A DNA stretch of 64,000 nucleotides from Bryum argenteum (lineage: Eukaryota; Streptophyta; Bryopsida; Bryales; Bryaceae). The notes beneath the pieces were generated by a model. The model was not told the origin of the DNA, searched no databases, and saw nothing but the letters and a program-made list of their open reading frames with translations. Below are positions 1 through 64,000 of the stretch, one piece after another (positions within the stretch are counted from its first letter, which is position 1; every line of letters begins with the position of its first letter). The DNA is taken from contig CM073330.1 in assembly GCA_037043015.1 (NCBI GenBank), positions 3,001,263 through 3,065,262 on the forward strand. Reading direction: 5' to 3'. The translations under genes were made by a program, and so were the position numbers.

Positions 1-105
1 GTGGCACTGAAACCAGGAGGTGCTGTCAGCAGGCGACACTCTTTAGAGCGGACGAAAAAAGTAGGGTCTGCGGGTAAAGGACTAACTTAGGGCTTGACAT
101 TGCAG

Positions 106-3077
106 GTCAAGCACATTGAGGCAACGGCACCGTCGTTACTGAGCAAGATTGAAGCTGCGGCAAATTCATTCTCTGGGGAAGACAACCACGCAGTTTGTTC
201 CCCGAGTTGGAAACATAGAGGGAACGAAATAGCTGCAGCAGTAGGTGTTGCAGTGCGGAAAACTGTGGATTCATTGATGGCTCCCTTGGATGAAAGGGAA
301 GCAGCAGAATACTTCGAGAGCCCGGTAGCCAAGCAACGGGTGGCAGGTATCTCCATAGATGCACCACAATTTCTAGCTCAACAGCTTCTTGGACAGCTTG
401 AGAAGGCTGCTGCTAAGGTAACTCCCATCTGGAAGATGTCAGGAGTCTTGTGTGCTTCTCATTTCTGTTATCTATATTTGGTCATGATTTCATGGCGATA
501 TGGCGCGTGTCGTCTTATTACCGAAGTTCAGACTTGGATCGGCATCTCTCTATTTTCAAGAAGTGTGATCACTCCATCTTTGGTCGAGGGAGCTATCTTT
601 ACATTGATCATATATCACACAGTGCTATTTTCGTCATTTCGTCACGTAGTCTCAGGCTGTACTGATTTGAGAATGTTGTTACTTCTTTAGATCGCAGGGA
701 TGGAAGTGCAGATGATCAGTTTGAAACAAAGTGTGCGCGAGAGTGAAGTCCAACGAGAGAAAGCTGAGCTCAAGCTTGCGGAGGCGATAGCCCGTGACCA
801 CCATAACCAGGTAGTTGAACTATTCCAGACATTTGAACTGAGGAAATTGAACTGTTAAACTACAGCTCTACTTGTTGAGCGAAGAACAACTCGATTTCGT
901 TTTGTCTATTATACCTGTAATTTACTCCAACATATGATTGCAGGAAAAATTTGAACGCGAAATGAGCGAGCTTACAACAAAGCTCAGAGAGAAGGAGTCT
1001 GCTTACGACGACTTAATGCGTAGCCGGAAGGTACTTGGTTCGATTTCAGGCATCTAAGTAGTTAAAATTTCGTGTATCATGTCTCTCCAAACATATATTA
1101 ATGCAACCGCACTATGATCAAACTCATTGCCATAAGTTCCTGCAAGGCTTAGCAGAGGGATTGAATTTCCACGGTACAACGTACACTTCTCATCGAGATT
1201 TTCAGTACATCCATGTTTTTCTTCAAATTGGTTCAGTACATCCATGTGACTCAAGTTTGTCTTGAGACGTGCAGGTTATGTTTCTAGTGAAATCGAAGGA
1301 GATAGCCGAGCTGAAGAAAGATTGCGAAAGACGTGATGTCGCTTTGGATGACATTACGGCTGCCGCTCAAGCAACTCGAGAAGCAAGCGACCAGGTAACG
1401 CATTGACCCCTATAAGCCGATCTTCATTTCCAAATCGACCTCGTTCATCTGATAGAATCAAGAAAGAAAGGGTGGACACGTTCAATGATCTTATGACCCC
1501 CAACCTTTCAAATCTTCAAATTGGTTCGTAAAATAGACAAATAATTCTCGGCTGATTGGTGTGAACCATTGCGCAGAGATTGGCAGTCTTGGAAGATATA
1601 TGTCGACGCAAGGATTCTGCAATTCAAGAACTTAAAGAAGAAATAATAGCTCTGGAGGACAAGGTAAAATCTACTCCATCGGCTCACAGTTATTCGTGTC
1701 AACGATAACCTCGTAATGCATCGTTCGATCTTCAAGCAACTGAGCGTATGTCCTTGCTATTACTAATTTTTTCCTCTTCTAGGCCGTGAACTTGACACTC
1801 GCTTGTATTGGCAGGTCTATGAGCTGGAGCTCCGGTCTCCTCTCCTGCTTCGTGGCAATCACAGACGGAGTGCCTCCTTTCTCCGCTCAACGTCCGAAGA
1901 AGCAGTATCACTTGAAGATAGATTCAATGGAATCTGTCGTGAAAGGGAGCAAGTGCAGGATCTTTCAGTTCCCCAAAAATCTGTAACTCTCCAATCCAAA
2001 ATTGATGACGCTTCTAGCCACCCACAATCACCCCGAGGATTTGCAGCTTCAGACATGGACTTTGGTGCTACAGCTAATGTATCTCCGGACTTGATAACAC
2101 AAAACTTTTTGCCGGTCTCACGCACCATGGCTGAGAACTCCACTTGTGTAAGAGACTCCACTTGTGTACGAGACTCCACTTGTGTACGAGACTCCACTTG
2201 TGTACGAGACTCCACCTGTTCCTTGCCCAATAGGGCGAATGTGTATTCTTCTTCAGCAAGGCCCTTGGCGGCGTCCATTGATGGAAGTATATTCCCTGAT
2301 TCGACGTTGTTCGATGACTTTTTGGAGGTGGAAAACTCCCTGCAAGCCCTTGAGGCGGATCACGATCTCCTGCTCGATAGAGACTTCTGGACACCAAGCA
2401 ATGGTGACTCTCTTCGATTTGCACAAGAAAATCCGGTCACAGCGAATGGCAAGCCAAGTTCACACGGACTTCAGCAGCTGAGGAACATGACATTAGGTAA
2501 ATTCCGACCTACTGGACTACAGTATTGTAAAATAAACTGCCTTCCTCCGAGCTGCTTTTGCTAATTTCATGCATCTGATGCATTTGAATGTGCCACCCTG
2601 ATGTTCATAATATGATATGGTTTCTCGTCAAAAATTTCTTCAATAGACACGAAACTCGCATCTGCGTACCAACAATGCTCTTGTTGTGCAGGCACAGGCA
2701 CAGCCCCCGAATCGGCTGGTAGCAACTCCAGGGTTCCAAACTCGCAACACTCAAGAGCGAAGTTCATCTTCACTGCAGCAGATCAGAACAAAAAGCCGGC
2801 GAGCGGAGTGTTGCGTCCAACAAAAGCCAGCTTCCTCAAAGCACAAGGCAAGACTAGAGCTACCAAGAAAGAGAAGGATCCTTCTCCCGGTGAAGAGATC
2901 AACTGGGTGAACGCCGAAGTTCTAGCTTCTCTAGAATTCAACGGCTCTTTTAATGGCTCTCTCAATTCTCGGCGTGCATCAAACGCATCTAGTGATCATG
3001 TCAAGGAAACAAGTGGTTTGAAACAACCTTTCAAGGAGAACAACAACAAAAATATGAGGAGAACAAGGTGGCAGTGA
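106..3077 (+). CDS. Coiled-coil protein of unknown function, 3' part of gene (5' end outside window)
   Basis: Seven exons join in one frame: 106-417, 691-810, 944-1030, 1275-1394, 1577-1663, 1815-2496 and 2692-3077 (597 residues, stop TGA at 3075-3077). Each begins after AG and ends before GT, and all junctions but one are phase 0. The first exon opens at an acceptor, so the start codon lies upstream of the window. Residues about 100-230 are rich in Glu, Lys, Arg and Leu with heptad-like spacing (for example ELKKDCERRDVALDDI and IQELKEEIIALEDK), indicating a coiled coil. The remainder looks disordered: a Ser-rich stretch, then a DSTCVR hexapeptide repeat, and a basic C-terminus ending MRRTRWQ. 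I do not recognise the family. Coiled coil followed by a basic Ser-rich tail suits a cytoskeletal or scaffold protein, but that is only inference. Confidence 0.75.
2132..2222 (+). repeat. 18-bp coding minisatellite (DSTCVR repeat)
   Basis: About four and a half near-perfect copies of an 18 bp unit (core ctccacttgtgtacgaga) lie inside the large exon of the coiled-coil gene. They encode consecutive Asp-Ser-Thr-Cys-Val-Arg hexapeptides. The unit is a multiple of three, so copy number can change without breaking the frame. Confidence 0.9.
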
Positions 3078-5538
3078 GGGACTGACTGACTCCGCCAATT
3101 TTGCACCAAACGTAGTATTCGTGTTGTACCATAATGTGGCATCTCGCCAACTCCTCGAGGTACTTCCATACTTCCAGAGGCTCTCTTGTACCATACTTGT
3201 ACATTCTCAGAACCTAAGCTTCACACATTTTGGGGTGAAATCTGGGTGAGTCATGTCTTACTTGCCGAAGTTGATTGCGTATGGAAGGATAGTTGAGAAT
3301 GTCCTGCTTTAGTTCGTTCATGAAGTACATTGTATAGAAGCTGTCATCGCAATCAGTCTCCGGAATAAGAAGCACCTGATCAAAACTTGCTTCGTTCATA
3401 TTCTTTCTCATCTCCCCTCAGTGACTTTCTTGGGCAGTCTTAAGTTCCGACAAGGGATCCCTCACAAGTTCAGTCGAGGAGCATGAGTTGTACTGAAAGT
3501 GAGAAATTGTGTTTTGAAGGGTGGATTACAGTGCAAGAGGAACTCGTAACACATGAATGTGAATGTAGGCAAATGACCTTGTCTATGACAGTCCCTCATA
3601 GGATCATACTACTGAACCAGTTGCCTAATGAGAAAGATTCAGCCGTCTGAGTTCATTTTCCAATGAGCTCCTCATCTACAGCATCACACTTACAGCATCG
3701 CCTACCAAATTCCATAACTCCTTAGGACATTAAACTTATGTTTCCTTTGCTATGAGGCCTCCACAAGCTTTGCACATTCTTCAGAATATATTTCCTTGCT
3801 TACATGTGTAGTTTTTGAGCATGTTACCTTACCAAATGATGCTTACAACATTCTGTTAACAATGACTTATCCTTTACCAATTAAACACTTTGCGAAAAGA
3901 AAGGGATAGTTCTAAAAAGAAGTTAAGTACAAGAGAAAGATCTAAGGTAGAGGCACTTAACCTGGTTTCGCACCTTATTCTCAATTGTACTTGAAATATG
4001 AGCTAGCAATTCATAATGTAGTCAAATGAGATATGACTTGTAACAGTCCATTTTCAAACCCAATGAGAGTGCTTATATTTCCTAAATGGGCTCTTAAATG
4101 GGTGCAAAGGCCTTACATTGAGAGTTAGCGTACTCCTCTCAAAACTTTTGTGGCAAGTAACATTGCAGCATTGTGGAGGTAAAGTTACCGATCCTAGCAA
4201 AAAAAGAGGGTGAGGGTGATCGACTTTTCCTCTTGGGTTCATTTCAGCGATCTAAACACTTTCTAGGGTATGAAAATCTGCCCTATTATGAATTCTCCTA
4301 AACTCGTTTAGAAGGCCCCATTATAAACCAAAATATCCAATGTAGGCTTGCCAAGTGGGTGTATGAACTTTATATTACAAGGCCCAATCCACGGTCCACT
4401 TCGTAAATTAGGGCTTGAATTAAGGCCCACTATAACTCCAAATGGGCCATATGTCAAGTCAACCATAGGTTAAAGTGGCTCTAAGTTTGGATTATAAAGC
4501 ACAAAGAGATAGTGGGCAAAAAACCTGCTCAAACTCTCGAGTGGTACCAATAATCACCCACTACGATGAGATTTGCAAGAGGTAAGTTGATATTTCGATG
4601 TGCTCATTAAGAACATTATGGATTATGGACTACACCATTTTGAAAAACCCTACAAGTCAAACTTCAAAATTCACAACAAAATCTTGACGAGTTCAAAAAT
4701 GATTATTCTTATTCGTCCAATCTTATACTTACTTTGCCCATGCATACAAATTGTTGGCATAGGTAACTTCACTACATATTTGCCAGGCTGAATTCTGAGC
4801 AAGTTACCTTACAAGACAAGAAGCATTAAGGTAGAGGCACCCATTCCCGACCGGCAACCAATAACCGATCAAGCCCAATTCCTAGATTTTGAAAGAACAG
4901 ATGTACCTCATTTGTATATTTGAGCATGTGATCGGCTTTAGGTTCCAAGCAACTTTTCACTTTAAACAATTATAACTATTTGGATAATGCAAATAAAATC
5001 ATGAAACTTTTTGCATTCAACAAGAACCTTATGTTTGCACACATGAAAAAATTCTAAAAATATATATATACCTTAATATCATGTGCTAAAATCCTTAAGT
5101 GGTCGGTTATAGGTGCCTCTACCTTAGAGGAAGCTGCACCTGAAACATATGCACGACGGTCATGGAAACATCTGAATAAGCTCTAGTAATAGCCAAAAGA
5201 GACAAACAGACAGTAAACTTGCAATAATGTACCCATGTATGGAAATGGGTCGTCATAATACCGAGGGACCAGCACGAGGTCGGTCTCAATACAGTCTACA
5301 AAGTTACGAGTACAAAATAATGTAAGCAGGATGACCCCCTTTCCCAAATACTCCTCAAGCAACTGAACTAGGATGATCAACCTCCTTCCCATGGCTAAAG
5401 TAGAAGCCTCCACACAACCTTCCAGTTTCAATACAAAGTTGAATGTACAAACCTGCTAAACCTGAAACTAAGGCACATTATCTCTACACTGAAGGCTGCT
5501 GTGTCCAAAAGTTGGAATCATACTAAACCACTCCATCC
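3078..5538. other. Intergenic region between two convergent genes
   Basis: The coiled-coil gene and PDS5 end toward each other across this 2.46 kb. The first few hundred bases are probably 3' UTR. The rest is AT-rich and holds one inverted-repeat element (4827-5126) and a stray copy of its terminal sequence at 3943. No credible coding exon was seen. Confidence 0.6.
4827..5126. mobile_element. 300-bp MITE-like element with about 26-bp terminal inverted repeats
   Basis: The left end reads taaggtagaggcacc followed within a few bases by ccgacc. The right end is its reverse complement (ggtcggttataggtgcctct then acctta), with about 22 of 26 positions matching. The interior is AT-rich and non-coding. 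A third copy of the terminus, without its partner, begins at 3943. No clear target-site duplication was found, so the superfamily is open. Confidence 0.6.
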
Positions 5539-8500
5539 TCAACTAGTTGCTGCAGATTTTGGCTTCTTGCTCCGGGTTCTCCAATTGTCCTGCCAGAATC
5601 AAACAAAGACTCTCAGTCATTTGTTCTTTCCTTAATGAGAATCGAGTGGAGGAGGTCTAAATGCAGCTTACCAAGGGCTCATCATCTTCTGTATTGCCCA
5701 CACCCTTTGCTTCCTCGGACTTCTCTTCCAAACTCTCCTTGGCACTTGCAGTTACTGAATCTTTGGACGTGGTTTTCTCCGCTTTACCTTGCTTCCCACC
5801 TGGAGCTGCATTTGATAAGAAAGACGATGGTGTCATACAAAGCCCGGCGTGTGTGTCTCCAAGCACCAGGAAAGTAGTATTCCGACAAACGAAGTGAAGC
5901 AGCAACTATTAACGTGACTGAGCGGCATTACCTTTTGTAGGAGTAGTTTTTTGTTTCTTCGCTTCAGGTTCAGCCTCTACCTCGTCGAACTCAAACTCTT
6001 CGTTCGCTGACTTTTCTTTTGATTTGGCTGCTTTCGGAGATTTCACGGCATCCTTGGGTTTGGGTCCTGGCTTAGCTCCTGACTTAACTGGCTTGACTTC
6101 TTTTCTATAAAACAAGACCGCCACTAATTGGATCAGTAGAAGAACTACCTTCAACTTTGGGACCTGAAAGTGGAAATGCACCAGCGACTGGTAACAACAT
6201 ATTTCAGTGCTATGTTGGTACTATGATATTACAGGAGTTAAGGAATTCCGAGAGTGAGGAAATTTACGAGGTATCAGGTGTTTTGGCTGCCTCGTCTTGA
6301 TGTGCTGGTGGGGTCCTCGCAGTCACCTTCAATTTCTTCGGCTCCGGACTGACAAGAGAAATTTATCCTTGGTGATTGTCAATGGGCGGATCTTTTCAGT
6401 GATCGCATGTTAAATCACAGCGTTAAATACAACTATTGCTTCCACGAAAGATTCCACTATTCCACTACCAACATAAAATGAAAAATCCTATACAAGCATC
6501 GAAAAGATGAGACGTACTATTTCGTCCCAGAGAGCGTTGCTGGGGGAGTAGCAGTCGGAGTCTGCAAGGACAATCAAGCCTGAATGTTAAAATGATAACT
6601 ACTGCAAAAAGCTTACAACATGCTTTAACAACTACTGCAGAACAGTTCAACAACAAAATGAAGTATTCTATTCTTAAATGAAGAACTTAAGGGTCCAATT
6701 CCTACCTTCTCCTTCTTCGCAGAGGTCTTGCCTTGTTTGCCAATCAACTCCCACCGTTCTTTCGCCAGGTTGAGAATTTCTTCTTCCCCATCGTGATACA
6801 AGATCTAGCAAAAGGACTCCACTAGTTAAAGGAAGATCAAGGCTCCAGCTAGTTGGAGTAAATTTGAAAATGTACAATGCCCCAAGACTGTATACTGGAA
6901 ATAAGAGTCATAAACGACAAATCACAAAACAAACGCAATGACATGAAGTTGCTTAGAGCTTGTTTTACCTTGTGCTTTTTCTTCTTAGCATCATAGTGCA
7001 GAACTTCACCTTTGTAAAACCTGTCAGAGTGAGTTTCGTCAGACATGGAGACAACGAAAATCAACAAGTTGAACACAGCACAAGAAGAAAGTCTAGAGAA
7101 CATAAACATTAAGTACATAATCCTCCTTAACCATGTCTACTCGCAAGATACTCACTGTTTATCCAAAGGCCACCAAACTTTGATGCCGAAACCAACAATA
7201 GACTCGTCAGCACCTCGTTCGCCTTCAGCCTTCCAAGTAGGACTACCACTCTGCACAAAGAATGCAATTAATGTCAAGATACGTAGGTAAGAGCTGCACA
7301 AATGCTGGAAAAAATGGACGGTCTCAGGGCATGACTAGTCACAACTGAAATATACTCGAGAAGATCAAAAGTGGCAATGACATAATGAGTACCGACTTTT
7401 CTGCCAACAAAATAACCACAGAAGGGACCTCAAGGTTCTCACCTTTTCGTTAGGGGTTCCTTTCTTGGCCGATTTTTCCAGAGTCCCCACCTGCAATCCC
7501 ATTGGTTTTAATTGCAAAGCTGAACATACTGATCCACACGCCAATTACTTAGAAGGAAATGCATTTGACAGAAGCCTTTGAATGACGTCAGGACGAAATG
7601 TACCTTCTTTTTCTGTCCACTTTTCTCCTCCTCGTCAGTTTTAGGTTTAGCAGGGCGGCCCCGTTTCTTGCCAGTGGATTCATTGGTGGATCGTGGCTCA
7701 CTAGAGACTGGCTTTCCTTTCTTGGCTGAGATAGTGGGTGTAGTATCCGAAGACGGTCCTGCCAGATCATCCCCACTGACTGCTGCATCTGAATCCTTCC
7801 TGCCCGAGCCCTTAGGTCGACCACGTTTGCGCTTCGAAGGAGTATTCTCATCCAACTCCTCTTCAGGTTCTTTCTCCAATTTTCCTGCTTTTTTAGCAGG
7901 CTCGTTCTTGTCGACTGACTTCCTACCACCACGTGAAGGACCCTTTATTATGACTCCTCCAGTTCCGGTGGATCCAGCACCTCTAGCTGGTTTGTCAGTT
8001 TCAACTTTTCCTTTCTTCGGCGTGGGCTCGGTGTGCTCCACCTCCGCTTCTGTGTCTGACACAGCATCTCCGTTGTCGACCCGTTTCCCTCGTTTGCGGT
8101 TCCGAGGGCTAGCAGGCTACAAGGGGAAAAAATGCTTTCAGTGAGAAAATCAATCAAATGTACAGCATGAAGTGTTTCCCACCGAAGATTAAAGGCTGTA
8201 CCTCAAGAAAACATCAGACTCTTCATCGAGAACTGCTCCCTTAACAAACTATGCTACATGAGACACGTACGAACAGAACGATGTTTAGAATATACTCAGT
8301 AAGTTACCTGGCCAGATTTTGAAGTTCCAACTTTAAATTTTGCCAACACGTCCTTGTCGGTAAAGCAAGGCGGCAGATGGCTGCCATCCACCTGCAAGAA
8401 TTCGACTTTTAGGCCAGATATATGATACTGGATCACATAGAAACAAATCACTTTTGTGATCTGGAGAGATTTGATTAGGCAGATATCCAAAGTCAAATAA

Positions 8501-11500
8501 TTTACTGATTGCAATAAACGACTACTTGCCTTTGGAGATTCTTCTGGCACTGATTTCTTCTCCTCAGTTTTGTCTTCCCCACCAACTGCAGCAGCTGCTT
8601 CACCTGATTCAGGACCTTTGGATGCGGTTTCGTTCGATTTAGAGACTGAATTCGGGGCTTCTGATGCCACGGGAGTGTCACTTTCAGCCGCCTTATCTTC
8701 ATTCGGTTTCGAAGCCATAGATTCGTCTGACTCATGTGCCTTGGAAACTTCCGGCTCAGTTGTATTGTTTTCATTGGATTCCGTCTCCATGGGTTCATCG
8801 GTCTTGGAATTGTTTGCCTCAGCTGCATTGTGTTCATTTGCCTCCTGGGCTTTAGATTCAGTCGTATCAGCAGCCTTCGAATTATTAGTTTCAGCCTCCT
8901 TAGATTCAGGAGCACTTGATTCAGTTGCCTTTGGTTCAGGAACCTCCTTAGGCGCAGAGGCCTTCACTTCAGCTGTCTTTGGATCACCATTCCTAGATGG
9001 GGCTGTCTTCGCTTCAGTAGGCTTTATTTCGGGTACCTTGTACACGGAGGCTGGAAGTGGAATAACACCTGGATACGACTCGACAAGCTTCTTCTTTTGT
9101 TGCGCAATGTCCTTCGTGATCATTATAGCAATGTCACAAATTGCGTATAAAGTCTGAAAATAATCGACAAAGCATCGCTGTTAGTGATTCCAACCACACA
9201 AATCAGCAATGCTCAAAGACCAGTACCTACACCGTAAATTCAAGCACTTATAAATCACAGCTTACTCTGTGTGGCACCCAAATTACGTAAATTACAAAGA
9301 GACGCTTAAGAAGCTTAGACACCGGTGAAAAGCCTCTGCGGCGTGACAAGAGTAACTACAAACCTCAGTCTTAGTCTTGTCGACAGCATTTGTACATCCT
9401 TTGATAGTACGCAAAATTGCAAGGATCAAAGGCAGATTGTCGCCATCCTTTCCAGGCTCACTCTTTCCCTCTGCGTCTTGATAGATGAGTGCCCTTAAAA
9501 AGAACAACAACTCCCTGCCATTTAAGTACCAAACAACACAATGAGTGCTACACACTGTGATGGCCAATTCTCTCATCTAAGACAAAAGCGTCGGGTTTGC
9601 CTGAAAATACCAAAGACGTTTTTGGAGAGATGAAATCCATAAACAATATTAAATGCTTAATCACTGTAGTCTTTAACACATACAACCCACAGTAACAGCA
9701 CTGAATGAATCAGAAAGACAGCTCTTAAAGCAACCAAATCTGAAAAAAAAAGTACCTGTAGAATGGTTTATAGGCTGATGGCTCTGGCTGAAGGCCTCCG
9801 GAAACTACTGGATAGTTGGGATGGTGAGCCAACACATGCACGAGATACACGAGAGCATATTCCGGGTGCAGTGTAATCGTTGCCCTCTCTGATTGCCCGG
9901 TCACTGTTTTGTAAGCTTCTTTACGATAGTCTTCTACAAAATCGACCATAAAGCGTCTAGCCTGCATGGTCATAAAATACAAGAGCATCACATAATTCAT
10001 TCAAAGCACATAGCAACGAACTACCGCCGGATGATGACACCCAGAGAGAAATACAAATTGTTACTACTCACCAACTAGATCAAAGCCAAAACTAATTACG
10101 CAAGCATGCTGGCGGTTGAGCAGAACAAAAGCAAGACTTTACCTCCAGAGCATTCTCTTTCACAGTATCCACTGCACAAAGAGCGTATGCACTGGCATAC
10201 TTTAAATTAAGTGTCCGATCCTTCAAATAGTGGTGAATTTTCCTTAAAAGTGCACGTCGGACATGCGCGGCTTGATCCTGCAGGGACAAAACTTGACGCG
10301 TAAGTATCCGTTCTGATTCTAATCTTTAGATCAGGGCGAACTCATCAGCTAGTGCTCAGTAATTACATTTCCTCTAATTCACATCGCACACATGTGAAAG
10401 ATAATGGATGTTTGGAGTAATAAAGTAAACTGCCGAATTAAAAGTAGTTGCCTGACCGCATCTGAACTAGTCCTAAAGCAAAACGAAACAAACCTGCACT
10501 GTCATGACCACCATGTGAAAAACGTCAATAGGAATCTGACTATCCCAGCGCCGAGCCAATCTCAATACACCCTTAGAAGCTGCCAATCGCAGATGGGCTT
10601 TATCTGCGTCACTGAATGAAAGAAAAGATAAATTTAGATAAAAATCTTAAATATTAAAGAGGGAACATCTCTACGTATCTGAAGTGTCCCTACAATAGAA
10701 TGTAGCTGACCTTGTTTTCATATCATCAGCTATTTCTCCGCAAGCAAGAATCTTCACAAGAACTTTGAGAAGCCCTGGAAGCCTTGTACGTTGGTGTGCA
10801 TTCATTTTGGGAAGGAAACTCTTCACCAAGGCTTTGAGCGCATAGATCTGCATACTCGTCAAGTTTGAGTAAAGTCAAAACCACAAAAGAATAGAATCCG
10901 CATCAAGGTCACAAAAACGGTCCAGAATTTAAATTACACGATAGCGATGCTCACTTTTAGAAGCACATGATCACTTGGAGTATCACTGTCAGCAACAAAT
11001 TCAGTAACCTCCTGCAAAAACTCCACAGATTCGGTCATAAATATAGTCTGACCGTAGTTATTGAAGCTCGACAAAGAATTTATTGAAACTATTAGAAGTA
11101 ACTCTCCAGAATCAAAGGGGATACTTCATAGCAGGTAATAAAATAGTTGCTACGAAAATGCAAACCTTTCATTTATTTGAAAAGAAACTCATTACTCAGT
11201 GATATTCTTACCTGTGGACCTGGTCGTCTAAGAACATTCCGAACAACAAACTTGATGATGTCGTCCTCTCTGGTTTCGAAGATAGGCATTGCATTTTGTG
11301 CAATACAGCCCAAAGATTGCAAAACTGTAGCAAGATGCGTGTTGTCTTCCAGTTTATCCACCAGCCTCTGTCACATGCAAAAAGAGCACCAGGAGTTGTC
11401 CGACAAAGTAAATTCCAGGTACACTGCTATACTTGCCAGTCAGTTCTTATCACAAAATTTAAATAATCAAATGACTAGAAGGATACACAGCATACCCCGT

Positions 11501-14500
11501 ATAGCACAGATAGAGCCTTCAATCCTGAGTCAGCAGTCATTGCTGCAATTGCAGATACTGCGTACTTGGCTTGCTTCCGGCTACCCTCTAGACAGAGTTG
11601 CTCCAGAATCAAGTTAACATTGCTGCAGAGAGCACCAGAGAAAAATAAATGCCACATCCGACTATACACCAACGTAATTTGAACCAGCTGTGCTCTCTAA
11701 TTCTGGTTACGGATGCGAACCAAGTATACAAATCAACTTTCTCCTCGCTTCCTACCTCCTGCTCTCAGTTGCAGTGCCCTTGTTCCGGAAGGAGGCACCA
11801 GATTTAGACAAGATGTGCACTACACCCTCTTTGATAGACTCATCAGGGTCCTTCAATAATGTCAACAACTCCTCCTCGGCATCTGCTATCAAATCTGGGC
11901 AGTATATAGCAATTTCCTGCGAAAAAATACAGGCAGAGAAGTTATGACTACAAATTTAAGTAAGATAAGAACTAAAAGAGAAGCAGCCTTTATCCAACTG
12001 ATGTTAATTAGAGATTCGATGCATCATTGTGCTGACTGATCAAATAATAAACTGAAATAAGATTGGCATAATTAGATAAGAGTTCTCAAAGGCATAGCAA
12101 TGTTATTCAAAGCAACAACATAAAAAATACTTTACACACCAAAAGAAGCGAGAGACTTGTTGCAACAAGGTCCTTGTCGTTATCAGAATCTTTGTACACA
12201 AGAACTTCTTTGGCAATAGCGATGACATGTTCCTTGCCGAAGAAAAAGTACCCACACTTCGTGGAAAGACTCTTCATGAAGTCATATTGTGCATGCTCCT
12301 CTCCTAGTTTCTTCAACATATCTTCCTATACCCCCCTCGATGTCACAGAATCATTGTTAAGCCAAGCTTTGTTTTTCAAGTCTCTCGTGAGATGTTGATC
12401 ACAAATTCAATCCTACCTTCTTCACAACCAGGACCAATGCGTTAGATGATTGCAATATGATCATCGTCGCTCCACTCTGACTAAACTTCCCTCCTAACAT
12501 TTTGCAGCAGCCATGACAATCATGCAAATTAGAGACTGCTGAAAAATGGAAAGGCTTACAGAACCACTACATCACAGGGACATCGGATTGCATCACAAGC
12601 CGGAAACGAAGTACCTAGAAGATGAAACATTAGCATTTAACAACTCAAGAAGTACCACTTTCGACAGCTCACAAGCACCACGATCAGACATACCCGAACT
12701 GTAGCAGCCTTCGAGAGGGTTGTGTTCGGATTGAGCAATGTGGACAGAGCAGTAAAAACACTCTCATCCTTCATCTGATGCAGTTTCTGTAGACTTTCCT
12801 CCGCCTTAGGAGGCTCCACAAAGAACAGGGCGATGACCTTGAAATGAGATTGCAATTTCGCCTCAAGATTAGGAATCTCTTCTTCCTGCAATATGCCTCA
12901 TGTTGTCAATATCAAAGCCGGAGACAACGAACATTGTAGCATGTGGCACGCAACAATTTCTCGCAGAGACGAGAACAAACCGAGATGATTATGGCCGTTA
13001 AGTAAAAAAATGAAAACGATAAGAAGAGGTCAGCGACCTACCTTCGCTTTCTGCCGCGTGACCAAGTATGCCTGCAGCTCTTGCTGCAGCCTGTTAAGAA
13101 TTATCCAACAAAAAGAGCGTATTATGTACTTAAAGTGAAGTATCGCTCTCCTTCTCGTATTTCTCAGCCATGAACATATGCACCAAAGAGCGAGGAAGCA
13201 GAAATCTAAATATCTGTCATTAGCTACCTACACGAATGCTCAAAGGGCGTTCAGGGTAGTCAACAAGATTCACAACAGGTAATTTGAAAAGTACAACAAT
13301 AAATGAATAAGCGAATAACTGCAAATATGACATGTATGTACAACTGATATCACATAAACCATTTGGAAGATGATGATGGCTTCATAGACTGACAGAAGCT
13401 TAGCATTTTCCTTAAAACAAGGATAACGTTCGGATTTGAATCAGCAATATCAAAACCAGCCAGGCTGAAAGACTAAGGTGGGGACCTGAAGCTAGCTAGT
13501 ACGACCAACAAACTACAGAATCTTATCTTGTGATTGTATGTGAAATTCACTCATGTGGATCCAAAATCTTGCCTTTGTTTCTGGAGAAGTATAAATTGCA
13601 GCGCTTTTTTCTCATTCTCGTCAAAAGTAGAGAAAGCAAGAACCCAATGTTTCGCCTGCTCCTCCAGAGGAAGTGCAGCTGGTACAAGCTGCTCAGTAAG
13701 AATAATCTCCAAGCCATGAGTTCTGTCACACCAAGTAGACGTCAAAGTCAACGACTCCAATTAGTGTTAAGATTACAATCAAGCCAACTAAAAAGCTTAT
13801 CTGAAACACTAATGTGTGTTCAATATCAGTGCTCAAAAAGCTGACGACCTGGCAAGCAGAAGTGTGCACAGGTTTCTTCGAAACAGCAGGACACTGAACG
13901 CACTAGTCTAACGACAAAAAGTGATAAAGGGCTTACTCTTTGTCGTTACAGCATCGAGCAATTTTCCCGGGTATCCATTCATACTCCTTGTCAAGAGCAA
14001 TAGCACCTTCAAGGCACTTGGTGCAGTAAGTTTTATACAATTTCATTGCTTTCAGCAAGGTGGCCTTCCGAACACCAACCTGAAGAATCCCAATGAGTAA
14101 GGTTCAATCATTGTCTATCATTTCTCACGTACCAGTAATATCATATGAATCCACTTTGGAACTGTAATGACCCAGAAGTTAACTTTGTCAAGTAGAAAAA
14201 AAGGGACATATTTCACAACAGCGAGACGAACTTCGACCTGGTGTACTCTAGCCAAGTAAAGAATCCCACCGAAGATATTCTTCTGAGCGGTATAAAACAA
14301 TGAAAAACCATAATGTCAATGCATGGCTCCGAATCATATACCTTCTTATCTCGAAGCCTCTCAGCACCTTCGCGCAACGCGTCAGTGGAAACCCACTTGA
14401 GGTCAGTAATAGCCAAGTCATAGATGGCCTTCACGGCAACGATCCGAACTTTATCGTCAAAATCCAATATTCGATCCTGAATTGAACCTACACAACCAAC

Positions 14501-17500
14501 CACGTCAATTGAATTGGATATCGTAACGCGATTCTTCTTTGGAGACTATAAAGCTAGGAACTGCACATACACTACAAGGTCCTTCCAGTAGTATACACCT
14601 TGAGCTGCAAAGGATTGAAACTTTGATGCTTGACGAAATATTGCTCTGACATGGCACTAGAATGACTACATTAAGCGATAACAAGACTTGCTAGCACAAA
14701 AGGAATGAAGACAGCAACTCATACGATTCTCTTTCGCACTTGTTCACAAATTGTACTTGTTTCAACAGGTTAAGGATCACTAATGTGACAACAGGATGAG
14801 TAGAGGAACATGAGAAACTCACTCAAGATCTCGACGGCTTGCTCGCTAGTAGGGTACGCTTCCACAAAAGCCTTAGCACAGTTCACAACTGCTACTCGAA
14901 CCTCTACTACTTTGTCACTAAACCGCTTCAGAAACTCTGCAAACACTGTAGGATATTCTTGGGCAAACTGACGGCTGGGATGAACAAACAAACGCCCTAA
15001 GAGGGCAATTGCTTTCAAACGCACGCTTACTTTATCTTTCTGCAATTCATCACGAGGACACATTAATACATGATGTTGCATATGTCCGCCAACAATGAGG
15101 CGATCGCATCACCTCTCAAGAGTCCAATATATAAAAAACTAAAAATGAGAATAACGTGGACTGTACCACAAGCTCGTCATTGATGTAGGGAATAACGCCC
15201 GCAAGCAGCTGAGGGGCACAGCCATAGAGTTCGTATATAATATCATGGTGGTCCTTGTGAAGTCCGCTGTCTAAGCTCTTCCCCTCCACCATAACAGATG
15301 TAAGGAAACTTCGAACATAGGGTTCTAACTTGTCAGTACACTTCTGAACAACAGCTATCGCCAACTTGCGTGCAGCTGACCCCTCCTGCACAAGAAAATA
15401 CTAACACATCAGAATACACCAACACAGTGAACAGAACACACCTAATTCTGTAAACCATCTCTCAAAAACAGCGACAAGCTAAGTGATGAATCAACCATAC
15501 TAGGAAAAAAAAACAATTAGAAACCATACGATACTACTGCAGCAAGAAACATCTTTTTAGTCCAGATGATTCTATTGAATTTCCCACCTCGATATAGATT
15601 GAAACAGAAAAAAAAAAAAAAAATACTCGCCAAACTAACGATTTGTAGCAGCTTCCGCGAATGAATCACGTCATCATAGCCCTTTGAAGCTGGGAGGGTG
15701 TCTTAATACACCCAACGGACCCAGGCAGGGCCAGCCCGACCAGGATGGAGTTGCTTTCATACTACTCAATAAAAGGAGAAACATGAACATTTTTTTAATC
15801 GATATGACGTACCTTCTTTGACTTCAGCAAGTTTTTGAGGATAACCTCCACCATAGCAGATGGAATCTTTTCACTCTCCTCCAAAACAAGAGTTAAAACA
15901 TTTCTCATGGCGACGAAGACATTGTGAGGTTGCTCGTCACTGTCAAAAAACAAGGGTTACGATGACGTGCTGCATTGAATATAGACTTCGGCAGCATCGG
16001 AACAGCAGAGCATTAAAAGCCCAGAACTGTAGTAAGGAAAACGATGAGAATGATGAAACAAAAACCAAAAGGAAAAATCAACTTCGAGAAGCTACTCAAA
16101 TTGATACACACCTTGCAGTAAAGAAGAAGGTCTCAAACATCTCCAAAATGAGATCGTCACATTCCAAATCCAGCATGACCACGCATGATCTGACCTTGGC
16201 AACTGTCTCCAGAATGTTAACCCTCCTCGCAAACGAGGGGCTGTTCACATCATCGAGTCCCTTGAAGTTGGTGACAATCAACTGAAATATCTCCTGCAAA
16301 ATGATTAACAAGCAGAGTTTGATTTTTTAGCACAAACTGACGCATGAGAATACAACACCTTCGGAGCAGGTCATGAAATATCGCAAATCGCTACCCCTTC
16401 TCATTAAACTCAGTCTTCTATTTTCTGCTCTCTTATCTCCTATTCTTTTGACGGTCCAAGAACAAAAAAATCGATGTACATCAACCATTCCTAACGCGCC
16501 AGAACTTGAGAACGACACACTTCAAATTGGAAAAGAGATGTAGGCAATGAACAAAAGCATAGAGGATCACCTTGAGTGTTTCGTCACTGTAAGGAGCATC
16601 AGGAGCCACGATTCTCATAACTTCGCTAATGCATATTGCAACGAGCAACCCAACCTCCTTGTCCTTGTGTCTCAACAATGATGGAGATACCAAAGCCTCC
16701 GTACAATATTTCATGGCATTTTGAATGCTTGCTGGGGGAGACTGATCCAACTCTGCAAGCATAGTCGAAGCATGCTGCAACATGCAAAATGACGATCAGT
16801 CAACAATCAACGGAAGCCATGTCATAACTGGAGACTCTAGTTTCTTCTAAACTTCACACAATGCTCAGCTGGTACTCCTCTTTTTAAAAATCCAGTGGAA
16901 TCGAACGAGCAAGGCTAGTCGATCAGTTTATCGATAGCCAAATCTAAGATACAGGCCATATGTACGCCTACACCATACTTAAGTCTGCCTAGAAAGCTCT
17001 CAAATATTGACCATATCCGATTTCATCATACGTACTACTAATGTGAAGTAACTAAGGCACGGGGAAACAGACAAGATGCCAAGACGAGGACTGCACTCAC
17101 GGGCATAATAAAAACAGGCCTGAGCTGAGCTTCGCATTCGACTGGGTTCTAAACCCACTGGTGCAAGCACAACTACCCGAAGGTGCTTCCGGGGAAAGAT
17201 CCTCATCTTGAACGAGACTATTGGTGCTGACAGTAGGACTACCAATAAATGCTACACTTCTTCAACCGACTAAGATTTCTTAACGAAAGGGTAGACGTTC
17301 AGAACATTCTGATAGAACGGCTGATTAGGTCACGACTGTTCTGCTCCACTGATCCAATGTGACAGAAGCCACACTACTATTTCTCTCGGCAGCCGTAGTA
17401 AGATTCACAAGTCTTGTACGCAGACTGTCTTCCAAGCCAATGTTCGTTTTTCTAACTTCTACCTCTGTATGTGTTCTTTACAAGTTTAAAACCAGCATTG

Positions 17501-17952
17501 ATACTAGTGACTAACACGAACGCCAGTGGTCACTTCCAACTTCAACGGCAGGAGCTCGTTAATTATTTCCTGGCAGAAAAACTGCCTCCACATAACTAAA
17601 CATACAGAGAGACAACCATTTCTTGGTTCAAGCAGTCGTGCGTTTCAACACGACAGTTTTTATCAAAGTAGAATCTCCATCGTTAAACCGAAATTTGCGT
17701 ATCCGCTACTGCCCAAGCTCACTAAAAAGCCCTAATTCCGCTCTTGCAGCGCCACTGCAATATTTTCCTACATTCTTCAAGGGTATACCGGAGCATTAAA
17801 ATTCTCCGGATTAAATTATGCATTTCTTTTTCATAAAAAGCAAAATGGCAACGTACCAGCAGCAGCTTGATGAGAGCATCTTTCGACTGGTTCCTCCCGA
17901 GCTTCTTGCCAATGTCGGTCAGCTCCGCCTCTTTCGATTGTTTCTTCGACAT
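5539..17952 (-). CDS. PDS5: Sister chromatid cohesion protein PDS5 homologue with AT-hooks and C-terminal Tudor domain
   Basis: PDS5 binds the cohesin ring in the nucleus and tunes its loading, release and maintenance. Thirty-three exons join in frame to 1718 aa: 17952-17857, 16774-16571, 16293-16112, 15939-15813, 15385-15167, 15039-14823, 14487-14342, 14079-13937, 13722-13573, 13090-13042, 12885-12694, 12325-12140, 11916-11756, 11622-11496, 11367-11212, 11011-10955, 10847-10711, 10611-10494, 10277-10143, 9961-9756, 9514-9364, 9153-8530, 8391-8308, 8116-7604, 7490-7443, 7250-7156, 7020-6969, 6804-6706, 6561-6518, 6348-6268, 6104-5932, 5805-5672, 5589-5539. Residues 1-1050 are PDS5-type helical HEAT-like sequence (for example VAPDAPYSDETLK and LSTKCGYFFFGKEHV). 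Residues 1053-1290 form an acidic Glu/Ser/Ala linker. Residues 1290-1460 carry two AT-hook cores (KRGRPKG, KRGRPAK). Residues about 1490-1555 are the plant PDS5 Tudor domain (IKVWWPLDKQ, then FYKGEVLHYDAKKKKHK). A Lys-rich tail follows. Introns 9 and 22 are GC-AG. The start is the first ATG in frame with MSKKQSKEAEL. Confidence 0.93.
6706..7250 (-). other. Tudor-domain exons of PDS5
   Basis: Three short exons (7250-7156, 7020-6969, 6804-6706) encode the Tudor fold. Visible elements are the strand with KVWWPLDKQ, the turn FYKGEVLHYD, and ILYHDGEEEILNL. The aromatic residues Trp-Trp, Phe-Tyr and Tyr sit where a methyl-lysine or methyl-arginine cage would be. Yeast and animal PDS5 lack this domain; plant PDS5 proteins have it. 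Ligand binding here is inferred from the family. Confidence 0.8.
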
Positions 17953-19300
17953 CGTGGCAACAACGTCGTCGCTATTGTAACCCTCTCGTTTGCAGCGTCA
18001 TACACACTGCGCTTGTTTTTCTAAATTCCGGTAAGGTAATGCAAATGCGCCCTAAAATTTTATCCCTGATTCCCACCACATCGCTAAAACTGCCACAAAA
18101 TTGAGTGTGACTGACTACGGAGCCCGCATTCAAAACCCTGCGAGTAAGTCAGTTGTTTTCCGAGGAAAACCCCGACACAGCAGCATAAAAGAAGCGGCAA
18201 AAGGTGAGCGAGCGAGCGAGCGTTGGCTGTCGTCGTCTTCGTGGCACGCGAACGAGGGCGGGAAGACGGACCAGGGCGCTACTACGCTACTACTACCCTT
18301 GAAGCTAGCGGCAGGCGGACGACGCCATGGCCAGCCCTTCCAAACTCAAAATACACCAAAACTCGAGCCTCGACTCTGACCTTCCGTCCCTTCCGTCTAG
18401 CTCCGTCGGGCACCCACCCCGCGATCGTCCCCCTCGTCCCAATACATTTGCGACTTCTCGTCCTCGTTCGTCCCTACTACGTTCACTTCCCGTCCCGCTG
18501 TCCTATGACTTCCGTGCGCCCGTTCCCGCCTGTTTGCCTTTTCCAGAGTTGTTCCCCGTTCCCTTTTGTGTTCCCCTCGATCAGTTGCTTGAAGTGACAG
18601 GTTCGTGGCATCTGGGACGAGCTTCCGCGAATGACGTGGCGATCGGAAAATTCCATGTTCCAAATAGTGAGGGGAATTCTCGGGGCAAGGGAGGGAGGGG
18701 TAAAGAGCCCCTCCATTTTTAATGTTTAGGCTTAAAATGCCAAGGAATAGGTTTCTAGATGACTTGGGACAACACACTTCATTTTTTTTCATTCAAAATT
18801 ATCAGAAATTCTCATTTGTTGGTCCAAATCAAAAATTCTAGGGATTCTACAGAAAAAATCCCATTGGTTGACGGTATCTACATGCGCCCCAAATAGTGCA
18901 TGTAAAAGAACTTCTCATTTTTTACCTTTGGAATTAAAAATTCTAACATATTTTAGTTTTTGGTGATCAATAAGATTTGGAAGATTTATAAGTACGTTCA
19001 ATGTTTGATGTATAAAAAGTAAAACCAACTAATGAAAACATGTCCACGTTCCATTTTTATAATGTAATAAAAGCCAAAATATAAATAATAATATCTCTTT
19101 TTTTTTACAGATTTTTTAATTTGGGAAAATATTGAGAACGTATGAGAATATACTGTTGTATTGGCTAGACTAAAGAATGCATCAAGTTTGCTTTTGAACT
19201 TTGGGTGTCAATAACTCACAAAGTAAAAAGAAATTTGAAATATAATTGGTCTTGTTGCAAAGACATTGGAAAACATTGCAATATGCAAAAAGTATTTAGA
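17953..19300. other. PDS5 upstream region, no gene recognised
   Basis: This is the presumed PDS5 promoter and 5' leader (minus-strand transcription), GC-rich from about 18100 to 18600 and AT-rich beyond. Open frames of 100-130 codons at 18223-18792 overlap on both strands, resemble no family I know, and reflect base composition. No transposon end could be defined. Confidence 0.5.
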
Positions 19301-19309
19301 TTTATGTTA

Positions 19310-19985
19310 TAAGTTTGTTTCAATGAGAGGGTGCCTAAATTCAAAACCCCCAAATCATAACTTTTTAACAGAACTAGAGAATGATAGCCATGACATTGAT
19401 GCAATTACTCAAGTTGAAAGAACCAATGTTTAATTCTCACCCTACCTCTGTCAGAAGTTGAGCAACACGTCTCCTCAACTGCCCTTGTTTGTCGTCTTCC
19501 ACTTTGTTGAGGATAAATGTTCCTCCACCTGACATCTTAATGTTTAATTCTAACCGTACCTCTGTCACAAGTTGAGCAACACGTCTCCTCAAGTGCCCTT
19601 GTTCATCGCCTTCCACTTTGGTGAGGATAAATGTTCCTCCGCCTGACATCTTGGCGTCAGAACATAATTATGATGTGATGGTGTTTCACTGAGAGTTCTG
19701 ATTGTTTCTTAAATGTGTCTCTAATTAGCCGTTTGTTACAAGCCTGTTTAAATGAAAGCGTGCCTAATTCAAAAACTCATATTCATAACTTCTTATCAAA
19801 ACTAGATAGTGACAGCCATAACATTCATGCAATTACTGAAGTTGGAAGGACAGATGTTTATATCTACGGACCCTACCTCTTTTGCAAGTTGAGCAACACG
19901 TCTCCTCAGCTATCCTCTTTCTTCCCCTTCTACTTCATCTAGGATAAATGTTCCACTCCTTGGCATGTTACCATCAGAACCGAAT
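19310..19985 (-). repeat. Direct repeats carrying three copies of a short protein-coding motif
   Basis: Two related stretches, about 19310-19535 and 19735-19985, share a flank (tgcctaa, ataact, gccat, gcaattact) and a motif block. The first region has the motif block doubled (19437-19649). On the minus strand each block reads Met-(Ser/Pro)-x-(Gly/Ser)-GTFIL followed by LRRRVAQL. The first two blocks share one open frame of 70 codons. The third (19966-19868) has one internal stop. This looks like an exon fragment amplified inside repetitive DNA. Confidence 0.6.
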
Positions 19986-20199
19986 TATGATGTGATAATG
20001 TTACATTGAGAGTCTTTATTGTGTTCAAAGTGCTTGTAAGGTAGCGCATAACTTACAAGTCCCCATATATTTTTAGCCAAAAAATAAATTTTCCACATAA
20101 AATATCATAAATGAAAATGAATATAAGCGATTAAAATCTTAAATCTTAAATTTCCAAATTTGTAGTAAACTTATTGTAGGTTCTGTATTTCATAATTTA

Positions 20200-21500
20200 A
20201 AGTCATGAGGCTCATATATTGCAAGACCATAACACCATTTGTATCTATAAATGATTACAAAATTTGATCCATTTCACTTTGAATTGGAAAAGCAGCCAAC
20301 TTGCTATAAAATTATCAACTAGTAAATTGTTCACCTTTATGCCTAATAAACTCTTATACGATAAACTTTCATAGCTCAATTATTAGCTTTGAAATGGTCA
20401 AAGCTACCCAAATCTACAATAGAAAGATAGTCCAAATCTCAACTTCTTGCACTCAAATGCATGCATTTTGTCCAAAACATATCGGACTAGAAAAGAGGGA
20501 GGGTTTGCAATGTTTTCTTCTCAAACATTGTTCACATTTAGCAACGTTTTGGAACTTGCATGCAACGTTCTGGAACTTGCATGCGCAATGTTCTCAAGAA
20601 AATGAGCAACGTTATCCGATCACCAAGCAATGTTATATATGGTTTAATTGAAAACGTTGTTTATTTTCTTAAGAACGTTGCTCAAGGAAGTTCCAAAACG
20701 TTGCTAGACTTGAGCAACCGTTTACACAAAAACAACCTATGTAACAATGCAAACCCCTTCTTTTCTAGTAGTGATAGAACCAAGCTATTCAAAAAACAAA
20801 AAAATAAATAGCAAATCAGTAAATCTAGGGTGAAACTACTACCATTAGTGCTACCACGAAGCTAATGTCGCCGCAAAATATAAATTTCTTATTATGACTT
20901 CAAAGTCAGGGCCGATTTATTTTAGATGTAATTAGTTGAGGCTCCTTAAATGTAATTGGTTGAAAAAGAAATTCTTGACCGACCGGAGTGTAAACCGGCC
21001 CTTAATGAACTTCAAGTGACTAGTCTAAGTGGAGTTGTCTAACTTCCCTGCTCACTTCCACGGTGCAATTCTTATTCTACTTTTTAGACCAAAATTTCAT
21101 CCTTCTAATGATAAATACATCCCTTAACAATCAATACCCGAGTCAACCGGAAGGATAAACCTTCTTTTCACGGGAATCGGCTTTTGCATTTTGCATCTTA
21201 ACCCCTAAATGGTTTGACTCATTTGTAGTAAAATGAACACATCCTCAAAAGCATTGTCATAGGTGGAGGTAAAAGTGTGTTATCCAAATCTCAACCGTAC
21301 AATCTTGTCGTAGACATATTGAACATCATGTGGGTCAAATTTTGAGTCATGAGGCTTCATAGATTGCGAGATCATAATGTATTAATACTCAAAAATGATC
21401 ACATAATTTCATCATTTTCACTTTAAAGTGAAAATGCTACCATTAGACTTATTGCAATGAAAAAGTCACCAATTAGAATGTTGTTCACCTTCATCTCAGT
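20200..21500. repeat. Diverged direct repeat pair in AT-rich intergenic DNA
   Basis: The stretch 20200-20345 (agtcatgagg, attgcaagaccataa, tcactttgaa, ttgttcacctt) recurs in diverged form at 21342-21500. The CACTA-like foldback at 20483-20773 sits between them. No coding content was seen. Confidence 0.5.
20483..20773. mobile_element. CACTA-like foldback MITE rich in AACGTT
   Basis: The right end is ttttctagtagtg, so it reads CACTACTAGAAAAG inward. The left end reads gactagaaaagaggg, and the following gtttgcaatg matches the complement of the right arm. Inside, an 18 bp perfect inverted repeat (agcaacgttttggaactt) lies at 20540-20557 and 20688-20705. Further gcaacgtt/aacgttgc motifs make nearly the whole element self-complementary. 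A non-autonomous CACTA-type foldback is the best reading. Confidence 0.6.
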
Positions 21501-21639
21501 AGCATCCTTGAACAAAAAAAAACCATGAGAAAAATTTCTTTGTGCAAATTATGGCCCTGCAATGGTGAAAACTGCCCTAAATTTTACAAAGGAAAAAATG
21601 TCTAAAACTAGGCTGCTGTCACTGAAATGCATGCCATTA

Positions 21640-21900
21640 ATTCATACTTCATTGAATGGGTCTGAGATTTTCATTACATAAACTAGACTTGATTTGGGAC
21701 CCAACCCAAGTGATTTCGTCCAAAACGGAGTCCGGATGAAGAAGTTATGGCTCTCCAAAGTTGGTGTCATCCAAAATGTCGTTTTTCGACATTCGGCCCG
21801 CTTAAGGGTTAAAGACATGGCTATTCTATGAAATGTGATTGTGAACACCACTCTAACCACTTGAGTAATGTTAGAGCTTGGGAAGTGGCAGCTTAAAGTT
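21640..21900. repeat. Dispersed repeat family A, copy 1
   Basis: The sequence around tgaatgggt, ctagactt, tttgggac, ggatgaagaagttatggct and cgacatt recurs at 39350-39600 with the same order of blocks, and more weakly at 25170-25330. It is non-coding and probably part of a decayed transposon. Confidence 0.55.
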
Positions 21901-22409
21901 GACGAAGCAACACACGTGAGCATGCCTTTTTATACGTCTATGCAACACTAAGATTTGATTTTAGTGTTGAATAGTCATATGCAAAAGTATAAGTGTAAGA
22001 CAAAAAATATGCAACACGAAATGTGGATGAGTCGATCCATTACTATAAATCCTTCAAGGCGTAGAGAGACAAAAAGACATAACCATTGTTGTCTTTGAGT
22101 AACTTTAAGTATAAATGACTACCTTTTGATGGCTCTATATCAAAAACTCTTGAATCAATTGAGGATCCCTAAGCGGCTACCATCCTCCTCGATACCCTAT
22201 TTGGCTTCTCCAAAACCACATTTTGTAAGTGAAATGCTCTTAAGGTACTAACATTTTGTATTTTTTTAATCTATAATAAAATTCAAATACATTGTTTTCT
22301 TCAATATTTGAAGAAGTCTATTATTTTTTTAATGATACTTAGAAATTCAAATAATTCTCATTTTAATTATAAATTTTCGACTCTAGAACACCCTATACGG
22401 ATTAGTGAT

Positions 22410-22920
22410 TAACATCATCTTTACTTGGATTCTTTGGAGGTGTCTTTGCTGCTTTTCAAATCCCAATAGTTGTTGTACATGCAAAATGTGCAGCAAAAGG
22501 TTACAAAGTATTTTCTTTGAGTTGTTCTTTTCAAGGGCATTTTAAATTTTAAGGCGCCCTTATTCTACTTGTTTTTCCAATTTTTGTATAAAGTAAAATT
22601 GTTTATATTGTGGCAAAGTTGTTACATAGTGATATTTGATAATCTCTATTTGATTTTTTAATATTGATAATTTATTTTGTCATTGATTGTTGGTAAAACA
22701 TTCAAACAATAATTCCATTGCCTACCATTAGTCTTCACATCAAATTGGAGGTGTTGGCGAGACACTTGATGTGAAGAGTTGAAACTACGTGTCAAAAAGC
22801 AACACCCTTACAAAGAGTCCACAACAAATTCCAGTAGGTTCGTTTATTTAGGGTGGGGATGATTATAACAACAAAATTTTGTCTCAACTTGTCATGAAAA
22901 GTAGGAGGTATAGCTTGGAA
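22410..22920. repeat. Dispersed repeat family B, copy 1
   Basis: Blocks such as cacttggattctt-like sequence, aaagttgttacat, ggtgttggc and gtaggaggtatagct occur here and again in the same order at 25380-25800. The two are diverged copies of one non-coding element about 500 bp long. Confidence 0.6.
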
Positions 22921-23386
22921 AGCAACCGTTTGCAATAGTCTTCAACCCCGCTTGCCTCCTCAATTTTAGATACTTTGAACAAGCAATCTGATCATTCCAA
23001 CAACATATAGGTTTGGAGTTTTTTATTCTTATTGTATTTCTATTCTTACTTTGATTTCTATTTTTTGGGTTGAAATCTACAAGCAAAGAAAACGGAAACA
23101 ATGACCTTTTCGACAATATTTTTGAAGATAATATACTACGCACTAGTATTTATAGTTTGATGGTCAAAATATATCTTAGCTAAGTCAAGAAGAAAATAGA
23201 GTGGTTTGTATTTCAAAGTTATCATATTTATTACAAATTAAGTGTTTGCTAATATTGGAGATGATCACTTTAAAAACATGGTCATCGATACACCACCTTT
23301 CTTGATGTTTGAGGGGATGGACCATTTTAACACAGAGGCAAAAGTTTTGATTGGGGCTCATGAATGCACCATTTCCATATGTCTTA

Positions 23387-23863
23387 GGGCATTTCCAATG
23401 GACTGGTTAAATTTAGCTATAGAAGAGGAGTCCCTAATTTTAGCAATCTTTAAAATCTACACCCTTCCACAACCTCTTACATTTCCCTACTATATTTCAC
23501 CTTCCACTACACCAGTGGAGAAATTCAAAACCACATGAAGCCCAAAAGTTCAAGACGTTTTGAGTTCTTTTTAAGAAGGCAAGCCAAAACATCTCAATGT
23601 CAAGTCAGCTCAAATAGAAAATACATTTAAATGGGAGTTGGGGTGGATAATGATGCTTGTAGCAAGTTTGGGAGGCCTGCTTCATTTGGCGGGTCTAGGA
23701 CCTTTTTTCCGGTAGGCCGTCAAAGGTGGCGGGTCTAGGGCCCTTTTTCGGCAGGTCGTCAAAGGTGGCCGGTCAATAGCTAGTCCATTGAGAGAGCTAG
23801 ATGACCCTTGCCTTGTTAGCAGTAGCTAGTCCTACCTCTTCAGCCAGTTCATTGAAAATACCC
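23387..23863. mobile_element. Tourist-like (PIF/Harbinger) MITE with TTA target-site duplication
   Basis: The left end is gggcatttccaatggactgg and the right end is ccagttcattgaaaataccc, matching at about 17 of 20 positions as inverted repeats. The trinucleotide TTA flanks both sides (23384-23386 and 23864-23866), the duplication typical of PIF/Harbinger insertions. Two direct copies of a roughly 41 bp unit (core ggcgggtctagg then gtcaaaggt) lie at about 23688-23770. Confidence 0.7.
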
Positions 23864-24093
23864 TTATTTGTACCCCTTCTTTGTGATTGTGGATAAATTA
23901 GGAAAAACCTATTGTAATTAGAGCATGTGCAATAGCACTACGGATGTCAAATGCAAAATAGGGAATATTGGCAAGGTAGGAAGCTTAAGTAAGCAAGTCA
24001 ATGAATGATTTATATATAATTTCTTACAAATTAGGTTTTCAATTGTAGATCTTTTATAGTATGAAGGATGCTTGACTCGTGGTCGTTTTACAT

Positions 24094-24233
24094 GGGAAGT
24101 CAAGTCGATCACGGGGATGAAGGAAGAAAAGATGCCTCTTATGTGAAAAAGCCATCTTTTGAGTACCTTGAATAAACCATGCACATAGAGGAAGATTTGG
24201 CCTCTTTAGTCTTCATGGTCGACTTGACTTCCC
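24094..24233. repeat. Imperfect hairpin, about 140 bp
   Basis: The left arm begins gggaagtcaagtcga and the right arm ends tcgacttgacttccc, a perfect 15 bp outer stem. Beyond it the arms stay largely complementary with mismatches (gatgcctcttatgt against acatagaggaag). It could be a small foldback transposon or a small-RNA precursor; the sequence alone cannot decide. Confidence 0.5.
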
Positions 24234-25379
24234 AAGTGAAGCGTCTCGTGGTATGATTTTTTTTCTTTCAGAAAGCCCAATTTTCTCACCCACAAATTAG
24301 GATTGATGTATATGACTAAAAACGAGCACTTAGAAAGTTTTAAGCAAACATTATGACTTTATAAAAAGTTGATATGACATCCTCTCTTACTAACACATTG
24401 CAAAATATATTTACTTACCCTTGACTAATTACCCTTAATACATATGAGATTTACGAAATTATTTTCGAGGGTTGCAATGGGCGGAGGTACAAAACAAAAC
24501 TGAAGACCTCATAGTAAAATTCTAAACATGATATGTTTTGAATAGTTTTGAAGTAAATATTGCTAAGAACAACCTTTTATATGACTTCTACTTTAACAAA
24601 CAATAAACTACGAAGTGACCATTTATAATTAGCATATCTAGTTGACAAATTCATCAATTGTGTGTGATGTAACCTTGTTGATTTGGATTATTGGGGATTA
24701 ACTAGAAGGATTCTCTCAGACTTCCTTGTCCTTCTAACTATTCATTTTTGGTGATGGACACTTGAGATTGGTGCCAAAACTGAACCCTTGTTAACTAAAA
24801 TTGGTGCCTTATTGTTGCACAAGAATAAAACATGTTGTGTTTGTGTGTGGAAGTGCACGAAGAAATCAATGAAGTTATGTAATTTGTATAAAACTCTTGA
24901 CCATATTTCTAATGAAATGATTTTCATTAGAATGAATTTACAGTGTGCTACATTTAGCAACCTCCTCCCTTAGGCATTGGGAATGCTCTAAGATCACACT
25001 AGTACAAAACGAACTCAAAAGAATATAAAATGACTTCTTGATTTAAATTGAATGCTAGAACTAATTAAACATGTCACATGTTTTAAAATACAAAATTCAC
25101 AAAATCAGCACAAAAATTCTTGTCATAAATTTATATCATCTTAGATTGACATAAAACTCTTACCACAAGAAAGAAGATTTAGTTTGGAACCCAACTCATC
25201 ATATTCCGTTAACATTGTTTGGATGAAGAAGATAGGGCTTTAAGTTGTCTTCCAATTTAATCGAAATCAAAAAAGTGGAGAGTTTTGAGATCATACTATG
25301 AAAATATATCTATTCTATGTTAATGACACTTGATGATGTTCTTAAAGTAAAAACACCCCAAAATGTATAGATATCAGCA

Positions 25380-25852
25380 TCATCCTCACTTGGATTCTTC
25401 GAAGGCGCATTTACTAGTTTTCAAACCTAATCGTTGTACTCTAATGCAAAAGGTGCACCAAGGGGCCGCAAAGTAATAGTCTCAAGACTCTATCGTTGAG
25501 ACCCTTTCTGGTTTTTAACCAACCCTATTATAGTTTGGATTAATTTCTTCATAACAAAGTTGTTACATTGTAACATTTGATAACCTCTATCTAATTATTT
25601 TTATACTGTCAAATTATTTTGTCGTTGACGGTTGGTAAAATACTTATTTAATTAATCAATTGCTTGTTTCAAATCAGAGGTGTTGGCAAGGCTTTTGAGC
25701 GTAAACAATTGAACAACGCATTCAAGAAGTGACAAAATCTAAGCATTACAAGAACAAGATTTCATCTCAACTTATTTTGAGAAGTAGGAGGTATAGCTCA
25801 CTTTTAACGCGAAATAACGCGGGACAAATCACTGTTTTCCTCTAGTGATCGA
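25380..25852. repeat. Dispersed repeat family B, copy 2, ending in a CACTA-like terminus
   Basis: This is the second copy of the 22410-22920 repeat, ending in gtaggaggtatagct, then taacgcg motifs and ctgttttcctctagtg. The same terminal sequence ends the tract at 33860-33875. Read inward it is CACTAGAGGAAAACAG, as in En/Spm elements. A possible left end (cactagtacaaaac) lies at about 24998. Confidence 0.45.
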
Positions 25853-25999
25853 TAGTGCTATTGCACATGCTTTATTACAATGTGTTTTCAAGAAGTCCCC
25901 CATTTTACTTCTACTTTATTATTGTTTAAATTGTTCAACCTATTTCAAAGTGAGGAGGCAAGCAGGGTTGAAGCACTGCAGCCACTGAGTCCCGGTTCT

Positions 26000-26438
26000 G
26001 TAGCTATCTTCAATCACTACCACGAGGGTGGATAAGTTCCTCAATCTAATCAATGTCCTACTTTTGTCGTTTGAAAAAACAAGGGGGGATGAAGCCCTTC
26101 AGAAAATCAAGAGAAGTCTTGGATTATGTAAGAGTCTAGCTGTCAAAACAAGCAAAAACTACAAAAGAAATATATTGATCCAAGACTTAGGTTTACAATG
26201 AATAAGAGTCCCTTATATACTAATCTCTTGGCTCAACTACCGAGGCTATACTTTAGCTCTACTGCCGAGGCTATACTTTAGCTCTACTGCCGAGGCTATA
26301 CTTTAGCTCTCTGCTGGAGGCATACTTTAGCTCTCTCTTCGCCGAGGCTATACTTTAGCTCTCTTTCACCAAGTTCTATTTATAAAATTAATAGCGAGTG
26401 AACATCCGAGCTTATCAACGAGGCCTTGGCCCATGACA
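26000..26438 (-). repeat. LTR (3' LTR of the minus-strand element)
   Basis: About 439 bp, beginning gtagctatcttcaatcac and ending tggcccatgaca on the plus strand. On the element's own strand it starts TGTCATGGG. It matches the other LTR almost base for base outside an internal tandem array at about 26239-26365. That array repeats a unit of about 25 bp (core gaggctatactttagctct) roughly five times. Confidence 0.9.
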
Positions 26439-26464
26439 AATGCCTCCTCCTCCTCCTCCTGTGC
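26439..26464 (-). promoter_or_regulatory. Polypurine tract of the LTR retrotransposon
   Basis: Read on the minus strand, a run of AGG triplets ending ggcatt lies directly before the TG start of the 3' LTR. This is the position and composition expected of the plus-strand primer for reverse transcription, and it fixes the element's orientation. Confidence 0.75.
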
Positions 26465-29400
26465 TGATGAATTAACAAGTGTCATAGAAGAGAATGTGCC
26501 CAAGGAATATCAAGATGCAGGACGCGCGCAATGTCGCTCGTAATCGCTCTAAGGCCATGACATTTTGTAATTGGCAAACAAGTTTCCCAAGAGGCTCCGC
26601 CATCCCGTCCACTTTACAAGTAGTTGCCAACCGCGCCACGACGTCGATGTTGCAACACTCTTTCAACAAAGATACTGCGTCTCGCTAGTGGATGCCTCGA
26701 AAGCGGGATTGCTCAAAACAACACCGGGCTCATTATCACGAGGTAGTTGGGAAGGCAACGGATCCTCACCGCCTTCTTCACTAAACTCACATGAAAAAAA
26801 TGGGATGAATACCTAACGGGTGTATTCAAACGAACCGCATGTGTACCTCACGCACTCCAATACACGATAAGGAAGAGCAATCCAATCAAGCTTCTTGATT
26901 GGCCGGGACGCGTGTTGATGTTCTTCAACTTCAACCACACACGATCACCCGACAAAAATCCTCGCCACCGAAATAATACGCAGATTTGACCGACGTTCTT
27001 GAGTCTCTTCTTCGAATGGCAATTGCCGTTGTTGCCGCTTCACTTGAATTACGCCATCTTTCAACAAGCTTGCGTCCTTTTTCCGCCGGTGACAACGAAG
27101 AACACCCGCTCCTCCGGTATAGTAATATTCATGACCGAATGATGATAACCGTGAGTCATAAAAATGCGAGATATACCTATAGATCGCGACACACGATTAT
27201 TCAACGCCATCATCGCGATCGGCAAATCGAAAAGCCCAATCTTCTTGCTCAAATGTCGTGAAAATACGAAGATATGTTTCAAGCTCTTGATTCGCCCTCT
27301 CTGTTGCACCATCTGCTCCGGATGGAAAGTCGCCGACAACCGACGCGTAATCTTCATCAATCTGCATACTTCTGGCCCAAAGCGGACTAACAAATTGACT
27401 ACCACGATCCGACACAATTCTTGCAGCAATCCGTGATCTTTAAAAACTTGCTTCTAAAAGTTTGTGAGCCACATCAAGTCTGCGGAATTGTCTTCATAGG
27501 CACAAAGAATGATAGATTTGGACAAACGTTCTGTCTCAACCACGATATTTGTACAATCATTGCAGCGCCAATCCGTAATAAAATCAATGGAGAGCTCGGT
27601 CAAATCCGTGCGGAATTGGCAAAGGTTTTAAAGACCCTCGCTTCGCTTCCCGCCAAATCTTCGATTTTCCACACACGTTGCGCCCGCATAAATCTCTAAA
27701 CATCTTGTGTCAACCTGCGCCACGTATATTCACGCGCAATCAATCACGCGTCACGCTGCACTCACGACGACTGGATGTCCTCGCTAGTGGTGAATCATGA
27801 GTAGATTGGATCAAACGCGTGTCCGAAGAGGTTCGTGCGCGAATTCCATATTCGCCCACGCCAACGCAATCGATGGCCTCGAATCTACGAGAACACTCAC
27901 TAATCGTGATAGGTAAGCCCCATTCTTTAGGTAGTCGGCGCCACCATCCACAACCGCCTTTCGCATCTTCCAATAACGATGATTTGTTTGCGCGACAACA
28001 TCCCATAATGCAATCATCTCTCGCCGTCAATAAATGGACATATGGGACGCGGCGTCATTATCGACTCAGAAAGCAGAGCCTCTTTCTCTCGAATCGCATC
28101 ACCATCTCGCGATCCATGCGGATTTAGCGACAACCTTCGAGCGCCATCATCTCCGTCCCAAAAGTTTGATGATATCGCCTACGATTCGATCATCATCTGC
28201 GTGTTGAGGAAGATCCTGCTCCCGACGAAAGTGCATCCGATTGAACTTGATCCTCGCAGGCTTGTGCACGATCTCAAAGTCAAAATCATTCAACTCGTAG
28301 GCCCAACGATTTTCGCTTCTCGCTCAAATGTTGCTTCTTCAAAATAAGCCAAATGCGATGATCGAAACTACTTCAAAATGTTGGCCAACAAGTAATGTAC
28401 GCCACTCGCGGATGCAATGTACAAATCGCTAGCATTTCTTTGTCATGAATCGGATAATTGGACTCACGATCGTGTGTTTTCGGTAAATAAGCAACCGCAC
28501 GCCAAAGTCCGTCCACCTTTTGCATTAAGTGTGCCACCAACAAAGATAACTAGAGGAATCACATTCAATGGTTGTTTCCAAACCTGGAGTCCGTTTAACG
28601 AAAGACCGGGCGCATGAATTAATGCCTTCTTCAATCGATCAAAGGCATATTGACATTTCGATGTCCAATGGAAAGGTTGATCTTTCCGCGTTAGTCGAGT
28701 AAGAGGTTCTCGCAATGTTAGAATATCCATCTATGAATTGTCGATAATAATTGCGAAAACCTAAAAATCCACGAACTCCTTTCACTTTTGTTGGCGGCTC
28801 CCATCGACGAATTGCCTCAAGTTTTCTTGGATCACCGCAAACCCCAACCAGCCTTCACCAAATATCCAAGATACTTAATAGCGCCCGCTTCAAACTCGCT
28901 CTTATCAAAATCAAGTTGAAGCCATGCGTTAGCAAACTTTACGGATGATCCTCGAGAATCGCATCACGATGTTCTTTTTGAGTATCACTATAGATCACCG
29001 CGTCATCAATATACGCGAGAGCATATATTCAATTAAATCGCAAGATCCAATCGATATATCAAAAAGTTGCGGTCTACCGTCACCCAAACGGTGTGACCAA
29101 CCAATCATATAAGCCAAAGCGTGTTTTGAACGCCATTTTCCACTCGTCACCTTCTTTCACACGTATCCGATGAAACGCAGAGATTACATCAACTCTTGGA
29201 GATATATTTGGTCAGCAAAGAATGGATCTTAACGCCTCATCAATGCGCGGAATCGGATAGTTGTCCTTCCGACTCATCTCGTTCAATCGCCGATAGTCAA
29301 CACAGAATCGCAATCCTCCGCCAGGGTTTCTTCACAAATATGACCGAGAATGCTGCCGGTGAATTACTTACGCGAATAAATCCATTATCCAACAACTCAG

Positions 29401-30241
29401 AAGGGTCTTTGCAAAAACTAATAATTGATCCTTGGACATCCGATATGGCGTGGCATGGCAGGATGTCATCATTAGTCTTCCTTCAATAAGATTGATCTCG
29501 TGATCAACCCCTTTCCTATGCGAGGCAAACGACTTTGCATCTTGTCGATTAAAAGCGTCAATAATCGCATGAGCCAGTCATGAAAGATGTTGTGCGGGTC
29601 CCTATACACCTTCTCGTGTAGTGCCTTTTCCTGGATGTCAACCAAGTGGCACTAAAACCTCTACTTGCTTCACCGCTTCTCCGCAAAGTTTGAATCACTG
29701 ATGACGTATCTCTTGCATTGGCTCCAACGTAATCGGGCCGAGTCTTCACAATCATCTTGAAAGGTTTTTAACGCAAACCTCTTCTTTAGCAGGCCGAACA
29801 CTTGCATCACGTCGCTCCATCCAACATTTTCCCAAGATTATATCATCTATCCGTCCCGGAATAACATAGGCAACAATCTTCTCCTCCATACCATCAATAT
29901 CGCCATAAAATTTGCAATTTGGCAAATCATAGGCCGCTTCTTCATTGTCGTAATTTGCTCCAAAGATCTAGGTTGAATAGATGACGATCCAACCCTCTCC
30001 GTCGAACAAATTGCTCGTATACGCTTGATTCTGCATTGGTATCCAGAATCACACAAAGACGAGTAGATATAATTGAGTTTATTAAAACATCAACATACAT
30101 ACCACCCGTGTCTAAGTTCGTCTCCTAGATTCTTCAACTTTGACAACCTCGCATCCACGCCCCGACCGAGTCTTATGCCGGGAAGCCGCTCGTTTTCCGA
30201 CTCTACATCGTAGTCACAACTCTCCATCTCTTTGACCTCCT

Positions 30242-31162
30242 CTATCTTGACATTGCTTCTTCTTTCATCATCGCGCGCACTATCGAAGTTTTGTCCGCGC
30301 TCTCTTTCTTCTTCTTCTTCATTGTCTTCACTCGCTTGGATGAAACAGTTATTTGCACGCGGCCTCGCTTCAAACATAAAAAAAACAGCCTCTCTTGGCG
30401 ACACCGTTGTTGTTCCTCCAAAGTCAGACGTCTCCGAAGCTTGCTTATTTGGATTGTAGGCATCCAATCCATCTCATCTCCATCTGGCCATACGCGATTT
30501 GATGTCGCGATCGGAGCTGCACGACCCTTCTGATATTGCAAGCAATCAAGTTGAGAGCCGACCGCCAACAAAGCTTGGACAAACATACCATAATCGATAT
30601 ACGTCACAGGTCCAATCATCGCGCGTTGCATCTCTGAGTTGAGAGCACCGCGAAGATATCTTATCTTCACCATATCCGGAACCATGGTAAGTTAACTCTC
30701 ACCAAGCTCCTTCTCAAACTTGGGCAAGAATGTTGCGAATGACTCCCTACCCTGCTTCATTGCTTGAAGCCGATTCAATGCCCGCGCTGCTGCATTCGGA
30801 TCGATGTAAACGCTGTCAAGATGTTGAATAAAAGTCGCCGCATTGCAACCACATTGATTTTGGTAGAAAGATACTACCATCATCTGCGCCTTCGCGTCCA
30901 TCCTCGAAAACAAGTATGCGGCTTGATCTTGAGGTGTACCAAGAAGATGACTCTCCATCAATTCAAGCTTGTTATCCGCTTCGACCTTCCATATCGGGTA
31001 GCCCTTGCGACTCCCGTCAAACTTTGAAATATCGGCAATCGCTTGCAATGCGACGGCAGCCTCCTCCATATTGTTCTTTGCATCGATTGCGGCATCATCT
31101 CGCGATGAAGAGGAACCTCCTAAACTCGTGAATTGTCCAAATTTGGAGCCACTCGCGATCAT
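30242..31162 (-). pseudogene. Retrotransposon Gag, interrupted by an in-frame stop
   Basis: The frame starts MIASGSKFGQF and has the Gag-like motif FDGSRKGYPIWKVEADNKLE, followed by FIQHLDSVYIDPNAA and FLPKFEKEL. A TAA near 30690 interrupts it, then the same frame resumes with MVPDMVKIRYLRGALN. Both halves match the retrotransposon Gag family. After about 30450 the acidic continuation is found in another frame, indicating a frameshift. It is not expected to yield functional Gag. Confidence 0.75.
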
Positions 31163-31397
31163 TGTGCAACCAATCGCTGATAGCCAACTTCTCGACTTGC
31201 CGAGAAGCTTGAAGTTGTGTGCGCAACCTCACGATCTCCTGCTGATAGTCTTCCGCCGTAATTTCTCCTTGCGCTGCTGCTGCTGCTGCTGCTGCAAAGA
31301 TCTCATCATCGATCATCTCGGGCGTTCTCCATCTCAAAAAGCAACACCTCTCAATCAACTCTTCAGCTTCGCAAAGCCTTCAAATGCGTCCCGCTAC

Positions 31398-31813
31398 GTA
31401 GCTATCTTCAATCACTACCACGAGGGTGGATAAGTTCCTCAATCTAATCAATGTCCTACTTTTGTCGTTTGAAAAAACAAGGGGGATGAAGCCCTTCGAA
31501 AAATCAAGAGAAGTCTTGGATTATGTAAGAGTCTAGTCACAAAAAACAAGCAAAAAACTACAAAGAAATATATTGATCCAAGACTTAGGTTTACAATGAA
31601 TAAGAGTCCCTTATATACTAATCTCTTGGCTCAACTACCGAGGCTATACTTTAGCTCTCTCTTTGCCGAGGCTATACTTTAGCTCTCTTTGCCGGGCTAT
31701 ACTTTAGCTTCTCTGCATTGAGGCTATACTTTAGCTCTACTGCCGAAGTTCTATTTATAAAATTAATAGCGAGTGAACATCCGAGCTTATCAACGAGGCT
31801 TTGGCCCATGACA
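31398..31813 (-). repeat. LTR (5' LTR of the minus-strand element)
   Basis: About 416 bp, near-identical to the 26000-26438 LTR over its first 230 bp, with only scattered single-base changes and indels. The internal gaggctatactttagctct array (about 31635-31745) has fewer copies with different spacers, which accounts for most of the length difference. Confidence 0.9.
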
Positions 31814-33875
31814 TATGTAGAGGATAGAGGTGACTAGGACAAGTTGGTGTTTGTCCTACGTGGATGTCAATAGTGACGTTGGCGTTTATTTTGACGCACA
31901 ATTGTGTCAACGTATGTTTAAGGAAACGTAATGACATAGCTGACGTGTCAAGTGCATTTATGATAGGGTGACATGGCGGTTCGGGTTTGACTTCGTCAAT
32001 GATCCTATAGAGTGTCAATGGTGACTTAAATGTCAAAAGTAACATATATCATTTTAAACTGTGCTTAAGAGTTAGGGTTTGACATGCGGCAGCTAGGGTT
32101 TGACATGCGTCACAATTGACGCACGTGTTTAAAAAGACATAGGATGTGTTAAACACTAATCCTAAAGATGTCATCATGCATGCGTTTCTATTGACGCATG
32201 GTTAACGCCAGTGAGTCATTACTGACGTCGTGTTACTTGTATAACGTGAACGTGTCACTAGTGACATGATCACATCAACACAAGCATGTGAAAAAAGACG
32301 TCTACTATGACGTCTAGAATAACGTACTTTAGTCCGTTCAAAGGGATGACTTTTATCAGGGTGCATGAACAGAGGCGGCTAGGGTTAGCCGCCATAGTTA
32401 GGCCATAGTTAGGTACTTTTAGGGAAGATATAAGCTAGAATCTCACTCTTGCTTTCATTTCTACACATTTTGTGTTAGAGTTCTACAGTTTTAGAAAGTA
32501 ACATTTTAGATTGTTAAAGTATGAGTTGTAGAGGTGTTGGAGTTTTACAAGTTTGTCTTCTTTTTTTGCAATTCTTAGGTTGTTCAAGAGTTGCATCGTG
32601 ATGATCTCCATGACAATTTGATTGCATGATGTGCCTTATTAAACTCAGCGTGTCCGTGGTAATGTGTGTTGTGCAGATCAAGAAAAATTGAGCATGAGGA
32701 AATCCAGAAAGTCACTCTACGGCGGCTAGGGTTTCTGTATCAAAAGTGACGCGCCCGTCAAAAGTGACATAGGTTGTGTTAAACATTGTTTTTAGAGACG
32801 TCATCATATAGAGTACTTGAATGCGTCACTATTGAGGCAGGTTTAACGCTAGCGCGTCACTTTTGATTTAGTGTAACGTAAGGAGTACCCTAGCACATAG
32901 CACACATATGTAGCCTTTATGATTTATGGTACTCAATACTTGCATCTTTGTACCAATGGCTAATTTTCCATCTAATACAGCGAAAGCACTGACCAGGTTT
33001 ATGTTGCACTCCATTTCGTGTATGTTTCTGTCAGAGTGTGTTATGTTTGACGTTGCATATACGTTATCGAATGCGTTATCTAATGTCACTTTTAACGTTT
33101 TCATTTCCGTCATATTGTGTCATGTTGTGTTTCTTTTTACACACGTCTGCCATCGAATTGCGTCGAATGGATGACGTGGCGAACGTCATCCTAGATCTTG
33201 TCTCTTTACTTGAAACACGCTAAAACACGTAACATTCATGTTTAAGTGCGTCAACTTTGATACGAGGCCCTGTTTCTTTTCACACATAACTTGATAACAT
33301 GAATGTCACCCTACATCTAAAGACACATCCAAAACGCGTTAAAACAAACGACATTTGTGTTAAACAATATCAAACAACGTCTAAGGATGTTTTGGAAATC
33401 GCGTTAAAACAGAGGACACAAGTGTTCCTCAACGTCAATGTGGACAGTATTTCCTGTTTCTTTTTACCCAAACCCCGAACTTCTTTCACATTCTAGGATG
33501 TGGCCACATGTCACGATCTCAGCCACCAAAATTTAAATGCCACGTCAGATTTCCGATGCCACATCATATCAGATTTCATCCATCACAAGGATGAAAACTT
33601 GTCCCACGCGGCATGTACAAACGCGGGAAAAGCTGACGTGGAAAGTAATTTACTTACAAAGTTGCTGACACTCGGTAACTTACCCAACTGGAAAAATGTC
33701 ATTTTAACACTGCGTCATAAATCATTTGTCCCCGTTAACATTTTTTAACACTACACGTTAAACTCAAAAGACGTCCGTGACATTTTTGATTTATTTGCGT
33801 CACTTTTTCTGTCCGCGTTAAACCACGTTAAACCGCGTTAAAAACAGTGTCCGAGGACCCTGTTTTCCTCTAGTG
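31814..33875. repeat. Non-coding tract dense in TGACG/GCGTCA and GTTAAA motifs ending in a CACTA-like terminus
   Basis: The tract contains many copies of gtgacg/cgtcac and gcgttaaa/tttaacgc in both orientations. Two related blocks, about 32090-32290 and 32745-32890, share tgtgttaaaca, gacgtcatcat, gcgtcactattgacg-like sequence and cgtcac. It ends ctgttttcctctagtg at 33860-33875, preceded by clustered cgcgttaaa copies. Such clusters are typical of CACTA subterminal regions. The matching left end was not found. Confidence 0.5.
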
Positions 33876-36464
33876 GATGTCAATCTAATACTTATAACTA
33901 TCTTGATATGAGAAGTCATAAATAGAGCTCATTCGCAAATCAATTTACTAATGTAGCTCTATGGTTCAATCTCGCTTACCTTTTTAATCCGTGAGAACCT
34001 AATCATGTTTAAAGTGATGAGTTGCTCAAGGGACATTTTATTTGACTTCCACTTTAACCAACAACAAACTCAAATAAAACCATTCATAGCAATTCTTACA
34101 GTAACAACCCTTCAAAGTTTTACATTGACCATGAAATGACCAACCATGCATGCTCACGGGTCATCTAAAACAAGCACTCTACACACACCAGCCTCAAAAC
34201 ACTTGGAGTTCTATTTCCTACACAAGACGAAATGGGGTCAAAATACTTGGAGTTCTTTTCTCTATTCAAGCCCTAAAAGGAGACGAAATGGGACTAGAGA
34301 CCTTTTTGACGACATTTTGAAAGGAACGAGATATTCCTTGCTACTATTTCTGGAGCGGGATACAGTACTGCAGAGATTCTCATCTTGTTGTTGCTACGGA
34401 TAGGGGAAGCAGCAATTGACGACTGTTGCCGTCAACAAGTCAGCAGCAGCAGCAGCCTCGAGAAAGCAACCAGGCCATAGCCGGCGGGAGTGGCTGCCAA
34501 TTCCGCGACGCATTCAAAAGAGACGAGAAAGTTGCGGTTCGGTCTAGAGAGAAAAGCCCTATGGCGGTGGTGATCATACTCACTCGGAGACGGACGGACG
34601 GTGATGATTCGATGCAGTTATCGATTCGATCGATCAGGACTTAGCTTGTTCTTATCGGCTCATGTTTATTCGATCCCCGAGTGAAGTGCGAAAACTAGAT
34701 TAACTTTCCTTTGGTGCGTTTCTGGTCATTTTCCGCTCTGCCTTAATTAGGGCGTTAGGAAACCATTTGTTTAGTTGAATTTTGTACAGATAGCTCTGGA
34801 AGTGAGGAGAAAGAGAGATTTAAGCTTGGTATGAAGAAGTTAGAATAGGAGTGGGAAAGCTGGAGTGCGGGAAATTGACTTTCCTTCGATCCCCGAGCGG
34901 AGTGCGAAAACTAGATTAACTTACCTTTGGTGCGTTTCTGGTCATTTTCCGCTCTGCCTTAGGGCGTAAGGAAACCATTTGTTTAGTTGAATTTTGTACA
35001 GATAGCTCTGGAAGTGAGGAGAGAGAAAAAGAGTTTTAAGCTTGATTTTGAAAAAGATAGAATAGGAGTGGGAAAGCTGGAGTGCGGGAAATTGACTTTC
35101 CTTCGGTCGCTTTCAGTTCGTTATGAGTCGCCGACGTTTCTGCTTAGGGCGTAGGGAAACAAATTGTTTAGTGTTTTAATTGGAGAACGGTTCGTATTTG
35201 ATGTTAGAAAGGAACCTTCTGAAGAGTGAGCGTGGAGGAGAGAGATAGAGTTGTAAGCTGAATTTTGGGATTGGAGACGACCGCGGCTGGTATGTAGTTT
35301 GAATCTTATTTGAGTGTGCTGTTTTTTTGGCGTGTTTCTGGTCATTGTCAGTCCGTTAAGTCGCCTAAGTTTCTGATTAGGGCTAGTGTTTAGTTGGAAC
35401 ATTCTTACATACAAGGAAGAACGCTTCGTAGCTAATGTTAGTGACCAGCTTCCGTGGTAAGATTCACACTCCATATCCGAAATCAAGCTCAGAAATCTCT
35501 CTATTCCAACGCTCACTCTTCCAGAACGTTCCCGAGCTATCTAAGCCGTGGAAGTTTCTGCCTAGGGCGGGAGGAAATAATTTGCTTAATTAGATTTTGT
35601 ACATAGAGTGACGAACGCTTTGATAGCTCAGGAACCTGCTGGAAGAGTGAGTGTCGGAATTTATGGATTTCCTAAGCTGAATTTCTGGCTCGATCGCTAA
35701 CTTTGAGGTAATGTAATCTATGTGAGGGTCCACCGTGTGCTGTTGTTTAAAAGAGGGTCGTGGCTAGATCGGGTTTACAACAGCTTGGCTCTCTCTCTAT
35801 TTTGGTGCATTGAGAATGTCAATATATGAGTACTGTACTAGAGATATATGGCGAGGGACAGTCCATATGCTGAGTATTGATGTTCGTCCATTTTTGTGAA
35901 GATGGCATGGCGAAGTACTGTTTAGGTTGTGATTGTTCGAAATGAGCGGGAAACTTGTTCTTCTGGCATTTGATCGAATTCTGGCTGGATTTCGATCAGT
36001 ACGTCTTGTAGCGGCTGATCGAATTTTTGAATCTGATTTTTATCTGAACTAAGGGTCAAGTGTAAGTCTATGTGACTTTTGAGTATATATAGATCCAATG
36101 CTTAACTGACTTGACTTCAATGGAGTGGCTAATAGGGTAAATGACGGTGAGAGCTTCTTCGGGTGCGTGAGAAGGTATGAGATGGAGTTTGTCCTCTTCA
36201 GCGCCTTCGCTCAGGTCGAATTAACAGTTGGCGATACGTCCGCGTAAATGAACTTCTGCATCGTATCAGAAGGTCCTCAATGTTGGCACAATCGATCAGA
36301 GGAACACTACTTGTCCGGACCTTGTCGGCAACAAGCTGACCTGACCAGTTAGGGGACTCCAATAGCCTTGCTCTGTAATACTATTTTGCTGCTCTGAAGA
36401 ATCAAGACGGACGGGTGACGTTTCTTTGCCCTCCGTTGGGTGGAGGGTGGTTTCGCGTACTTCC
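33876..36464. other. Upstream region of the RING E3 gene, mostly degenerate tandem repeats
   Basis: No coding exon is supported here. A short CAG run lies at about 34440. From 34671 the region consists of repeat units described separately. The 5' leader and promoter of the RING gene must lie in it, but the transcription start cannot be placed. Confidence 0.5.
34671..35650. repeat. Tandem array of about 217-bp units upstream of the RING gene
   Basis: Units one (34671-34886) and two (34887-35102) are nearly identical: cgatccccgag, gtgcgaaaactagattaact, gtgcgtttctggtcatt, gaaaccatttgtttagttga and gatagctctggaagtgagga. Three more diverged units follow at about 35105, 35330 and 35540, each keeping gtttctg, agggc and a ttgtttagt-like block. 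Decay increases toward the gene. Confidence 0.75.
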
Positions 36465-38328
36465 ATGGCCGGTCGGTGCGAGAACTTGGATCTTGAATAT
36501 CAGACCAGTGACACATCTCCTTTGCTGATGGATCAACAACGTTCTGTCCGAGAGGAGCATGTTGTGACTATTCGACCTGATACAGATCCTTCCCTCACTC
36601 CCTCGAATGCTGAGACTTTTCGAAGCTCGAATTCTTCATCACAAGGTGTTTCTTCAGGTATGCATTTTTGCTTATGGAACTGGGCGAGGAAAACGAGGGG
36701 CACACATGTCCTCGTTTGACAACCTGAAAAGCCTCTCTTCTGGCATTTTTGAACGGGCACCAACTTTTTGATGGTATACGTCGTTGCTGTAGCCAGACGT
36801 TATGAAGATGTTTGTTTACTCATCCTTCTTTGTCTTCAGATGCGTCTACTTCCTTTGCAAACACAGAAGGCAGCAGTGCACGACAACGATCAAGTCCATT
36901 GAATTCTGGTCGTTGGATATCTATCGAGCTTACCAACACAATCGCTCAGATTCTGCTTGCAATTGTCGTCCTTTCTCTTTTTAGAGATGAGCATCCAGAA
37001 GCGGCTCTGCAAATATTGGTGATAACTTATGCAGCAGGATGTGTAGCAACTTTCCCCATGCTCTATTGGCGTTACACTCATCGCTACGTACGTTCTAGTG
37101 AGCAGAACTCTCTTCCTCAAGCTTCCTCTTCATCAGTATCTCCATCCAGTGCGTCTGTGGCTACGGCCAATATACCGCAAAACCCTCCTGCCGCTCAAAG
37201 TGAAGCGTCTCGATCCGAAGGGTCTGATGGACAGAACTCAGTTGACTCTGGCAGGTAGCATGCTTGTACTCTCGATCTTTTGCTTTCCTGGTCATATCTC
37301 GTCTTTCTTCGTGTAATCAATATTAGCCCCTTGTTGCGAGTTGACAGTCGAGAGTTCAAAGTAGTACGAGGTTCTAGAAACAAGGTCACTATGGTCTCCT
37401 GAAGTTTTTAATTTCACGAAAACTCCTATTTCATCTTCTTTGTAGTATTTTTTATACTTGCAGAACTAACACGAGACGGCCTCGATAGTCTGCAGACTGG
37501 AACCTTTTCAGTGACGATTCGGTAATGCGCATGTGCAGGCTTGGTGTGGTCGCTGAGAGGTACAAGATCATGTTAGATTGTTTCTTTGCAAGCTGGTTTG
37601 TGGTTGGCAGTGTCTGGATATTTGGCGGGCACTCAGCAAGCGAGGCTTCTCATCTGTACAGGTGCCTTTTGATCATTGTCTTGTGCCTTAGTGAGATACT
37701 CTAAAATTATTGAGAACTTGTTGAATATTGTCGGTTTGTGCTAGAGGTTACAACTTCGAATGTATGGTGCCTTATGTAACATGATCTTTCCTTTGGTGCA
37801 AGCAGGTTGTGTATCTTTTTCCTTGCACTAAGTTGCATTGGCTATGCATTGCCGTTTCTATTCTGCACGGCTCTCTGTTGCTGCTTGCCCTGTATCATCG
37901 CACTGTTTGGCTTCCGTGAGTACTCAAAGCGGCCCAGAGGAGCATCTGCAGATGCCATTTCTGCACTTCCAACTTACAAATTCAAAGCCAAAGCTCCCAA
38001 CATCAAGGATGGAAGTGAGTCAGATTCTGACAGTGGAGGAGATGGGGGTGTTGTGGCACCGGGAACGGATAAGGAGAGGCAGGTTACTGCTGAAGATGCT
38101 GTGTGTTGCATTTGTTTAAGCAAGTATGGGGACGACGTGGAGTTAAGGGAACTCCCTTGTACGCATCATTTTCATGTAGTGTGTGTTGATAAATGGCTCA
38201 AGATCAATGCGTCGTGCCCCCTTTGCAAGCATGGAGTCGGTGAAGCACCTAGTGATGGCAATGCAGCAGCAGAACCTGTTGATCAACATACGCCTACGGC
38301 AATCGGATCTCAAGGCCCAGTCAATTAA
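36465..38328 (+). CDS. Membrane RING-H2 E3 ubiquitin ligase, RIE1/At1g12760-like
   Basis: A membrane-anchored E3 ligase that should pass ubiquitin from an E2 to targets near the membrane. Four exons (36465-36657, 36840-37254, 37539-37661, 37806-38328) give 417 aa, starting MAGRCENLDLEYQ. Residues about 90-300 hold four hydrophobic segments: TNTIAQILLAIVVLSLF, LQILVITYAAGCVATF, CFFASWFVVGSVWIF, and the long Cys-rich LCIFFLALSCIGYALPFLF. An acidic Ser/Asp/Gly loop precedes a complete C3H2C3 RING-H2 at residues 344-386 (CCICLSKYGDD, LPCTHHFHVVC, CPLCK). Spacing is canonical and all ligands are present. This order of N-terminal tail, four membrane segments and C-terminal RING matches the plant RIE1 group. 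Substrates are unknown. Confidence 0.9.
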
Positions 38329-38860
38329 GATGACCTGAAGCTGAAAATATGCGGGTTCAATCACCTTAACCCTTTATTGCCAGTTACAAGCACGCGGCAG
38401 ATCTCGTTGGAGTTAAGATCATGCTTTCAATGTACATTCAGCAGCCTGGGTGGAAGGTCTTCGCCCTGGGGCAGATTCGGCAGGTCTTGGCTTAACGACA
38501 TTCATGCTTAACGACATTCATGCTGATACGGTACTTGTACATAGGACATCAGATAGAAAGGGGTTGCACAGACTACAGTGATTTTGGAAGCAGAGGTCCT
38601 GTATCTTCTTCCCGGATCAATGTGAATTTCAGAGATCGATCGAAGCTGCACCTTCTGGAGGACATGGAAGTGCAAACTGTTTTTGTTAAAACTTTGTCAC
38701 AAGTGAACTGGACTGCGTTGAATCTTTTCTTGTATGAATTGAAGCATGGGTGTCAGGCAGGACATTCTGTCGGATCCTTCTTCCGAGGTAACTTTTGGTT
38801 GCTCTCAGATTTATGCATCTCTACATTTGGTGTTGTTAAATGAATAATGGATGCATTCAA

Positions 38861-38866
38861 AATAAA
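38861..38866 (+). terminator. Possible polyadenylation signal of the RING gene
   Basis: A canonical aataaa lies about 530 bp after the stop codon, in a region turning strongly AT-rich. Distance and composition suit a plant 3' UTR, but no transcript end is visible. Confidence 0.3.
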
Positions 38867-39349
38867 CAACAAAGTTTGACTGATTTTGTAAGTAACACCA
38901 TATCGAACACTATCATTTATAGTCAATATAAATAATGGTCTGTATGTATATATTTAATGATATATATTTTAATCGGACTTTTCTTCAAAAATGCAATAAA
39001 CTTATTTTTAAAAATAGTCTACAAATATTTCAAAAGTTACATTATTGTTACCTTCTTTGATAATTTTTATTTTACTATGGATTTTAATTTAATAATGATA
39101 AAAAAATAAAATGTATTCTTATAAATAGGAGTATTGTATACAATGGTCTTACAGTATCTATATTCTTCGTACACATTTTTTTGACAAACACATTCAAGAT
39201 TGTAAGAGTAAGTATCTACATAACATTCTTGAAATATAAAATTATAGTAATTCTCAACCATTTGGATTTCTTGGATAATCATAATCGATTTCACACAATT
39301 GGATTGCAATGGTAAAGCATTCTCCATGTTTGAAACCCAAATAATAAAA

Positions 39350-39600
39350 CTGGGCTTCACTATAATGCAGGTTATGGATATACATTTTCTTGGATGGGTT
39401 TACAATTTTTGCTACACAATCTAGACTCGGTTTGGGATTGAATTCAGCAAATGTTGTCGAAATCAGACTTTGGATGAAGGAGTTATGGCTCTTCAAAGTT
39501 TGAGCTTGTCATCCAAATGTTGTTCTTCGACACTAAAGACTAAGAGGTTAACTTAATGGATTCTGGGCAACAAAGATGAAGGGTTCAATTTTAGAATTGT
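39350..39600. repeat. Dispersed repeat family A, copy 2
   Basis: Blocks in the order tggatgggtttac, ctagactcggtttgggat, ggatgaaggagttatggct and cgacactaaag correspond to those at 21640-21900 on the same strand. Confidence 0.55.
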
Positions 39601-40600
39601 AATTTGGTGTAAGTGTGATATTACGTACAAGGTGTCTACGATAAATTTTGCAAAGCATAAATCCAATTCCTAAGTCTCCGGTTCTAGGGTTTTAAGCTAG
39701 AAAAGGGTAGTTTAATTTAAGTTTGTTATTAAATTCATTAAAAATAAGTGAAATGTTCATGACCAAATTAGTACTCAAATTCATCAGTAATTCTAGTCAA
39801 AAGTTTTACCAATTTTGCAAGGGTAGCCTCCAAAAATCACAATCATCAAATTTTTATTAGATTCTTATTTCTTTCTTTCAAAATGTGTCAAAATTTGAGT
39901 CTTTCTTTTAGAGTATTTTAAGAAAATTTCCTCTTTAGAAATTGCAAACTTACAGAGGTACCTACTCATTGATCACTCTTTCTGTAATCCAATCTTTATT
40001 TATTCGTTTTTTTTGTTTATTTTCTTTGGTGCATGTTTCACTAGTTTATCAATTTTATACCTTCTTCAAGAAAAATGATTTACATGAAGGTCAAAAAAGC
40101 GCAAAATGTTTCTAAAATTTGGCATGAGCGTACCCAACTTAGTTTTTACATAGTGACAATCTTACATTACATAGTAATTTAGAGGTTAAGAATTTTTGGG
40201 GATTAAAAATGTTGTAATGGTCTTTGTGCATGTAGGAAACAACTCTGTGTACGCATCCAAGAGTGCAAGGACCATGAATAAGGAGACAAGGTCCATGCCA
40301 ATACGACTCCCAACACAACTTCATACAATTGCTTCAACACAATTAAATTTGTGTGTCATAGCTGCAATGATGAAATTAGGTTTCCATTCTCCTATCCTAA
40401 TTCCTCATCAATATTTGAATTTTTTTTTGGCAACCTTGTTGTATCTAAGTAGGACAACAAGTAAACTTAAGTCTCTATGTCTTTCAATGAAGAAGAAAAA
40501 CACGAGACCCTTGGATTGGCGTGAATATTAATAGTGTCTGTTTGACCTACCCTTGATGATATGTACACTGGACATAATAACACTGGCGCTATATGTTTTC

Positions 40601-40739
40601 CACTACTAGTGGAGAAGTTTGGTATTTCTACCGAGCTCTCCACCATGATTTCTATCAAGCGTGATGGAAATGAGACATTCTCGGCGAACATGCTAGTGGG
40701 AAGGAAGCGTGATGGAAATGCCACACTTCTCCAGTAGTA
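40601..40739. mobile_element. Short CACTA-like MITE
   Basis: The left end cactactagtggagaagt, running into tttggtatttc, pairs with the right end gaaatgccacacttctccag followed by tagt, about 24 bp of imperfect inverted repeat. The interior holds two direct copies of gcgtgatggaaatg. The CACTAC start and 139 bp length fit a non-autonomous CACTA derivative. Confidence 0.6.
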
Positions 40740-40779
40740 CACTATTAAGGAATTTTACAACAAAAAACCAAAATTTCAT

Positions 40780-41061
40780 CATTAGAAATGGATCAAAATG
40801 GTGTCCAAAATTTGTCGAGAATTACATGTCCGGAATCACGTAGAACCACCTATTTTTTCCTACAACATCGTCTCCTCAAATTAGTCAACACAACTACCAA
40901 TATTATGTAGATTTTTAACAGTGTAATAGATCAACCCACACTAGTATTAAATCACTAAAACCTTGATGAAAATTGACAATTGTAAGAACACAAAGTTATA
41001 GAAAGAAACAAGCGATTCCATGTAATTCTGGACAAATTTTGAACACCATTTTCTACTAATG
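40780..41061. mobile_element. MITE with about 45-bp inverted ends (AAATGGTGTCCAAAAT family)
   Basis: The left arm cattagaaatgg, tcaaaatggtgtccaaaatt, tgtcgagaattacatg is mirrored by the right arm near 41017-41061, whose complement reads cattagtagaaaatggtgtt, caaaatttgtccag, aattacatgg. A second copy of the left half, with the fuller start actactagaaaatggtgtcc, begins at 57280. Both have ccta(c)aac and ccaatatt downstream. Confidence 0.65.
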
Positions 41062-42234
41062 ATTATTCTCAAACCTCTTAAACATAGGCAGATATGGCGT
41101 GAGTCACACAATGAAGAGGGGTTGGTAATGGTCGGCAACTAGATTCATAGGGTACCATCAAATAGCTCTGAAACTTCAAGAGTTGTTCATAAGCAAAGCC
41201 CTAGTAGTGTAATCATACACCCACTTCAATTTAAGGTAAAGCAGCCACCAGTGAGTGTGTTGGGACGTCGCTATGGCAGGCACCAAAGTTTCACCTGCTC
41301 TTGCCCCAGCCTTTAATTTCACCATCTTGTGCACCTACCCTTTTTGCTTTTGTCAACACCATTTGGGTTCCGTTTGGTGGGTTGAAATGTCAAACTCATT
41401 AAAATATTGTTTGGAAAATTAGAATCTAGGTTAACCCCTAATGATTCTTAAAAACCCCAATTGGGTTCGTGCAGAAACAAGATTCAGCCAATTTTGATCA
41501 TTATAATATCAGAGATGAAGAAGAATCAACGGTTCAAATTTGGCATGCAAGTAGTATGTCAAGTTAAAGTTGAGATTGTACGGTTGGATCTTCTACAAAG
41601 TGCTTAGATTGAGCTTTTTTGATCATGAAGTAGAAGAAGGTTATTTTTTTGTAATTTAGGCAATTTTGCACCAAAGGTGTTTAGGGGTCGATGGAAATGA
41701 AAATTGGTTTCTAGAGAATGTGGAGAAATTGAAATAAATATAAGATAATGAAATTCCATACGCAGAATCTCACAAACGAATGAGTATAATTATACGAAGC
41801 ACCCAAGATATAAAATTTTAATTTATTGAATATAGTGTTAAAGTATGAAGTTGAAGTTCAACTCCGCGGTCATAGGCCCGTCTACCTAGAATCGTAGGGT
41901 TGCAAAGCAACGTCTCCGTATATATCGAAAGAAAGCGATCACCATTTGTGTGTCAACGGAGTAGTTGAAATCGTCGCTAGTGATGTACAAAATCCCTCGA
42001 GCTCATGACAATTTAATCATTTGAAGGTGAGCATTCTACAACTTACCACTCTCACTGTATGTTATTGCGATGTGCTCTATTCTTGGACACAGTTATGAAT
42101 CCGTCAGATACGATCTGTCTCAGATAGGCCGCATTGCTTCAAACTTTTCAGTATGCAATTAAGCGTGGTCAGTTTGCCAGTTGCACATAAATATTCTCGC
42201 TGCCGCTGCATGTTTCATTAATTTTGATGTCAGA

Positions 42235-42700
42235 CTAAGAAACGGAGGTAAGTTTTGACTCGTTGTGTACTTGAGCAGTTTGTGGATTTCTCGCGCTCTG
42301 ACGGTACATCTGCTGCTTTTTGTGCTTTAGCTAGAGGGATAGAGTTTCTTGAAAGAGGCGACGACGAGATGCAATCTTTTTTTGTAGTTGCTACATTGTA
42401 GTGGTGATTGTGCATCTGCTAGTCGTTAAGAATCGCTTTAGATTCTAAAACGGAGTCCTTCGATGTCAATGTGTAGCTAGAGTGACAGAGTTTCTCGAAG
42501 GATCAAGAAGTAATACACGACGAAGTGCAGCTGCTGCGTAACTTAACTCTGGTAGGCGAGTTGTTGCTACTTTTTAGTATGTGAAGAAATGCTGGTCGTT
42601 AAGTGTAGTCTTTGATAGTTTCGGTATTTTTGTGAAACGGAGTCGTTTCGTGGCGATGCGTAGCCGCTTGACAGTCGGCGTTTCTTGAAACTTTTTCCCG
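42235..42700. repeat. Degenerate tandem repeats in the leader of the ketosphinganine reductase gene
   Basis: Three related units share gctrgtcgttaag, aaacggag(t/g), gtagc(t/c)ag-like and gagtttct(t/c)gaa blocks. They start near 42235, 42415 and 42588. The last ends about 50 bp before the start codon, so they lie in the promoter or 5' UTR. Confidence 0.55.
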
Positions 42701-42749
42701 CGCTTCCTTGTGGCAGAGTTGATCTTGCGAGGGGGGAGGATCGGCAGCC

Positions 42750-44220
42750 ATGTCGTTTCGTTTTGAATGGATTTTCTTTGGTGTAGTAGCTACGGTGTTT
42801 CTATTAGTCTTCAAGTGGAAGAAACCGTTCATGAGCAATCTCCGAGGGAAGCACATATTCCTCACGGGCGCCTCGAGCGGAATCGGTCTAGCAATAGCGA
42901 AGCAGGCGCTCGTCGATGGTGCATATCTGACGCTTGTTGCACGAAGTGCTGAGAAAATGGAAAAAGTCGCTAAGTCCTTGCTGAAGGAACTGGAGCTTCC
43001 TGCGGAGCGCGTCCTTGTGAAGGTAACGATGACTTTTTTAATGATTTGAAGGTCAGAATAATTTAACTTTGAGATCACCCGAATTGTATAAATGGGAAAG
43101 CAATTCCGCTGACTGATGTGGACTGACCTCAGGCCGCAGATGTGGGGGATTACGGCGCAATTTCTGCGGCGGTGAAAGAATCGTTTGAGTGGAGACCAAT
43201 TGACATTTTGGTCAACAACGCAGGGATCACAAGAAGCGGTTTCATGGAAGACTTTTCCGTGGAAGACATAGACGTCGTTGTGAAGACCAATGTGCTTGGC
43301 TCTGTGTATCCTTTGCACGCTATCTTGCCTCAGCTCAAGCTGCGGAGCCGCGACCACCCGATCTCAATCGTCTTCATCGGCAGCCTGGCTTCTTTGGTGA
43401 GGAGGATGCACTGCTCTTGTGCCGCTTTGTGAAATGACTACTATTTTGCACATTCTGTCCGTCCTACTTATGATCTTGAAGACGTTTGACACTTCAGTTA
43501 CTCTCGAGTTCTTGCAGTGCTGGTTGTACGGGAATGGCGTGTACACCGGAACCAAGTACGCTGTCAAGGGCATAGCTGAGAGTTTGCGACTGGAGTTGAT
43601 ACCGTACAACATGCGTGTGAATCTGGTGTGCCCTGGGTTTGTTGATACGGGATTTCTGGATAGTGGTGAGTGACCCGCATATCCACAAATATCTTACACT
43701 TCACTTGTTTCTTCTTAAACCTCGAAGTTGAGATTGCATCCTGCCTAAACTTGCTACACATATTAGAGCTATTCTTGTATATCACAACAAAATCTAACAT
43801 GTTTCAGATACTGCAAAAATTCGGCAAGTTTTTTCAAACTTACAAGGATATCTCTGTAGATTAAGAATTTGACTAACGCTGGCACTCTTTTCATGCTCAG
43901 TTGACAATGACGAGGAGCTGATGAAGGGAATGAAAGCGGCATCCTTCTACAACCGGAAGCAAGCGCAATCACCAGAGACTGTTGCGCAATTGGCACTTGC
44001 GGGCATCAAGAAGGGCACATTCTTGATCACAACCACCCCTGGGTTGGGTCCAACGCTAACTCTTCTTACTCGCGGAGTTGCGCCATCGGATTCCTTTCTG
44101 CTGAACTTGATGGAGGCCATTTTCGTTGGTCCATTGAGGTTTCTCACTTACCTCGCACAAGCAAATTTGACCCAGGAATTGAGAGGCATTCATCGCAAGT
44201 ACAACCGTGGCAGCAGATAA
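42750..44220 (+). CDS. TSC10: 3-ketosphinganine (3-dehydrosphinganine) reductase, TSC10/KDSR-like
   Basis: This enzyme reduces 3-ketosphinganine to sphinganine with NADPH, the second step of sphingoid base synthesis, at the ER membrane. Four exons (42750-43022, 43133-43396, 43518-43665, 43901-44220) join to 334 aa. Residues 7-22 form an N-terminal membrane segment (WIFFGVVATVFLLVF). A short-chain dehydrogenase fold follows: TGASSGIG cofactor loop at 39-46, NNAG at about 119-122, catalytic Ser in IGSLASL, and YTGTK giving Tyr188 and Lys192. The stretch VNLVCPGFVDTGFLD and a hydrophobic C-terminal region also match the family. All catalytic residues are present. The start is the first ATG in frame; the GT-AG junctions preserve the family alignment. 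Confidence 0.9.
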
Positions 44221-44291
44221 CTTCAGGCCTGCACTTTAAATTGGTGTTGAATGTCAAGTGAGTAGGTGCTCTCACTACATCAGTCTCATCC

Positions 44292-44297
44292 AATAAA
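44292..44297 (+). terminator. Possible polyadenylation signal of the reductase gene
   Basis: A canonical aataaa 72 bp after the stop codon, at a typical distance for a plant 3' UTR. Confidence 0.4.
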
Positions 44298-44530
44298 AGT
44301 ATGAAGTGAGAATGACAAAATGCATGCGTTGTACAGTTATGAATAGTACTGAAGTGACTCGAAAGAACTAATGTTTAAGCACCTTCTTTTCGGAGTATAC
44401 CATTCCCTAGTCTCCCGAAGCGCTTTGTTCTTTGATATCATTGTGTACATTCGGGGATCTAAGGAATGGGTCATCCTCAATGATTTCGACGACTTCAACT
44501 CTGCAGAACTTACATGCCTTTTCCAGAATA

Positions 44531-45442
44531 CCGTAGCTTCATAGCAGGTTCGGCACCTTGCTGCCTAATAATTAATTTAAGTTTGAAAACTAGGTTCGGC
44601 ACCTAAAAATAGTATATTATAAATTTCGGCAATTTTATTTTTTAATTTTTAATAATTCGGCTCGTCATCAAGTCTACCTCTCATCCACAAGATAAAATGT
44701 AAAACTTGAGTTATTCAAGGAGTCGAATGCTCTGTCACTTATACAAAAGGAGAGGAGTTGTATCCAACAATGCATGTGGGATATGTGAACTTTGAGTTGA
44801 AACACCTAGTTAGACTTCATTTTTATAACAAGCATAAGTTTTGCAAAAAGTCTTCAAATGACATAAAATTTGTTGAATGTGGAAGATAACTTGATTACTA
44901 AGCTTTTCTTAGACCAAAATATTTCCAAAAAAGTTGATATTCTACGTACAAATGAGCTTCAAAAAACTGTTTTGAACACATTTTGATACATGGACCTTTT
45001 CAATGTTGTTTTGTCCATATCTTTTGCATAAAAACATATTTTGGCACAAAATTTGTTGGAGGTGGAAGAACGCTTGATTTCTCAACTTTTCTTAGTTTGA
45101 CAAATTTCCATAAACCTCCATCTTCTATGCTCAATTGCACTCCAAAAATCTGTGTACAACACATTTCAAAAGCCTCACCTTGACTCTTGTTCTCTCTTAA
45201 CCCATAGTCTTTGTGAACTAGTGTAAGTAGGCTTGATTACAAAAGAAGCACCTTCTCTCCTTTGAAAATCACACATACCTTCAAAGTAAGATTAAATCCA
45301 CTGAAAAGCAATAATTTCTAACTTTTAGGCAGCTTTAAAATAATATTTCCATAAAATTCGGCAGAAGATGCCAATAATTTCCTAAAATTTTAGGCATCTA
45401 TTTTTAGAATTATTTTCTGCCGAAGCTGCTATGAAGCTACGG
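44531..45442. mobile_element. 912-bp TIR element flanked by TA
   Basis: The left end ccgtagcttcatagcag then gttcggca and the right end tgccgaag then ctgctatgaagctacgg are inverted repeats matching at about 23 of 24 positions. TA lies immediately outside both ends (44529-44530, 45443-45444), as expected for a Tc1/mariner-type insertion. The interior is AT-rich, has no transposase frame, and holds a diverged direct duplication (about 44868-44985 and 45051-45170). The near-perfect ends suggest fairly recent activity. Confidence 0.75.
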
Positions 45443-47030
45443 TATACCATCTATCATTGTTCTTTTCAGCTAAATGTAGCCGATTGTACTGTATGGTATA
45501 AGGCAGAACTTTCCTTATCAGGTGTGGAAAACACCTGGCAAAAACGTCATTGTTTTGGCTCTGTATTACGTTGACCGGCTGTGTAAATGCACTCAGCACA
45601 CCAGTCTCTGTAACAACTCATTGCACAACAAACTCATGAAGGGGGAAGGTGGATCATAATGCAAGGACTTGGGACTATTTTCATGTAAACTGGGGCTGCA
45701 CGACATTCTGAAATGATGAATGTAGCATTTAGTGTACTTTTGCCAGTCCATTACCGTCATCTACTATTGGGAAGTGAAATCGAATTACAAGCTACCAGTG
45801 GCTCATTGTAAGCGCTTTGTTCTTTGTAACAACATAGATAGTGGCTCGGGTAAGAGCACCAATTATCGGACACTTAAGCCATCACCATACTTGGAGTGAT
45901 GACATGTGAAATTTACTATTTTTCAGTAATTAGTATGTAGAAGAGATGATTTTTCTACATTTTTATGGTATTTTTGAGCACATAGATAATCAAATGCAGA
46001 TTTTAGCATAACGTAAGATAGCCTTACGTATAACCAAACACTCCAACTATGTATGCATGGGGTACATGAAAGGTCACCTAATCTAGGAAACAAGTGAGAA
46101 AATCTAAAGGAAATGGTTTGTCTCGTTAAAGGGTGCACCCAGATATAGATGCTTCTATCCTAGTAAGCTAATTCTTTTGCTATATGGCCATCGTTGTTTA
46201 CGCATGTTTTTTTAACTACTTATGTATAGAAGTTTGAGTAAGAAGTAGTGGTAAAATCAATGGATTTGAGTCATGAACATTACATTTGTTCTCCCTCATT
46301 CAATATCAAAATTGGGTGCCTTGGATGTCGTTGGTGTATTCAATAATTGCATGTACTTAGAAAATTTTAAACATATGAACAAGATCTACTCTTCATGTAA
46401 TGACTAAACATAAAGCAACTTGGATTCACTTGTAATGTTAAGAATCACATGCATGCTACTTGACTCAATGAAGCATCGGCGATACATATTTTTTTGGACA
46501 CATGTGAGGATAAAAGTATGTGAAAAGTATTTGACGATGGGAAATGAAGATAACTCCGGTGGAATGTGGAACAATATCATAGCGGATGACGAACTTCATC
46601 CATTCTACATTCATCTACACTCAGTCGTCTCGCTCCTCTGCAACAGTGACCTTCCCCTAGGGCAGGGCCAGAGAGAAAGAGAGAAAGAATGGTGGACAGG
46701 CACGCCCTCCACGGCACCCCGAACCTCATCGCCAATACGCACGCAATCCGATCATCATCATCCCCTTCGTCTTCTCACTCATCACGTGAATCCAGTAATC
46801 GAATCCAAATTTGACCACAAATCGAGGCAGAACTTTGGACTGACCCTTAAATTCCATACCAATCCATCCCGCTATGGAATCATCCCTGGATCCCGATCCC
46901 GAGCCATTTCTCTTCTCAGCAATTTCAGGAAATCATCTGTGGACGATTTCGAGCCTTTTCTCTCCTCAGCAATTGCAGGAGCAGTAGCTCAGTCGCAATT
47001 GGAGTTTGAGCAGCTCTGAGAGTTGCAGCG
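45443..47030. other. Upstream region of the aldehyde dehydrogenase gene
   Basis: AT-rich until about 46600, then GC-richer and probably the promoter and leader. A 200-codon open frame at 46420-47019 resembles nothing known and runs into the leader. Just before the start codon a block with tttctct(t/c)ctcagcaatt and caggag is duplicated (about 46907-46930 and 46958-46983). Confidence 0.45.
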
Positions 47031-49014
47031 ATGGCGATGGCCATGGCCAGAGTGGCCAGGCAAGTAGCAGGCCGGCGCTCTTTCAAGGTAGAGCGCTCGT
47101 CAATGTTCGAGGTAGTGAACCCGGCCACCGGCAAAGTGATGGGAGAGCTTCCCGAGGAAGGAAATGCTGAAGTTGTCGCGAAATTCGAAGCCCTAGTAGC
47201 AGGCCAGAAGCGATGGCGGACAGTGCCCGTAGCCGAGCGACGCGCAATGCTGGAGCGTTTCAATGAGCTACTTCGTCTCAATATGCCGGCGCTTGCCAAA
47301 ACCCTGACCATGGAGATGGGAAAGCCAATTGCGCAGGCGAAGAACGAAGTTCGCGCTACCGTCGATCGAGTTCGGTTCTACCTTGAGAATTACGAGAAGG
47401 TTCTTAAAGAGAGCTCCGTCTTAGAAACCAGCATTTTAAAAGAGAAAGTGATCTATGAGCCTCTTGGAGTCGTGGCGAACATCTCCGCTTGGAATTATCC
47501 GTATTTCGTTTCTACGAATGTCTTCGCCGCTGCTCTTTTAACAGGAAACGCCGTCCTCTATAAACCATCCGAGCACGCCACTTTAACAGGATTCGAAATC
47601 ACAAGGTACTCACTCTCTCCTCTCTCGATTCCTTTTCTCTCTTCTCTTCTTCCGCCATTGAGTTTGCCTTGTGTGTGCCAGATTGCTGTATGAGGCGGGA
47701 GTTCCGAACAATGTCTTTGCGATGACGACGGGCAGGGGCGAGACAGGAGCAGCAGTGGCTTCATTGAAAGGGCTTGGAGGCTTGTTTTTCACAGGCTCAT
47801 ACAAAACAGGTCAACAGATAGCGAAGCAAAGTGCGCCGAATCTTGTGAAATTGCAATTGGAACTCGGCGGGAAGGATCCAGTGTATGTAAGAGCGGATGT
47901 ACCGAACATTGCAGCTGCTGCTGCCTCCATTGCCGATGGCGCTTTTTACAATTGTGGCCAGAGTTGCTGTAGTGTTGAACGGGTTTATGTTGACAAGAGG
48001 ATATACAACGAGTTTCTGGATGCTTTTGTGAAGAATATCATGTCTTATAAGGTTGGTGATCCTTTGAAGTCGGAGACTTACATTGGCCCTGTTGCGAGGC
48101 AACCTCACTTGCCTTACCTTGCTGCTCAGGTTAGTTATTCTCTCTCTCCTTTTACACTTTTGGATGATTCTAGAACATCTGTGTTTTGAGGGTTCAGGTC
48201 AAGCTTTTGACGACATTTTTCACCAGTAGCAATTTGGCAACTGGATACATGTGACAAGTGTGATCATGCTTTCGGGTTTCTCAAAGCAAGCAACATGTTG
48301 ATACGATTCTAGAGCAGAAGATCTTCCTATGTTGTGAGGGTTTAGGTCAAGGTTGATCACACCTTCCACCAGTTATTGTAGTAGCAATTTGGTGGGAATG
48401 GCAATTGCAACTGGATACATGGATAGGAGCAAATGCAAAACTTGATTCCAGTCTCCGTATAGACAAGCAACATGCTCAAATGATTCTAGAGTATAATATC
48501 AAACTTGACTACACCTTCCACCAGTTGTTACATTATCAAATTGGAACTAAATCATGGGGCCAAAATGGGGGTCCAGGTGCAGGATGCGGTAAGCAAAGGA
48601 GCGCGAGCAACATCCCACACAGGATTAGAGAGCAACCAAGGAGGCTTCTTCTTTCCTCCAACGGTATTGTCAGAGGTGAACCACAGCATGGACGTCATGA
48701 AGGACGAGTCGTTTGGGCCATTGATAGGAATTCAAGCAGTGGAGAACGATGCGCAAGCGTTATCGTTGATGAATGACACGTCGTATGGCTTGACAGCCAG
48801 TGTGTATTGCAAGAACAGCCAGGATGCGGAGAATATCCTCCGGGAGTTGGAGGTCGGCACTGGCTACTGGAATTGCTGTGACCGTGTTTCGCCTCGCTTG
48901 CCATGGTCTGGCCGTAAAGGTTCAGGACTTGGCGTTACTCTTGGTATGGACGGTCTTCGGTCCTTTGTTCAGCCTAAAGGTATCCTCCTCCAAAGCCCTT
49001 CCAACAAGGAATGA
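47031..49014 (+). CDS. Aldehyde dehydrogenase superfamily protein (NAD(P)-dependent)
   Basis: Oxidises an aldehyde to its acid with NAD(P). Three exons (47031-47605, 47682-48129, 48577-49014) join to 486 aa, the usual ALDH length. Landmarks are NPATGKVMGELP near the N-terminus, EMGKPIAQAKNEV, the nucleotide-site run SAWNYPYFVSTNVFAAALL, and FFTGSYKTGQQIA. The general base is Glu in LQLELGGKDP (about 252) and the catalytic Cys is in NCGQSCCSVERVYV (about 287). ESFGPLIGI and the C-terminal RVSPRLPWSGRKGSGLG follow. All catalytic residues are kept. The Arg-rich start MAMAMARVARQVAGRRSF could be an organelle-targeting peptide. The C-terminal CDRVSPRLPWSG signature recalls bacterial and lower-plant ALDHs rather than common angiosperm BADH or SSADH, so I leave family and substrate open. 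Confidence 0.88.
48190..48560. repeat. Tandem duplication inside intron 2 of the aldehyde dehydrogenase gene
   Basis: Blocks in the order tcaccag, tagcaatttgg, caactggatacatg, caagcaacatg and gattctagag occur twice (about 48215-48315 and 48370-48495). The intron has grown by a local duplication of roughly 150 bp. Confidence 0.6.
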
Positions 49015-49296
49015 GTGGGAAATTTTTGTTACTATTGACCACCAGTTCTAGTTCTAGGCTAGGGATTACTTTCTCTTGACAAAGAGGAGGTTCTTTCCTA
49101 TCGAATTTGGGGATCAACTTTCTCTTGAAAGAGGAGGCTCTTTCCTACTGGATGGATGCAGCATTGGGACTTCTTATGAGTCAATCATCCCATTCCCATC
49201 ATCATTCTGGTCCAGTGGTGCTGAACTTCAAAGTTGTTATGGGATTCGATGCCATTCTCATTATCATAATGTTCCAGAGGTGCTTAACTTCTGACA

Positions 49297-49620
49297 TTCG
49301 ATGTAGTAGCCTTGATGTGATTGCATCACTCGGGCTCGTAACATTATGTACCAACGTGTTTCTTCTCCTACATGGAATTTGGTGTATTCGTTGTGGTATG
49401 ACCGCATCGCTTAAGCTTACAACATTCCATACTTTTGTGTTTTCTTCTCCTTCATAGGATCTGGTGTAGTATCCTTGGTATGACTGCGTCAGTCAAGCTT
49501 GTAACATTTCAATTCAACGTGTATTCTTCTTCTTCATGGGATTTGGTGCAGTAGTCTTGGTATGGCCGCATCACTAAAGCTCAGAACATTCTTTACCAAC
49601 GTCGTTTATTATCATTTTAT
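49297..49620 (+). repeat. Minisatellite, about four units of 82-83 bp
   Basis: Each unit contains gtagt, ttggtatgac, gcatcac, aagctt, aacatt, caacgtgtt, cttcttct and catggga(t)ttggt in that order. Units begin near 49302, 49382, 49465 and 49548 and are diverged 15-25 percent by eye. It lies just downstream of the aldehyde dehydrogenase coding region, possibly within its 3' UTR. Confidence 0.7.
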
Positions 49621-51456
49621 GCCATGTGGATATGGAAGGAAGATTCTACTGCGTTGAGGAAGTCAAAAGGGAAGATTCTACTGCGTTGCCCTAGAATGTC
49701 TGTGCTGCTCTTAACTGGAATTGATAGTCATGCAATATAGTTGACTGAAATTGCGTGTTTTGGCTGACTACCAACTTCAACTGATGAAGATCATATGTTC
49801 AGGAATGCTGACAATGAACACATTTCGTCCAGTTTTGAGGACAGCTTTGAGGACAGTTTTGCACATACTTTACTGAGTGTTGTTTATATCTATTTCTTGT
49901 TATCGAAAATCTGAACAGAGTTTAAGATTGTTTCTGAGAACCACCTGATAAGTTGCTTTACTCATGAATTTCATGTTCTTTAAACACCCAAGTCATACAA
50001 AGTCACTCAAAAGCCAGTAAATAACTCTTCGCATATTAATCAATGGAGAAATCTTCTTGAAAAAAATCTAGATCACCCCTTTCATGTTGGCAAAAAAATC
50101 AATGCATTCAACATGACCATAAGCTTTTATCATCTCGTTATGGATGTTAACCACAACATGTAAGAAGGTTCTTCAAACTTTGAGGCTCAAGATAAGTGCC
50201 TAAGGATGAGTGTCCTATAACCACCAACTTAATCGAGTTGACCTATTTTTAGCAGCAGTAAATTCGAAATAAAAATATGATCACGTTCGAAATAAGGTTT
50301 CAGGAGGATTGCAAAAATTTGCAACATGTAATTCGCATTTGTGAATTTTATACAAAATTCCAAAGTGCTAAGTAAGGTTTGACCCATAAGCGTTATGTTC
50401 AAATGAGGTACATCTGTAATTTCACAATGTTCAAATGAGGTACAACGCCATTATAGGTACCCTGGCGCTTTTAGGTAGTCCTATCGTAAAGGTTACTAAA
50501 AAATTTGAGCTCAACTAATGAATGATTATACCTTCTCATGGTTTAGATGTCACAAAGTTATTGAATGTGCAAAGGAAAAGTGTCTCAAAATTACAACTTT
50601 TGTGTGGGTTGGGCAACCTATATAAAAACTTCATTTTCTTAATAAATGTTTGTTTAGTTTCATAGCAAGTAGTTTCTGTACTCGTGACATAGTGTCAGAA
50701 TGGAGCATGGTTTAGAGGTAAAGTAATTTTCTTCATTTTCAAGGTTATGACTTCACATTTCCTCATTTAGCCATGGCGTAATCAACATATGGTTTTATTG
50801 ATCTTTAAAAAAAAATCCATATCTAATTTAACCCTTATACTCCCAAGCAAGCTCGAAGGGCTTTTTCGGAACAAAATGTGCTCTTAGCTCTCACTGTACT
50901 CAACTTTTCACTTATAATTTGATGTTAAAATAGTCACCTTCTTATGATGCATTGAAAAAGTGAAATATTACAATTCAAATCATAATTTGTATGAGTAATT
51001 TTGTGCTTCGAGAGAATTGTTGTAGGTAGGTTGGGGTTGTACATAACGTTGTAAGAGGTTGCAAACTCATCATTGATTGGTTCATTCATGATGCCCAAGT
51101 TTAAAAAGTGCACTATTTTATGAAGTCCAAGTCCAAAAGATGTTGTGACCCAAGTTTGGGCTGCTCAGTTTGGACCCCATAGGCGTTTAGGGGTTAAATT
51201 GAGGTGTCCAAATGTAGAGATTCTTGTCCAAGGGCTCGACGTCGGATAATAAACTCTGACACCTTTATGAAACTCCTCCAACAAAAAGTGTAACCACGTA
51301 GATTGCCATATCATTTTATCATTCATGAGTAAAACTTCATCTCTAGTATGTTCTTCACATCCAATCATTGGTCAAAAGTTACACTTCCCACCAATCACGA
51401 TTCACAATTCCTTCTATATCATGAACAATGGCCTCCTCCACCATAGTTCATCCAAG

Positions 51457-51585
51457 GTTGTCTTATCGAACAAAGTTCCTATTCATCTGTTAAACTGAAT
51501 ATAGATGAGATGTACATCTAAGACATCTTCAATGTATCTAATATACATCTCATTTAAATTGTATCCAACAAATGAATAAGAATCT
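51457..51585. mobile_element. MITE family D, copy 1, upstream of the BURP gene
   Basis: It starts gttgtcttatcgaacaaa and continues ttcctattcat, tagatgagatgtacatctaag, with an inverted match (tacatctcatttaaat) near its right side. The same family, with an intact right end, lies at 52499-52633 in intron 1 of the BURP gene. Confidence 0.55.
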
Positions 51586-52035
51586 GCATCAAACACAACA
51601 ACATACATCCATCCATACCACAACTTTCATTCATCCAGAAGGCAGGCGGTCACACTCAAGTCAGGTCAGAGTACGAAACTCTAAGCGAAGTCACAACAAC
51701 GTTGCCTGCTTTTATGAATTCCGTTTCACAATTGAGCTCCAAACATGCCATTGATACATGGCCCCCTTCTGTAGGTGCACAACATTCCCACATTCATAGA
51801 CACCCCTTCCAAATATAAATTATCCATTCCTATTCAAGCTTGCATTCTCAACTGCAGCCTTGAAACATCATCATCATCAAAGCAAGTGCTCTCCTTTTCC
51901 CAATCTCCAATGCTATTGAGTACCTATTTAATGAGCACCTCCTAGTTTTCTGAGCATTTTGACTGGTTAGTTATCATGTGTAGTGTGTTTTGATTTTGCT
52001 TGTGTGCAAACAGGTTGGAGCTTGTTCTGTGACCG

Positions 52036-55000
52036 ATGATGGTGTCCAGATCGGAGCTTGTTGTGCTGCTGGCCATTCTGGTTAGTTTGATCATATTACT
52101 CTGTCAGGGAATGATATTATAGGGATTGGATTTTCCGGGGAGACACGAGTATATTATGAACTATACTAGCTTTCAATATCATCTTTCTTTGTAGTAAGAT
52201 GATATTTTTCTTTGAGAGAGAAAAGTAACTTTGAATACCACATTAAGCTACCTCTTGATGGATGAAGTCCATGAATAACTCCTCCGTGCGAGCTTCTAAC
52301 AATGTAGATTATATTTTTATATTTTTTCAAACAATCATGAGGATCCTAGTGACATCAAACTGCTTGGATCCTTGATGTTGAGCTCAAGCACACATGTCAT
52401 AAAAATTAAAAGATGTGACAAACCTTGCAGATGTGACAAATCTTGATTTCATGAATTTTTCAGAATAGATTTACAGAAGTGTATCATTTAGGTTCAGTGT
52501 GGTCTCATTAACAGAATTCCTATTCATTTGTCAGACAAAATTTAGATAAGATGTACATTTGATATATATAGACGTCTTAGATGCACATCTCATCTAAATA
52601 GAAATGAATAGAAATTTTGTCTAATAAGACAACCCTATTCAGGTTGTAGTAAGAGTGAATCAAAATCTGGTCTTTCAATCCAAGAACTATAGTTCCTTCG
52701 GAATGAACTTGTACTAGTAGTCCTTGAGAACAAACTACTTGTTTCGATTCTGCAAGAGTTCCAATACGAGAAAACATTTACTGTTTTGGTCAATGTCATT
52801 TTCATTTAGTTTGCAACTGGAAGCCATTGATGCTTATTTGCTATTATGGTGATGCAGGCCATGGCAATGGTATTCACAGAAGCAGCTGGAAGGCCCTGGG
52901 GTGATACCCCACTTGAAGGAGACGACGACCACGAAGAAGAGGCAGTGACGATTCCATCGTTCTTACATGAGTACGAGTCTCCGTTGGACGCCGACCAGAT
53001 CAACGAATATGCAGCTTCCATTGACGATCATACTCTTGGCGAGCACATTGCAGACTTTTGCCGCGATGCTAAATTGGAGTGCAATTCTGACATTTCCATT
53101 GACGACCTCCGCATGGGTGATGATGGCGATGATGTCTCAAATGCTGCTGATGGCCTTGCCTTGGAATTTGGTGCACAAGACAATTTGGTGAAGGGCACAG
53201 ATATTGTTTTGCCGGATGACCTTCATGACATATCAAGTTCCAGCCCCAAGTTTTTACCCAGGTTCCTCGCCGAGAAGATGCCCTTGTCAAGGTACTGTCA
53301 AAACTTATAACTTATATCACCATTATTGTGATTGTGAAATACATTGAGAATCTGTGTAGTCTGATTTGAAAATGTGGTACAGAAAGTGCTAGTATTTTGA
53401 GTCTTATTTTTGTCAAAATTATCATCATAAAAATTATTGATATGGTTGGTCAATTTCAACGAAAATAAGGTTTATCTAGTCATAAGAATATCATGCTTAT
53501 TAGGATCTAGAGATAATTCATGATATGTTCTCTCAGAGCTTATTGCAATGGTGTTTTATTAACAATTTAAATACCTCATTACACAATAGTACATTAAATT
53601 GAAACTCCTCACATACTTAATTTTGGTGTAAATTGTCTAGATTTAGTTAATGGTGGCATTCACTCATCTGATTTTCTAGCTCTGGTGGGTTTAATTGTGA
53701 TTTTTTTTTCTCTTAAGTAGGTAGATGCAATGGGATTTTTTAAGCTTGAGTTGTAGTGTTTGATTGCATGTTAGAAGATACTATTTGAATCTAGTATTAC
53801 CTAATATTGAACATGTATACGAATTCAGAACTGTACTCTAAAGTTGTTATTCAATGATGTAGTGTCTAGCCGATTAGATCATACCTTGAATCAAGACTGA
53901 GTCAATTGTTCTGAGAACATGCTTTCCGTATCACAGTGAAAAGATTCAGGAGCTCCTTGACATTTTCCACATTCTGTACAACTCCAACCTCGCAAACATG
54001 ATGTTCCGCACTATCAGTCGCTGTGAGTTTGTGAAAGAAGAGTCGAGCAAAGAGAGTGAAGTGATCGTAGAGAAAGAAATCAAAGAGGAAAGTGGAAAAG
54101 ACAAGGAAGTGGAAGGCAAGGAAGTTCACTATAAAGAAAAAGAGAGTACAGAGAAAGTAATTGAGGTAAATGGCAAGAAGGAGGTTGATGAGAAGCAAAT
54201 CAAAGAGAAGGATGTCAAGAAGAAGGAAAGCAAAGGAAAGGACATTGAAAAGAAGGAATACAAAGAGAAAGATGTTGAAGTGAAGGAAATCAAAGAGAAG
54301 GATGTAGAGAAGAAGGAAGTTAAAAAGAAGGATGTGGATAAGAAGGAGTACAGAGATAAAGATGTCGAGAAGAAGGAGATCAAAGAGAAGGATGTTGAAA
54401 AGAAGGAATACAAAGATAAAGATGTTGAGAAGAAGAATTTCAAAGAGAAGGATTTGGATAAGAAGGAATATAAAGATAAAGATGTAGAAAAGAAGGAATA
54501 CAAAGAGAATGATGTTGAAGAGAAGGAAATCAAAGAGAAGGATGTAGAGAAGAAGGAAGTCAAAAAGAAGGATGTGGATAAGAAGGAATACAAAGATAAA
54601 GATGTCGAGAAGAAGGAAATTAAAGATAAAGATGTAGAGAAGAAAGAAGTCAAAGAGAAGGATGTTGAGAAGAAGGAATATAAAGAAGAAGATGTGGAAA
54701 AGAAGGAGCTCAAAGATAAAGATGTAGAGAAGAAGAAAGTCAAAGAGAAGGATGTAGAGAAGAAGGAATATAAAGAAAAAGATGTGGAAAAGAAAGAGTT
54801 CAAAGATAAAGATGTAGAGAAGAAGGAAATAAAAAACAAGGATGTGGAGAAGAAGGAATATAAAGAGAAAGATGTTGAAGAGAAAGATGTTGAAGAGAAA
54901 GAAATCAAAGAGAAGGATGTTGAAGGGAAAGAAATCATAGAGAAGAATGTCGAGAAGAAGGAAACTAAAGAGAAGGACATTGAAGAGAAGGAGGTCAAAG

Positions 55001-56956
55001 AACATGATGTAAAGAAGAAGGATTATAAAGAGAAAGATGTGGAGAAGAAGGAATTCAAAGTTGAAGATTTAGAGAAGAAGGAAGTCAAAGAGAAGGATGT
55101 GGAGAAGAAGGAAGTCAAAGAGAAGGATGTGGAAAAGAAGGAAGTCAAAGAGAAGAATGTCAAGAAGAAGGAAACCAAAGTGAAAAATGTGGAGGAGAAG
55201 GAACTCAATGAGAAGGATGTTGAGGAGAAGGAATTCAAAGAGAAAGATGTTGAGAAGAAAGAGTTTCACACTAAAGAAAAGGAACTTGAAGGTAAAGAAT
55301 TTGGTCGGATTAAAGATAGAGAGCTAAAAGAGAAAGGAAAGGAAAGCAAGGAAGAAGGGAGTAAAGGGTCTAACGTTAAGGAGAGAGAATTCAAAGAGGA
55401 GAAGTTAATCAAGGGAGAAATTAAAAATGTAAACCTTGAAAGGAGTGATAAGAAAACCAAAGAGAAGGAGAAGGAGGAACTTTTAGAGGAGAAAGAGCTG
55501 AAAAAGAAGGAGGAAATGAAGAGAAAGAAAAAAGAGGAAGCAAAGAAAAAAGAGAAGGGATTGAAGGAAAAGGAGAATGAGGTAAAGAAGAAGAAAGAGG
55601 AGGTGAAGAAAAAAGAGAAGGAGCTAAAGGAAAAAGATAAAGAGGTAAAGATGAAAAGAGAGGAGGTGAACAAAAAAGGAAAGGAGGTGAAGAAAAAGGA
55701 GAAGGAGACAAAAGAAAAGAAGAAAAATATAAAGGTAAAAGAGAAAGAGGTGAAAAAGAAGGAGGAGGAGGTGAAAGAAAAGGAAAAAGAGGTAAAGAAG
55801 AAGAAAGAGGAGGTGAAAAAAGAGAAGGAGCTAAAGGAAAAAGAGAAAGAGGTAAAGAAGAAGAGAGAGGAGGTGAACAAAAAAGGAAAGGAGGTGAAGA
55901 AAAAGGAGAAGGAGAGGAAAGAGAAGGAGGGAAATATAAAGAAAAAAGAGAAAGAGGTGAAGAAGAAGGAGGAGGTGAAAGAAAAGGAAAAAGAGGTAAA
56001 GAAGAAGAAAGATGCGGTGAAAAAAGAGAAAGAGGTGAAGAAAAAGGAGCAAGAGATGAAAAGAAAGGTAAAAGATGTGAAAGAAAAGGAAAAAGAGGTA
56101 AAGAAGAAGAAAGAGGAGGAGGTGAAAAAAAAGAAGGAGGTGAAAAAAGAGGAAAAAGATGTGAAAGAAAAAGGGAAAGAGGTGAGAAAGACGAAGGAGG
56201 TGAAGGAAGAGGAGAAGGATGTAAAAGGAAAGGCAAGTATCAAAAGTGTACAAAAAAGAAGTGATAAAACAAATATTAAAGAGAATGAAATTGAATACAA
56301 CAAGAAGGATACATTTAAAGATGAGAATGTCCAAAAGAAGAAGATTGAGTACGATGAAGAGAAAGAAATGAAGGAAAAAGACATTTATAAAACGGAGGAG
56401 AAATCGAGCAAAGTAACACGCAAGTGTGTGACTTCTTTGGAGGGAATGACAAGCTTTATAAAGAAAAGCTTGCCTAAGGAGAAACACATCAAGGCTCTTG
56501 AAAGATCAAGTTCCATCAAGCTTGGTAATCACTATTACAAAATACTTTTCAAAGTATTATGCTCATTGTCTTGATTAATATGCAATGTTGTGGATATTCA
56601 TTCTTATGTTTATTCAATATTCTAACAAAGATATGTTGGCAGGTGAAAAAGAGGAGAACAAGAAGATAAAGTGGAAGTTGTTGGGTGTGAAGAAATATGA
56701 GAAAGCAGTGATATGCAAAAACAACATCTTCTTGTTTGCTATCTTCGAATGTCACGACATTAGTAAAACAAAAGGCAAGTACATCTATTACATTGAGTTG
56801 GAAGGCTCAAATGGCATTCATCGCAAAGAAATCCTCTCTTGTGATGAAGAAAAAAAAGCTGATGTGCATCGTAAAACCAAACTTGGATCCAAAGAACAGG
56901 TATCTTGTTTTTGGATAACCAATTCATTAGTATGGGCACCTGATGCTTTAGATTGA
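52036..56956 (+). CDS. BURP-domain secreted protein with about 800-residue Lys/Glu-rich repeat insertion inside the BURP domain
   Basis: Four exons (52036-52080, 52858-53291, 53937-56524, 56643-56956) join in frame to 1126 aa. Residues 1-25 look like a signal peptide (VVLLAIL, then AMAMVFTEAAG). Residues 30-145 are acidic and variable. The BURP domain starts at about 147 (FLPRFLAEKMPLS, then LLDIFHILYNSNLANMMFRT and the conserved Cys-Glu at 189-190). It is then interrupted by residues 191-989, almost purely Lys, Glu, Asp and Val. It resumes at KCVTSLEGM (990), LLGVKKYEKAVICKNNIF, ECH and YIYYIELEGSNG, and ends VSCFWITNSLVW. BURP proteins are plant-specific secreted or wall-associated proteins. 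The CH motifs are degraded: only the second of the four CH pairs survives. Reading through a possible donor at 56901 keeps an ending similar to the family's CHFLP/VVW end. Expression of the full protein is unproven. Confidence 0.82.
52499..52633. mobile_element. MITE family D, copy 2, in intron 1 of the BURP gene
   Basis: The right end tttgtctaataagacaac is the inverted match of the family start gttgtcttatcgaacaaa seen at 51457. The left end here is a decayed form (gtggtctcattaacaga). The interior has a nested inverted pair (tagataagatgtacat against atgcacatctcatcta). It lies wholly within the 777 bp first intron. Confidence 0.65.
54184..55260 (+). repeat. 30-bp coding repeat array (decapeptide KEKDVEKKEx)
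   Basis: About 35 units of 30 bp (core aaagagaaggatgt(t/a)gaga) encode decapeptides such as KEKDVEKKEY or KDKDVEKKEI. The tenth residue varies (Tyr, Ile, Val, Phe, Leu). Blocks of several units recur about 240 bp apart (near 54295 and 54535), showing a higher-order repeat. No stop or frame slip occurs. The array is the first half of the insert in the BURP domain. Confidence 0.9.
55440..56230 (+). repeat. Lys/Glu-rich coding array with about 7/14-residue period
   Basis: This is the second half of the BURP insert. Heptad-like words such as KEKEVKKKEE and KEEVNKKGKEVKKKEKE repeat, and long blocks recur (about 55640-55720 and 55845-55925). Composition is almost only Lys and Glu with Val at spaced positions, fitting a long charged single alpha-helix or coiled coil. 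The frame stays open throughout. Confidence 0.85.
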
Positions 56957-57279
56957 TGTCAAATTATGCTTAAAATATACGTGTATATAGAAGATGTGGG
57001 ATATTTATTACATACCTTCAGATCTCTATGAACTTTTTACCAATCGTTTTTTATTGTGATTAAAAGAAGGATGATTACACTTTATTGTTTCTGTGACAAC
57101 TTTATATTTACGCTAGTTATTATTATATTACGCTAAACACATTATGTTTGTGTGGTATATGTCAATGAAATATCAAACTGAAAATGGCGTCCTTCTCGAA
57201 TTTATGATTCATATAGTAAGATAGATTATTCTGTCATCATGCCAATAAAGCTAAAAGAATAAACTTATAAAAACATTAC

Positions 57280-57445
57280 TACTAGAAAATGGTGTCCAAA
57301 ATGTTGTCACTAATCACGCGCTTGAAATTAGTCAAATTACATGGAATCACTTATTTTTCCTACAACTTTGTATTCTTAAATCAATCAACACAAATACCAA
57401 TATTTCGAAATCTGCCCAAAACTGCCCAAATTCACCAAAAATTGA
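57280..57445 (+). mobile_element. Partial copy of the AAATGGTGTCCAAAAT MITE family
   Basis: It begins actactagaaaatggtgtcc and follows the 40780-40920 copy through aaaat, tgtc, aattaca-like, tttttcctacaac and accaatatt. The right arm is not present; the TTC microsatellite follows immediately, so the repeat may have expanded inside or at the edge of the element. Confidence 0.6.
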
Positions 57446-57460
57446 GGTATTACTTTCTTT

Positions 57461-57670
57461 TCTTCTTCTTCTTCTTCTTCTTCTTCTTCTTCTTCTTCTT
57501 CTTCTTCTTCTTCTTCTTCTTCTTCTTCTTCTTCTTCTTCTTCTTCTTCTTCTTCTTCTTCTTCTTCTTCTTCTTCTTCTTCTTCTTCTTCTTCTTCTTC
57601 TTCTTCTTCTTCTTCTTCTTCTTCTTCTTCTTCTTCTTCTTCTTCTTCTTCTTCTTCTTCTTCTTCTTCT

Positions 57671-57712
<42 letters not shown>
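57461..57712. repeat. TTC microsatellite (about 70 copies) followed by 40-nt poly-T
   Basis: About 210 bp of almost perfect TTC repeats (GAA on the minus strand) run straight into an unbroken run of 40 T. The whole 250 bp is one polypyrimidine strand. Apparent poly-Phe and poly-Arg or Glu frames across it are artefacts. Confidence 0.95.
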
Positions 57713-57713
<1 letters not shown>

Positions 57714-59565
57714 TTTCCTGCACATGTAGAAAAGGTAGTAAGGCATGATCTTACCATTTGGATTTTCAAACCCGTAAATTTTTATATGCCTTTTAATTGT
57801 TGAAAACGGGCCTTTGTATATGAATTTCAGCATACCTCCATGTGAAGACTAAAGCATATCTTCGAGTTTTCGAGATTGTGTAAGGGTAAAATTGCATAGA
57901 GATATTCCTTACTCACCTAGGAACAAAAATTGAAGATCAACATGTCGAATTTCCTTCCAAGTATGGTTTGTTTGTCCCCCAAAACCTTACTTCGCCATTT
58001 TACAGCATGGGAAAAAACTTTTTCGAACGTTACCATCTCACAATTGGGGTCTTGGGGAGGAATTTGAATCTAAGTTATGATATACATATTCATGTACAAG
58101 TTGGCTCCCTCGAGAGGGGGAAGTAGTATTGTTCTAATTTCCCCTTGTCCGGTGGCCATCGGGATATTAGCATTACGAACGAACACTTCATTCACGCCGG
58201 CTCCTTAGAAAGGACCGGAGTTTCTATCTATCTACAAGTTGGCTAGTACATCATGTGGTTACATATCTCAAAGCTTGTCAATATTCAAAAATTACACCTT
58301 GCATAAAAAGAGTGCGGTTTTGAGGGTGCTTGACTGTTTCGAGGCCGCTGCTCACCTTACGAGTATAAACAACTTCCCCTACGCACAGTAGTCGAAACCA
58401 AAATTCATGCAATGCCTCACAAGAGCCAATAAAATTCTCAATGAAACCACTATACACTTTGTCCTGACCTACCATATACACCATTTCCGACGAAAGCACA
58501 TTCCCTGAACCAATCCAACATGCTCCACAAGAAAGAAAAAAATTCATGAAACATCACTCTCAAGTAATAAAAAACAGTTGTTTTTAAAGTGCCTCTATCA
58601 TACCAGCTGGCCCATACTGGCCCCGCAATCAAATACCGACAAAGCCAATAGTCTACCCGTGGCCTACAGTAGTAGGTGGTCATGCCGGTTCTTTCTTTCT
58701 TCGCATCAACTAAACAATAATGATCGCACAAAACAATATTAATCCCTTGCCTACCCACAAGACAGTGCTCCGATCGGTGTTGGGCGGTGGTTGAAAAGCT
58801 GGCTAGGGAACTACACACAGTTGTTTCTTCGAAGGAAACTTGTGTCGTCAAAGTCGTCGATCAATCAATGAGCCTTTCGGTGTAGCACTGCAACACCTGA
58901 TGATCGAAAACACAGCTGGAGAGGTTAGTCAACTTGCTGATTCCCGTTCGCGGAGGCTACCGTTCAGGTGAACAGGAGTTTCATTACCATTTCATTCCCT
59001 CCGACCGTCTGGTTTCTACTTTCTTAGTTGTAGTTATTTCCACAGGATTTGAATTAGAGCTCCCTCTGAACACACTGTTTTTTCATTTTGTTTCTTTAGT
59101 CGAAAGTTCGAGATACAGATCGGGTTGTCAGGGGCAGCTTTCGATCCTCGAACAGTTGCTGCCTTGTAAAAGTTTAGACCTCGTTGAGTTTTCCAGTGTA
59201 GTGTTCTCCACAGTCACACCGACTTGAGCCTGGAATTCTTAACCTAGAGCTTCCTCTAAATTCATGCTCATACTGTTCTCTAAACGTTCTTTAGTCAGCC
59301 TGGAAAAAGACGTCGACTTCACCAGAAATTCGAAGTACTAAAGTAGATCGTGTTGCAACAGGTCGCTCTCGATCGTTCTAGCTGATTCAGATTTGGTTTT
59401 CAGCAACGATGTGACTGTTTAAACGGCTCCGGGGATGCGGAACTCTCTGTCGGTAGAAGACACGGACTAGGTTGTGCATGATCTGATTCGTAATTTGTGG
59501 GGGCACGATAACCTGCTTAGGTAGTACCAGGCTCTGAATAGTAACCGGTGCACTGTAAAGAAAGG

Positions 59566-61447
59566 ATGCGAGAAAGATTCATGGTTGAGTTGAGGTGGAG
59601 CAGGTTTCGGAGGTGGTGGCCATGTTTCCTCGGACCAGAAGACAAAGATCTAGATTCGACAGTGGACAGGAGGAGCACACATGATTTTGCAGCGTCAGAG
59701 GTTGGGCAGAAACAAAACAGTAGGAGTACTAGTACGAGTAGCAGTGTACAGGGAGGATACAATGAGTCGACTAGCCAGCACGAGGAGTATCGAAGACAAC
59801 AACCGAGGCGGGGTGCAGGAGCGGAGCCGTTCACGATGGCGGAGCTAGCGCGTGCGACTTCCAATTTCTCCCCGCACAACAAAATCGGCCAAGGTGGGTT
59901 TGGCATGGTGTACAGAGGTCGCCTTAAAGATGGCCGCGTTGTGGCTATCAAGCGTGGGAAGAAGGATACGTATGAGCAGCGCTTGTCTGTCGAGTTTCGG
60001 ACCGAAGTTGAAATGCTCTCTCAGGTACTTTCTCCTTGCCCCTCTCTCTCTCTCTCTCTTTTAGGGTTAGGGTTAAGCGAAGTGGGAGTAATTTCAGATG
60101 TCTGTGCATGCACAATAAGGGAACTTTTTCAATGATGCCTTAAATTTCAGCATGGGAAATTTGTAGTGAAGTTTTTAGTGCATGGGGATAGTATGGTAGG
60201 TGACTTGAAACCCACACAACTTCACTCTCAATAGATCCATCCAAGAAGGAGGTATATTATAGCTTCCACCTTCGTATTTCGATGTATTGAGGGTGTACCT
60301 TTTAGAATGATTGGTTGTGGGTACACTCATAAGATTCACTTCCAAAAAATATAACTAAATGAAGTTTTTTTCAAAATTGATAATGACATCTAGTACGTAC
60401 TTTGCACACTTTACAAAATTAACTCACTTGGCCACTCTCCAATGAGCAAAAATTTGAGTGGTTTCCAAGTCACTTAATATAAACCATTTTTGGACTTCTT
60501 TACATATTGTTATCAAATGGATTAAATGTAGATGTATAAGTTATTCTAAAGTAGTGACCTAAAACAAGGCCCTATGAGAACTTGGATGATTGAATTGTGG
60601 AGCTATGATGTACGTAGGTATGAATGAGCCTCCTTCGCTATTATGCTTAGTAGTGCTCCATTTTCAAGCACTCAATCTTTCCCTTTGAATTTGAAATGTT
60701 TCGGCTTGCGCATCAGATAGGGGAAGTTTCTGAAAGAATGACTCAGGCTCATAAAAAAGCCAAGGTTTCCTGATGTCACTTGATTGTGGCGTGTACTTTT
60801 GCTGAATGAAGGAAGGTTCAGCTTGAACAAGAATAGGTTCAATCCGATGTGTTTTTAATTCTGAAACTAAAACTTCACAATGTAAATAATTAGGTCATCA
60901 AGCCTCCCAATTTTATTAAGAGTTTCCAATCTTGTTTTGTAACATCAATCACACCATGAATTTTATCATATTATGCATGTACTCATCGTACTTGCCTTCA
61001 CGTTGTGCAGGTGGATCATTTAAACCTAGGAAAACTCATTGGTTACGTGGAAGAGAAAAATGAGCGCATCCTTGTTGTAGAGTACGTCCCAAATGGCAAC
61101 TTGGGTGAGCATTTGGAAGGAGTATACGGGAAAGTCCTCGACATGAGCACGCGGCTTGACATTGCCATTGATGTTGCGCATGCATTGACCTACCTCCATC
61201 TCTATGCAGATAGGCCCATCATACATCGAGATATCAAGTCTTCAAACATTCTTCTTACCGACACTTATCGTGCAAAAGTGTCGGATTTCGGATTCTCACG
61301 TGTGGGTCCTTCCACGGAAGTTGGTGCCACTCACGTTTCTACACAAGTAAAGGGAACAGCAGGTCAGTGATTTCAACTCCTCGTGCCTTTAACTTCAAAG
61401 AACTCACTTACCTTAAAGAACAATTTCACAAAGTTGATGTAAGAAAT

Positions 61448-61492
<45 letters not shown>

Positions 61493-62549
61493 CCCACTGA
61501 AAACCATCCTTTACATGGTCGAGATATAAACCAAGTTAGTGTAACATCCATAATTCTCCGATTCTTGAATGTAGATTGAAGCGTTGAACATCAGGAATAC
61601 ATCAACCATGAATTTGTTATTGCCTTCTTTTATGAGCCAATCCTGTCACCAGTCCTGATGCTTCATCCAGATTCCTCTTCTTTTAACAAGAATGGCATTA
61701 CCATTTCCATATGTAGAATCAGACATTTCTTCGTTTATTAAACCGAAGGCCAAGCTAGAAAACATGGGCAATAAAAGTGCTTTACATACTCATAACATGA
61801 TTCTGGTCCTGTTCCCTCATTTCAACATTTACAGTCATTTCTAAACCATTGTTTAGCTACCCAAATTAATGTATAAGAACCTAGAGTACGTTCACATTCA
61901 CCGAACACTTTCTTCAGAGTAGTCACATCGGTACAGTAACCGTTTGCTTGTACACCTCGTAACAACCATGTTGTGAGCCACTGAAAGATAGCACATTGCA
62001 TGTGTTGAACCCCAAGTAGAGGTGGGTAAAGACTCAACGGTATCCTTTATCATGTTCTTTCTAAAGAGTTTGTAGACAGTTTTGTTTTCAAGTTGAAAAT
62101 GAAATGAGAATTGCTGTGCAGGATACTTGGATCCGGAGTACCTAAACACGTACCAACTGAACACGAAGAGCGACGTATACTCGTTCGGCATTCTGTTAGT
62201 GGAGATACTGACAGGGCGGCGGCCAATAGAGCTGAGGAGGCGGAGCGAGGAGAGGGTGACAGTGCGGTGGGCGTTTCGGAAGTTCGTGGAGGGCAAAGTG
62301 GAGCAGGTGATGGACCCGAAGCTGGAGAGGTCGCCTGCCGCATTGAGCATCATCGACCGAGTGGCGGAGCTTGCGTTTGCATGCTCCGCTCCCACCAAAG
62401 GCGACCGACCCAGCATGAAGAAAGCGGCGGAGGTGCTCTGGGAGATTCGGAAAGACTATCTGGCTATGCTTCAGCAGCAGCAGCAGCAGGTCTCCAAGGC
62501 CGAAAGATCCGAAAGCACTCGGACCGATACTTCGTCTGCAACAGGATAG
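59566..62549 (+). CDS. Receptor-like cytoplasmic kinase, CRCK (calmodulin-binding) type
   Basis: A Ser/Thr kinase without signal peptide or membrane segment, expected to signal in the cytoplasm or at the plasma membrane. Three exons (59566-60024, 61011-61362, 62122-62549) give 412 aa. The N-terminal 85 residues are basic, then Ser/Thr/Gln-rich. The kinase domain begins FTMAELARATSNFS. Key parts are the Gly loop IGQGGFGMVYRG (107-118), the VAIKR Lys at 129, HRDIKSSN with Asp at 227, DFG at 245-247, GTAG then YLDPEY, and SDVYSFGILLVEILTGRRP. All catalytic residues are present (RD type). The stretch YEQRLSVEFRTEVEMLSQ, then EEKNERILVVEYVPNGNL, is close to Arabidopsis CRCK proteins. The short tail is Gln-rich (LQQQQQQ region). 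Calmodulin binding is inferred from the subfamily. Introns are 986 and 759 bp. Confidence 0.92.
61449..61492 (+). repeat. 44-nt poly-T in intron 2 of the kinase gene
   Basis: An unbroken T run lies about 85 bp after the donor site. No target duplication or element body was recognised beside it. Confidence 0.95.
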
Positions 62550-64000
62550 AATGATTACAACAGGTACCTTACATAGTTCGGTACCAACTCTTGCTTGGAT
62601 TTCCAAGCACCAAAAATTGCGTTGTTTGGATCTTGTATGCAATAGGTACATGGATTTACAAGTCTCTATAGTGAAGGCACCTTCCACTTTCGATGGTTTA
62701 GTTCCACAAGAGGATTTCAATGCACCAAAGATTGCGTTGTTTGAATCTTGTATGCAATAGTTACATGGTTTTTGGAGTTTCAAAGTAAAGATTCTTATGA
62801 TTGGGTGATAGTCTGGTTGGGGTACCCAAAAAGGTTGTCCCATGAACAATTGCACTCTATGCTGGTGTGACAAACATATCCATTTTTAAACTGTAATACA
62901 ATAAGACTTCATTAGATGTAGTTTTAGTTGTCTATACTTATAATGTATCAAGAAAAAAAATTAAAAATTAAAAAATAAATTTTGAAGTAATTTTATTTGA
63001 TTTTTTAGTTGAAAAAGTAAGTCATGTCCCAATAACCTAAAATCCATAGAATCAAGCAAATGGAATATCAACCATTTTTATTTTAATATAATTTTTGAAT
63101 ATGAACTACATCTTCTTGTATAGAATACAAAATAATTTATTTAATAATAAAAAAATTAATTCATTGTGCACTATAATGCCTGCAAATCCCCAAATTCAAC
63201 ACTTTTTCCCTCATCTATGAATGGATCCAAAAAAAATAAAAAATCTAAAAGAAAATCTATAGGCATATATACTTTGATTTCAGTGAGGTGCATGATATTT
63301 TATTTTCTATTTTAGGGTCTTTTTACTTGATTAAAATGACTAAATTAGACAAACTTTGGAGGCTTTCAATAAAAATAACCTAATTAGTGTGTCCAAAAAG
63401 TGATACCCCAAGCTTACCATTGCCCGATTCTATTATTTTTCTCTTGTGCCTTTCGTAAGGTACCTTACATGGTTCCATTCCATCTCTCAAGGGTGAGGAT
63501 TCCAATGCACCAAAGATTGCGTTGTTTGGATCTTGTATGCAATAGTTACATGGATTTACAAGTCTTTAAAGTTTTATATTGAAAGTACCTTCCACTTTGG
63601 ATGATTTGGTTCCAACGCTCAAGCAAGAGGATTCAATGCACCAAAGATTGCCTTGTTTGGATCTTATATACAATAGTTACACAAGATTACGAGTACCGAA
63701 CTTCTAAACGTAGTAGTTAGTAGGATTTTAAAAAATTTTATTTTCCTTCTTATGAAAACTAGTCAAAGAAAGGATTCAAAAATCAATCCATGGGTTTCAT
63801 GGTCGTACTATCTCTACAAGTGTAATGAAGATTTTCTGAAATATCATGGTGATTCAAAGTCTTGTTCTTAAGTATTTATACATAATTCATGAAGATGTTG
63901 TGATTTTAAAGAATGATTAAGAGTTGAATATTCTTGGATTCTTTCATACTGAATCCATTATTGCTCTTGAAGTGTTAGAAGTGTATATGAAATTGAGATA
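62550..64000. repeat. Kinase 3' flank with a dispersed 120-130 bp repeat
   Basis: Four related units share gcaccaaa(g/a)attgcgttgttt, g(g/a)atcttgtatgcaatag and ttacatgg. They lie near 62606, 62728, 63509 and 63639, arranged as two pairs separated by about 750 bp of very AT-rich DNA. Each also has ccttccact(tt) upstream. The first pair could lie in the kinase 3' UTR. No gene was seen. Confidence 0.65.

Follow-up and report, generated by a model that had tools for sequence, protein, structure and literature searches.

A moss BURP-family gene with a predicted lysine/glutamate-rich insert of about 800 residues in the cysteine-pair loop of its domain

Introduction

BURP proteins form a plant-specific, stress-linked family. 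A cysteine pair with CX11-12C spacing is typical of the BURP domain (PMC12874468), and mutants of the copper-coordinating histidines of a burpitide cyclase have been described (PMC12186524). Repeats are placed N-terminal to the domain in RD22-like, PG1beta-like and burpitide-precursor BURPs (PMC6102523, PMC8672867). Here we describe a moss gene in a 64-kb stretch of DNA (the window) whose predicted protein carries a repeat array within the BURP domain itself. A preliminary description had suggested that this architecture would be new, and among the literature matches listed (titles and the starts of abstracts) we found no BURP domain with a long internal insert.

Gene Structure and Predicted Protein

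Four GT-AG exons (52039-56956, +) join into a 1125-aa frame with no internal stops. The predicted protein runs from a signal-peptide-like start through the N-terminal half of the BURP domain and 797 K/E-rich residues to the C-terminal half, and the mass of the intact single chain was estimated at about 140 kDa. Exon 1 (52039..52080, +) holds the start codon and the first 14 residues of the signal-peptide-like stretch and ends at a GT donor; its length of 42 nt is equal in a paralog on chromosome 7 (L014, hereafter the C7 paralog). Exon 2 (52858..53291, +), whose intron positions match those of the C7 paralog, holds the rest of that stretch, a subfamily N region and the first part of the BURP domain, which begins at about 53176 (+; Pfam BURP 5-76, residues 121-192). 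Exon 3 (53937..56524, +) contains in one open frame the end of the BURP N half, the 797-aa insert and the start of the C half, and measures 2588 nt vs. 218 nt in the C7 paralog. Exon 4 (56643..56956, +; 314 nt vs. 317 nt in the C7 paralog) carries the BURP C half (Pfam BURP 79-214) with degenerate copper-site motifs CK, CH, CD and CF, and the stop codon. The single frame over four exons given in the preliminary description holds, whereas its extent, 53937..56956, omits exons 1 and 2, which encode the signal-peptide-like start and the larger share of the BURP N half. The signal peptide that it proposed would correspond to a hydrophobic, signal-peptide-like N terminus that aligns with P0001 (Ceratodon purpureus KC19_5G118000).

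BURP Domain, Cysteine Pair and Copper Site

Without the insert, the protein matched PF03181 at 89.7 bits (E 2.7e-25; gathering cut-off 27). The halves scored 40.6 and 48.5 bits, each above the cut-off, which supports the BURP assignment on both sides of the insert. The insertion point falls between positions 76 and 79 of the profile, inside the domain, as had been claimed. Compared with the solved BURP structure, however, the BURP core gave only E 0.18 as a single sequence, and E 2.5e-06 as a four-sequence profile.

Both cysteines of the typical pair are present. The first, Cys188 (codon at 54022..54024, +), and the second, Cys989 in KCVTSLEGM (56425..56427, +), were read out directly and also placed by aligning homologues and paralogs; should the insert be translated, the CX11-12C spacing becomes C188-X800-C989. 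All six BURP cysteines are retained. The four Cys-His motifs (CHX10CHX25-27CHX25-26CH) read CK, CH, CD and CF, with every cysteine in place (4/4) and one histidine (1/4). A burpitide cyclase has four copper-coordinating histidines; with three of the four replaced here, the copper site is mostly lost. At its start the domain also lacks the FF dipeptide and has LEFGAQ instead; the alignment shows FF to be missing from P0001-P0003 as well, and FF is present in P0007.

The loss of histidines at three copper positions could mean that the gene is decaying and that the repeat expanded neutrally in a copy the plant can do without. The gene shares little identity with the C7 paralog (43%), and broken BURP copies exist in the genome, with stops inside 8 of 32 matches. 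Decay is nevertheless distinctly unlikely, given 1125 codons without an internal stop or frameshift, usable splice sites, the complete set of six cysteines, the bias of variation between repeat units to silent sites and the large synonymous differences between those units. A drifting gene is conceivable because the core is fast-evolving (without the insert, pN 0.38 and pS saturated at 0.81 against the C7 paralog).

Paralogs and Homologues

Known BURPs had been said to hold the Cys-Glu and Cys-x-x-Ser-Leu-Glu motifs about ten residues apart. Our count agrees: the loop is CX11C in all 20 readable BURP copies of the same genome, C7 paralog included, and has 11 residues in each of the five outside homologues that span it (P0001-P0004, P0007). 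The 20 copies are the C7 paralog and 19 loci outside C6 and C7. These 19 were retained from 27, after eight (L027, L029-L035) were dropped because no open frame across their motifs could be read; L026 is partial, and L028 has a stop elsewhere in its match. Loop lengths come from alignment for every locus but the C6 paralog, for which the loop pattern was used. Of the 19 loci, 17 lie on C8 and C10 and are nearly alike. The short-loop copies are mostly one tandem clade and hence represent few independent lineages.

All three introns of this gene recur in the C7 paralog, which has no intron where the insert lies. That the DNA is from a moss was judged by homology, the closest named protein being one from Ceratodon; P0004 and P0005 suggest that an assembly from a close relative exists. 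In a tree of exon 2 the branch of this gene is long (1.47), so no orthology is claimed for P0006. The same insertion was sought in other species as a large homologue (about 619-1969 aa, N half), and at E 0.01 none with the insert was found among 875 candidates. This search is weak as a negative, since protein length limited it and an entry covering only exon 2 (159-aa frame) is beyond the range of lengths admitted.

Composition and Structure of the Insert

The K/E-rich insert (54028..56418, +; residues 190-986) has 797 residues, 37% K and 26% E, and zero Cys, Pro or Trp. A part built of the 10-residue repeat DVEKKE[YIVFL]KEK (about 54176..55260, +) places a hydrophobic residue every 5 positions; 34 of its 35 successive unit spacings are 10 residues and one is 5. 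A heptad-like K/E repeat part follows (about 55487..56233, +). The coding frame has no stops in 361 codons of the former or 248 codons of the latter, which alone is weak evidence because in such purine-rich DNA some other frames are nearly open as well (0 to 2 stops). Variation between repeat units gave a pN/pS of 0.24 in the coding frame vs. 0.85 and 2.02 in the other frames, a contrast that is not an independent-sample test, as the units share history. Judged from these sequences, the confinement of third-position variation to the coding frame is stronger evidence than openness that the repeat is beyond chance. The units differ widely at synonymous sites (pS 0.62), so the array did not arise in a recent burst.

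Opposite-charge pairs at i+3 and i+4 were enriched in the heptad part (z 3.7 and 4.5), whereas the 10-residue part gave z −0.3 and 1.7. The charge pattern would favour a salt-bridged single helix in the heptad part and hardly in the larger 10-residue-repeat part. The preliminary description proposed a rod or gel-like segment; for this reason the rod is uncertain.

Profile searches score low-complexity sequence down, which may bear on the Pfam search of the insert, where no family, LEA families included, matched at E 1e-3. A PDB match to IcmE/DotG (E 1.2e-5) and NCBIfam pentapeptide-repeat matches were read as repeat or composition effects. The latter were sub-threshold (29.2 bits against a cut-off of 125 and 21.7 bits against 260). 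Together with the 5-residue hydrophobic spacing of the first insert part (62 of 72 spacings; periodicity 0.92), they are what would suggest that the repeat folds into a pentapeptide-repeat beta-helix. In that fold position i-2 is small, but here it is Lys in 65 of 73 pentads, and with no Pfam match for the insert the fold is scarcely credible.

Splicing and Origin of the Insert

The insert might be a retained or alternative intron (exitron), such that splicing yields a working protein with a short loop and translation takes in the K/E stretch only sometimes. The scanned flanks contain 52 in-frame, stop-free GT-AG combinations, of which 30 keep both loop cysteines and leave 2 to 42 residues between them. 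Two pairs, 54031 to 56398 and 54042 to 56409, leave exactly 11 loop residues; by our own reckoning, chance would put one or two of the 30 products at 11, given their spread of 2 to 42 residues. A donor-like GTGAGT lies at 54023, but it yields no product keeping both cysteines. The candidate acceptors are purine-rich, with pyrimidine shares of 0.07-0.60 vs. 0.40-0.73 at the three genuine acceptors, and use of the one at 0.60 would delete CVTSLE. The C7 paralog also lacks an intron at the insertion point, and the silent-site bias of the repeat units in frame likewise speaks against the exitron reading, which we consider unlikely; an ordinary intron is disfavoured too.

Copying of the insert from elsewhere in the genome was considered and set aside, as the exact-pattern search showed no donor. 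The 258.8 Mb genome has 16 occurrences of the KDVEKKE codon pattern, all 16 inside this gene (control 0), and five of the heptad pattern, three of them in this gene (reversed control 3). Near the left and right edges of the insert lie the two copies of a 10-nt direct repeat, TCGAGCAAAG (54043..54052, + and 56404..56413, +), the only two in the window, both in the same codon phase. When the two 80-nt insert-edge pieces were shuffled by mononucleotide, a shared word of at least 10 nt arose in 46 of 1000 shuffles, and a longer low-complexity word is also common to both edges. The repeat may hint at how the insert began, and is suggestive only.

Discussion

Read from the DNA are the exon structure, the place of the insert, the replacement of three of four copper-site histidines, the retention of six cysteines and the silent-biased variation between units. 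These are best explained by in-place growth of the cysteine-pair loop in a moss BURP-family gene that is predicted to encode a secreted, non-catalytic scaffold with a giant charged loop. We give this reading a probability somewhat above one half (about 0.57). Three of its elements go beyond the preliminary description: the CX11-12C loop as the point of insertion, histidine loss with cysteine retention, and an uninserted paralog with the same introns.

Under the loop-growth reading, a surface cysteine-pair loop would have lengthened from about 11 to about 800 residues as Lys/Glu codons multiplied in tandem within exon 3. The predicted protein would be secreted, and its BURP halves could still fold together, the insert leaving and re-entering at an exposed loop whose ends could be pinned by a disulfide if the cysteine pair is oxidized. 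The domain would then serve as a folded anchor, its function as a copper peptide cyclase probably gone. The loop would reach into the cell wall or apoplast as a long polyampholyte that is close to neutral and binds water, and some of it may form a charged helix; a hydration, spacing or desiccation-buffer role seems its most likely use.

A fuller proposal is that of a secreted BURP pseudo-cyclase, an enzyme turned display scaffold, in which a disulfide-pinned loop became an 800-residue polyampholyte that is older than the large silent differences of its units and was kept by selection; this we hold tentatively, at less than even confidence. Because the same genome still holds the uninserted C7 paralog and the C6 paralog with its 18-residue loop, experiments could retrace how the enzyme became a scaffold.

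Another fate for the same protein would be cleavage in the lysine-rich loop after synthesis, giving a two-chain BURP held by a C188-C989 disulfide and releasing K/E peptides. The loop is long, lysine-rich, probably exposed and flanked by two cysteines, and the polygalacturonase beta-subunit BURP precursor is reported to be cut (PMC6102523). Cleavage is very unlikely, however, as the loop is unlike the hydrophobic aromatic core peptides named in the accounts consulted, and the cyclase site is broken. We rejected this gene as a burpitide precursor because its copper site is broken and the insert differs in composition.

Domains rarely tolerate inserts several times their own size. If the insert is made and the protein folds, the cysteine-pair loop of the BURP fold would be a permissive site. 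The gene would also offer a natural BURP that keeps the scaffold without copper chemistry, separating structural from catalytic roles, and would show in a moss a charged repeat outside the cell that may help in surviving drying.

Among the known systems close to this gene are intron-bearing moss BURP genes, the C7 paralog and that of the Ceratodon protein P0001, with which it has in common EAAGRP after the signal-peptide-like stretch, the subfamily N region, the RKCV context and the C half. That group differs in its CX11C loop and in motifs that read CR, CH, CH and CH (His 3/4 vs. 1/4 here). The C6 paralog (L015, chromosome 6) belongs to the same subfamily (39% identity over residues 41-266) and has an already longer loop (CX18C) and one altered CH motif (CH, CH, CR, CH), but it lacks the repeat array and retains three of four histidines vs. 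one here. With the BURP-domain peptide cyclases AhyBURP (PDB 8SY2) and ArbB2 the gene shares the BURP domain by sequence profile, and for a moss homologue a structure model also suggests this likeness; the cyclases have the CX11-12C pair and four copper-binding histidines, in contrast to CX800C and one of four here. RD22-like, PG1beta-like and burpitide-precursor BURPs carry tandem repeats too, but N-terminal to the domain and not inside it.

Gene Structure and Insertion Point

Four exons on the forward strand (52039–52080, 52858–53291, 53937–56524 and 56643–56956), with GT-AG borders, were joined into a single open frame of 1125 codons. The N terminus of the window protein is signal-peptide-like and can be aligned with the same stretch of the Ceratodon purpureus homologue. 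With the insert taken out, the protein matched the Pfam BURP profile at an E-value of 2.7e-25. In the HMM check named by the preliminary description, each flanking half also matched by itself, the N half over profile positions 5–76 (E 2.7e-10) and the C half over positions 79–214 (E 1.1e-12), which locates the insert between positions 76 and 79. That description, of a BURP domain split by a long K/E insert in one frame over four exons, was right, and at the gene level the architecture is real. Against solved structures, the core by itself reached only E 0.18 at best (8sy2), and a profile of the core and three homologues reached 2.5e-06.

The cysteines flanking the insertion point were compared with those of other BURP proteins. 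A section of one study names the surface CX11-12C pair CC-S (PMC12874468), and a section of another describes two conserved cysteines whose distance is well conserved (PMC6102523); portions of PMC8672867, PMC9121072 and PMC11253845 were also drawn on. In homologues the pair reads CEAQEQGK(D/E)(T/I)RKC or CEEKPIKGEEKRC, that is CX11C, which bears out the earlier expectation of about ten residues in known BURP proteins. In the window gene the spacing is C188-X800-C989. From the spacing and the alignment of homologue P0007 with 8SY2 over that stretch, CC-S probably corresponds to the C188/C989 pair.

Several other features were observed in the window. A (TTC)74 array, 99% matching and followed by 44 T, lies at 57455–57716, ~500 nt downstream of the BURP gene stop codon. 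Exons of an aldehyde dehydrogenase (47010–48186; PF00171) and a protein kinase (60960–62546; PF07714) were identified, and an open frame on the reverse strand (8299–9180) gave a PDS5 C-terminal match below threshold (22.4 bits vs. a cut-off of 27).

Coding Status of the Insert

Open frames come cheaply in the insert because its strand is 84% purine, and some other frames of the repeat parts contain only 0 to 2 stops. Comparison among repeat units is more telling than frame openness. Across 34 ten-codon units, pN/pS was 0.24 in frame vs. 0.85 and 2.02 in shifted frames, and across 21 heptads it was 0.21 vs. 0.38 and 2.31. The second codon of the ten-codon unit starts with GT (Val) in 30 of the 34 units, its third base being T in 10, G in 10, A in 9 and C in 5. 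Only in the coding frame was entropy at third positions higher than at the others (one-sided p 0.018, vs. 0.42 and 0.99 in the two shifted phases). Since the units are related by descent, the pN/pS and entropy figures indicate rather than prove coding. The ten-codon units differ widely at silent sites (pS 0.62), so the array does not stem from a recent burst.

The main objection is that splicing may remove the insert, giving a short-loop BURP protein. The flanks scanned offer 52 in-frame, stop-free GT-AG combinations. Both loop cysteines are retained by 30 of these, among which the pairs 54031 to 56398 and 54042 to 56409 would leave exactly 11 loop residues. Three points speak against such splicing: the candidate acceptors are purine-rich, the paralog on contig C7 has no intron at the insertion point, and the repeat units carry a silent-site bias in the coding frame.

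Paralogs in the Genome

The surrounding assembly (258.8 Mb, 25 contigs) contained 32 BURP matches. Outside contigs C6 and C7 there were 27 loci, of which 19 with readable frames were kept and 8 dropped. All 19 were CX11C (20/20 with the C7 paralog added), a count representing few independent lineages, since 17 of these loci, located on C8 and C10, are nearly alike. Short-loop clusters occupy 9.7–10.96 Mb of C8 and 13.4–14.3 Mb of C10 (L003–L008, L017–L034), some members having stops within the matched region. Short fragments similar to a portion of the window gene's C half, and likewise containing stops, were seen at C1:35293988-35294191 and C4:15278691-15278804.

The C7 paralog shares the same three introns with the window gene. 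Its exons measure 42, 470, 218 and 317 nt vs. 42, 434, 2588 and 314 nt, so that nearly all of the length difference sits in exon 3. The C6 paralog has an 18-residue loop (CX18C) and the motifs CH, CH, CR and CH, and its frame continues through the intron 2 position. Among its 22 matches in the genome, the window protein had no second near-identical copy. Two outside homologues, P0004 and P0005, are exon readings from a different assembly, each carried by a contig of 3918 bases, and their gene layout appears to be the same. A search for large homologues with the insert returned none, exon-sized database entries lying outside its reach.

Composition and Origin of the Insert

Read as coding, the insert comprises 797 residues, 72% of them charged, with well-mixed charges (net +0.05 per residue) and no Cys, Pro, Trp or N-glycosylation sequon. 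In its first part, hydrophobic residues recur every 5 positions (62 of 72 spacings), a pattern that would not give a helix an amphipathic face (periodicity at 3.6 residues 0.02). Opposite-charge pairs in this part were close to shuffles (z −0.3 at i+3, 1.7 at i+4) and exceeded them in the heptad-like second part (z 3.7 and 4.5). From this pattern, a charged helix is possible for part of the insert and a disordered polyampholyte for the larger part.

The insert probably arose in place: a genome search found the codon pattern of its unit in this gene only, K and E residues are frequent in part of the native loop too (EAQEQGKEIRK, EEKPIKGEEKR), and the C6 paralog has a longer loop. The two insert edges share a 10 nt direct repeat, TCGAGCAAAG (54043–54052 and 56404–56413), in the same codon phase and with only these two occurrences in the window. 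Removing the stretch between the copies would leave a loop of 13 residues, close to the family value of 11. The pair is possibly a trace of how the insert began, only a hint because 46 of 1000 shuffled edge pieces shared a word of such length.

The sequence itself demonstrates the gene structure, the site of the insertion, the retained cysteines, the lost histidines and the silent-site bias. In the mechanism we propose, the protein would be secreted, its two BURP halves would fold together with a disulfide at the loop base, and it would be located in the cell wall or apoplast, perhaps serving in hydration, spacing or as a desiccation buffer.

Copper Site and Comparison with Known BURP Proteins

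By profile, introns and paralogs, the window protein is BURP-derived. It departs from the family in two defining features that were tested, CX11-12C spacing and the four CH motifs, and the FF dipeptide is absent, as it also is from homologues P0001–P0003. We therefore regard it as a variant derived from the BURP family and as neither a canonical BURP protein nor a cyclase.

At the putative copper site, the positions of the four CH motifs hold CK, CH, CD and CF, all four cysteines being kept. Four CH motifs were present in 17 of the 19 readable copies, with two of four His in L023 and three of four in L024; the C7 and C6 paralogs each have three of four. A section of the work on ArbB2, a BURP-domain peptide cyclase, reports that the enzyme was inactive when His 1, 2 or 4 was replaced by Ala or Gln, and that the Ala variant at His 3 was unexpressed (PMC12186524). 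On these sequence grounds, it is very unlikely that the window protein is a copper peptide cyclase of known kind.
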